Shown here piece after piece: positions 1-39,726 of a stretch of DNA of 39,726 nt. Under the pieces are notes generated by a model. The model saw only the letters and a list, made by a program, of their open reading frames with translations. It was not told where the DNA came from and ran no database searches. Both the position numbers and the translations under genes were made by a program. Position 1 is the stretch's first letter, and each line of letters begins with the position of its first letter. The stretch comes from an uncultured Spirochaetaceae bacterium (GTDB taxonomy: Bacteria; Spirochaetota; Spirochaetia; Sphaerochaetales; Sphaerochaetaceae). The DNA lies in contig OMYY01000027.1 of assembly GCA_900315435.1 (NCBI GenBank), positions 1-39,726 on the forward strand, read 5' to 3'.

Positions 1-159
1 TACGAGCGTCTTGGCGGAGGTGATAATCCAATCTCCGACGCGATCATGGATCGAATTCAGTACGATGCTTACAGAATCAACATTGTTCCATCTGATCCGA
101 CGAATGACCGATCCATGCGTGAGGTCTATGGAATCAAGTCCATCTCCGATGGAAAGTGA
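1..159 (+). CDS. IS21-family IstB ATP-binding protein, C-terminal end (partial)
   Basis: The window opens inside an ORF in frame 1 that runs 53 codons to a TGA at 157-159. The peptide contains GGGDNPISDAIMDRI and DAYRI followed by SMREVYG, which matches the conserved C-terminal end of IstB, the AAA+ helper ATPase of IS21-type transposition (family knowledge). The Walker motifs would lie upstream of the window, so I cannot tell whether the gene is intact. It marks an insertion sequence at the left border of the defence-like cassette. Confidence 0.7.
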   Translation, partial: YERLGGGDNPISDAIMDRIQYDAYRINIVPSDPTNDRSMREVYGIKSISDGK

Positions 160-205
160 TTTTTAGGTGGCTCCGTTTGTCCGGACAGGCGGCTCCGCCG
201 CACCG
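160..205. mobile_element. probable right end of the IS21-type element
   Basis: Directly after the istB stop lies a short GC-rich stretch with two related copies, GGTGGCTCCG (167-176) and GGCGGCTCCG (189-198), around a palindromic TGTCCGGACA (178-187). Repeated short motifs next to a TGT-type end are typical of IS21 termini (family knowledge). The exact end and target-site duplication cannot be fixed without the other end of the element. The last dozen or so codons of the leftward gene that stops at 163 fall in this stretch, which suggests the IS end supplies its present C-terminus. Confidence 0.4.
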
Positions 206-714
206 TAATATTCACGTAAGGAGTGGATAGCCACTTTTATGTTGTCTTCATATGGGATCACTTTAGCAAACAGTCTATTACCTTCTCCCATACACCAGCG
301 GAAATCATTCATATCTAAGGAAATCATGCCATGCCGAAGAAGGCCATCGTGAAAGATTTCAAAGAAATCGTCTATCATCCGAAGTTTATCGTCTGAGGCA
401 ACCGTTACGAATGACTTGGCGTTTTCTTTGATCGTTTTGTCTTCCACTATCTCGTCGTTGACACTGATTACGAAACACCAGCACCCCTTTTCCTTCTTTT
501 CCAGGCAGAGCTGCCGTGTATGTTTTATCTCTTCGTCTGAAGACATATCAGTCAGAATGAAGCAAAAGCTATGTATCGTTTCATTTTCTATAATCAGCTC
601 GTCGGGTTCATGGTGTTCCGTTCGGATGTCTACATCAGTAAATGTGTACTTCTCCTTGAGCTTCCTCTCTATTTCGGATGCTTGCTTTCCTAAATGCAAC
701 CGTGTATCTTTCAT
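163..714 (-). CDS. small protein resembling a degenerate FtsZ/tubulin-type core, probably truncated
   Basis: This is the last gene of the leftward cassette. I chose the ATG at 714, five bases after the upstream stop; an earlier in-frame ATG at 744 would overlap the upstream gene and give 193 residues. No signal peptide or membrane segment is seen. By eye, three stretches line up in order with bacterial FtsZ: SFCFILTDM with the strand before the tubulin signature loop, SFVTVASDDKL with FtsZ's SLITIPNDKL, and HGMISLDMNDFRWCMGEG with PGLMNVDFADVRTVMSEMG. The GTP-binding GGGTGTG loop is absent (SSDEEIK in its place), so GTP binding is doubtful. The C-terminus runs into the IS21 end and is probably cut. 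The FtsZ link is inference from motif order; a wholly unknown protein remains possible. Confidence 0.5.
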   Translation of the reverse strand: MKDTRLHLGKQASEIERKLKEKYTFTDVDIRTEHHEPDELIIENETIHSFCFILTDMSSDEEIKHTRQLCLEKKEKGCWCFVISVNDEIVEDKTIKENAKSFVTVASDDKLRMIDDFFEIFHDGLLRHGMISLDMNDFRWCMGEGNRLFAKVIPYEDNIKVAIHSLREYYGAAEPPVRTNGAT

Positions 715-718
715 CTCT

Positions 719-3199
719 TTACTTTGATTTAATGGCATAAGCATTCTTTATTTCTTGCATGATGGTGGAAAGCTCTTTTTTCAAATCTTTCCGGGAATAG
801 AGTTTTTTACTATGTAATTTTCCGTCGGTTTCATCTTTTTTCTGGAATAAGTCCATCAGATTTGGAATAAATGAGGAAAACAGTTCTTTATTCTGTTGAT
901 AATCTTGATCAGCAAATGTTTTTTTCTCTTCATCGTTTATAGAGTCAGCATGAGTAGGCTGAATAAACAAATCGAAGGAATAGCAGTTTTCACTTTCGCC
1001 CAAGAAACAGAATTTAGTATTAATGGAAATAACTTTCTTCTCGCGTGTATAAAAATTGAAATAAACGCAATCCTTTTGCAAAAATCCAACTTCCCATCCC
1101 TCCATGTCTGCTTTATAATTTTTGTTATTGCTATAATCCAAATACAGACAATAGGTACGCAGTTCCATCCAGTTGCTGTTATTGCCATTGGAAGTCTTTA
1201 AACGTATATAGAAATTAGACTCATCCCAAATGCATAGTTTTGTCCTCATATATGACCACACTCCAGGATGGTGGATAAAATGAAAACGGTGTGAGTTCGG
1301 ATCTTCTATAAGAATGTCATTTTCATAATTTTTGGATATGGCTTCCACATGTTCTGACAAAACACTGATAAGGTCCTTGTGTTCTTTGAAGGCAGGCACC
1401 AGTAATTTTTTCATAAGTAAATGGAAAGAGTGGTGATAGTCTGCCTCTTCACTATGGATATATTCCCTCCATTCTCCAATACCATTATTGAATGACCAAT
1501 AACTATGTTTTGATTGCCCAAAACAGTAGTTTTTGTAGGACATAAGAGCCCTTCGTAATAAAAACTGGTGGTCAGCATCAGCATCATCGAATTTATCGGA
1601 GACACCATTGTCGGTGCCGTCGAACAATTCAAGCAACACCTCGGCGTAAGCGGTCACATTCTCTTCTGAAAGACAATCATGCTCTTTGTCACCATTGTCA
1701 GGAAGCAGACGGTATAGTATGTCAATGCGCCCGCTGAAGAATCTGCCATTCTCCAACTTAACCATCTGATCTTTGTATTCGAGTCGGGAGGCTTTAAGAA
1801 TTTCCTCACTAACCTGCTCTGGAAGGAAGCTTGTCAATAATTTTTTCGCATTGCCTGACTGCAACACATCATATACGTTATGTTCTTTGCAGCAGGCGCT
1901 GAAGGCGTCTATGTCATGCATTATCTTCGGCAGCTTTTCATAGTCGATGTCCGTATTGAGAATAAGGTTTCGCATTGTTCTCATCCAATCGAATAAGTCT
2001 GTTTCACCCCCTTCGTAGGACAACAGGGCATAGAACAATGGCAAAGTTCTGTTGAACGAACTCTCACACATACAGACTTGGTACAACTTCTCTGTCTTGT
2101 CGGAAGGAGCCGAGCCTATGTAGATGTCCAGTTTGTTGAAGCAGTCTGCCAATTCAGCTATCTTATTGAGTTTTTTGAATGCAAAATCTAAAAAATCCGG
2201 AGAGAAAAGTTCGAGACGATCGAACCAGACAATAGGGAAATTCTTAGCCTTCTGCAACTTGTCGATAATCTTTCTTACTACATCCTTCACATCGTCCTGT
2301 TCGCTACAGTTCAGAAACGCAAGGAGATTTTCGTACATGAGAGGCTTTTTCTCTTTTATACCCTTAACAGTATTGCTTAGCTCATCTTTACCTACATGAT
2401 AAAGTATCAGAAGATTGTAAAGACAGTAAAGCTGCTCATCATCAATCTCCTCAGGGTGCTCTTGCTGTTTGTTGCGGTTGGTCCAGAACGAGTCAGTCCA
2501 CTCATTATCCATCTTGGTCTTCCATTCTTTCGCAAAAGGCAACCCTGTAACGTGTTCATCCATATACGATTTCAAGTTCTCAAATGCGGAGAGCTTCCGT
2601 CCGCGACCGTTCATCTTGATGTAGATGTCATCATCCAGACCGTTGTCTCTGCTCATTTCCTTGAAATCAAAAGTTATCGAAGGCACTTCTGCTTCCACCA
2701 AGCGCTTGTAAACCTCATCAAAGTTTTCAGAGTTGATTTTTTGGTGTATGTTTCTTAATGTGGAGAGCATGTTTCTGACCGTAGCGTTGTCAGTCCAACA
2801 GGTAATCATCCAGTTTTGATCGATGATGACTTCATCCAGTAAACAGTTGTCGCTTACTTCCCTAAGGAGATTCCCCATGTGCTCAAATAATCTTTCACAG
2901 AAGTCTTCGGCATACTCTCTTGAAGAGAATCTCATGTGTACATGGAAATTCTCCATACGCCCTTTTCTGGCATACAGATAGAGATAAAGCAGCCACAGTG
3001 TTGTGAGACGCTGCTGGCCGTCAATGGGCACGAAGCAACCGTCTTCCTCGTAACCATAGATATAGTTCAGGTCTTGTTCTTTACTGAGGAGAGAGTCAAG
3101 GAATGGTCCTATCACGTCTTCTCGGGCTCCTTGCACATAATCGCGTTGCAAGAGAGGGATAAGAATAGTCTTATTGTTGAATGATTCTATAAAGTTCAT
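719..3199 (-). CDS. DUF262 (GmrSD/ParB-like N-terminal domain) protein, long form without a visible HNH
   Basis: The 826-residue product has the DUF262 hallmarks near its start: LIPLLQRDYVQG at about residues 13-24 and IDGQQRLTTLWLL from residue 59. DUF262 is a ParB/Srx-like domain found in GmrS/GmrD type IV restriction proteins, SspE and other defence effectors, where the DGQQR motif takes part in nucleotide use (family knowledge). I see no DUF1524-type HNH in the C-terminal half, unlike the neighbour; the last 250 residues are rich in aromatic residues and unassigned. The ATG at 3199 overlaps the upstream stop by four bases (ATGA), so the two DUF262 genes are translationally coupled. A likely role is substrate sensing or nucleotide hydrolysis in a restriction-like complex with the 631-residue partner, which is inference. 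Confidence 0.8.
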   Translation of the reverse strand: MNFIESFNNKTILIPLLQRDYVQGAREDVIGPFLDSLLSKEQDLNYIYGYEEDGCFVPIDGQQRLTTLWLLYLYLYARKGRMENFHVHMRFSSREYAEDFCERLFEHMGNLLREVSDNCLLDEVIIDQNWMITCWTDNATVRNMLSTLRNIHQKINSENFDEVYKRLVEAEVPSITFDFKEMSRDNGLDDDIYIKMNGRGRKLSAFENLKSYMDEHVTGLPFAKEWKTKMDNEWTDSFWTNRNKQQEHPEEIDDEQLYCLYNLLILYHVGKDELSNTVKGIKEKKPLMYENLLAFLNCSEQDDVKDVVRKIIDKLQKAKNFPIVWFDRLELFSPDFLDFAFKKLNKIAELADCFNKLDIYIGSAPSDKTEKLYQVCMCESSFNRTLPLFYALLSYEGGETDLFDWMRTMRNLILNTDIDYEKLPKIMHDIDAFSACCKEHNVYDVLQSGNAKKLLTSFLPEQVSEEILKASRLEYKDQMVKLENGRFFSGRIDILYRLLPDNGDKEHDCLSEENVTAYAEVLLELFDGTDNGVSDKFDDADADHQFLLRRALMSYKNYCFGQSKHSYWSFNNGIGEWREYIHSEEADYHHSFHLLMKKLLVPAFKEHKDLISVLSEHVEAISKNYENDILIEDPNSHRFHFIHHPGVWSYMRTKLCIWDESNFYIRLKTSNGNNSNWMELRTYCLYLDYSNNKNYKADMEGWEVGFLQKDCVYFNFYTREKKVISINTKFCFLGESENCYSFDLFIQPTHADSINDEEKKTFADQDYQQNKELFSSFIPNLMDLFQKKDETDGKLHSKKLYSRKDLKKELSTIMQEIKNAYAIKSK

Positions 3200-5091
3200 T
3201 GTGCATCGTTTTTATCGTTAGGGAAATAGAAACCGAGTTTCTGTTCCATATCTTTCAAATAGAAGTCGGCATCAGTCTGAGTCCATGCATTCAGTGAGAG
3301 CTTATTCGACTTGTTATAAGCTTTAGTGAATACCTGTCTTGTACAAGGTGGTATGTAGAGCCGGGGAATAGCATTCTCTTGATCATCATCGCCATCAGAC
3401 AATCCGGCAGCCACGATGATATATTTTCGCTTCCGTGGAAACAAAGCATTGTGATAGCTTCGGTTGGTATGACTGTCAAGGAGTGTGAGGTTGCCTACCT
3501 GCATCTTATCTTTGCCATCAGAAGCTTTATCTTTGTCCTTAATTGCATCCTCTCCAATCAGCTTGTCACATTCACGCATCACAGCCTTATACAATTCGTC
3601 GAAGTCATCTTTTTTCTTGCTATTCGTGTATCTCTGCTCCAAGATCTTAACCTTCTCAACCTTTGCATAGTCCTCACCCATATCTTCTTTTATGCTGTTC
3701 AACCAGTCCTCTCTGTCTTGCGGATTCTTGAAGTCGGATTCGGTTTTCGAAGCGATATGCTCAATATCCCATGACTGCTTGTGCAGGAGTTCAAATGGGA
3801 ACCGCTCATAATCCTTCGCAAGATGCAATTGCGTATTATCGTGCAGCTGCTTATACCGTTGCAGAATGGTTTCTATGTTATGCATCAGAAAGAGCAGGCG
3901 CAGATCTTTCTTGCTTGTAGTGTCATATCTGTAATCAGACAAATGCTCATGGTTTGAGTTGCTGAGGATGGATTTGATGCGGTTTCTCAATTCACAGATA
4001 AACAGTGAATGCTTCTGTCTTCTATTGAGTTCCAACAGTTTCCTCATATTGCTCAGCGGGTTGTCATTGGAATTGTAGGTAAGGAAACCTATGTAATGGT
4101 AAGTCTCGATATCGTCATACATATCTTTCAATCTTAAGAAAGTATGCCTGACTGCCTTCCACTTATCTGAGAGACAGCTCTTCTCTGGCCTGGCAAAGTA
4201 ATTTCTGAACGACCACCGGGGGTCAATTTCATAGTCGCTCTGCTTGCATCCAGCCACAAGATTGAACAGGAAATCCATTCTTGTCTGACCGTATCTCAAC
4301 TCCTGGGCATTGATCATATACCAGAAATGGTCATTCTGCATCTCCTGTTCCATACGCTCAAAGGTGGCCGCAGCCTCCACTCGCTCAGACTGCGGTAATC
4401 CAGACACTCTATTGAGCAACAAGGCCTTGATGAGATCAGTATTAGTCAGTTCTATCTTGCCGCTATTGAGATTGCGGAATGTCTCATATTGTTTATCAGG
4501 CTTCACTGTATACCATATCACCTGCAGCGACCTTTCTTCTTTTGAACCTTCGAGGAGCTTCTGGAAAGACGATTTAATTTCTTCAACCGTCTTGCCGCTC
4601 TTCTTAGCTATATTCTGAAATATGTTGCCGATATGATGATAGGCCGTGTAGATGAAATGGAAATCAATGTTTTTTTCAGCGGTCTCGATATCAATAGAAT
4701 CAATGGACTTCATGAAATCACATCTTTTCATCCCATTATGTGAAGTGTCGCGTTCATATATGAAAGTGTAAGGAGGCTTCCCATACAAACAAATACGAAG
4801 CAGATAAAGTGTGGTCAGTCGTTGCTGTCCGTCCAGGACGCTGAAAACGTTTCCGTTTTCTTGTGGTACTACAGCCAACGGTTGAAGACAATAGACGCGT
4901 TTCTTTTCATCGGCATTGAGGAAATCCCATAAATCATAAAGAAGTTCCCCCACATTGGATGTGGTCCATTTATATCCCCGTTGTTGATAAGGTATAAGGA
5001 AGGTCTTACCCATAAGCCACAAAAACGGATACATGGGTAGCTCTTTGTTGTTGCTCATAATCAGTTTATAGTTGTTATTATAGTTTGCCAT
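3196..5091 (-). CDS. DUF262-DUF1524 nuclease-like protein (GmrSD type)
   Basis: The 631-residue product starts with a DUF262 domain: FLIPYQQRGYKW at residues 31-42 and VLDGQQRLTTLYLL from residue 86. It ends in a DUF1524-like HNH region with WDIEHI (His445) and, further on, VGNLTLLDSHTNRSYHNALF, the Gly-Asn-Leu and Asn-containing half of the HNH fold. In the GmrSD and SspE families this pairing couples NTP-dependent sensing to DNA cutting (family knowledge), so this is the best candidate nuclease of the cassette. The start overlaps the end of the exonuclease gene by 14 bases; an internal ATG at 5058 is an alternative and neither has a clear ribosome binding site. The DNA is AT-richer than the chromosome around 7-36 kb. 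Confidence 0.85.
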   Translation of the reverse strand: MANYNNNYKLIMSNNKELPMYPFLWLMGKTFLIPYQQRGYKWTTSNVGELLYDLWDFLNADEKKRVYCLQPLAVVPQENGNVFSVLDGQQRLTTLYLLRICLYGKPPYTFIYERDTSHNGMKRCDFMKSIDSIDIETAEKNIDFHFIYTAYHHIGNIFQNIAKKSGKTVEEIKSSFQKLLEGSKEERSLQVIWYTVKPDKQYETFRNLNSGKIELTNTDLIKALLLNRVSGLPQSERVEAAATFERMEQEMQNDHFWYMINAQELRYGQTRMDFLFNLVAGCKQSDYEIDPRWSFRNYFARPEKSCLSDKWKAVRHTFLRLKDMYDDIETYHYIGFLTYNSNDNPLSNMRKLLELNRRQKHSLFICELRNRIKSILSNSNHEHLSDYRYDTTSKKDLRLLFLMHNIETILQRYKQLHDNTQLHLAKDYERFPFELLHKQSWDIEHIASKTESDFKNPQDREDWLNSIKEDMGEDYAKVEKVKILEQRYTNSKKKDDFDELYKAVMRECDKLIGEDAIKDKDKASDGKDKMQVGNLTLLDSHTNRSYHNALFPRKRKYIIVAAGLSDGDDDQENAIPRLYIPPCTRQVFTKAYNKSNKLSLNAWTQTDADFYLKDMEQKLGFYFPNDKNDAQ

Positions 5092-5632
5092 AGCAATAAT
5101 CCATTTCTTTTAACTCGCACCAGCCTGCATCCTTGATCTCGCGGAGAAACAGACGGGCGCACATCTCCGCATCGTCCCCTGCACGGTGGTGCGTGCCTTC
5201 TGGTATGTCGAGTTGCTCACAGAGATAATCGAGGCTGTTGCAGCCAAAGTCATAGTTATGGCGGGCGGCGCGAAGAGTGCAATAGCAATCTACGTCGGGC
5301 TTCTCAATGCCATAGAATTCCAACGACTTGCGGATGCAGGAAATGTCGAAAGCCGCGTTGTGGGCAACCAATACAGGAGTCTCATCAAGATACTTCAAGA
5401 TCTCACCCCAAACCTCAAGGAATGTTGGAGCTTCCTCTGTGTCTTCAGGATGGATGCCATGTATCTGAATGTTCCAATAGGAATAAGAATTGTCTTCCGG
5501 CCGCACCAGCCACGACTTGGTCTCCCTGATGGTTCCGTCCTTGACTATACAGATACCAGCCTCACAGATAGAATCCCGTCTGCCAGTTGCAGTCTCAAAA
5601 TCTATTGCAATAAAGTTCAAGCCTTTAATCAT
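5078..5632 (-). CDS. DEDDh 3'-5' exonuclease (DnaQ/epsilon-like)
   Basis: The 184-residue product carries the full DEDDh signature: FIAIDFETA with Asp11 and Glu13 (Exo I), VAHNAAFDISC with Asp96 (Exo II), and HHRAGDDAEMCARLF with His149 and Asp154 (Exo III). Such proteins remove nucleotides from 3' ends of DNA or RNA with two metal ions. There is no polymerase-associated or BRCT extension, so it is a stand-alone exonuclease. I start it at the ATG at 5632, which lies four bases after the stop of the WYL remnant; a longer frame to 5692 would overlap that remnant. Its place directly upstream of two DUF262 genes suggests that it processes DNA in a defence role, which is inference. Confidence 0.88.
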   Translation of the reverse strand: MIKGLNFIAIDFETATGRRDSICEAGICIVKDGTIRETKSWLVRPEDNSYSYWNIQIHGIHPEDTEEAPTFLEVWGEILKYLDETPVLVAHNAAFDISCIRKSLEFYGIEKPDVDCYCTLRAARHNYDFGCNSLDYLCEQLDIPEGTHHRAGDDAEMCARLFLREIKDAGWCELKEMDYCYGKL

Positions 5633-5636
5633 TGTT

Positions 5637-6010
5637 CTATTCGGTTTTATAGTAATGAGATAACGTATTGGCAAGATTGCGCATCTGGTCACGTAGTTTT
5701 TTTCGGCTCCAAGACCTCCACCTGATCACCCTGCTGCATGATGAGCTGCAAGAAATCATAGGTAAGCTTCACATCGTAGGAGAAAGTAGTAGATTCATCG
5801 TCGCTCTCCAACTCTTGCTGTGATTCAGAAGAGGTAACGTGCGCAGGTAGTCCGGTGCATGCCAATATGCTTTCAGTACTACGTGCTCTATAGGACCATC
5901 ACTTGGTATGATGCCTATGCAGCCATAATAGAACTTCTTCATACTGAATCCCTCTTTAATCACAAAAGTTTTATCCAATATTATCCGAAAATCCCGATTT
6001 ATATAACCAT
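5637..6010 (-). pseudogene. WYL-domain regulator, C-terminal remnant with two frameshifts
   Basis: Three reading frames must be joined to recover the end of a WYL-domain protein. Frame one (from about 6010) gives INRDFRIILDKTFVIK and MKKFYYGCIGIIP, then APDYLRTLPL. A shift at about 5843-5846 leads to SESQQELESDDE and TYDFLQLIMQQGDQVEVLEP. A second shift in a run of seven T on the plus strand (5697-5703) leads to KKLRDQMRNLANTLSHYYK and a TAG at 5637. The DFL..I...GD.VEVLEP block is typical of WYL C-terminal ends. WYL regulators often control phage-defence operons (family knowledge). The N-terminal HTH half is missing, replaced by the transposase remnant. The frameshifts could be real decay or read errors, since one lies in a homopolymer. 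Confidence 0.7.
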
Positions 6011-6015
6011 GAATT

Positions 6016-6688
6016 TTAATTATTAGGCTGCTCGCCGGTATTTGCTGGATTGGGAGCGGGGTTATTACCACAGCTTTGCTCTTTGCCCTTGGCATTCTCA
6101 GGGCCGGCAGCGCTGTTATCATCTTTGTTCTGATTATCAGTCACTGCCTTTTCACTTTCTTTTTCCACGTTGTGCATGACGCCTTTGTATGAGTAGGGTA
6201 TTTCCAGCAAGTCAAACACGAGCCGTTGCGCAACTGTAGGTACGGTAAACACATCCTTGTATTTTCCCTCGAAATGGATTCTGGTATAGGATGCGACACG
6301 CTCAAGGAAGTCACGCTCATTCCAGTAGTGGCGATCCTTCATTGGGGTCTTCTGTACGGTTTTCCTCAGCTGTGTGGGAAGAATGAGGGCTATGAAGATG
6401 ACGAAGATTTTGCCCTTGACAGTTTTCTCTGAATGGTTTCTCAGGCGTTTCAAATCCATGGAATTCTTTACGTCGTCAAAGTTAACCTCTACGTCATTTC
6501 TGTTCCTGTAGGCAAGCAATGCCTTTTCCGTGTCCTTCTCCGCAGTGGACATGAGAACCCAGTAACAACTGTCATTATCGATAAAGTCTTGCACGGCCTG
6601 GTCGTTGTATTCGACCGTTCTGCCTCGCTTTGGCGTCTCCTTTACGATAAAGTAGGTATCATAGCTGAAAAGTAGCCTGATTCCCTTT
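6016..6688 (-). pseudogene. IS4/IS1634-type DDE transposase, C-terminal remnant
   Basis: The longest ATG-started frame (from 6594) is 192 codons, and the same frame is open upstream to about 6688, where an in-frame stop appears. The peptide has YRNRNDVEVNFDDVKNSMD and LKRLRNHSEKTVKGKIFVIF, the Y-x-R-x-x-x-E and Lys-rich block that surrounds the catalytic Glu of IS4/IS1634-family transposases. The N-terminal two thirds with the first two catalytic Asp residues are missing. It abuts the WYL remnant on one side and the GC-rich hflX region on the other, so it probably marks both the insertion that broke the regulator and a later deletion up to the chromosome. Confidence 0.75.
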
Positions 6689-6715
6689 TACCGGAAAAGA
6701 GGGTACAGTTGCGAC

Positions 6716-7993
6716 ATGTACGAAACCAAGCCTGAGCCCCAGAGGGCTTTGCTTTTCACGCTCGTCTTCCCGAAAGACGACCAGGCGTTGACCGCCCTCG
6801 CCACCCAAGAGCTGGACAGTCTGGTCGAGAGCATCGACGTCGTCCCGGTCAGCCATGAGACGATCACCGTCCGGGAAATCAACCCCGCCACCCTGATCGG
6901 CAAGGGGAAAGTGGCGGAAATCTCCGAGGAAATCGACGCTACCGGGGCAGACCTGGTCATCTTCAACCAGGCGGTCAAACCCCGTGTCCAACGCAACCTG
7001 GAAGCAGCGTGGGGCATCCCCGTCATCGACCGGGAAGAGGTAATCCTGCGGATCTTCGCCGCCAGGGCCCGCACCAAGGAGGCGAAACTGCAGGTCGAGC
7101 TTGCCAGACTCAGCTACCTGCGTCCCCGCTTGGCAGGACGGGAAGGCCAGCTTTCCCAGCAACGTGGCGGAGGCTTCAGCAACCGCGGCCAAGGCGAGAC
7201 CCAGCTGGAAATCGACCAGCGACGCATCGCCGAGAAAATCACCAAGCTGCAGCAACGGCTCCAAGAGGTCGACAAGGAGCGGGCACAGCAGACCCGTAGC
7301 CGTGCCCAAAGCCCGATTCCCCGCATTGCCATCATCGGCTACACCAACAGCGGCAAATCAACCCTGCTGAACCACTTCAGCCAAGGAGCGACGCTTGCCG
7401 AAGACAAGCTTTTCGCCACCCTCGACCCGACTACCCGCTTGGTGAAGATTACCGGAGGAGAAAGCTTTCTCCTGACCGACACGGTCGGCTTTGTCAGCAA
7501 CCTGCCCACCACCCTCGTCGACTCCTTCAAGAGCACGTTGGAAGAGGCGCTCGACGCAGACCTGCTGATTCTGGTCTCGGACGCCTTGCACCCCAGCATG
7601 CTGGCCTGTTATCAGACCACGCTGCAGGTACTGGAGGAACTTGGCGCACAGGATAAACCGCGCATCCTCTTCATCAACAAGATGGACAAGGAGCACGACG
7701 AGTTCTCCACCATCAGGCTCACCTCGCTGGAAACCCATGTGGTCACGGGCTCGCTCCTCACCGGGGATGGCATCCCCCAGCTGGAGACGGAAATCAGCGA
7801 CCTGCTCCACGAACTCTCCCCCACCTGGAGCTGTACGATTCCCGAAGACCGCTACGACCTGGTAGCCAGGCTGCGTCGCGAAGCGCAGATCCTCAGCATC
7901 GAGTACTCGGGCACGGGAGTGCGCGCCACTGTCAGGGTCCGCAACCCGCAACTTGCACAAATGCTCGTTCCTTTCCTGGACCATACCGTGTAA
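6716..7993 (+). CDS. hflX: ribosome-associated GTPase HflX
   Basis: The 425-residue product is a complete HflX, a GTPase that splits or rescues stalled 70S ribosomes, acting in the cytosol. The N-terminal HflX domain contains INPATLIGKGKVAEI and VKPRVQRNLE; a central RGGGFSNRGQGETQLEIDQR block is followed by a coiled-coil linker. The G domain has GYTNSGKST (G1, from residue 208), LDPTTR (G2), DTVGF (G3) and NKMD (G4). The gene starts about 30 bases right of the transposase remnant without a strong ribosome binding site, so its native promoter may have been lost to the deletion. It lies only 23 bases before the methyltransferase gene on the same strand and could be co-transcribed with it. Confidence 0.97.
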   Translation: MYETKPEPQRALLFTLVFPKDDQALTALATQELDSLVESIDVVPVSHETITVREINPATLIGKGKVAEISEEIDATGADLVIFNQAVKPRVQRNLEAAWGIPVIDREEVILRIFAARARTKEAKLQVELARLSYLRPRLAGREGQLSQQRGGGFSNRGQGETQLEIDQRRIAEKITKLQQRLQEVDKERAQQTRSRAQSPIPRIAIIGYTNSGKSTLLNHFSQGATLAEDKLFATLDPTTRLVKITGGESFLLTDTVGFVSNLPTTLVDSFKSTLEEALDADLLILVSDALHPSMLACYQTTLQVLEELGAQDKPRILFINKMDKEHDEFSTIRLTSLETHVVTGSLLTGDGIPQLETEISDLLHELSPTWSCTIPEDRYDLVARLRREAQILSIEYSGTGVRATVRVRNPQLAQMLVPFLDHTV

Positions 7994-8016
7994 CATGGAA
8001 CGAATAAGGGGCACCC

Positions 8017-9108
8017 ATGGAATTTGACTTCTACACAAACGACAGGATCTCGGCTTTGGACGCACGCGCAAAGGCGCAGGAAATCTGTTTCGGTCCCTAT
8101 TGCTTTCAGGCGGCCTACGCGTTGCTGAAGCTCGGCATCCTAGCCAAAATCGGCGATAGCGGGGAAAGAGGAATCACGCAAGAGGACCTCTCCGGGCAAT
8201 GCCATGTCTCCCCCTATGGAATCGGCGTCCTGACCGAGATGGGACTCGCGCTGGGAATCCTGAAGCTTGCGAGAAACGGAAACGAGCGACATTTCACCAT
8301 CGGCAAGGTAGGCTATTTCTTCCTAGAAGACGGCCTGACCAGGGCAAACCTGGACTTCATGCAGGACATCTGCTGGCCGGGAGCCGATAAGCTGGTCGAC
8401 TCCATCAAGAGCGGGAAGCCTGAAGGACTCAAGGCTTTCGGGGACCAGTGGCATACCATCTACGAAGCCCTTTCCCATCTTCCCCCGCAGGCCCAGAAAA
8501 GCTGGTTCGGCTTCGACCATTATTACAGCGACCATATCATGCCCGAGGCGCTCCCCATTGTCTTCTCCCGTCCGGTCGGACGGTTGTTCGACATCGGTGG
8601 CAACACCGCCAAATGGGCGCTTCGCTGCTGCGCCTACGATCCCAAGGTAAAGGTCACCATCATCGACCTTCCCGGACAGGTCGACATGGCCCGCAAGAAC
8701 GTGGAGCAGGCAGGGTACGCCGACCGCGTCGGCTACGAGGCCTGCGACGTGCTGGACCCGAAGACCACCTTCCCGCCTGGGGCGGACGCGGTATGGATGA
8801 GCCAGTTCCTTGACTGCTTCAGCCTGGAGGAAATCACGAGCATCATCCGCAAGGTAGCATCGAAGGCGAAGCCCGAGACCCGGATGTTCGTGCTGGAACC
8901 GTTGCTCGACGAGCAGAAATACCAGGCATCGACCTTTTCCTTGCAAGCGACAAGCCTCTATTTCACCACCATGGCTAACGGGAATAGCAGAATGTACAAC
9001 TATCAGGACATCGTCCCTGCCATCGAGCGGGGCGGGGTCAAGCTCTCCTGCTGCCACCACAACCTTGGAGTCTTCAGTTACTCGCTCATGGAATTCACGC
9101 CATGCTGA
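8017..9108 (+). CDS. SAM-dependent O-methyltransferase of the aryl-polyene-type locus
   Basis: The 363-residue product has the layout of plant- and polyketide-type O-methyltransferases: an N-terminal winged-helix dimerisation part (residues about 20-120) and a Rossmann SAM-binding part with LFDIGGNTAKWAL at about residues 190-202 and VTIIDLPGQVDMARKN behind it. APE clusters usually hold a methyltransferase that methylates the aryl head group (family knowledge); the acceptor here is inferred. The gene begins 23 bases after hflX with a GGGG-type ribosome binding site and ends in a seven-base overlap with the next gene, so it heads the rightward arm of the cluster. Confidence 0.85.
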   Translation: MEFDFYTNDRISALDARAKAQEICFGPYCFQAAYALLKLGILAKIGDSGERGITQEDLSGQCHVSPYGIGVLTEMGLALGILKLARNGNERHFTIGKVGYFFLEDGLTRANLDFMQDICWPGADKLVDSIKSGKPEGLKAFGDQWHTIYEALSHLPPQAQKSWFGFDHYYSDHIMPEALPIVFSRPVGRLFDIGGNTAKWALRCCAYDPKVKVTIIDLPGQVDMARKNVEQAGYADRVGYEACDVLDPKTTFPPGADAVWMSQFLDCFSLEEITSIIRKVASKAKPETRMFVLEPLLDEQKYQASTFSLQATSLYFTTMANGNSRMYNYQDIVPAIERGGVKLSCCHHNLGVFSYSLMEFTPC

Positions 9109-9767
9109 AACGGAAAATCTATCTCGAAAGCGCCTTCAAATGGGCTCCAGGCATGGATGACATGGCATGGAAACGCTGGGCCGCCGGCGAAGGGAAGATC
9201 CCGTTCAGCAAGGAGAATCCCCCCATGGAATACCTGAGCGCCAAAAGCCTCAGACGGATGAACCAGATGATCCGCATGACCATCCACGCCCTGCATGCCA
9301 TGCTCCCGCTTGCCGAGGACTCCGAGCTTTTTTTCATTTCCTCAATCGGCGAGGCCGACCAGCAGTTCGCGCTCGAGCGCGAGTACCACGTGGAAAAGGA
9401 AATCCACCCCGCCACCTTCTCCTATTCGGTATTCAACGCGCCGATCGCCATGGCAACCATCCTGCTGGAGCAGGACAGGCCGTATTCCTGCATGTTTGGC
9501 AGCCATAACGAGGTGAAAAGCGGATTCCTTACCGCGATAGCCCCGCTGGCCAGTGGCCGGAGGGATGAAGTGGTCGCCATCATCTGCGAGGAAGCGATTC
9601 CCGACGAGTACGTCGCCATCCACCAGGGTGGCGGGAACGAACCGTTCGTCTATGCGCTCAAGCTGACCAGCCGGGCCACGGAACGGGAACTGGATGCAGG
9701 ATTCCTCGACGCGCTGACCACGGAAGAGGAACTCCTGAAGACATTGATTTGCAAGGGATGGGTATGA
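9102..9767 (+). CDS. ketosynthase-like chain-length-factor protein (PF13723 type)
   Basis: The 221-residue product resembles the short beta-ketoacyl synthase N-terminal-type proteins of aryl-polyene clusters. It has the thiolase-fold ordering with SELFFISSIGEADQQFALE, then FSYSVFNAPIAMATILL at the position where a true ketosynthase has its Cys loop, but no catalytic Cys and only half the usual ketosynthase length. Such proteins pair with a full ketosynthase and set chain length in APE synthesis (family knowledge). It overlaps the methyltransferase by seven bases and the next acyltransferase by four (ATGA), which shows translational coupling. Confidence 0.8.
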   Translation: MLKRKIYLESAFKWAPGMDDMAWKRWAAGEGKIPFSKENPPMEYLSAKSLRRMNQMIRMTIHALHAMLPLAEDSELFFISSIGEADQQFALEREYHVEKEIHPATFSYSVFNAPIAMATILLEQDRPYSCMFGSHNEVKSGFLTAIAPLASGRRDEVVAIICEEAIPDEYVAIHQGGGNEPFVYALKLTSRATERELDAGFLDALTTEEELLKTLICKGWV

Positions 9768-10534
9768 GACGGCTGGGCTATCTGTATCGGACCATCGCCA
9801 AACCGTTGAGCTTCGTGCTGTTCGGCCTCGGAGCCGTACCCATCGGGCTCGGCGTGCTTCCGCTGCTTTTCCTCATCGTCCACCCCAAAAGCCGTTTCCA
9901 GCGGGTAGGCAGGAGGTTCGTATCGCTCCTCATGCGGCTCTTTTCCGGATTCCTCATCCTCACCGGACAGATTTCCGTCAAAGCCGACCGCAAGGCGCTG
10001 TCCGCCTACCATGGCATGATCATCGCACCGAACCACCCCTCCCTCCTCGACGTGGTGCTTCTCTACGGACTATTGCCTGGCGCCTCATGCGTCGTCCGAT
10101 CGGGGCTCGGCCACTCCTGGGTCGGCGCCATCATCAACCTCCTCTACATCAAGAACGACGACGTCCCGGAGGAAATGCTGGACGCGGTCAAGGAATGTAT
10201 CGACATGGGTGACAACGTGATCATCTTCCCCGAAGGGACCCGCACCAAGGATGCAAAGCACCTCGAGATCAAGCGCGGGGTCAGCTATCTCGCCTGCGAG
10301 ACCAACACCCCGGTCCTCCCCGTCTCGATCCTCGGCAACGACAAGCGGGGACTCCGCAAGCATGACCCGATCTGGCAAGTGAACCCGGACGGGCGGTGGC
10401 ATTATCAGATCGAGGCCCATGAACCGCTTCTTCCCTCAGGCAGAACCAGGGCGGATTCGAAGACGATGCAGTCCGCCCTCGCCGGCATCCTCCAGAAAAG
10501 GCTCGACGAGTACGACAGCGAGCACCTTCCTTGA
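9764..10534 (+). CDS. PlsC-type 1-acylglycerol-phosphate-like acyltransferase
   Basis: I start the gene at the ATG at 9764, which overlaps the upstream stop as ATGA, giving 256 residues; earlier in-frame ATGs lie deeper in the previous gene. An N-terminal hydrophobic hairpin (about residues 12-40) anchors it in the inner membrane. The PlsC active site is clear: NHPSLLD (the H-x4-D catalytic pair) and FPEGTRTKD (acceptor-binding motif). In APE loci these enzymes move the polyene chain or a fatty acyl chain onto the lipid anchor (family knowledge). A second, unrelated LpxL-type acyltransferase sits in the leftward arm, so two acyl transfers are expected. Confidence 0.85.
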   Translation: MRRLGYLYRTIAKPLSFVLFGLGAVPIGLGVLPLLFLIVHPKSRFQRVGRRFVSLLMRLFSGFLILTGQISVKADRKALSAYHGMIIAPNHPSLLDVVLLYGLLPGASCVVRSGLGHSWVGAIINLLYIKNDDVPEEMLDAVKECIDMGDNVIIFPEGTRTKDAKHLEIKRGVSYLACETNTPVLPVSILGNDKRGLRKHDPIWQVNPDGRWHYQIEAHEPLLPSGRTRADSKTMQSALAGILQKRLDEYDSEHLP

Positions 10535-10577
10535 AGCCCGCCTTGTGGCGGCATATCTCTTTGCAAAGGACATGCGT

Positions 10578-11489
10578 ATGAAACAAGCCTTTCTTTTCAG
10601 CGGGCAGGGAGCACAGTATCCGGGCATGGGACGGGACTACGTCCAATCCTACGACGTATCCAGGACGATCTTCTCCCTCGCCGACCAAGTGCTCGGCAGG
10701 CCCATCTCCAAACTCTGCCTTGAGGGGAGCGAGGAGGAACTCAGACTCACGCACAACACCCAGCCCTGCACCTTCACGGTAGACTTCGCGATCTTCCAGG
10801 CAGCACGGCAAGAGGGTTATGCGGCAGAGGGATATGCAGGCTTCTCGCTGGGCGAGTATGTCGCCTTGGCGGCAAGCGGCGTCCTTTCGTTCGAGGACGC
10901 GCTCAGGCTGGTGCAGTTCCGTGCCGACGCCATGCAGGGCGCTGTGCCCGAAGGAACTGGAGCCATGGCCGCCATCAAGGAATGCCCGGAGGAGCTGCTC
11001 GGAGAGGCCTGCCACAAGGCGGGCGGCATCGTGCAGCCTGCCAACTACAACTCACCCAGGCAGACCGTGCTCTCCGGTGAGGCGGCAGCCGTGGCAAGGG
11101 CGCTCGAATACCTGAAAGAGAACCATGTCCGCGGCGTCCTCCTTCCGGTGAGCGCACCTTTCCACACCCCGCTCCTTGAGCCTGCAAGGAAAGCCTTGGA
11201 GGAAGCGTTCGCCAAACTGGTGTGGCATGACGCGGTTATGCCGGTCTACCTGAACGCCGATGCCAAGCCCCATACCGACAAGGAGGAAATCCGGAAACTG
11301 GTACTGCAACAGACGACCAGCCCCGTGCTCTGGATGCAGACCATCAGGGCGATGAGGAGAGACGGGTTCGATGCGTTCTACGAGATGGGACCCGGACATA
11401 CGCTTTCCGGCTTCAACAAGACGATCTTCAGGGATGATCCAGGCGTGTGCTTCCGGACGTTCGGCACGGTAGAGGCAATGCGGGCCTAG
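10578..11489 (+). CDS. malonyl-CoA:ACP transacylase (FabD-like), cluster-specific
   Basis: The 303-residue product is a malonyl transacylase. It opens with FLFSGQGAQYPGMG, has the nucleophile elbow GFSLGEYVALAASG with Ser90, an Arg in LVQFRADAMQ, and the catalytic His in VSAPFHTPLL. It would load malonyl units on the two cluster ACPs. The start at 10578 is chosen because AGGA at 10567-10570 is seven bases upstream; a longer frame from 10419 overlaps the previous gene and lacks homology. Classical APE clusters borrow FabD from fatty acid synthesis, so a dedicated copy is notable. Its stop codon and that of the opposing carboxyltransferase share one CTAG at 11486-11489. Confidence 0.9.
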   Translation: MKQAFLFSGQGAQYPGMGRDYVQSYDVSRTIFSLADQVLGRPISKLCLEGSEEELRLTHNTQPCTFTVDFAIFQAARQEGYAAEGYAGFSLGEYVALAASGVLSFEDALRLVQFRADAMQGAVPEGTGAMAAIKECPEELLGEACHKAGGIVQPANYNSPRQTVLSGEAAAVARALEYLKENHVRGVLLPVSAPFHTPLLEPARKALEEAFAKLVWHDAVMPVYLNADAKPHTDKEEIRKLVLQQTTSPVLWMQTIRAMRRDGFDAFYEMGPGHTLSGFNKTIFRDDPGVCFRTFGTVEAMRA

Positions 11490-12973
11490 AGAGGCATGTT
11501 CCCGTGCGCAGGGCCCCGCTTCTTGCCGGCAAGCAGGGCGAAGCCTCTGCAGACCGCATCCCTCGTCTCCTCCGGCATGATCACCTCATCGACGAAACCA
11601 TATTCGGCGGCGATGTAGGGATTGCAGAAGTTCTCTTCGTAGGCGGAAATGAAAGCCGCCTCATCCTTGCCTGCCGCGATTTCCTTGCGGTGGAGGATCC
11701 GTACGGCACCGGCCGCCCCAAGGACCGCGATCTCCGCCCCTGGCCAGGCGTAGACCAGATCGGCCCCAATCGATTTGCTGCCGAGGGCGATATAGGCGCC
11801 GCCGTAGGCTTTCCTCAGGATTACCGTCACCTTCGGCATCGAGGAAGCGCTGTAGGCGTAAAGCACCTTGGCGCCATGGCGGATGATGCCCTTCCTTTCC
11901 ATGTCGGGACCCGGAAGAAAGGCAGTCACATCGGCCAATGTCAAGAGCGGGATGCCGTAGCAGTCGCAACTTTGGACGAAACGGGCGATCTTCATGCTTG
12001 CCTTGTCGTCGATCGCGCCCCCGAGCACCATGCTCTGGCTGGCGACGACGCCAATCGAGCGCCCGTCAAGACGGGCGAAACCGGTCAGGATATTCCCCGC
12101 CCATTCCCTGTGGACCTCCAGGAAACTCTTGGCGTCGACAATACATGCAATCACCCGGTGCATGTCGTAGGCCTTCTTGCCGTTGTCCGGCACGATTTCC
12201 TCAAGCGAACCCCTCAGCGGCGCCTTTGACGGCACGCGGGGCACATCCTGGTCCCACGCCTGGGGCAGATAGGCAAGCAGGCGCCTGACCCCGTCAAGAC
12301 AGCTCTTCTCGTCCTCATAGACAAAGTGCGCGACCCCGCTCTCGCCACCGTGCAGGTCGCTGCCGCCAAGTTGCTCGGGAGAGACATCCTCGAACAGCAC
12401 CGACTTGACCACGGCGGGCCCCGTAAGGAACATGCGGGACTGGCCCTTGACCATGAAGAGGAAATCGCAGAGGGCCGGACTGTAGCAGGCTCCCCCCGCG
12501 CAGGAACCGAGAATCACGGCAATCTGGGGGATTCTTCCGCTGGCACGCACGTTGGCCCGGAAGATGTCGCCATATCCCGAAAGGCCGACAATGCCCTCAC
12601 CGATGCGGGCACCCCCGCTCTCGTTCAAGGCAATATAGGGACAGCCAGCCTCGAGGGCCAAGTCGATGATATGGGCGATGCGGGAGGCATGGACCTCGCC
12701 TACCGAACCTCCGGAAACAGAGAAATCCTCGCTGGAGACAAAGACCTGCCGGCCGGCGATGGTGCCGTAGCCGGTCACCACCCCGTCCCCGGCGGGAGTG
12801 TCGGAGATGTGGGAGCGGCGGAAGGAACCTACCTCATGGAACGATGCGGGATCGAGCAGCATGTCCAGGCGCTCGTAGGCGGTATGCCGTCCCTTTTTCT
12901 GCGCGTCCATGCGTTCTCTCAGCGCCTTTCTCTGTTCCTCCAGCCTTGCCTCACTCGCTTTCCATCCCGTCAT
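11486..12973 (-). CDS. acyl-CoA carboxylase carboxyltransferase subunit (PccB/MmdA-like)
   Basis: The 495-residue product is a complete biotin-dependent carboxyltransferase. It has AYERLDMLLDP near the start, the SGGARIGEG oxyanion-loop motif, GSCAGGACYSPAL, MFLTGPAVVK, and in the C-terminal half SQSMVLGGAIDDKAS, VTAFLPGPDMERKGIIRHGAK and GGAYIALGSKSIGADLVYAWP. It transfers CO2 from carboxybiotin to an acyl-CoA, giving malonyl- or methylmalonyl-CoA. No biotin carboxylase or biotin carrier gene is nearby, so these must come from elsewhere. It is the last gene of the leftward arm, starting four bases after the ketosynthase stop. A role in feeding the cluster's transacylase is inference; the acetyl versus propionyl choice is not decided here. 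Confidence 0.88.
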   Translation of the reverse strand: MTGWKASEARLEEQRKALRERMDAQKKGRHTAYERLDMLLDPASFHEVGSFRRSHISDTPAGDGVVTGYGTIAGRQVFVSSEDFSVSGGSVGEVHASRIAHIIDLALEAGCPYIALNESGGARIGEGIVGLSGYGDIFRANVRASGRIPQIAVILGSCAGGACYSPALCDFLFMVKGQSRMFLTGPAVVKSVLFEDVSPEQLGGSDLHGGESGVAHFVYEDEKSCLDGVRRLLAYLPQAWDQDVPRVPSKAPLRGSLEEIVPDNGKKAYDMHRVIACIVDAKSFLEVHREWAGNILTGFARLDGRSIGVVASQSMVLGGAIDDKASMKIARFVQSCDCYGIPLLTLADVTAFLPGPDMERKGIIRHGAKVLYAYSASSMPKVTVILRKAYGGAYIALGSKSIGADLVYAWPGAEIAVLGAAGAVRILHRKEIAAGKDEAAFISAYEENFCNPYIAAEYGFVDEVIMPEETRDAVCRGFALLAGKKRGPAHGNMPL

Positions 12974-12977
12974 CGCC

Positions 12978-14201
12978 TCAACCCCTTTTCAGAATCAACG
13001 AAGTATTGATGCCTCCGAATGCGAAATTATTGCTCATCGCATAGTCTGTCGCCAGCGAGAGACCGTCCCCTGAGATATAGTCGAGCGGCCCGCATTGAGG
13101 ATCGACGGCCTCCAGGTTCAGGTTCGGCGCGAACCATCCCTCGTGAAGCATCAGCAACGTCACCCAGGCCTCGATGGCCCCACAGGCGCCGAGGGTATGG
13201 CCGATATAGCCCTTGATCGTGCTTGCGGCAATCGGGCGCTGGAACACGTCATAGGTAGCGTTGCTTTCGGCGATGTCACCCTCGATCGTAGCGGTGCCGT
13301 GGGTGTTCACATAGCCGATCCGGACGGGATCCACGCCCGAATCCTCGATGGCGAGCCGCATCACCTGCGCCATGGTGTCCCGGTTCGGATGGGTGATATG
13401 CACGCCGTCGGTGTTGGTCGCGAAGCCGGCAATCTCCCCGTAGATACGGGCACCCCGGGCAAGGGCGTGCTCCTTTTCCTCGAGGATCAAGGTGCCTGCG
13501 CCCTCGCCGATGACCAGGCCATCGCGGTCCTTGTCATAGGCACGGGGGGTCCGGGAGGGATCGTCGTTCATCGTGCTGGCCGCGAACATCGAATCAAAGA
13601 CCCCGATGTCAGCAGGGGAAAGCTCTTCAGCGCCACCGGCGATCATCAGGTCCTGCTTGCCCGAAGCGATTGTCTCGTAGGCATAGCCAATCGACTGGCT
13701 GCCGCTGGTACAGGCGGTATTGGTGGTAATCAGCCGTCCGGTCAGGCCGTAGTAGACCGAAAGGTTCGCCGCGCAGGTCTGGGGCATTTCCTTGATGTAG
13801 GTGGTCGGGTTCATCTTCTTCGAGTCCTTGGTCACCAACAGGCCATAGAAGTCCATCATGGCATCCACATCCCCTGCAGAGGAACCGTAGGCGATACCGG
13901 CACGGCCGTTCCTCAGCATGGGGTCGCCAGCCGCGATGCCGGCCATGCGGAGGGCCCGTTCGGTGGCAGTCAGGGCCAGGAGCGCGACGCGACCCATGCC
14001 CCGCACCAGTTTGCGGGGATATTCGGGCAACATTTCAGTCACCGGAGCGCAGAGATGGCAGCGCAGGTTCCGGTATTCCTGCAGACGCGGATCCATGACG
14101 ACAAAGTTCCGGCGAGCACGAAGGCTTGCCAGGATCGATTCCGGCTCGTTCCCCAACGGGGTCACCACCCCGCCGCCGGTAACCACTACGGTGCGCTTCA
14201 T
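12978..14201 (-). CDS. beta-ketoacyl-ACP synthase (FabF-like elongating ketosynthase)
   Basis: The 407-residue product is a full type II ketosynthase with all three catalytic residues: Cys164 in NTACTSGSQS, His301 in VNTHGTATIEGD and His335 in KGYIGHTLGACGA (Lys330 also present). It condenses malonyl-ACP with the growing acyl chain. Length and motifs fit the elongating ketosynthase that pairs with a chain-length factor in APE synthesis. The ATG at 14201 overlaps the ketoreductase stop by four bases, so it is coupled to it. Confidence 0.92.
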   Translation of the reverse strand: MKRTVVVTGGGVVTPLGNEPESILASLRARRNFVVMDPRLQEYRNLRCHLCAPVTEMLPEYPRKLVRGMGRVALLALTATERALRMAGIAAGDPMLRNGRAGIAYGSSAGDVDAMMDFYGLLVTKDSKKMNPTTYIKEMPQTCAANLSVYYGLTGRLITTNTACTSGSQSIGYAYETIASGKQDLMIAGGAEELSPADIGVFDSMFAASTMNDDPSRTPRAYDKDRDGLVIGEGAGTLILEEKEHALARGARIYGEIAGFATNTDGVHITHPNRDTMAQVMRLAIEDSGVDPVRIGYVNTHGTATIEGDIAESNATYDVFQRPIAASTIKGYIGHTLGACGAIEAWVTLLMLHEGWFAPNLNLEAVDPQCGPLDYISGDGLSLATDYAMSNNFAFGGINTSLILKRG

Positions 14202-14929
14202 TCCATTCCTCCATTCACGCTGATCACCTGCCGGGTGATGTAGCCAGCCTCTTCAGAGAGCAAAAACAGGACCAAGGCGGCGACCTCTTCCGGCTTGCCC
14301 AGCCGTTTCATCGGCACCAGCTTCAGCATCTCCTCCGTCGGCAGCCCCTTGAGCATCTCGGTGTCGATGATGCCGGGAGCGATGCAGTTGACGGTGATCG
14401 AGCGGCTCGCCAGTTCGGCCGCCAGGGCCTTCGAGGCGCCTATCAGGCCGGCCTTCGAGGCGCTGTAGTTGACCTGCCCGCGGTTGCCGACGATTCCGCT
14501 GATCGAGCTCATCACGATGATCCGGCCCTTGCGCCTGCGGCACATCGGCAGGACCAACGGGTGCATGACATTGTAGAACCCGTCCAGATTGGTGTGGAGC
14601 ACCTGGTCCCAGTCCTCGCCGTCCATTGCGGGAAACACATTGTCCCTGCATATGCCCGCGTTGCAGACGACCCCCCAAGGGGCGCCATGGCTCTCCAGCC
14701 AGCCGGTCAGCGCATCCTCCGTCCCCTTCCGGTCGGCGATATCGAAGCGGAGCAACTCGCAGCTACCCCCCTCATCCCGGATCCCGGCCTGCAGCGCCAC
14801 GGCCCTTTCCTCATGACCGCGATAGCATGCGGTCACCTGATATCCGGCCTTGGCCACGGCACGGGCGATACTGCTGCCGATGCCGCCACTGCTGCCGGTT
14901 ACCAGAACGTGTTTCTCCATCTCACTCAT
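14198..14929 (-). CDS. 3-oxoacyl-ACP reductase (FabG-like SDR)
   Basis: The 243-residue product is a classical short-chain dehydrogenase. It has TGSSGGIGSSIA for NADPH binding near residue 11, CNAGI after the fourth strand, the Ser of MSSISG and the catalytic YSASK, then NCIAPGIIDTEM. It reduces the 3-keto group made by the ketosynthases. It overlaps the gene on each side by four bases. The sequence differs enough from a housekeeping FabG in context, placed between dehydratase and ketosynthase, to be assigned to the polyene pathway. Confidence 0.92.
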   Translation of the reverse strand: MSEMEKHVLVTGSSGGIGSSIARAVAKAGYQVTACYRGHEERAVALQAGIRDEGGSCELLRFDIADRKGTEDALTGWLESHGAPWGVVCNAGICRDNVFPAMDGEDWDQVLHTNLDGFYNVMHPLVLPMCRRRKGRIIVMSSISGIVGNRGQVNYSASKAGLIGASKALAAELASRSITVNCIAPGIIDTEMLKGLPTEEMLKLVPMKRLGKPEEVAALVLFLLSEEAGYITRQVISVNGGME

Positions 14930-15393
14930 ACCAAGAATCCTTCAGGATGCAGGACGGTGTACACCATCAGCGTTGCGCTCGCCACCGTCTCGTCCCCAAC
15001 GTTCGATTCCCCCACAAAGGAATACATCGCCTCTCCGATGGCGCACTCCTGCCTGATGGTGGTCGTGATGCGGCTGCCCTGGGGAATCACCGGACAAGCC
15101 ACCTTCAGCTGGTTGACTCCTAAGATGAAGCCAATTTTCGGCTTGCCACCCATGCCCCCGCCCACCAGATAGTCATAGGCGCTGATTGTCTGCGCCATCA
15201 GCTCAAAACAGACATATCCGGGAATGCCGTTGAGATTCCCGTCAAAGAAGAGGTTGGACCGGTCGACCTCCGTCAAGCTTGCCGCCTGCCCTTTCTCACG
15301 GTCAAAGCCGAGGATCCCGTCAAGCAGAAGCATGCTCCGCTTGTGCGGCACCAGAAGGGCGACAGATTCCTTTCCCATGATCGGCAGTTTCAT
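14926..15393 (-). CDS. 3-hydroxyacyl-ACP dehydratase (ApeP-like hotdog)
   Basis: The 155-residue product is a single hotdog-fold domain. It has LLVPHKRSMLLLDGILGFD near the start, as in the ApeP-type dehydratases, and GIPGYVCFELMAQTISAYDY, whose ELMAQ helix matches the FabA/FabZ active-site helix. The standard GHFP His of FabZ is absent, which is normal for this subfamily in my recollection. I take the ATG at 15393, which forms an ATGA overlap with the ketosynthase stop; a longer frame to 15456 overlaps that gene. It would create the double bonds of the polyene. Confidence 0.82.
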   Translation of the reverse strand: MKLPIMGKESVALLVPHKRSMLLLDGILGFDREKGQAASLTEVDRSNLFFDGNLNGIPGYVCFELMAQTISAYDYLVGGGMGGKPKIGFILGVNQLKVACPVIPQGSRITTTIRQECAIGEAMYSFVGESNVGDETVASATLMVYTVLHPEGFLV

Positions 15394-16547
15394 TCCTCCA
15401 CCCCCACAATCACCGAAACGTTGTTCCCGCCGAAGGCAAAGGAGTTGCTCATGCACGCATGCGGCCGGGGATAGCGCTCTCCCTGCCCGACAAACGTGAG
15501 GGGCGGCAATGCTGGATCCCGCACGCCGTCAAAAACATGCGGGGGAAGCAAGCCATGGATAAGGGTCTCCAGGCAAAGAATCGTCTCAATCGCCCCGCTT
15601 GCTCCCAACGTGTGCCCCGTCAGGCTCTTGGTCGAGCTGACAGGCACGCCGCAGCCAAAGATCCGGTCGATGGCAAGCGCCTCCATCAGGTCATTGGCGT
15701 GGGTGCCGGTCCCATGCAGGTTGATGTAGCCGATATCCTTCGGCTCAAGGCCGGCGTCCGAAAGGGCGCGCCGCATGCACGCTTCCGCCCCAGTCCCTTC
15801 GGGATCGGGCCCGGTGATATGGTAGGCGTCGTTCGATTCGCCGATCCCGAGCAACACACAATCCCCCTTTTGGGGACCTGCCGTGACCACCAATGCGCCA
15901 AGACCGGTACCGAGGGTCACCCCCTTGCGGTTCAGGCTCGAAGGATTCGTCCTCTCGGGGGCGTAGACCCCAAGGCTGTCGAAGCCCATGCAGACAACAT
16001 CGTAGGCAAGGTCGTAGCCCACGGCGACCACGGCATCGGCAAAACCCGCCTCGATCAAGTCACGGGCACGAGCCAGCATGCCGGCTCCGGTCGAGCAAGC
16101 GGTGGAAAGCGTCTCACCGATGCCCTCCAGGTTCCACTCGCCCCGCAGGAAATCCACCGACCACGCGGGACTCTGCCGATACAGGGTGTAGCCTTGCGGG
16201 AAAGCCTGATGGGCGAAAAAATACCCGGTCGCGGGGGTTGACCACTCGCTCTGATAATCACAGGTGGCGACAAGCAGGGCGACCCGATCCTTCCCATAGC
16301 GTTCCTCCAAAGAGGCAACGACAGGCCGATAGCTCTCCGCCAGTGCCTTGCACATGCCCTTGTGGTAGGAGTGTTCCTCCTTGTCCTCATAGCGTTCGGG
16401 CACGTCGGCGAACAGGTAGGACTTGCCGTAAACCTGCAGGGAAGAGAACGCCGGCTTGCCTGCCAGGACGGCCCGGTAGAGATCTAGGGGGTCTTGGGCA
16501 AGGTTGGTGATGACAAAGGGGTGCGAGAGCACTACGTGGTCAGGCAT
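15390..16547 (-). CDS. second beta-ketoacyl-ACP synthase of the cluster
   Basis: The 385-residue product is a ketosynthase with an unusual N-terminal part but intact catalytic residues: Cys151 in LSTACSTGAGM, His278 in NLHGTGTHAND, Lys307 and His312 in TKSLTGHTLGASGA. It is shorter than FabF by about 25 residues at the N-terminus. The ATG at 16547 overlaps the lipoprotein stop by eight bases. APE loci normally hold two or three ketosynthase-type proteins, one for starter condensation and one for elongation; which one this is cannot be told from sequence alone. Confidence 0.88.
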   Translation of the reverse strand: MPDHVVLSHPFVITNLAQDPLDLYRAVLAGKPAFSSLQVYGKSYLFADVPERYEDKEEHSYHKGMCKALAESYRPVVASLEERYGKDRVALLVATCDYQSEWSTPATGYFFAHQAFPQGYTLYRQSPAWSVDFLRGEWNLEGIGETLSTACSTGAGMLARARDLIEAGFADAVVAVGYDLAYDVVCMGFDSLGVYAPERTNPSSLNRKGVTLGTGLGALVVTAGPQKGDCVLLGIGESNDAYHITGPDPEGTGAEACMRRALSDAGLEPKDIGYINLHGTGTHANDLMEALAIDRIFGCGVPVSSTKSLTGHTLGASGAIETILCLETLIHGLLPPHVFDGVRDPALPPLTFVGQGERYPRPHACMSNSFAFGGNNVSVIVGVEE

Positions 16548-17112
16548 CGGGAACCACCACAATCGTATAGGAATACCCTCTCAGCTGGTTGGAGAAAGAG
16601 ATGCCGGCCTCGCTTTTGTCCACCGTGGCGATGACCAAGGAGCCGTCGGTGAGCGTGCGGCGGACCACTCCATCTTTCTCTTCTTCCGTAAAAGACAGTC
16701 CCGCCGCATCGAACAGTTCCTTGAGGGCGTCGGCCCGATAATAGCAGAGCTGGAAATCAAAGAAGAGGTATTCGGCGGGGAAAGGAATACCGCCGATCAT
16801 GCTGGCGGCTTTGGTGATTCGCTCCCCTTCATAGGAGAGCGTGGCGATCGTGTTCCCCATGGTGGTCATGGCCGTCACCGAAAGCATGCTGCTGTCGGCA
16901 AACACATAGGCGTCCAAGGTAAACGACCGGTCCTTGTAGGAGCCGGCAAGCAGATGCATCGCGTCCACCGTCCCCTCCATGTCTTTTGTGGGCAGCAGCG
17001 CAACCTGCGTGCCATCGGTCACGTAGACCTTGCCCGCATGACGGGTGGAGACACATCCGGCAAGAAGGAGTATCATGGTGATCCAAAGGGCCGAAAGCAG
17101 ACGATGACTCAC
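16540..17112 (-). CDS. DUF3261-like outer-membrane lipoprotein of the aryl-polyene locus
   Basis: The product (190 residues) begins with a lipoprotein signal: a hydrophobic stretch followed by the lipobox LLAGC with Cys20. I choose the GTG at 17112 because AGAGGA lies six bases upstream and it gives a normal signal peptide; an upstream frame to 17166 would place extra residues before it. The mature part contains TTMGNTIATLSYEGERI and FPAEYLFFDFQLCYYRADAL, which fit DUF3261, a family of small lipoproteins in APE clusters that probably helps the product reach the outer membrane. A new transcript may start in the short gap before the divergent PPTase gene. Confidence 0.75.
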   Translation of the reverse strand: MSHRLLSALWITMILLLAGCVSTRHAGKVYVTDGTQVALLPTKDMEGTVDAMHLLAGSYKDRSFTLDAYVFADSSMLSVTAMTTMGNTIATLSYEGERITKAASMIGGIPFPAEYLFFDFQLCYYRADALKELFDAAGLSFTEEEKDGVVRRTLTDGSLVIATVDKSEAGISFSNQLRGYSYTIVVVPDA

Positions 17113-17166
17113 AGGAATTCCTCTCCAGCAAACAAGGTACATGAATACTACCTGTATCATGGGCAC

Positions 17167-17706
17167 ATGTCAAACAGCACCGCCCTTTCCCGCAAGGAAA
17201 AGGCGAGGAAGCAGCATGCGCTGGCCGAGACGCTTGCCACGGACGCGCTTGCAAAGCTGTTTGCCGTCGATCCCCCAGCCCTCTCCATCGCCCATACGGA
17301 CGAAGGCAAGCCCTACTGTCCCCAGGTTCCCGCCACGCTTTCCATCTCCCACTCCGCGGGCGAGGTCGTCGTGCTCGTCGGACCGGAGCATGCACGGCTC
17401 GGCATCGACGTCCAGCACGTGGACGAAAGGCCGTCATACCACGAGCTTGCCGAGCGCTTCATCGACCCCGGGCGCGCGAGGTGGATCCTCGAAGCGGAGA
17501 CTCCACTACGCTTCTGCTATGTCTGGACGCGGATGGAGGCGATGATGAAGGCCACGGGAAAGACGCTCCTCAAGCTGCTTGCCACCCCCGAGCCGGAGGG
17601 GCTTCCGCTTGCAAGCTTCCTCTACCGGACAGAGGAAGGCCTGTTCGTGCTCAGCACCTATGGGTGCGGCGTCACGGTTCCTTTCGCCCGTCCACTCTTC
17701 GCATGA
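17167..17706 (+). CDS. 4'-phosphopantetheinyl transferase (Sfp/AcpS-like)
   Basis: The 179-residue product has the two metal- and CoA-binding motifs of phosphopantetheinyl transferases: LGIDVQHVDE (Asp81) and YVWTRMEAMMKATGK (Trp120, Glu124, Lys128), with LSISHSAGEVVVLV in front. It would convert the two cluster ACPs to their active holo form. The gene lies on the plus strand in the middle of the leftward biosynthetic genes: its start is 54 bases from the divergent lipoprotein gene, and its last 35 bases overlap the end of the convergent MMPL gene. No strong ribosome binding site is seen at the chosen ATG. Confidence 0.88.
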   Translation: MSNSTALSRKEKARKQHALAETLATDALAKLFAVDPPALSIAHTDEGKPYCPQVPATLSISHSAGEVVVLVGPEHARLGIDVQHVDERPSYHELAERFIDPGRARWILEAETPLRFCYVWTRMEAMMKATGKTLLKLLATPEPEGLPLASFLYRTEEGLFVLSTYGCGVTVPFARPLFA

Positions 17707-20038
17707 ACAGGGAAAACAGGTAGGCGGTGCAGAGACCGACCAGGACGGCCAGACCGAACAGGTGCACCGGACGGAACGAGGAGAAGGCCAGAGTCCCGAA
17801 CGAAAGGGCGCTTGTGGCAAACGAAAGGGCGACGGCAACGAAGCTGACCGACCGTTTTCTCTCTTCCATCCCCTTCATCTCCATCATGAACACCACATAG
17901 TCCAACCCGAGTCCCACGGAAAGGACCAAAGCCACCACGGTGAAGAAATCCACCGCCCCCTCGAAAAGGACCATGCAACCCACCGTCACCACAAGGATCA
18001 CCAACGGCGAGAGGTGGTAGCCGAGCGAGCGTCTGAAGCCGTAGGTCCATCCGAGAAGCAGCACCATCAGGACGAACGAACAGAGCAGGATCCGGAGAAT
18101 CGTCCCGGTCAGCACGTCGAGCTGGCGCGAGATGTCCCGCGCCGTGTTGAAGAACCAGACCCCTTCATGCTCTCCCGCGATCTCCTCCACCCTCGCGAGA
18201 TCCGCGTCCAGCACCATGACAGCGCTGTAATATCTTCCGTCAATTTCTCCGATCCAGAGCCGACCGACAAGCTGGCGGGCAATCGGAAGGGACCGCACAT
18301 CGCTGACGGAAACCGGAGTGCGGGCAAGCGCCTGCAGCTCCTCCCACGCATCCTTGGCATCACATCCCAAGGCCTCGCACTGCCGGTCGAGCTCGACCTC
18401 GTACAGGCTGCGCACCAAGGCCACCCGTTCCTCCTGCAGGCGGACGGAGGGGACGAGCATGCTGGTCGCTATCGGCGTACCCACCCCTTCTCCTCTCAAA
18501 TCGGAGACGAAGGATTCCTCACGTTCGAGGAGCTCTTCCTCGCTGTCGGCGCTGACAATCAAGAAGGTCGAGGTCGCGTACGGCATGGCCTTGGCGGCCA
18601 AGCCCTCGTTGCGTTTCATGCGGTCGCTCACGCGATACAGGCTTGCAAGGTCGTTATGCACCCGGACCTTGGGTACGCAAAGGAGACAGAACAGGACGGC
18701 AAGCAGGACCGTTGCAACGACCATGGTCCGGCGCCGCATTGCCGATGGCTCGGGAGAAGGCACCCGGAAGGATCCGGCATCCACCCCTTTCCGCGCGAAA
18801 TGCCGGTGGCCGAACAGGACCGGGTACAGGAACATGCTGGTGACGAACGAGCTCGCCAGGCCCGCCATCGAGAACAGCGCCACCTCCTTCAGAAGGCGGT
18901 AGGGGGCAAGCAGCAACAGGGCATAGCAGAGCAATGTGGATAGGAAGCTGGTGCCGATCCCCTTGAAGAGCCGGTTTCTGGTCGCAAGGGGATCCATGCC
19001 ATCCTCGTCCCACCAAGCGTGCAGCGAATAGTGGACCGAATAGTCCACGCAGGTACCGATCAGCGTGGTGCCGAAGACCAGCGTCAGCACGTTCATCCTG
19101 CCAAAGACCGAGAAGACGCAGGCCATGGCCGAGCAGGAGGCCAGAAGGATGTCCAAAAGGAGCAGGAGAATGACCAAGGGACTACGAAAAAGCCAGATGA
19201 ACAGCGAAAGGACCAGGAAGAGGGAGATGGAGGTGATGATGACAAGCTCCCGCTGCGCGCCCATCGAGCTCTCCCAGCTGTGGAACGGAATGCCGCTGAG
19301 GGCCACCCGCACTCCCGCATCCCTCTCCAGTTCCTCACAGGTCTGGAAGACGGAAGCGATATCCCTCTTGTTGTTCATCGCCACCGCTTTTTCGGTCAGT
19401 TCTCCCCGCAACATCACATACCAGGAACCTTCCACTTCCCTTGCCAGCACGCCCTCCTTCGGACTCATGCCGCCCATGGAGGCAAGCTGGGAGACAAGGC
19501 TCCTGCTCTCCCGCTCAGCAAGAAGGAAGGGATCCTTGTCAATCTGGCTGAGGTCCTGCAAATGGAAGGCGCCGTAGACAAGCGCAAGGGCACTGTCGGC
19601 CACATCCTGGTAATGTCCCCTTTGCAACGCGCTTTCCATTTCCTCGTCCAGCAACGCGAATTTCAGTCGGGAAAGCTCAGCATTGAGCTCCGATACCGAA
19701 ACCATCGGGCCGGCGGATGCACGTAGGTCGAGGAAGGAACCCGTCTCCAACAGTCTTTTCTCCAGGAGCAGGGCCTGTTCCCTAGCCTGCCCGAAATCGG
19801 GGGAGATGACGAAGAAGAGCACGGTGCGCGAGGACCGGTCGGAGAATTCACGCTCGGCAACAACGACATCCCGCATCTCTTCCGAGGTGGGAATCAGGTC
19901 GAACAGGTCGTTGGTCACGCCAATCGAGGAACGCGCAAGCACCGTGGCAAGGAACAGCAAGAGCAGGACCAGGTGGAAACCCAGCCAGATGCGGAAGGAA
20001 CGTCTCGCGTTACAGCGAGAAATAGACAAGCTCGTCAT
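17672..20038 (-). CDS. MMPL/RND-superfamily lipid exporter
   Basis: The 788-residue product shows two repeats of one membrane segment, a large periplasmic loop and a block of five segments, the standard MMPL layout. The motifs GTTLIGTCVDYSVHYSLHAW and GLGLDYVVFMMEMK mark the proton-relay segments of each half. Such proteins move lipids out of the inner membrane, and every APE cluster has one (family knowledge). I start it at the ATG at 20038, which lies inside the end of the LolA-like gene (29-base overlap) after GGAGCC; the upstream frame to 20074 adds residues without homology. It likely hands the aryl-polyene lipid to the LolA-like protein encoded just upstream. Confidence 0.9.
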   Translation of the reverse strand: MTSLSISRCNARRSFRIWLGFHLVLLLLFLATVLARSSIGVTNDLFDLIPTSEEMRDVVVAEREFSDRSSRTVLFFVISPDFGQAREQALLLEKRLLETGSFLDLRASAGPMVSVSELNAELSRLKFALLDEEMESALQRGHYQDVADSALALVYGAFHLQDLSQIDKDPFLLAERESRSLVSQLASMGGMSPKEGVLAREVEGSWYVMLRGELTEKAVAMNNKRDIASVFQTCEELERDAGVRVALSGIPFHSWESSMGAQRELVIITSISLFLVLSLFIWLFRSPLVILLLLLDILLASCSAMACVFSVFGRMNVLTLVFGTTLIGTCVDYSVHYSLHAWWDEDGMDPLATRNRLFKGIGTSFLSTLLCYALLLLAPYRLLKEVALFSMAGLASSFVTSMFLYPVLFGHRHFARKGVDAGSFRVPSPEPSAMRRRTMVVATVLLAVLFCLLCVPKVRVHNDLASLYRVSDRMKRNEGLAAKAMPYATSTFLIVSADSEEELLEREESFVSDLRGEGVGTPIATSMLVPSVRLQEERVALVRSLYEVELDRQCEALGCDAKDAWEELQALARTPVSVSDVRSLPIARQLVGRLWIGEIDGRYYSAVMVLDADLARVEEIAGEHEGVWFFNTARDISRQLDVLTGTILRILLCSFVLMVLLLGWTYGFRRSLGYHLSPLVILVVTVGCMVLFEGAVDFFTVVALVLSVGLGLDYVVFMMEMKGMEERKRSVSFVAVALSFATSALSFGTLAFSSFRPVHLFGLAVLVGLCTAYLFSLFMRRVDGRKEP

Positions 20039-20657
20039 CGCCCAGGCTCCGTCGCTCCATCGAGGAGAAATCATAGCGGATTGAATCCCCGCCCTTCTCG
20101 TGCATCAGCACGGTCTTGAGCTCGTCGGCTCCCCCGAGCACGAAGGAATCGACAAACGAGGCGACCTCGGCCTGCCTGGGAACCAACGCAAGCGTCCAAT
20201 CCTCTCCCTCCTTCTGGAAGGAAAGGGAAAAAGCGTCGTCCAAGGCGGCAAGATTGCCGGCAAGCACCATCTCGATGGTTCGGGAAATCTGGGTGAAAAC
20301 CTGGTTGTCGCCGAACTCCATGCGGCTTGTCTGCCGCCCTGGCAATTGCTGGACGATGTACGAGGGACCAACGACCAAAACCGACGGGTAGGGCGTACGC
20401 ATGTTCCAGACGATGCCGCGGGAAGGCTGCAACAGCATGGTTCCCGTCGAGCGGAATGTCCGTTTGATGCCATGGATCTGCTTGGTCTGGGTAAAATCCG
20501 CCACCCAAGGACCGTTGTAGGCCACCGTCTGGTAGGTGGAGACGAAAGAGGCATCCCCAAGCGTCACCGGGTGTCCGAATACCCCGTCGTCCTCCACGTC
20601 CAGCGCGGAAAGCGGAACGACACACAGCAAGAGCAGTATCATCCAAACGGCTTTCAT
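20010..20657 (-). CDS. LolA-like periplasmic lipid carrier
   Basis: The 215-residue product starts with a signal peptide (MKAVWMILLLLCVVPLSA). The mature part has the LolA/LolB features: ADFTQTKQIHGIKRTFRSTG, a beta strand rich in Thr and Ser, and RGIVWNMRTPYPSVLVVG, equivalent to the W-x-x-x-x-P segment of LolA. APE loci encode a LolA-like protein thought to ferry the product across the periplasm. The ATG at 20657 overlaps the thioesterase stop as ATGA. Confidence 0.85.
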   Translation of the reverse strand: MKAVWMILLLLCVVPLSALDVEDDGVFGHPVTLGDASFVSTYQTVAYNGPWVADFTQTKQIHGIKRTFRSTGTMLLQPSRGIVWNMRTPYPSVLVVGPSYIVQQLPGRQTSRMEFGDNQVFTQISRTIEMVLAGNLAALDDAFSLSFQKEGEDWTLALVPRQAEVASFVDSFVLGGADELKTVLMHEKGGDSIRYDFSSMERRSLGDDELVYFSL

Positions 20658-21079
20658 GTCTGGTTCTCCAGCCGCTTCGCGATGTTCTGGCGATAGGGCT
20701 CGGGCAACTGCATCAGCGCCTTTCCGTCCGAAATCCGGGCAGGCATCTGTTCGCTCATGCCCTTGGTGCACAAAAGGCCTGTCCGCTTGTCCAGCACCTC
20801 GTACGCAATCCTGATCAGATAGTCCCATTCACGCAGAACCGCCTTGATCAGGATGGTGTCGTGCAGGCGGACAGGGTGGATGTACTTGGCTTCATTGCGC
20901 ACCACATAGAGCATCAAGCCCCCCTCGGCAAGCGTCTCATAGGGAATGGAGAGGGCATCCAGCAACGCGGAACGGGCGCATTCGAAATAGTCGAAGTACC
21001 TGCCGTTCCAGACAACCCGCATCGGGTCGACATCAAAGAACTCGACTTTACGCTCCACTGTCACGGAAAACGGATTCAT
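20654..21079 (-). CDS. acyl-CoA/ACP thioesterase, YbgC/4HBT hotdog type
   Basis: The 141-residue product is a 4-hydroxybenzoyl-CoA-thioesterase-like hotdog protein with FFDVDPMRVVWNGRYFDYFE near residue 14, where the Asp and the VWNGRYFDYFE helix form the active site, and YVVRNEAKYIHPVRLHD in the second strand. In APE loci it would release or edit ACP-bound chains. It overlaps its neighbours on both sides by four bases (ATGA). Confidence 0.88.
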   Translation of the reverse strand: MNPFSVTVERKVEFFDVDPMRVVWNGRYFDYFECARSALLDALSIPYETLAEGGLMLYVVRNEAKYIHPVRLHDTILIKAVLREWDYLIRIAYEVLDKRTGLLCTKGMSEQMPARISDGKALMQLPEPYRQNIAKRLENQT

Positions 21080-21999
21080 CGGATTCCCTCCTCCCAGAAA
21101 TCATAGAAATTCCCCCACTGGTAGGGGTGGCGGCGGCACTCGGCCTCCAGACGCGAGGCAAAGTGGCAGGCAACCTGACGCGATCCCTCCATGCGGCTTT
21201 TCCTGCTGGAGAGGTCGATCATGGGATTCGCCCAGACATGCATCTCGAAGCGGTGCTTCCAGCCAAGGTCCTTCACCCGTTCAAAGCATACCGAATAGGA
21301 GGGCACTCCGACCAGTGCCGCCAGATAGAATGCCCCGAAGGGGAAGCGCGCCTCCTTTCCCAGGAAGGGGATGGACAGCGACCGCTCGGCATGGGTCATG
21401 CTGGTCCGGTCGCCCGCGATGACGACAAGGCCTCCCCCTTTTACCGTTTCCTCCACCCGGGCAATGGTCTCGGGGGTGATGTTGCTGGCATCCACCAGGT
21501 GCACCATGCTCTCGGGATTCACGCGCCGGAGCATCTCGTTGAACTGGCTCGTACCCTTGAAATAGACGAACGAAAGAATCTTGATCCGCGTACCCAGCCC
21601 GGTCTTGCCCTCGGTCGCCAGACCCCGCATCAGCTCGGCGTTTCCTTGATGGGAGACGAACAGCATCGCCCCCTTGCCCGCCCGAAGCCGCCTGCGCAAG
21701 TCGGGCAGGTCGTCGTCAAAGAATACCAGATCATCGTAGGAGCATCTGCCCGCCCAGCCTTCAATCTTTTCGATCAGCGTCAGGCTGAAGGCGTAGAAAC
21801 AACGCCAGCTGCCTCGCTTCCTGCCCACATGGGCAAGGTACGCCTTGGCCGCATGCCGTTGCCGGGGCGAAGCCAGCCAGTAGAAGAAGCTGACCGGAAT
21901 GGCGATCAGGCAGAGCAGATGGTGCGGACACACCTTGAAGAGCAGGCGCATCATGCCCATGCCACCGAGCTCTTTCTGACCGCTCCACTGTCCGGCCAT
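21076..21999 (-). CDS. LpxL/HtrB-type lipid acyltransferase
   Basis: The 307-residue product fits the lysophospholipid/lipid A acyltransferase family. One membrane segment lies near the N-terminus (about residues 18-42), followed by SHQGNAELMRG, the H-x4-E catalytic motif, and VVIAGDRTSMTHAERSLSIP, equivalent to the second family motif. It acts on the cytosolic face of the inner membrane. In APE loci this protein class transfers an acyl chain to the sugar or glycerol carrier. The ATG lies directly next to the glycosyltransferase stop (no gap). Confidence 0.85.
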   Translation of the reverse strand: MAGQWSGQKELGGMGMMRLLFKVCPHHLLCLIAIPVSFFYWLASPRQRHAAKAYLAHVGRKRGSWRCFYAFSLTLIEKIEGWAGRCSYDDLVFFDDDLPDLRRRLRAGKGAMLFVSHQGNAELMRGLATEGKTGLGTRIKILSFVYFKGTSQFNEMLRRVNPESMVHLVDASNITPETIARVEETVKGGGLVVIAGDRTSMTHAERSLSIPFLGKEARFPFGAFYLAALVGVPSYSVCFERVKDLGWKHRFEMHVWANPMIDLSSRKSRMEGSRQVACHFASRLEAECRRHPYQWGNFYDFWEEGIR

Positions 22000-22734
22000 C
22001 TATCGTTCCCTCCGGGCGACCAGCCAAGGCAGGCGGATGAAGGCGCCGAAGCAGAGCCTGGTGAAGACCAGGCTGATGCGGATATTGTCCCTGACCATGT
22101 GGAAATGGGAGGACCCGTCGGCGGGGTAGGTGACCTTGACCCCCTCGTTGATGACGGGCACGCGCTTCCAGCAAAGGCGGACCACCACCTCGACATCGAA
22201 ACCCATGCGCATGTCCCAGATGCCATGGCTGACGACCTGGCAGGCAGGACCTACCGGATAGACGCGGAAACCGCACAGGACATCCCGGATATGTGTATTG
22301 CAGGTGACAATCCTGGCGAAGACGTTGGAGACCTCGCGTCCCTTTTTCCGCGACTCGGGAACGCTTGCGTCATAGATCGGATAGCCGAGAATCAGGCTGG
22401 ATGGGTGGGCATGGGAAAGCTCGAGGAACCGGGGTACGGCGGAAATGTCGTGCTGCCGGTCGGCATCCAGCTGCAGCACATGGCCCAGCCCCATCGTCCT
22501 CGCGGCCAGGAACCCGGCCGAGACCGCGCTGCCCTTCCCCCCATTCCTCTCTTTGGCAACCAGACGCACGAGGGGGGAAAGCGCGGCGGCTTCCCGCAAC
22601 GCCTGTTTCGTCTCCGCATTGCTTCCGTCATCCACGATGATGATGGGTATTCCATAGGGCAGGAGAAGCCTGACCGTCTCCAGACAGGCGACGCCGTGGT
22701 TGTAGACCGGAATCAAGAATCCGTATTCAGCCAT
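22000..22734 (-). CDS. family 2 glycosyltransferase
   Basis: The 244-residue product has the GT2 layout: LIPVYNHG at the start, IIIVDDGSN with the nucleotide-binding DD, GGKGSAVSAGF, and the metal-binding LQLDADRQHD. The C-terminal IRDVLCGFRVYPV resembles dolichol-phosphate-mannose-synthase-type enzymes. It would join a sugar or similar head to the lipid carrier. In many APE clusters a glycosyltransferase domain is fused to an acyltransferase domain; here they are two adjacent genes in the same order. The ATG at 22734 overlaps the upstream stop by eight bases. Confidence 0.88.
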   Translation of the reverse strand: MAEYGFLIPVYNHGVACLETVRLLLPYGIPIIIVDDGSNAETKQALREAAALSPLVRLVAKERNGGKGSAVSAGFLAARTMGLGHVLQLDADRQHDISAVPRFLELSHAHPSSLILGYPIYDASVPESRKKGREVSNVFARIVTCNTHIRDVLCGFRVYPVGPACQVVSHGIWDMRMGFDVEVVVRLCWKRVPVINEGVKVTYPADGSSHFHMVRDNIRISLVFTRLCFGAFIRLPWLVARRER

Positions 22735-24409
22735 TGCCCACCCTTCCTTTGGCGCAGACCGAACCATCCTCCTTCGAAAACACAAAGGCATACTGGCCGG
22801 ATGAACCCTTCACAGACAAGAGAAGCGGCATCTCCGGCTTGATCGGGGCGGAGAACTTGGCCTTCGGCATGGCAAGCAGAAGGAAATCCGGCTCCAGGAA
22901 GGTGCGGACCACATGGACGACAAGGTCGATCTGGGCTACAGCGGGTAACAGCTTGATGCCGTTGTCGAAATGACCGTCATAGAACGGAGAGTCGGCGGAA
23001 ACCGTCACCATAAGGATCACCTTCCCCTGTTCTTGGCTCTGTACGTGCATGCGCACGCCCTTGTACGTGTCTGACAGCAATGCCATGATATCCTCCCGTT
23101 TCCGCTTTCCCATCGTATTGACCGGTATGGCAGCGACAAAACGCCATTTGCGGGGAATGACGACCGGATCCAGCCAGCGGGCCAGCGAACCGCGCAGCAG
23201 CACGAGCCGCCTGAAGGGCGTGATTCCGTCCAGAACCGCATGTCCCTTCGCGTTCAGCACGCACAGGGATGCCAGATATTGCCGCTGTCCCTCCATGGGC
23301 ACGACCACCACATCGGCAAACCAGCCAAGGGAGAGGATGCGTCGCTCAACCTCGGTCAGGGAAATTCGTTTCTCGCCAATCTTGACCACCGAATCGCTCC
23401 GCCCCAAAAGGGAAAAGCGCCCGCCATCGGCCGCTTGGACCAGGTCGTCGTGGACATAGGGTCTGCCTCCGTTCACCAGCGGAGAACGAAGCACCAGGCG
23501 CCCGCCATCGCCCACAACCCAGCCGATTCCCGGGAAAGGAGTCCATGCTTCGCCTGCTTTGCTCTGGCGCCAGGCGATGGATCCGGTCTCCGTCGAACCG
23601 TAAATCTCATAGGGCCAGGCCCCGAACCGTTCCGAACACCGGCTGGCAACCTCTTTGGGCAGGAGTCCCCCACTGGTCACGATCATGCCGTCCGAAAGGT
23701 CGATATTCCTGCTTGCCGGATCCTCCAGCACCGCCTTGAGGAACGAGGGAGTGGTCATGAACGTGACGGTTCCCATCGTGGCCATCTGGAGCGTGGTCAT
23801 GACTCGTTCGCTCCTTAGGACGATGCCGCGGATCAGGGAACGAAGCAAGACCGAAAGAAACCCGTAGATATGGTAGGGCGGCACGCTGGTGGCGAAGGGC
23901 CGCATGCCGAACTTCTCCGACCAGACACGATAGGCCATGGAGGCGCCTTCCTCCAGGTCCCTCAGCGTATGGAGCACCCGCTCGGGATGTCCCGTCGAGC
24001 CTGAGGTGTAAAGGACAACCGGAGCATCTCCGCGAATGGGAAGCAGGCAGTCTTCGGAAGGGCCGGAAAGCAAAGAGGCGATACAAGAGGAACGGCTGCC
24101 CTCCTCGTCAGCCAGAAGCCAGCCGTCCGGTCCTGCAACCTCTTGGATGAAGCCCTCGGTGACCGAGCCGACAAAACAGGGAGCCAGTCCAGATTCCAGC
24201 AACGCGTAGAAGGCGCAGAGCGTGTTCCAGTAGTCGTCGCTGTGCACCAGCCAGCTTTGGTGGGGATGCGTCTTGACATAGCGGAGCACCGCCCCGCTTT
24301 CCAAAGCAAGGTCCGCCATCGTCTTGGGGACGCCATCCTTGACCATCAGCACATGGTCTTCCCGCCAAGGATGGCTCGCGAACAGGGAAAGAGAAACCAA
24401 TGCGCTCAT
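22727..24409 (-). CDS. acyl-AMP ligase fused to a C-terminal hotdog dehydratase domain
   Basis: The 560-residue product is an acyl-AMP ligase (residues about 1-440) fused to a FabA/FabZ-like hotdog domain (about 445-560). Ligase motifs are VVLYTSGSTGHPERV (P-loop, with the usual Lys replaced by Glu-Arg), EIYGSTETGSIAWRQ, LLGRSDSVVKIGEKRISL and VNTMGKRKRED with the A10 Lys. The hotdog part has FYDGHFDNGIKLLPAVAQID, with the FabZ-type His. The ATG at 24409 makes an ATGA overlap with the upstream ligase. APE loci usually encode one ligase and a separate ApeI-type dehydratase; here both activities may sit on one chain. It may use a different acid from the other ligase (inference). Confidence 0.85.
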   Translation of the reverse strand: MSALVSLSLFASHPWREDHVLMVKDGVPKTMADLALESGAVLRYVKTHPHQSWLVHSDDYWNTLCAFYALLESGLAPCFVGSVTEGFIQEVAGPDGWLLADEEGSRSSCIASLLSGPSEDCLLPIRGDAPVVLYTSGSTGHPERVLHTLRDLEEGASMAYRVWSEKFGMRPFATSVPPYHIYGFLSVLLRSLIRGIVLRSERVMTTLQMATMGTVTFMTTPSFLKAVLEDPASRNIDLSDGMIVTSGGLLPKEVASRCSERFGAWPYEIYGSTETGSIAWRQSKAGEAWTPFPGIGWVVGDGGRLVLRSPLVNGGRPYVHDDLVQAADGGRFSLLGRSDSVVKIGEKRISLTEVERRILSLGWFADVVVVPMEGQRQYLASLCVLNAKGHAVLDGITPFRRLVLLRGSLARWLDPVVIPRKWRFVAAIPVNTMGKRKREDIMALLSDTYKGVRMHVQSQEQGKVILMVTVSADSPFYDGHFDNGIKLLPAVAQIDLVVHVVRTFLEPDFLLLAMPKAKFSAPIKPEMPLLLSVKGSSGQYAFVFSKEDGSVCAKGRVGNG

Positions 24410-26352
24410 GTGAACAACTCGAGGATTTCCACACGCTTCTTCTTCCCCATCGAATCCTGGGGAATCTGCGCGACAAAACGCCACTTGCGGGGAATGACAA
24501 CCGGCTCGAACCACCTGGCAAGGGCGGTTCTGAGATATTTCAGCCTTTCGGCAGGGCCCATCAAATCCAGCAACGCGTGTCCCTTCTCGTTCAGCACGAC
24601 GACCGCGGCCAGGTACTGCCTCCGGTCGCTGAGCGCGACCACGGTGCAGTCCTTCGCGATGCCAAGCTCCATGATCCTTCCCTCCACCTCGGCGAGCGAA
24701 ATCCGCTTTTCCTCAATCTTGACCACCGAATCCTTACGGCCCAAAAGGAGGAAACGGCCGTCCGGCCGGATTTCCACGAGGTCGCTGGTAACGAAGTCAC
24801 GCTTGTCCTCGATGAAGGGAGAGTTCAGGATCAGGCAACCGTCCTCTCCCTTGCGGAAGTCGACGTCGAAGAAGGGGCTCCACTCCAGACTCTTGTTGGT
24901 CTGCCTCCAAGCGATGCCGCTGGTTTCCGTCGAACCGTAGAGCTCGATCGGCCAAGAACCAACCACCTTTTCGGCCGCCTCGGCCTCCATTGGCTGCAGG
25001 GCGCCTCCGCTGACAATGACCAGCGGGTCTTTCAGGCCGGCACCGCCGGCAAGGTCCGGATCCTCGACGCAACGCTTGAGGAAAGCAGGCGTGGAAATAA
25101 AGGTGACCGGACTGCCCGTCTGGCTCTTCAGCTCATCAGGTTGCGCGATCCGCTCACGGCGGAAAGGAACGCAGATGGTGACCGGCCTCAAGGCTGCGAA
25201 GAGGAAGCCGAAAATATGATGGGGATTCACGCTGCTCACCAGAATCCGTTTATGCAATTCTGTTCCCCACATCGACATGACAAAGTTGTAATCAAGTTCC
25301 ATCTCGTAGAGCGTATGCCTGACTGCCTTCGGCTTTCCCGTGGAGCCAGAGGTATACAGGTACAGGACCGTATTCCTCGCGTCGATGGCGTTCCAGCTGA
25401 GGTCGGCGGGAACCGGCCCCTCCAACAGCTTCCCGATCAGGGTACCGCGACCGGTCTCGACATCGCTCAACATGGTGGTGTCTTGGTCGAACAGCTCGTC
25501 AAGATACCCCGGAGCGATATTGGCGGTCAGACAGATGGTCTTGTGGCACTGGCAAAGCGCCGCGAATGCGACCGTGAAATACCAGAAGTCGTCGCTATGC
25601 AGGATCCAGCGGGACTTGGCGCTCTTTTCCACGAAAGCTTTCACCTTCGCCACATCCTCGACATAATCCTTCCAGTAAAGGAACTTGTGGTCGCTCCACC
25701 GGCCCGAATAGCAGACAATCATGTCATCCGGCCTGCTGTCGCGTTGCGTTTCGGAAAGCAAGACCGTCTTTTCCAATCGCGCGTTCACCATCTTCCGTAC
25801 CATCCATTCTCCCCCGAAGAGGATGCCCATCAGTATATAGGAAAGCACGCCGTTATACAGCGCCCACCAGCTCGCGTCGTCCGCAATGATCGTGACGAGC
25901 GAAAGCGTGAAGTTCAGCACAAAGAACCCGATCCATACCTTGGTCACTTGTCCGCAATAGCGCTTTACTGCGGCCTGGTTGGCATGGAAGGGAAGATGGC
26001 GGTCGCCCAGCATGGCAAACCTCCAGACGATGGAGGAGCCTCCCATCAAGGAGCAGCTGAAGACAAAGAAGAGCATTGTGGAGACCAGGAGCGGATAAAG
26101 CTGGAGCACCAGGGCGCTGTGCAAAAGCAGCAGGCAGAGTCCTGCGGCAAGCAAGAATAGAGGGAAGAACAACGAGCGGAGCCCGTTCATGCCGGAATGA
26201 CTGTCCGAGACCAGGAACATGGCGCCTGCGAATGCGAACAGGCAAAGTGAAAAAATCTTCGTCGGCACGTGGTACACGACGAGACACAGGAACACAATGA
26301 CGGGATACAGGCACGCGACAAGGAAAGCAAGAGTCTTGACCACCCGTCGCAT
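24406..26352 (-). CDS. membrane-anchored acyl-AMP ligase (COG4648-like domain + ligase)
   Basis: The 648-residue product starts with five to six membrane segments (about residues 1-200), a region like the COG4648 membrane protein of APE clusters. It is followed by an acyl-AMP ligase with LYLYTSGSTGKPKAV (canonical P-loop), ELYGSTETSGIAWRQ, LLGRKDSVVKIEEKRISLAE and DSMGKKKR with the A10 Lys. In other APE loci these are separate adjacent genes, so this is a gene fusion that tethers starter activation to the inner membrane. I start at the ATG at 26352 because GAGGA lies six bases upstream; a GTG at 26355 is the alternative. Confidence 0.85.
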   Translation of the reverse strand: MRRVVKTLAFLVACLYPVIVFLCLVVYHVPTKIFSLCLFAFAGAMFLVSDSHSGMNGLRSLFFPLFLLAAGLCLLLLHSALVLQLYPLLVSTMLFFVFSCSLMGGSSIVWRFAMLGDRHLPFHANQAAVKRYCGQVTKVWIGFFVLNFTLSLVTIIADDASWWALYNGVLSYILMGILFGGEWMVRKMVNARLEKTVLLSETQRDSRPDDMIVCYSGRWSDHKFLYWKDYVEDVAKVKAFVEKSAKSRWILHSDDFWYFTVAFAALCQCHKTICLTANIAPGYLDELFDQDTTMLSDVETGRGTLIGKLLEGPVPADLSWNAIDARNTVLYLYTSGSTGKPKAVRHTLYEMELDYNFVMSMWGTELHKRILVSSVNPHHIFGFLFAALRPVTICVPFRRERIAQPDELKSQTGSPVTFISTPAFLKRCVEDPDLAGGAGLKDPLVIVSGGALQPMEAEAAEKVVGSWPIELYGSTETSGIAWRQTNKSLEWSPFFDVDFRKGEDGCLILNSPFIEDKRDFVTSDLVEIRPDGRFLLLGRKDSVVKIEEKRISLAEVEGRIMELGIAKDCTVVALSDRRQYLAAVVVLNEKGHALLDLMGPAERLKYLRTALARWFEPVVIPRKWRFVAQIPQDSMGKKKRVEILELFT

Positions 26353-26361
26353 CACACGTCC

Positions 26362-26613
26362 TCAGGCCTGCTTGTTCTCAGGACACAGCAGGTCAAGCAC
26401 ATCGCGCACGGTGCGGATGCTACGGAACATGCCAGCATCCACCTTGGAAGGCAGATACTCCTTGTATTTGACAATCAGGTCGGCGGCATCAATCGAATCC
26501 AAATCGAAATCCTCGACCAAGTTGGAATCAAGGGAGATCTTCTCCTTGTCGATGCCGAAGTCGGAGGCGAGCGCCTCCTTCAACGATTCATACAGCTCAT
26601 CACGGGTCATCAT
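26362..26613 (-). CDS. acyl carrier protein 1 of the aryl-polyene locus
   Basis: The 83-residue acidic product has the phosphopantetheine site DFDLDSIDAADL with Ser40. It carries growing or starter acyl groups. It starts at one of two adjacent ATGs (26613 or 26610); the first overlaps the upstream ACP stop by four bases. Two ACP genes in tandem are a constant mark of APE loci. Confidence 0.93.
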   Translation of the reverse strand: MMTRDELYESLKEALASDFGIDKEKISLDSNLVEDFDLDSIDAADLIVKYKEYLPSKVDAGMFRSIRTVRDVLDLLCPENKQA

Positions 26614-26876
26614 TTCGATTCGTTCCTCTTTTCGGTAATATACTGGGCAAGCGTGTCGACACTCTTGAAATATTTCTTGTTATCATCGTTCTCTGCCGAG
26701 AAAGCCACACCATATTTCTTCTTGATGGCGATGCCGAGCTCCAACGCGTCGATGGAATCCAGCTCCAATCCTTCCCCGAACAGCGCCTCGTCATCCGCGA
26801 TATCCTCGACCTTCACATCCTCCAGATCCAAGGACGAAATGATCAGCTGTTTCAGCTCCTGCTTCAACGTATCCAT
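26610..26876 (-). CDS. acyl carrier protein 2 of the aryl-polyene locus
   Basis: The 88-residue product has the phosphopantetheine site GLELDSIDALELG with Ser41 and is a second ACP. It is the first gene of the leftward operon. GAGGAGC lies four bases before the ATG and a strong promoter lies 24-53 bases upstream. Confidence 0.94.
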   Translation of the reverse strand: MDTLKQELKQLIISSLDLEDVKVEDIADDEALFGEGLELDSIDALELGIAIKKKYGVAFSAENDDNKKYFKSVDTLAQYITEKRNESK

Positions 26877-26899
26877 AGATGCTCCTCATATCTTACGGC

Positions 26900-26929
26900 A
26901 TTATATGGGCTTCCCAAGGGAGGAATCAA
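26900..26929 (-). promoter_or_regulatory. sigma-70-type promoter of the leftward biosynthetic operon
   Basis: On the minus strand a -35 box TTGATT (26929-26924) and a perfect -10 box TATAAT (26905-26900) are 18 bases apart. Transcription would start near 26893, giving a leader of about 17 bases before the ACP 2 start with GAGGAGC inside it. The rest of the gap up to 27126 holds no gene that I can support. Confidence 0.75.
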
Positions 26930-27126
26930 CTCCTGGAGGACGCACAAGCGACCCGATGTTTCGGGAGGCGAGCCGTTCTTTCTCCAAAGTCTTGCCGGCA
27001 CGCGCTTCCACCCATGCGACGCTTCGTCCTTGCCTACTGGGGAAACTGATGTTCCCGGAACTTTTATTTTCATTTTTTGCGGTCGACAGAAAAGCCGGAC
27101 CCCTATATTGACAGCAAGAAATATGA

Positions 27127-27155
27127 TTGTGTTCAAAGACATTTTCCAGTATAGT
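27127..27155 (+). promoter_or_regulatory. sigma-70-type promoter of the secreted-protein gene at 27210
   Basis: TTGTGT (27127-27132) and TATAGT (27150-27155) are 17 bases apart. Transcription would start near 27162, about 48 bases before the ATG. It diverges from the operon promoter at 26900-26929. Confidence 0.6.
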
Positions 27156-27209
27156 GTTGAGTGACTCTATGCCTTCGCATGGAACAAGGAATGTACGAAA
27201 GGAAGCGCT

Positions 27210-27752
27210 ATGCAAAAAAGGTTGGGTTTGCTTGTACTACTTCTCTCGCTTTCGCTTCCTTGCTTTGCCATTGATGCCGTTCAAACCAAACGAGGTGACG
27301 TCTACTACGGCAAAGTCTACGACGAGGGTACCACCGTCAACCTCACCCACCCCAATGGCTGGACCGAACAGTTCGACACCCGAGAAGTGACCATCACCCG
27401 TGGCTTCAAAGCCCCCACTCCCAAGACTCCCCAGAAAGAAGGCAATTTCGAAATCATCGAGGGCGCCGCCCTGAAGACCCCGATCAACCTGGACAATTTC
27501 CGTAAGGGAATGCTGGTCTCGCTCAACCTGAACAAATGGAGTGTCCGCTCCGAGGCGCCAGGAGTATTGAACGTCTTCTACGAGAAAGCGCAGATTTCCA
27601 TCCACCTGAGGATTTGCTACGGCACCCAAGGCTACTGGTACGAATATGTCGAGAGCAACGGACTGCAGGCCATGCCGACGCTCAACCGCATCCAGCAGAA
27701 CTACTACCCGTTGATCCAGCAACTGGAACGCCAGCTGCAAATCTACTATTGA
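27210..27752 (+). CDS. secreted protein of unknown function, paralogue of the protein at 30377-30934
   Basis: The 180-residue product has a clear signal peptide (about 20 residues ending PCFA). The mature part has IDAVQTKRGDVYYGKVYDEG, a middle KEGNFEIIEGAALKTPINLD, then ICYGTQGYWYEYVESNGL and a C-terminus rich in Tyr and Gln. The same blocks appear in the same order in the product of the opposite-strand gene 2.6 kb to the right, so the two are paralogues. A periplasmic or surface place is likely; I know no function. GGAAG lies seven bases before the ATG. Confidence 0.8.
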   Translation: MQKRLGLLVLLLSLSLPCFAIDAVQTKRGDVYYGKVYDEGTTVNLTHPNGWTEQFDTREVTITRGFKAPTPKTPQKEGNFEIIEGAALKTPINLDNFRKGMLVSLNLNKWSVRSEAPGVLNVFYEKAQISIHLRICYGTQGYWYEYVESNGLQAMPTLNRIQQNYYPLIQQLERQLQIYY

Positions 27753-27814
27753 CACCCAGGAAAAGCAGGCATACCCGTTATTCCCGGACAAATCCCCCTC
27801 GCCTTCCGGTTCAA

Positions 27815-28034
27815 CATGCCACTGCATCATCCTGGATGCGTGGTGCGCGTCCAACGCCTTCTGGCCACGCCAGCCGTCAACCAAAGGGACCGTCTCTAGG
27901 TCGTCGAAACAGCCAAACCGTGGCTTTCCTTCCTCCCGTCGGCAAAATTTCAGGCACTGCCGCTGGTGCCCGTATCGTATAAGGCGCATACGCCCTCTCC
28001 CGCCTTCGTAGTATGTGACCAACCTCTTGGACAT
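27815..28034 (-). pseudogene. possible decayed antibiotic-biosynthesis-monooxygenase (ABM) domain gene
   Basis: In the gap between two genes the minus-strand frame encodes REEGKPRFGCFDDLE followed by VDGWRGQKALDAHHASRMM. This matches the E-x-G-x-x-x-Y, E-x-W and ALDAH-x-x-S blocks of ABM-domain (YgiN-like) proteins. The N-terminal strand before it and the C-terminal end after it do not match, and the frame runs on into the antisense of the neighbour, so any gene here is broken or a chance match. There is no other gene in 27753-28062. Confidence 0.4.
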
Positions 28035-28062
28035 GTCGAAAGCTCGAGTACGGACATGGATA

Positions 28063-28101
28063 GGGAAAAGGGAGCACCCCGTCGCGTTACGGGAGGCTCC
28101 C
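28063..28101 (-). terminator. terminator of the outer-membrane protein gene
   Basis: On the minus strand GGGAGC (28101-28096) pairs with GCTCCC (28075-28070), with inner CCCGT/ACGGG arms around a six-base loop, and is followed by TTTTCCC. It lies about 25 bases after the stop at 28126. Confidence 0.7.
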
Positions 28102-28125
28102 TTGCCTGGTCTGGAAAACCGGAAC

Positions 28126-28602
28126 CTAGAACAGATAGGTGGCGCCGATGCCGCCTTCCATGTCGAAGTTCACATCCGGCAGGAACTCCAAGCCGGGACC
28201 GAGCTCGACGAAGAAGGACCAAGGGGCCTTCGGGAACGTATAGTTCAAACGGAACGGAGCGAAAGCGCCGAGGTAGAACTTGTCGTCGTCAAAAGCGAAG
28301 CCTGCATCACCCACGGCTCCAATCGTCCAAGCCCATTCGCCCGGAGTCCAGTCATCCCACTGCATGATCTGGAAGTTAACGCCACCCTCACCGGCAACCC
28401 ATCCTCCATTCAGCAGGCCGAAGTTGCCGGCCGCGATCACGTCGAACTTGTCCATCTTGTACTGCATGGTGACACCGGACACAGAGCCAAGCCGTACGCC
28501 GACACCCCACTGGGTCTTGGCATTTCCTTTCGTTCCGGTAGCGAACACCGGAGCCGTTGCCATCGCCGCGACCAAGGCGGCGCATGCGAATGCTTTCTTC
28601 AT
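28126..28602 (-). CDS. small outer-membrane beta-barrel protein
   Basis: The 158-residue product has a signal peptide (MKKAFACAALVAAMATAPVFA) and a mature part of alternating polar and hydrophobic residues rich in Gly and aromatic residues, ending in TYLF with a C-terminal Phe, as expected for an outer-membrane barrel. The length suggests about eight strands. I recognise no specific family. AGAGGA lies seven bases upstream of the ATG at 28602, and the leader carries a hairpin (28621-28639). Confidence 0.75.
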   Translation of the reverse strand: MKKAFACAALVAAMATAPVFATGTKGNAKTQWGVGVRLGSVSGVTMQYKMDKFDVIAAGNFGLLNGGWVAGEGGVNFQIMQWDDWTPGEWAWTIGAVGDAGFAFDDDKFYLGAFAPFRLNYTFPKAPWSFFVELGPGLEFLPDVNFDMEGGIGATYLF

Positions 28603-28620
28603 AAGTAGTTCCTCTCTCCA

Positions 28621-28639
28621 CGCAAGACTTTTTCTTGCG
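28621..28639 (-). repeat. inverted repeat in the leader of the outer-membrane protein gene
   Basis: CGCAAGA (28621-28627) and TCTTGCG (28633-28639) form a perfect seven-base stem with a five-base loop, ending about 19 bases before the ATG and just upstream of the ribosome binding site. It could stabilise the mRNA or act as an operator. Confidence 0.5.
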
Positions 28640-28772
28640 TTCTGCCCATACCGTATCACCTATTCCCAAACAAATCCATACTATTTGTCGGGGAATGCGC
28701 CAACAGTCGACAATCTCCCGGACCTCTTTTCCGAAACGCTTGCATCTGGGTAAGATTCCTCATGAGGTTGCT

Positions 28773-30368
28773 ATGGATAAACAACTTACTTGGAGAGCAT
28801 TGGTAATCGGACTGCTCGGCCTTCTGGTCATCACAGCGAGCAGCATGTATGTCGCCCTTCGCATGGGCGCCCTTCCCTGGCCGACCATCTTCGTCACCGT
28901 GGTGAGCATGGCGGCGCTCAAGCACTGCAAGGGCAGCACGATCCAGGAAATCAACTGCACCCATACCATCATGAGCGCGGGAGCCATGGTGGCAGGCGGT
29001 CTCGCCTTCACCCTCCCCGGACTCTGGATGCTGGATCCGGAAAGCCAGATTCCCTTGGTCTCGATGGTCGCCCTCACCATGGTCGGCGTGGTGCTCGGGA
29101 CCCTTTTCACCAGCCTGTTCCGCAAGCGTCTCATCGAAGACGAGCCTCTCCCCTATCCGATGGGGGTTGCCGCCTGCGAGACGCTGAAGGCCGGCATGGC
29201 CGGAGGACGGGACGCCATCGTGCTGTTCGTCGCTCTGGTCCTAGCGGCGCTCTATACCGCCCTGCGCGATGGGGCCGGCATTCTGCCACAGGTCTTCGTC
29301 CTCTTTGCGGGAAGCGCGACCTTGGCGCCCTTGATGCTTTACAACAGCCCGATGGCGCTGGGCATCGGCGCCATCATTGGTCCCGTCCTTGCCGGGGTCT
29401 GGCTGTTGGGCATGGTGCTCGGCCACTACCTGATCGTCCCGGTCGGCCTCGCCACAGGACTTTTCTCCGACATGGTCGCCGCCACGGCTTTCCGCACCAA
29501 CCTTGGTATCGGGCTGATGATCGGCACCGGTCTGGGCGTCCTGGTCAAAGCCGCTTTCGATTTGTCCAAACGGCTGAGGAACGCGAAGAAGAGCGGGCGC
29601 CGGCTCTCCCGCCAGGCAATCCTGGCCATGGGCATGGCGATCCTTTCCTGCATCATCGTCCTCGCCGTATGCACCGAGGTGTCCTTCTTCCAGGGTATCG
29701 TCCTGGTTGTGGGCGTCTTCTTCGCCACCTATCTTTCCAGCATGTTGACCGGACAGACGGGAGTGAACCCGATGGAGATCTTCGGCATGCTGGTGCTGCT
29801 GATCATCCACCTGTTCTTCAAGAACTCGCTCTCCGCCTCGTTCACCATCGCCGCGGTCACCGCCGTCGCCTGTGGTCTCGCAGGGGACGTGATGAACGAC
29901 CTGAAGAGCGGATACCTGCTGGGGGCCGACCCCAGGCAACAGCTGATCGGGGAGGGAATCGGCGGCATGGTCGGAGCCATGGTCTCCGTCTTCGCCCTGC
30001 TTGCCATCAAGCAGGCATTCGGCACGTTCGGCACCCCGGAGCTCCCCGCCCCGCAGGCGGCGGCAGTCAGCGCCATGGCGGGAGGACTGAAGGATGCCCA
30101 TGCATTCGCCATCGGCTGTATCGCCGGCATGTTGCTGTTCCTCGCCAAGGTGCCCACAGCCACCCTTGGCCTAGGTGTCTACCTGGACACCCCGATCAGC
30201 GCGATCATGGGTCTTGGCGCCCTTGTCAGCTTCATCCTGAACAAGACGACCGGAAAGAAGTTCGGCCTGGAGGCGACCGGCCGCTACGTCGGACTGGTTT
30301 CCAGCGGTTTTCTTGGCGGCGAGGGTGTCACCGGAGTCCTCATCGCCCTCGCCAGCATGCTCCACTGA
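28773..30368 (+). CDS. OPT-family oligopeptide/metal-chelate transporter
   Basis: The 531-residue product is highly hydrophobic with about 14 membrane segments. The start LTWRALVIGLLGLLVITASS, the EINCTHTIMSAGAM block, PLPYPMGVAACETLKAG and the late DLKSGYLLGADPRQQLIGE are typical of the bacterial OPT family, which imports peptides or metal chelates. I start it at the ATG at 28773 with GAGG six to nine bases upstream; the longer frame to 28635 is not supported. It converges on the gene at 30377 with a gap of only eight bases. Confidence 0.88.
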   Translation: MDKQLTWRALVIGLLGLLVITASSMYVALRMGALPWPTIFVTVVSMAALKHCKGSTIQEINCTHTIMSAGAMVAGGLAFTLPGLWMLDPESQIPLVSMVALTMVGVVLGTLFTSLFRKRLIEDEPLPYPMGVAACETLKAGMAGGRDAIVLFVALVLAALYTALRDGAGILPQVFVLFAGSATLAPLMLYNSPMALGIGAIIGPVLAGVWLLGMVLGHYLIVPVGLATGLFSDMVAATAFRTNLGIGLMIGTGLGVLVKAAFDLSKRLRNAKKSGRRLSRQAILAMGMAILSCIIVLAVCTEVSFFQGIVLVVGVFFATYLSSMLTGQTGVNPMEIFGMLVLLIIHLFFKNSLSASFTIAAVTAVACGLAGDVMNDLKSGYLLGADPRQQLIGEGIGGMVGAMVSVFALLAIKQAFGTFGTPELPAPQAAAVSAMAGGLKDAHAFAIGCIAGMLLFLAKVPTATLGLGVYLDTPISAIMGLGALVSFILNKTTGKKFGLEATGRYVGLVSSGFLGGEGVTGVLIALASMLH

Positions 30369-30376
30369 ACCGGCTT

Positions 30377-30934
30377 TCAGTAGAGCTTCATCATTTCCCT
30401 TTCGAGAATCTGGATCCACCGTGGATAGTTGCGGTGGATCTTGTTTTTCGCAGGATTGGCGTCCAGGTTCTTGCTGTCCAGGTATTCGTACCAGTATCCG
30501 GAGGGGGTGTAGCAGATACGGATGGTGACCCACCAGCTCGAGCCCTTGGAGAGACGGCAATACAGTTCTCCGGGACGCTCTTCATCCACCACCCAACGGT
30601 GGGAGGCAAGAGCCAAGAGCATGGAGCTGCGGAACTTGTTCATGTCGATTGGAGCGGGAACCGCGAGGCCGTCGATTACCTCGAAATTACCCTTGCGCGC
30701 GACAGCCTTCCGGGTCGGGGCGGCAATCCGGGAAAACACGTCCACGCCGTCCTTCTCCAGTTCTTCCGTCCCGCCGCCGTCGTAGGTAATGACGACCTTC
30801 CCATGGTCCCGGCTGACCGTCCCGTAGATGACTTTGCCCTGTTTTGTCACCAAGGCGTCAAGAGCGAACGCTCGTTGCAGGGTAACGAGTGACAGAACCG
30901 ACAGGACGATGCACACCATTGGAATTCTTCGCAT
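30377..30934 (-). CDS. secreted protein of unknown function, paralogue of the protein at 27210-27752
   Basis: The 185-residue product has a signal peptide (about 24 residues ending RAFA) and LDALVTKQGKVIYGTVSRD, KGNFEVIDGLAVPAPIDMN, and ICYTPSGYWYEYLDSKNL, which match its paralogue block by block. I start it at the ATG at 30934; a longer frame to 31033 runs over the rlmN start. A TATAGT lies very close upstream (about 30945-30950), so the mRNA may have little or no leader. Confidence 0.8.
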   Translation of the reverse strand: MRRIPMVCIVLSVLSLVTLQRAFALDALVTKQGKVIYGTVSRDHGKVVITYDGGGTEELEKDGVDVFSRIAAPTRKAVARKGNFEVIDGLAVPAPIDMNKFRSSMLLALASHRWVVDEERPGELYCRLSKGSSWWVTIRICYTPSGYWYEYLDSKNLDANPAKNKIHRNYPRWIQILEREMMKLY

Positions 30935-30999
30935 GCATCCCACTATAGCACATTGCAAACCAGGATGCTTTCCGCTATCGTTTTGCCGGGAGGCATACC

Positions 31000-32040
31000 A
31001 TGGCATTACCACTTTCCCTCTACGGGCTTTCACCGGAAGATCTCGTCAAGGTTCTTGAGCTTCCCCGCCCCTTCGAGGGCAAGCAGATCTACCGCTGGCT
31101 GGCCAAGGGAGTGACCGATTTCCAGGAAATGAGCGACCTCTCCAAGGCCGAGCGGGAACGACTTTCCGGCCTGATGCCGAAGGCCACCTCGAGCGAGGTG
31201 GCCGACCAGCATGCCGACAGCGACGGCTCCACCAAACTTGCGCTCAAACTCTACGATGGTTCCCTGGTGGAATGCGTCATGCTGGAAAACGGCAAGGGTG
31301 AGCACACCGCATGCCTTTCCAGCCAGGTGGGGTGCGCCCAGCACTGCGCTTTCTGTCGGACCGGGACCATGGGGCTGGAGCGGAATCTGGCGGCCGAGGA
31401 AATCATCGAGCAGTTCATCCACCTGAACAAGATCGAGCCGGCAAGCCATATCGTCTTCATGGGGATGGGAGAACCGCTTGCCAACCTGGACAATGTGCTG
31501 CGCGCCATCGCCTACTTCCACGACAAGGACACCTTCAATCTCTCGCTACGCCGCATCACGATCAGCACCAGCGGTGTCGTTCCGGGAATCAGACGGCTTG
31601 CGGCGACCAACCTGCCGCTACGCCTCGCCGTCAGCCTGGTGTCTGCCGACGACAGGCTGAGAAACGAGCTGATGCCGGTCAACCGGACCTTTCCCCTCGC
31701 CGACCTGAAGCGGGCGCTCCAGGAATACCAGGAGGGAGGCGGCAAACGCTTCACCTTCGAGTACTGCATGCTCGGCGGGACCAATACCACCGAAAGCTCG
31801 GCGAAGAAGCTGGCTGCCTACATCAGGGGACTGGACGTGATTGTCAACCTGATTCCCTACAACGAGGCTGCCGAGTTGCCTTGGAGCCGCCCCGACGAGA
31901 AGGAAATAGGAAAATTCTGCCGCTATCTGGACATGTTCGGCGTGAAATACACCATCCGCTACAGCAAGGGGCGCGGGGTCAACGGCGCCTGCGGACAGCT
32001 GGCCACCAAGACCAAGGAAAAGGCCGGATCCAACCAATGA
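31000..32040 (+). CDS. rlmN: 23S rRNA (A2503-C2)/tRNA methyltransferase RlmN
   Basis: The 346-residue product is a radical-SAM methyltransferase with the cluster-binding SSQVGCAQHCAFCRTGTMG (Cys112, Cys116, Cys119), GMGEPLANLDNV for SAM binding, and the second catalytic Cys in NGACGQLATK (Cys331). It methylates A2503 of 23S rRNA and A37 of some tRNAs. Cfr, the resistance relative, is possible but less likely given the housekeeping context. GGGAGG lies six bases before the ATG. Confidence 0.93.
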   Translation: MALPLSLYGLSPEDLVKVLELPRPFEGKQIYRWLAKGVTDFQEMSDLSKAERERLSGLMPKATSSEVADQHADSDGSTKLALKLYDGSLVECVMLENGKGEHTACLSSQVGCAQHCAFCRTGTMGLERNLAAEEIIEQFIHLNKIEPASHIVFMGMGEPLANLDNVLRAIAYFHDKDTFNLSLRRITISTSGVVPGIRRLAATNLPLRLAVSLVSADDRLRNELMPVNRTFPLADLKRALQEYQEGGGKRFTFEYCMLGGTNTTESSAKKLAAYIRGLDVIVNLIPYNEAAELPWSRPDEKEIGKFCRYLDMFGVKYTIRYSKGRGVNGACGQLATKTKEKAGSNQ

Positions 32041-32045
32041 CAAGA

Positions 32046-32070
32046 AGGCCCCGGGTGTCGCCCGAGGCCT
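32046..32070. terminator. hairpin between convergent rlmN and pepC genes
   Basis: AGGCC-CCGGG (32046-32055) pairs with CCCG-A-GGCCT (32061-32070) around a five-base loop. It lies five bases after the rlmN stop, between two convergent genes. The T-tract is weak on both strands, so termination strength is uncertain. Confidence 0.45.
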
Positions 32071-32094
32071 CAATCACGTTTGCGTCCTGACCAC

Positions 32095-33432
32095 TCAGGC
32101 CAAGGAACCCATCGGGTCCCACGGTTTGAGCTCGATTGGCTTTTGGGCGAGCATTTCCCGCTCTTGGGCGGTCAGGTATTTCTTGTTGACCACCACTTGG
32201 TAGGTGAACTCGCTGAACCAGTCGTCGGTCATGACAAAGAAGCCCTTGTCCCCGACATCCTCGCCCCAGCTGTTCTCCACCTTCCAGCGGTTCGGCTTGC
32301 CGTTCTTGTCCAGGTTTACGCCGGTAAGCACCATCGCATGGGTCATCCGGCTCTCGCCGTAGTCCAGCCGTTGCGCCTTGTTCAGCGGGAAGTTGGTGTC
32401 GAACAGTCCTGCGACATCCAGCGCATGCAGGTCCATCAGCCCGCTGGTCCGCTCGCTGAACTGGCCGACGTCGCTGCCGAACCAGACCACTTTTCCATCC
32501 TTGATCTGGCTTGCGGCCATCTCCTTCAGCCGCTCGACCGGCAGGTTCAGGTAGAGGACCGGCCTACCGCCCTTCACATTGCCCAGATACTGGACGGTGT
32601 AGGTACGACCAAACGGCTTGTCGGCGGTCGGCGCATTGATCAGGGAGACATAGTCGTCGAACTGCATGCCGACATACTTGTCGAAGAAGGCCTTCGGGGT
32701 AATCGACTCCTCACGGATGAACTCCCCTTTCTTGTTGGTCACTTCCCAGGTGAAGGTCACCGGAGGTTTGCCAAGCGCGATGCAGAGCATGCGGTAGATG
32801 GTGGAGAGCATGTCCTCTTTCATCGTTCTCAACGCCGACACAGACATGGCGTTCTTCAAGGCCGCCGTGCGCAGGATGCAGGCGAACTCGCGAAGCTTCA
32901 GGGTCAGGTACTTGTCCAGCTCCCTCGTCTCCGAGGAAGAGGCGCTTTCCGGCATGGCATCCTTGGGCACCACACCGTATTTCTCGACCAGATTGACGAA
33001 CATGTCCCACTGCCCGCCATCCCCCATCGGGTCGGCAAGCAGGTAGCTGACCAGCCTTCCGTCGACCGGCTCGTCCTTGGTCTCGATGATGGATTCAAGG
33101 AACCAGTTGGATTTCTCCAGCTTGTCCCAGAAGAGCGGATAGTTCTGGCTCAGCTCGAGGTTCTCGAGCGAGCACTTCTCCATCGCCTCCAGGCGCATCA
33201 CGTTCAACGCGGAGAACATCCAGCATCGGCCGGACTTCTTCTGGTTGGTGATCTTGCCGGCATAGATGGTATTGGAGAACTGATGGCGGCTCTCGCGCAC
33301 GGCCTCATAGTCGTGCGCGCTACCGTTGATGCCGTTCCGCACCGTCGCGTTCATCGCCACGCGGTGCTCATGTTTCTCGTCGAAAGCGCAGTCGAAAGCC
33401 TTGAGGGCTTCCAAGGTGATGGACTCGTTCAT
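32095..33432 (-). CDS. pepC: C1-family aminopeptidase C (bleomycin hydrolase type)
   Basis: The 445-residue product is a papain-fold cytosolic aminopeptidase. It has NQKKSGRCWMFSALNVMR with the nucleophile Cys70, MTHAMVLTGV with His365 and RWKVENSWG with Asn387. Length and motif spacing fit PepC/bleomycin hydrolase, a hexameric enzyme that trims peptides from the N-terminus. It lies three bases after the alaS stop on the same strand, so the two are co-transcribed. Confidence 0.9.
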   Translation of the reverse strand: MNESITLEALKAFDCAFDEKHEHRVAMNATVRNGINGSAHDYEAVRESRHQFSNTIYAGKITNQKKSGRCWMFSALNVMRLEAMEKCSLENLELSQNYPLFWDKLEKSNWFLESIIETKDEPVDGRLVSYLLADPMGDGGQWDMFVNLVEKYGVVPKDAMPESASSSETRELDKYLTLKLREFACILRTAALKNAMSVSALRTMKEDMLSTIYRMLCIALGKPPVTFTWEVTNKKGEFIREESITPKAFFDKYVGMQFDDYVSLINAPTADKPFGRTYTVQYLGNVKGGRPVLYLNLPVERLKEMAASQIKDGKVVWFGSDVGQFSERTSGLMDLHALDVAGLFDTNFPLNKAQRLDYGESRMTHAMVLTGVNLDKNGKPNRWKVENSWGEDVGDKGFFVMTDDWFSEFTYQVVVNKKYLTAQEREMLAQKPIELKPWDPMGSLA

Positions 33433-33435
33433 GGC

Positions 33436-35238
33436 TTACTTCTCCAAGACCGCCTTGATGCGGCGCACTCCATGGGAAGAGGACTGTTCCTTGACGATGT
33501 GGAAATGGCCCATATCGCCGGTGTGCGTCACGTGCGGGCCTCCACATACCTCCTTGCTGAAGTCTCCAATCGAGTAGACCTTCACCTGCTCGCCGTACTT
33601 CGAGGAGAACTGGGCGAAGGCGCCCTCGGCCTTGGCCTCATCGAGGCTTTCGACTTTGTAGGTGACCGGCAGGTCTTTCCTGATCTGCTCGTTGACCAGG
33701 TCCTCGACCTTCTGGATTTCCTCCTTGGTCAGCGGCTCGTCGTGGTTGAAATCGAAGCGAAGACGCTCGGCTGTGATGTTGGAGCCAAGTTGTTTGACGT
33801 AACCGCCCAGGACGTCGCAAAGGGCGGCGTGCAGCAGGTGGGTCGCGGTATGCAGGGCAGTAGTCTGCTCGCTGTGGTCGGCAAGACCACCCTTGAACTG
33901 CTGCTCGCTCCCTCCACGGCTGATTTCCTGGTGTTTCTCGAAGGCGGCCTTGAAACCCTCTTCGTCGACGGTCATGCCGTGCTCCTTGGCAAGCTCTCTG
34001 GTCAGCTCGATCGGGTAGCCGTAGGTATCATACAGCTTGAAGGCAGTGCGTCCGCCGACGACCTTGCGAGGATCCTTGAGCAAGTTGGGAAGCATCTTCT
34101 CGAACTCTTTCTCGCCCTTGACCAACGTCTCCTCGAACTTCACCTCCTCGTTCTTCAGCTCGGTGAAGATGAAGTCCTTATGGGCAAGGAGCTCCGGATA
34201 GGGCTGTCCGTACAGGTCGAGCACGATCGGGGCCAGTTCGGTGAGGAAGGGCTTGTCGATGCCGAGCTTGTGTCCGTGGCGCACAGCGCGACGGATCAGA
34301 CGGCGCAGGATATACCCCTGGCCGACGTTGCTCGGGGCCATTCCCTTCTCGTCGCCCAAGATGAAGACGCTGGTACGGACATGGTCGGCGATGATGCGCA
34401 TGGAGACATCAGTCTCCTCGTTTTCGCCGTACTGCTTCCCGCACAGGTCGCTGATACCCTTGAGGATCGGCTGGAACACCTCGGTCTCATAGACGCTTTT
34501 CTTTCCCTGCAGGATGCTGATGGTGCGCTCGATGCCCATGCCGGTATCGATGCACTTGCGCTTCAGCGGAACGAACTTGCCGTCCTCGGTCTTGTTGTAC
34601 TGCATGAAGACGTCATTCCAGATTTCCAGATACTTGCCGCAGTGGCAACCGGGCTTGCAGTCGGGACCGCAGGCCGGGCGTCCGGTATCGATGAACATCT
34701 CGCTGTCAGGACCGCAGGGACCGGTCTCGCCGGCCGGACCCCACCAGTTGTCCTCGCGGGGCAGGAAGAAGATGCGCTCGCGAGGAATCCCGTGGGACTC
34801 CCAGTAGGACGCGGCCTCCTCATCGGCAGGGATGCCCTCTTTCTCGTCGCCGGCGAAGACCGTGACGGAAAGCCTGTCGGGATCGATGCCAAGCACGGTG
34901 GTCAGGAACTCGTAGCTGTAGGCGATCGCCTCTTTCTTGAAATAGGCCCCCAAGGACCAGTTGCCAAGCATCTCGAAAAAGGTCAGGTGGCTCGAATCCC
35001 CGACGGAATCAATGTCTCCGGTGCGGACGCATTTCTGGTAGTCGGTGAGCTTGTTGCCCTGCGGGTGGTCCTGCTGTCCCATCAGATAGGGAACGAGCGG
35101 ATGCATGCCGGCGGTCGTGAACAAAACGGTCGGGTCGTTTTCCGGAATCAGGGAAGCTCCACTGATCTGTTTGTGTCCTTTGCTGACGTAGAAGTCAATG
35201 TACTTCTGACGCAGTTCGTTAGCAGTCAATCTATTCAT
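33436..35238 (-). CDS. alaS: alanyl-tRNA synthetase, short form
   Basis: The 600-residue product has the AlaRS catalytic core (TTAGMHPLVPYLMGQ, GDSSHLTFFEMLGNWSLG), the tRNA-recognition region and the editing domain with HTATHLLHAAL and CGGPHVTHTGDMG zinc-site residues. It stops right after the editing domain, whereas most bacterial AlaRS run to about 870 residues with a C-Ala domain. Spirochaetes have this short form (family knowledge), so I do not regard it as truncated; the next gene starts three bases later with no sign of a lost C-terminus. Confidence 0.96.
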   Translation of the reverse strand: MNRLTANELRQKYIDFYVSKGHKQISGASLIPENDPTVLFTTAGMHPLVPYLMGQQDHPQGNKLTDYQKCVRTGDIDSVGDSSHLTFFEMLGNWSLGAYFKKEAIAYSYEFLTTVLGIDPDRLSVTVFAGDEKEGIPADEEAASYWESHGIPRERIFFLPREDNWWGPAGETGPCGPDSEMFIDTGRPACGPDCKPGCHCGKYLEIWNDVFMQYNKTEDGKFVPLKRKCIDTGMGIERTISILQGKKSVYETEVFQPILKGISDLCGKQYGENEETDVSMRIIADHVRTSVFILGDEKGMAPSNVGQGYILRRLIRRAVRHGHKLGIDKPFLTELAPIVLDLYGQPYPELLAHKDFIFTELKNEEVKFEETLVKGEKEFEKMLPNLLKDPRKVVGGRTAFKLYDTYGYPIELTRELAKEHGMTVDEEGFKAAFEKHQEISRGGSEQQFKGGLADHSEQTTALHTATHLLHAALCDVLGGYVKQLGSNITAERLRFDFNHDEPLTKEEIQKVEDLVNEQIRKDLPVTYKVESLDEAKAEGAFAQFSSKYGEQVKVYSIGDFSKEVCGGPHVTHTGDMGHFHIVKEQSSSHGVRRIKAVLEK

Positions 35239-35290
35239 AATCGATACGGCGGCTTCTGTCGCCCTCCTTCAAAATACAAGTCGTTTATTC

Positions 35291-35304
35291 GGTACAGTTG
35301 TACC
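35291..35304. promoter_or_regulatory. dyad GGTACA-N2-TGTACC upstream of alaS
   Basis: Two six-base arms, GGTACA and TGTACC, with a two-base centre lie about 53 bases upstream of the alaS start, between dprA and alaS. It could be an operator or part of a promoter; no clear -10 and -35 pair is assigned. Confidence 0.3.
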
Positions 35305-35329
35305 CTATATCGGCCTTTGAGGAAAGGGG

Positions 35330-36331
35330 TTAGAAAAGCGAGAGTTGCCCGGAGGGAACAGGGCTTTCCTTCCTTTTCCGTTTTGGGGGTGCGGGCGGGA
35401 CTATCCTGGATACAGGGGGCGCGGCTTTCCGCCGGACATGCTCCTGCCGTGCCTGGGGCGCCAGCGCCTTGGCAAGGGAGACCGGGGTACGTGCGACCAG
35501 CACATGGTCCCGTTCGCTGAGTTTTCGCGGCCAAAGGATCGCGCTGTTGTCCAGCGTGGATTGATAGAAGCAGACACGGTGCCCCTGCTCAAGGGAATAT
35601 TCGGCCTGGCTTATCGCCCCTCCTCCGTCCTTCTCCTCGACAATCACGCTGGCTATCGAAAGCGAGCTCATCAATCGGTTACGGACCAGGAAATACCACT
35701 TTTGGGTCGGTAGCGAGGGAGCGAAACGGCTGACCACCAGCCCCTTGCCGGCAATCTCGTCCTGCAGGCGCTGGTGTTCGGCAGGATAGTACTGGTCGAT
35801 TGGAGTTCCTATCACACATACGGTGGGAAAGCCCATCCTCAGCGCCGTCATATGGGCCACCCCGTCGATGCCGAGGGCAAGCCCGCTGGCGATCACCAGG
35901 CCCTTGGCCCCCAACGCCTCGACCGTTTCCACGCAGAGCTTCTTGCCAGACAAATCGGGCTTACGTGTCCCGATGACACTCACCATCGGACGGGACAACA
36001 GCGAGACGTCGCCATGCAGATAGAGGAACCGGGGACAATAGGCAGTCCCGAAGGTCTGACTCGGCCACTCGGGATCTTCCCAGGAAATGACGCGTACCGC
36101 GGAATCCAGTTTCGCGAAGCTGGCATACTGGTTGTCGATCAGCGGTTCCATCTCCTTCAAAGACAAGGACAATCGCGAGGCGCACTCGACAAATTCCTTC
36201 TCCGGCTTCAGGTGCATGCCCGCCACCTCGTTGAAGACCGGCATCACCGCCGTTTCGGAACCATCCTTCGCCTCGGTCAGAACCGTATAGAACAACGCTC
36301 TGCGTACGTGATCATCCATGTCCCCCATCAT
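35330..36331 (-). CDS. dprA: DprA-like DNA-processing protein with a C-terminal clamp-binding peptide
   Basis: The product (333 residues from the ATG at 36331; ATGs at 36328 and 36319 are alternatives and none has a clear ribosome binding site) carries the DprA Rossmann domain: VSVIGTRKPDLSGKK, IASGLALGIDGVAHMTAL, TVCVIGTPIDQYYPAEH and FLVRNRLMSSLSIASVIVEEK, which line the single-stranded DNA site. DprA loads RecA on incoming DNA in transformation. The tail after residue 290 is rich in Pro, Lys and Arg and ends exactly in QLSLF, the consensus peptide for binding the DNA polymerase sliding clamp. The N-terminal region is not a standard DprA SAM domain by eye. Confidence 0.8.
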   Translation of the reverse strand: MMGDMDDHVRRALFYTVLTEAKDGSETAVMPVFNEVAGMHLKPEKEFVECASRLSLSLKEMEPLIDNQYASFAKLDSAVRVISWEDPEWPSQTFGTAYCPRFLYLHGDVSLLSRPMVSVIGTRKPDLSGKKLCVETVEALGAKGLVIASGLALGIDGVAHMTALRMGFPTVCVIGTPIDQYYPAEHQRLQDEIAGKGLVVSRFAPSLPTQKWYFLVRNRLMSSLSIASVIVEEKDGGGAISQAEYSLEQGHRVCFYQSTLDNSAILWPRKLSERDHVLVARTPVSLAKALAPQARQEHVRRKAAPPVSRIVPPAPPKRKRKESPVPSGQLSLF

Positions 36332-36431
36332 GCCATAAAACCGCGGGGATTGACAGTACAGGATCAACCGGAAAAATACAACGCAAAGCAGATACAAGCC
36401 TATCCCGACAGGGGAAAAAATCTTTTGGGGG

Positions 36432-36460
36432 TTTACATAATTTCGGGAATTTGGTACTCT
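36432..36460 (+). promoter_or_regulatory. promoter of the tRNA-Phe gene
   Basis: TTTACA (36432-36437) and TACTCT (36455-36460) are 17 bases apart and end 13 bases before the tRNA, placing the start near 36467. Confidence 0.55.
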
Positions 36461-36473
36461 CTTTCTCGCACAT

Positions 36474-36546
36474 GCCGCTTTAGCTCAGTTGGTAGAGCAA
36501 AGGACTGAAAATCCTTGTGTCCCTGGTTCGATTCCTGGAGGCGGCA
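36474..36546 (+). tRNA. tRNA-Phe (anticodon GAA)
   Basis: The 73-base sequence folds as a cloverleaf. The acceptor arms GCCGCTT and AGGCGGC pair, the D arm has AGCTCAGTTGG, the anticodon loop CTGAAAA carries GAA at 36507-36509, and the T arm has GGTTCGATTCC. CCA is not encoded. The integrase gene begins 122 bases downstream, so the 3' half of this tRNA is the likely attachment site of the element to its right. Confidence 0.97.
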
Positions 36547-36610
36547 CTAAAATAATTCCTTACTCCACAAAGGCTTAACTATCCTCTTTCGTATCGGAAA
36601 ACGAAGCCCA

Positions 36611-36648
36611 GAGCAAGGATTGTCAGAAAAAATGTCAGAAACTTGCTC
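36611..36648. repeat. dyad with two internal direct repeats upstream of the integrase
   Basis: GAGCAAG (36611-36617) and CTTGCTC (36642-36648) are inverted repeats that flank two copies of TGTCAGAAA (36621-36629 and 36633-36641) spaced 12 bases apart. The block ends 20 bases before the integrase start and about 65 bases from the tRNA end. It could hold integrase arm-type or excisionase sites, or an operator for int. Confidence 0.5.
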
Positions 36649-36668
36649 GGCTCTTTACGGAGAGTCTG

Positions 36669-37895
36669 ATGAGACAACCCTTCTATGTTTTCCCACGTAA
36701 GATGTCCAAGGGAATTAGGTTTTACATCCAATTTTCGAATCCCAATCGTTCCGGGCGGTCCGTTACCGTCAGTGCAACCACGTTGAAGGAACAGCTAGGC
36801 TACAGCACATTCCATCCGGTCAAAAGCAAGTACGAAGCTTTCAGCATCGGCAAAGAGGCTTTCGAGAAAGGAATCTTCTTCAACCAACAGGCTGAAGTGC
36901 TTTTCGCTGATTACGTGATGAACTTTTGGGATTTTGATAATTCCGATTACATCAAGAGACGCAACAAGGAAAAGCCCAACAGCATAACCAAGGCATATGC
37001 CAACCAAGAACGCAACAGATTCTTGACGTACGCCATGCCTCTCCTCCCTCCCAATCTAAAACTCGTAAACATTCGCTCCAGCGATTGCGAGAAGTTGAGA
37101 GACAATCTGTTCAAGCAGAACAAGTCCAACTCCACCATCAACAAGGTACTTCAATCCCTGAGAAGCCCTCTCAAGGAGGCATATCGGCTTAGTCTGATTT
37201 CCGACAACATAGCCGAAAAAATAGAAAACGCTTCCATTTCTTCCGAAGAGAAGGGCATGCCAACTCCCGGAGAGGTGTCTCGGCTTCTTTCTTATCTGGT
37301 TCGCAAGAACAAGCCTACCACCTATGGCAGGATTAACTATCTCATGGTTGCCTTAGCCGTCACTACGGGCATGAGGCAAGGCGAGATACAAGCCCTCAAG
37401 CCCGAAGATTTCACATTCGTCAATGATACCGCAATCATCCGTATCTCACACTCCTACTCCCCTACAGATGGATACAAATGCACCAAAGGGAAGAAGACCC
37501 GAGCCTCCTCAACCGATGCGAGATTGGCCAAGGAAATATTGGAATTCGCTCAGCACAATCCCCATGACAACGGCTTTTGTTTCTGGAGTCCTTCCGTATC
37601 TGACAAGCCGGTTGGCAAGAGATACATCATTGAACACTTTCAGGAAGCTTTGGAGGCTATAGGAATCAGCCAAGAAGAGCAGAAATCAAGGAATCTTACC
37701 TTCCATAGCCTGAGAGGATTCTTTGCTACGCTTATGCTCCCTCAGGTCGGAGCAGAGACAACCAAAAAGGTTGTTGGCCATCAGAACATTGCCACTACCG
37801 AAAGATTCTACATCCACGAGAATGAGACAGAACTCGTGGCTTTGAACGAAACCCGCAAGAACCTAATCTCACTCCCATCGACTACAAACCAATAA
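36669..37895 (+). CDS. tyrosine-recombinase integrase
   Basis: The 408-residue product has the full catalytic set of the phage-integrase family: Arg236 in TTGMRQGEI, His346 and Arg349 in FHSLRGFF, His371 in VVGHQNIATT and the nucleophile Tyr381 in ERFYIHEN. Residues 80-190 form the core-binding domain, and the N-terminal part probably binds arm sites. It catalyses integration at the tRNA-Phe gene and, with the excisionase, removal. CGGAGAG lies four bases before the ATG. Confidence 0.93.
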   Translation: MRQPFYVFPRKMSKGIRFYIQFSNPNRSGRSVTVSATTLKEQLGYSTFHPVKSKYEAFSIGKEAFEKGIFFNQQAEVLFADYVMNFWDFDNSDYIKRRNKEKPNSITKAYANQERNRFLTYAMPLLPPNLKLVNIRSSDCEKLRDNLFKQNKSNSTINKVLQSLRSPLKEAYRLSLISDNIAEKIENASISSEEKGMPTPGEVSRLLSYLVRKNKPTTYGRINYLMVALAVTTGMRQGEIQALKPEDFTFVNDTAIIRISHSYSPTDGYKCTKGKKTRASSTDARLAKEILEFAQHNPHDNGFCFWSPSVSDKPVGKRYIIEHFQEALEAIGISQEEQKSRNLTFHSLRGFFATLMLPQVGAETTKKVVGHQNIATTERFYIHENETELVALNETRKNLISLPSTTNQ

Positions 37896-37905
37896 GGAAC
37901 TTCAT

Positions 37906-38874
37906 ATGCCAAACAATAACGCAAAGATACCTCGTTTCCTCCATAGACCAAACAAAGAGACTGGCGAACAAGAACCAATCTCGGCTGACTATTATTACGG
38001 AGCAGACTGGCTCGGTGGAATCAAAATACCCAAAGGACTAGGGGAAGCTTTGATTAACATTCCGTTTTCAGACTTCGGGCTGCCTGACTTGGAGAAGGCT
38101 TATCAACAGGCTTTGGCCAAAGACAAGAACGTGTCGGAAAACAACGAATGTGGCTTAGCGGTATATGACTTCTTGTCGGAACTCAAGGAGCAATTTTACA
38201 AAGCCTATAAGCAATGGTTAGACTTCCTCAACAACAATCCTAGTAGCCTTGAGTTAGAGATGCCAGACTCATACGTTGTTGAGTATCAATTCAGGTTTCC
38301 CGGCCTATTGGTAGTAGAAAAGATTGAACTAATGTACGCTAGAGCTTTGAACTCTCGGCTTGCCGTTGGCTTACGGGAGGACAGTAAATCTCCCTACCTC
38401 TCCCCAGAGAAACAAGAGGCCCTCAGGGAGTCGGCTGATATGCTCAACCGCAAGAACAGTAGTGACAAGGAAAGCGGAGAAGCCAATCTGGCATCATCCA
38501 TGAAGAACCTTGTATGTTGTTCTGACCCGACAGACCAGAAAAGAGATGCGGTAGGTATTACCAACGGATGCATCAAATATCCAACCATTGCGCAAAAGAG
38601 GAAATACGAGAACGTACGTTGGATACTGCTCAAGAAAGAGGATAAACGAACGGGACGGGCTTCACTGGAACAATCGTTAAAAATGTGGAGAGAAAAGGTT
38701 CTTAACGGAGTAGGTGAAGATTTCTACACACGAGAATCCCTTGCAAAAGGCCTAATGACATGCAAGGCGGGCGAGGATGGCAATGAGATATTAAAGCCAA
38801 TGACAAAGACCCACCTCAACAAACTATTCTCTCAAATTGGAGCAGAATCAGAAATAATTAATTACAATAAATAA
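37906..38874 (+). CDS. protein of unknown function carried by the integrated element
   Basis: The 322-residue product begins ten bases after the integrase stop, with AAGGA about seven bases upstream of the ATG, so it is probably co-transcribed with int. It has no signal peptide or membrane segment. The middle is acidic and helical; the C-terminal third is basic (IAQKRKYENVRWILLKKEDK) and ends in a segment that could form a winged or helical DNA-binding unit. I recognise no family. The region 38875-38984 after it holds no supported gene. Confidence 0.65.
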   Translation: MPNNNAKIPRFLHRPNKETGEQEPISADYYYGADWLGGIKIPKGLGEALINIPFSDFGLPDLEKAYQQALAKDKNVSENNECGLAVYDFLSELKEQFYKAYKQWLDFLNNNPSSLELEMPDSYVVEYQFRFPGLLVVEKIELMYARALNSRLAVGLREDSKSPYLSPEKQEALRESADMLNRKNSSDKESGEANLASSMKNLVCCSDPTDQKRDAVGITNGCIKYPTIAQKRKYENVRWILLKKEDKRTGRASLEQSLKMWREKVLNGVGEDFYTRESLAKGLMTCKAGEDGNEILKPMTKTHLNKLFSQIGAESEIINYNK

Positions 38875-38984
38875 TTTTACTTTTCATGATACTGTTCCAG
38901 ATTGCAACTTGTGCTACTTCTTGCGTAACGATACGAAAGAGGCTTGTTAAGCCTTTCGTAACACTAAACAAGGAGCAAATAGCT

Positions 38985-39218
38985 ATGGAAAAGAGCATCA
39001 TCAGTACCGACAAAATCTCGGTAGCACTACTGGAACAGGGCATGATTCTTGATGCCAAACAGACGGCTACCCTCTTGGGTATCTCCATCCACACGCTCAG
39101 GAAGTGGGCAGAGAAAGGCAAGATTCCCCATTTCAAGTATTGCAACCGCACTCTCAGGTTCGACAGGAACCAGCTTGCTCAGTGGATTGTCAAACAGCAG
39201 GGGGAGGTGGATGCATGA
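38985..39218 (+). CDS. excisionase-like HTH protein (MerR/HTH_17 type)
   Basis: The 77-residue product is almost entirely one winged helix domain: ILDAKQTATLLGISIHTLRK is the helix-turn-helix and KIPHFKYCNRTLRFDRNQL the wing and following strand, as in excisionases and HTH_17 proteins. I start at the ATG at 38985 with AAGGAG nine bases upstream; the longer frame to 38886 is not supported. It would direct excision of the element or regulate it. Confidence 0.85.
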   Translation: MEKSIISTDKISVALLEQGMILDAKQTATLLGISIHTLRKWAEKGKIPHFKYCNRTLRFDRNQLAQWIVKQQGEVDA

Positions 39219-39328
39219 TTAAGGCACAAAAAAGCCCGGCCAGAACTCTGACCGGAGCAACTCTACCCTACAACTTTGGGGGCAGTGTGTATGTATCAGT
39301 CCGCTACAAACTAACTGAAATTCTTTAA
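39215..39328 (+). CDS. tiny ORF (37 residues) overlapping the excisionase gene
   Basis: The ATG overlaps the excisionase stop as ATGA. The peptide has no recognisable domain. The first third of the frame lies in a hairpin (39228-39258), so it may not be a real protein. Confidence 0.35.
   Translation: MIKAQKSPARTLTGATLPYNFGGSVYVSVRYKLTEIL
39228..39258 (-). terminator. terminator-like hairpin facing left
   Basis: CCGGCCAG (39236-39243) and CTGACCGG (39248-39255) pair with one mismatch around a four-base loop. On the minus strand the stem is followed by TTTTTT (39233-39228), as in an intrinsic terminator for leftward transcription. No leftward gene is seen to its right within the window. Confidence 0.55.
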
Positions 39329-39338
39329 AGGAGTATTT

Positions 39339-39476
39339 ATGGCAAACGAACAGAAATGCAGTTCGCTGGACGCAAAACAGGCAGGGGAGTTGCTTGGGGT
39401 CCGCTTTGACAGTCAGGAACTTGCAGAATTCTGGGGCCAATCGAAGCGGGAACCGATTGGCAGGGAGGTGAATTGA
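39339..39476 (+). CDS. small ORF (45 residues) in the integrated element
   Basis: The ATG at 39339 follows AAAGGAG by five bases, a strong ribosome binding site. The peptide contains DAKQAGELLGV, similar to the helix-turn-helix start of the excisionase upstream (DAKQTATLLGI), so it may be a shortened duplicate of that protein. An inverted repeat lies in its second half. Confidence 0.5.
   Translation: MANEQKCSSLDAKQAGELLGVRFDSQELAEFWGQSKREPIGREVN
39437..39460. repeat. inverted repeat inside the small ORF
   Basis: CCAATCG (39437-39443) and CGATTGG (39454-39460) are perfect seven-base arms with a ten-base loop. Confidence 0.5.
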
Positions 39477-39616
39477 TGAAGAACCTTTTTATGCAAAAGA
39501 AAGGCCGTCTGCAAGGTACTACCAATACAAGACAGACGGCCAAATGGTTCAACCCCTTTGCTTTTGTTATCTTACCGCTACAAAGCGTTTCGCAAAAGGG
39601 AGAAAGACATGCTTGA
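39476..39616 (+). CDS. small basic ORF (46 residues) in the integrated element
   Basis: The ATG overlaps the previous stop as TGATG, with GGAGG seven to eight bases upstream, so translation is coupled. The peptide is basic at its start and hydrophobic in the middle (FNPFAFVILPL), and matches nothing I know. Confidence 0.45.
   Translation: MKNLFMQKKGRLQGTTNTRQTAKWFNPFAFVILPLQSVSQKGERHA
39495..39541 (-). terminator. nine-base inverted repeat with a T-rich tail facing left
   Basis: GGCCGTCTG (39503-39511) and CAGACGGCC (39533-39541) are perfect arms with a 21-base loop inside a small ORF. On the minus strand the stem is followed by TTTCTTTT. It could be a leftward terminator or an mRNA structure of the rightward transcript. 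Confidence 0.4.
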
Positions 39617-39726
39617 TTACATTTCTTACGATGTAACACGTTCCCATTCTCCCGCAATGTTCAGGCTTATGCAGGCTATGGACAGATTCATGAAAGACTC
39701 CAAGGAATCTCAGCAGGATTTGGCAC
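39609..39726 (+). CDS. start of an unknown CDS running off the window
   Basis: The ATG at 39609 overlaps the stop of the previous ORF by eight bases and has GGGAG nearby upstream. The 39 visible codons (Met-rich, with FRLMQAMDRFMKD) show no family match. The gene continues beyond the window. Confidence 0.5.
   Translation, partial: MLDYISYDVTRSHSPAMFRLMQAMDRFMKDSKESQQDLA

Follow-up and report, generated by a model that had tools for sequence, protein, structure and literature searches.

A DprA-family paralogue of Sphaerochaetaceae with a conserved C-terminal peptide of the β-clamp-binding type

The canonical pentapeptide of β-clamp (DnaN) ligands is QL[S/D]LF, or more generally QxxLF, and the C-terminus of Bacillus subtilis PolC, which reads QLSLF, binds its clamp with a KD of 3.8 µM (PMC12309361). 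Revised hexameric forms of the motif have also been described and the interchange of pentamers and hexamers is published (PMC13254535). Among recombination factors, RecF, a mediator of RecA action and gap repair, has been shown to bind DnaN (PMC10287930). The mediator of RecA assembly at stalled Escherichia coli forks without RecO and RecBCD is listed as unidentified, with DprA as a candidate (PMC12448304). In pneumococcal DprA, the C-terminal segment of the Rossmann fold builds both the dimer and the contact with RecA (PMC4066776). A literature search that had subscription papers and preprints outside its scope returned no report of an interaction between DprA and the clamp, in agreement with a first-pass annotation that knew of no DprA shown to bind it, and no report on DprA in Sphaerochaeta.

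Here, we describe a DprA-family gene, which we name dprA2, in the DNA of an uncultured Spirochaetaceae bacterium, placed by GTDB in the family Sphaerochaetaceae; the whole stretch of 39,726 nucleotides that was analysed is referred to as the window. The features of the locus are as follows.

33436-35238, minus strand: alaS, encoding an alanyl-tRNA synthetase of 600 residues; the gene that directly follows dprA2, in the same orientation.
35330-36397, minus strand: dprA2, a DprA-family (PF02481) gene with no match to a winged-helix domain.
35333-35347, minus strand: C-terminal pentapeptide QLSLF of the clamp-binding type, followed by the stop codon at 35330-35332; the tail peptide that bears it is ESPVPSGQLSLF.
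35348-35422, minus strand: disordered linker rich in Pro, Lys and Arg (residues 304-328 of the 333-residue form; AlphaFold2 pLDDT about 50-66).
35489-36097, minus strand: DprA-type Rossmann core (residues 79-281), with the GTR and SGLALGID loops intact in the species of the window.
36113-36331, minus strand: N-terminal helical domain (residues 1-73) of four helices in the AlphaFold2 model.

The dprA2 reading frame encodes 355 residues from a TTG codon at 36397 or 333 residues from the first ATG at 36331, and its product ends in ...KRKRKESPVPSGQLSLF directly before the stop codon. The last five residues are QLSLF, as the first-pass annotation had read them, encoded by CAA CTC TCG CTT TTC from 35347 to 35333; the interval that it had assigned to them (35330-35344) is displaced by 3 nt, taking in the stop codon and dropping the Gln codon. 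The product matches PF02481 (DNA recombination-mediator protein A) with 175.2 bits (gathering score 29.6), which places it in the DprA family, and scores 155.3 bits against the DprA equivalog model TIGR00732 of NCBIfam, below the cut-off of 191.15. What the earlier reading of a 'DprA-like protein' missed is that dprA2, with its link to alaS, is a gene of its own; some relatives carry a winged-helix DprA in addition.

An AlphaFold2 model built with 30 aligned homologues has a mean pLDDT of 91 and a confident core, and consists of four helices (residues 7-73), the Rossmann domain (residues 79-281), a single helix (residues 283-303) and a tail of ∼30 residues that is disordered from about residue 304 and carries QLSLF at its end, which bears out the flexible Pro/Lys-rich tail proposed earlier. 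The loops that bind ssDNA and phosphate in DprA (GTR, SGLALGID and RNRL) are all present in the protein of the window. No winged helix is found in the model, which closes with the one helix and the disordered tail. A Foldseek search with this model returned pneumococcal DprA (PDB entry 3uqz) as the top match, followed by ShosA (8zva). We consider it likely, as part of the overall interpretation developed below, that the dprA2 product is a DprA-family paralogue in which a short helix and a disordered, motif-bearing tail have taken the place of the usual C-terminal winged helix.

The neighbouring alaS gene is kept next to dprA2 across Sphaerochaetaceae, and its product in the window contains the catalytic and SAD editing domains but not the usual C-terminal part (equivalog PRK01584). 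Upstream of dprA2 and divergent from it are a tRNA-Phe and, directly after it, a tyrosine-type (phage-type) integrase gene (window 36474-37895, plus strand), an arrangement with which integrated elements typically begin. An open frame of 1146 codons (window 32080-35520, plus strand), antisense to alaS and a C1 peptidase gene, is probably a by-product of codon usage. The genome of the window contains a second PF02481 gene (G000:C61:20934-21506; L002:1504-2130), located between a gene for a TauE-like permease and an xerC-like gene, with hslV beyond. Its product of ∼208 residues has neither the N-terminal helical domain nor a winged helix, and the gene is possibly a reduced canonical dprA.

A loose DNA pattern for Q-L-x-L-F-stop has ten matches in the 2.8 Mb genome compared with 11 for a reversed control, so that genome-wide the peptide by itself proves nothing and its conservation decides. 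Homologues were sought in 139 genomes of Sphaerochaetaceae, sampled as one per species, many of them assembled from metagenomes and the named relatives being Sphaerochaeta and Spirochaetales assemblies, and were found in 127. At 86 loci the next gene downstream is alaS in the same orientation, at a distance of mostly 28-112 nt, and all 86 of these syntenic copies end in a peptide that resembles the clamp motif: 45 in QLxLF (or QLxLGL, or a QF variant), ten in QPxLF and 31 in a reduced xxxLF. The prediction that relatives would keep the motif, by which the first-pass annotation proposed to stand or fall, is thus borne out, with the motif or its reduced form in every copy. Shuffled tails yield the three classes at rates of 0.17% (QL), 0.02% (QP) and 0.97% (xLF), or about 1.2% together, and among 406 control reading frames from the same loci only one has the motif. 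The 53 Q-type motifs are encoded by 42 different 15-mers; since the codons differ while the residues stay, the constraint acts on the protein and conservation is established at that level. Chance or low complexity as the origin of the motif is ruled out by the shuffles, the control frames and the codon variation, and its restriction to the species of the window by its presence in relatives.

The linker in front of the motif varies in length and has diverged in sequence among relatives. Between zero and five residues follow the motif in the syntenic copies, so that the signal does not lie in a free C-terminus, and pentameric QLDLF and hexameric QLDLGL interchange among close relatives. The Gln is missing from 31 of the 86 copies (for example, PDLF and TLDLF), a form that would be expected to bind the clamp weakly; DnaE retains the Gln of its own motif in lineages whose dprA2 tail has lost it. 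Two proteins of the tree described below (L056 and L060) have neither an adjacent alaS nor the motif.

The QLSLF of dprA2 fits the published consensus in both its strict and its general form (QL[S/D]LF and QxxLF), as the first-pass annotation had recognized, lies on a flexible segment and is conserved above background. Elsewhere in the same genome, clamp motifs are found in DnaE (internal QISLF), DinB (QQELF) and a second Y-family polymerase (QADLF). DnaN was found in all of the 30 genomes inspected, with the pocket signatures TDxRRL, PxYRRV and MPM kept apart from local variation; we took the pocket positions from general knowledge of E. coli β. The DnaE motif of 30 relatives reads QxSLF in 26 and QN(L/F)LF in four (L237-L240), and these four belong to the genera (g14, g18 and g21) whose DprA tails mostly read QPxLF, one exception being a genome (G084) in which the DprA tail ends in GLFDLF. 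In the same genera a DnaN pocket segment reads AMNG (L249, L251, L253, L255, L258, L260 and L261) compared with F(L/M)xG elsewhere, an F(L/M) to AM change that aligns with Tyr154-Leu155 of E. coli β. DnaE motif, DnaN pocket and DprA tail thus shift together in this sub-clade, an apparent co-evolution of the clamp with its ligands. A shared pocket would be expected to give such co-variation, which is seen in one clade and may stem from a single evolutionary event. Binding of the dprA2 tail to DnaN is, in our judgement, very likely.

We therefore favour, with good but not full confidence, the interpretation that dprA2 encodes a DprA-family paralogue tethered to DnaN by a true β-clamp motif. With the motif seated in the hydrophobic DnaN pocket, the DprA-type Rossmann body would be kept at replication forks, or at clamps that remain on the DNA in their wake, where the tethered protein would meet ssDNA at gaps. 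A role in the replication-linked handling of ssDNA at gaps or forks is somewhat favoured, and by analogy such a mechanism would parallel that of RecF.

Alternatively, binding of the tail to DnaN may serve regulation: the clamp-bound protein would fill the pocket or control access to it, in the manner of Hda in DnaA control or of a competitor of polymerases, and would not be a handler of ssDNA. In two lineages (genera g2 and g11) the GTR and SGLAxGID loops are gone but a C-terminal QLELF or PDLF persists, such that the clamp contact outlasts the DNA-binding signature, and the rewriting of the dimer and RecA segment points the same way. However, the lineage of the window retains its GTR, SGLALGID and RNRL loops and no regulator with a DprA fold is known; we regard a purely regulatory role as unlikely.

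The same features bear on RecA. The dprA2 product has 'DN..LWPR' in place of the segment responsible for dimerization and RecA contact, and the dimerization pattern G.N.L..GA is absent from all 86 syntenic copies; among 29 other DprAs, it was found in only 12. Within the RecA-contact triad of pneumococcal DprA, Glu235 aligns with a Glu, Asp243 with an Arg, and Glu265 lies beyond the aligned block. RecA loading is consequently uncertain, because the dimer segment is rewritten, the mappable contact residues are not reliably kept and the ssDNA loops are lost in some lineages. The first-pass annotation had presented the protein as a RecA loader, and this claim fared poorly in view of these changes and of the score below the equivalog cut-off. 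As a RecA loader at forks dprA2 is hypothetical, and the evidence does not require that the paralogue loads RecA. The genes for RecO and RecF are both present in the genome of the window, which rules out DprA as a substitute for lost RecO and gives no obvious reason to see dprA2 as the replacement of a lost RecFOR pathway.

The clamp contact could also serve natural transformation, protecting incoming ssDNA and coupling strand invasion to DNA synthesis rather than acting at chromosomal forks. DprA is classically a transformation protein and the genome of the window has a competence gene of the ComEC type, but the linkage of dprA2 is to a housekeeping gene, alaS, and not to competence genes, and several relatives also have a separate winged-helix DprA; a transformation role seems to us quite unlikely. 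In a tree of 102 proteins, the alaS-linked group and a sister group fused to a helix–turn–helix stand apart from the remaining DprAs. The proteins of the sister group (L059-L082, genera g2 and g11; for example, L061:646-1857) have 400-430 residues with an N-terminal HTH_17-like domain and are encoded away from alaS; one of them (L059) has an intact QLSLGL and the others have remnants or none. The motif is absent from the winged-helix DprAs of Sphaerochaetaceae (L098-L102), whose ∼40-60 residues past the core we read as the winged helix, and from those of other spirochaete families. A motif universal to DprAs is thereby ruled out. The only relative from outside the spirochaetes that was returned, from Rodentibacter, is without the motif.

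Motif-bearing tails recur in a second family (f3), which we take to be Treponemataceae, in which 45 of 101 distinct DprA tails without a winged helix (loci L311-L400 and L271-L300) contain QxxLF or QxxLxF, compared with 0.45% on shuffling; variants include QLPLF, QGELF, QPSLF, QQNMLF and QLALDF. Confinement of the motif to Sphaerochaetaceae, which a stricter pattern (Q[L..]x[L]F) had suggested, is ruled out by these matches to the published QxxLF pattern. On a quick tree the motif of this second family has changed state (gains or losses) about 16 times; this cross-family tree joins long branches, and was used for the lability of the motif within the family and not for the branching order between families. 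The tail motif is thus a constant feature of the alaS-linked gene and a labile one in the presumed Treponemataceae; judging by their length, both sets lack a winged helix. We tentatively suggest, at somewhat less than even confidence, that Spirochaetales DprAs have repeatedly moved from the transformation machinery to the clamp, the tail being stable in Sphaerochaetaceae and labile in the other family, and that in some lineages clamp binding is the main function surviving the loss of the ssDNA loops.

Three further explanations leave the clamp aside. Since short hydrophobic C-termini also have uses in other systems, the end peptide might be another kind of short linear motif, recognized for instance by a protease as a degron or by a different partner for docking; up to five residues can follow it, however, two known forms of the clamp motif (QLxLF and QLxLGL) interchange and the peptide co-varies with DnaE and DnaN, which makes this very improbable. 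The dprA2 product could act in an anti-phage module resembling ShosTA, as its antitoxin or its sensor, since it matches the PADLOC ShosA model (PDLC03961) at 1e-57 and the ShosA structures (8zva and 9vzo) are its relatives, but the ShosA fold is the DprA fold, so that such a match is expected for any DprA, no gene for a ShosT toxin adjoins dprA2, and its neighbours are alaS, which is kept family-wide, and, divergently, the tRNA-Phe and integrase genes; we find this scarcely credible. A DNA or RNA element in the leader of alaS, or shared ancestry or chance, could be proposed in place of a functional peptide, given that in most genomes only about 30-110 nt separate the conserved stretch from alaS downstream. 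We assign this a negligible probability, as the 42 nucleotide versions of 53 Q-type motifs keep the amino acids, the surrounding tails have fully diverged and neither shuffles nor control frames yield the motif.

Under the favoured interpretation of a clamp-tethered DprA paralogue, the dprA2 product probably works at the replication machinery, as far as its sequence indicates. A kept clamp-docking tail would give a DprA-family protein a concrete physical route to forks, mutation of the five-residue motif offers a handle for testing this route, and a further protein family would join the likely clamp ligands. What is new is the combination of a DprA fold with a docking motif; each part is known, and the combination was nowhere found described.

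Compared with known systems, dprA2 shares with DprA/Smf, as represented by Streptococcus pneumoniae DprA (3uqz), the Rossmann core with its GTR and SGLAxGID loops, the N-terminal helical domain and the lack of a winged helix, and the pneumococcal protein aligns with the dprA2 model along all of its 282 residues. It differs in the rewritten dimer/RecA segment, the score below the TIGR00732 cut-off, the clamp-motif tail and the linkage to alaS, and it stands apart in the tree from the winged-helix DprAs of Sphaerochaetaceae. ShosA, the DprA-like antitoxin of ShosTA (8zva and 9vzo), shares the DprA fold and the PADLOC match, whereas dprA2 has no toxin partner alongside and is kept next to alaS. 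PolC (C-terminal QLSLF), DnaE, DinB and RecB (QVEMEF; PMC13254535) carry the same consensus peptide as dprA2; none of the clamp-motif proteins described in the cited papers is a DprA. E. coli RecF belongs to an unrelated protein family and, unlike the dprA2 product, has no clear clamp-binding motif, but the two would share a logic in which the clamp brings a recombination factor to ssDNA gaps (PMC10287930).
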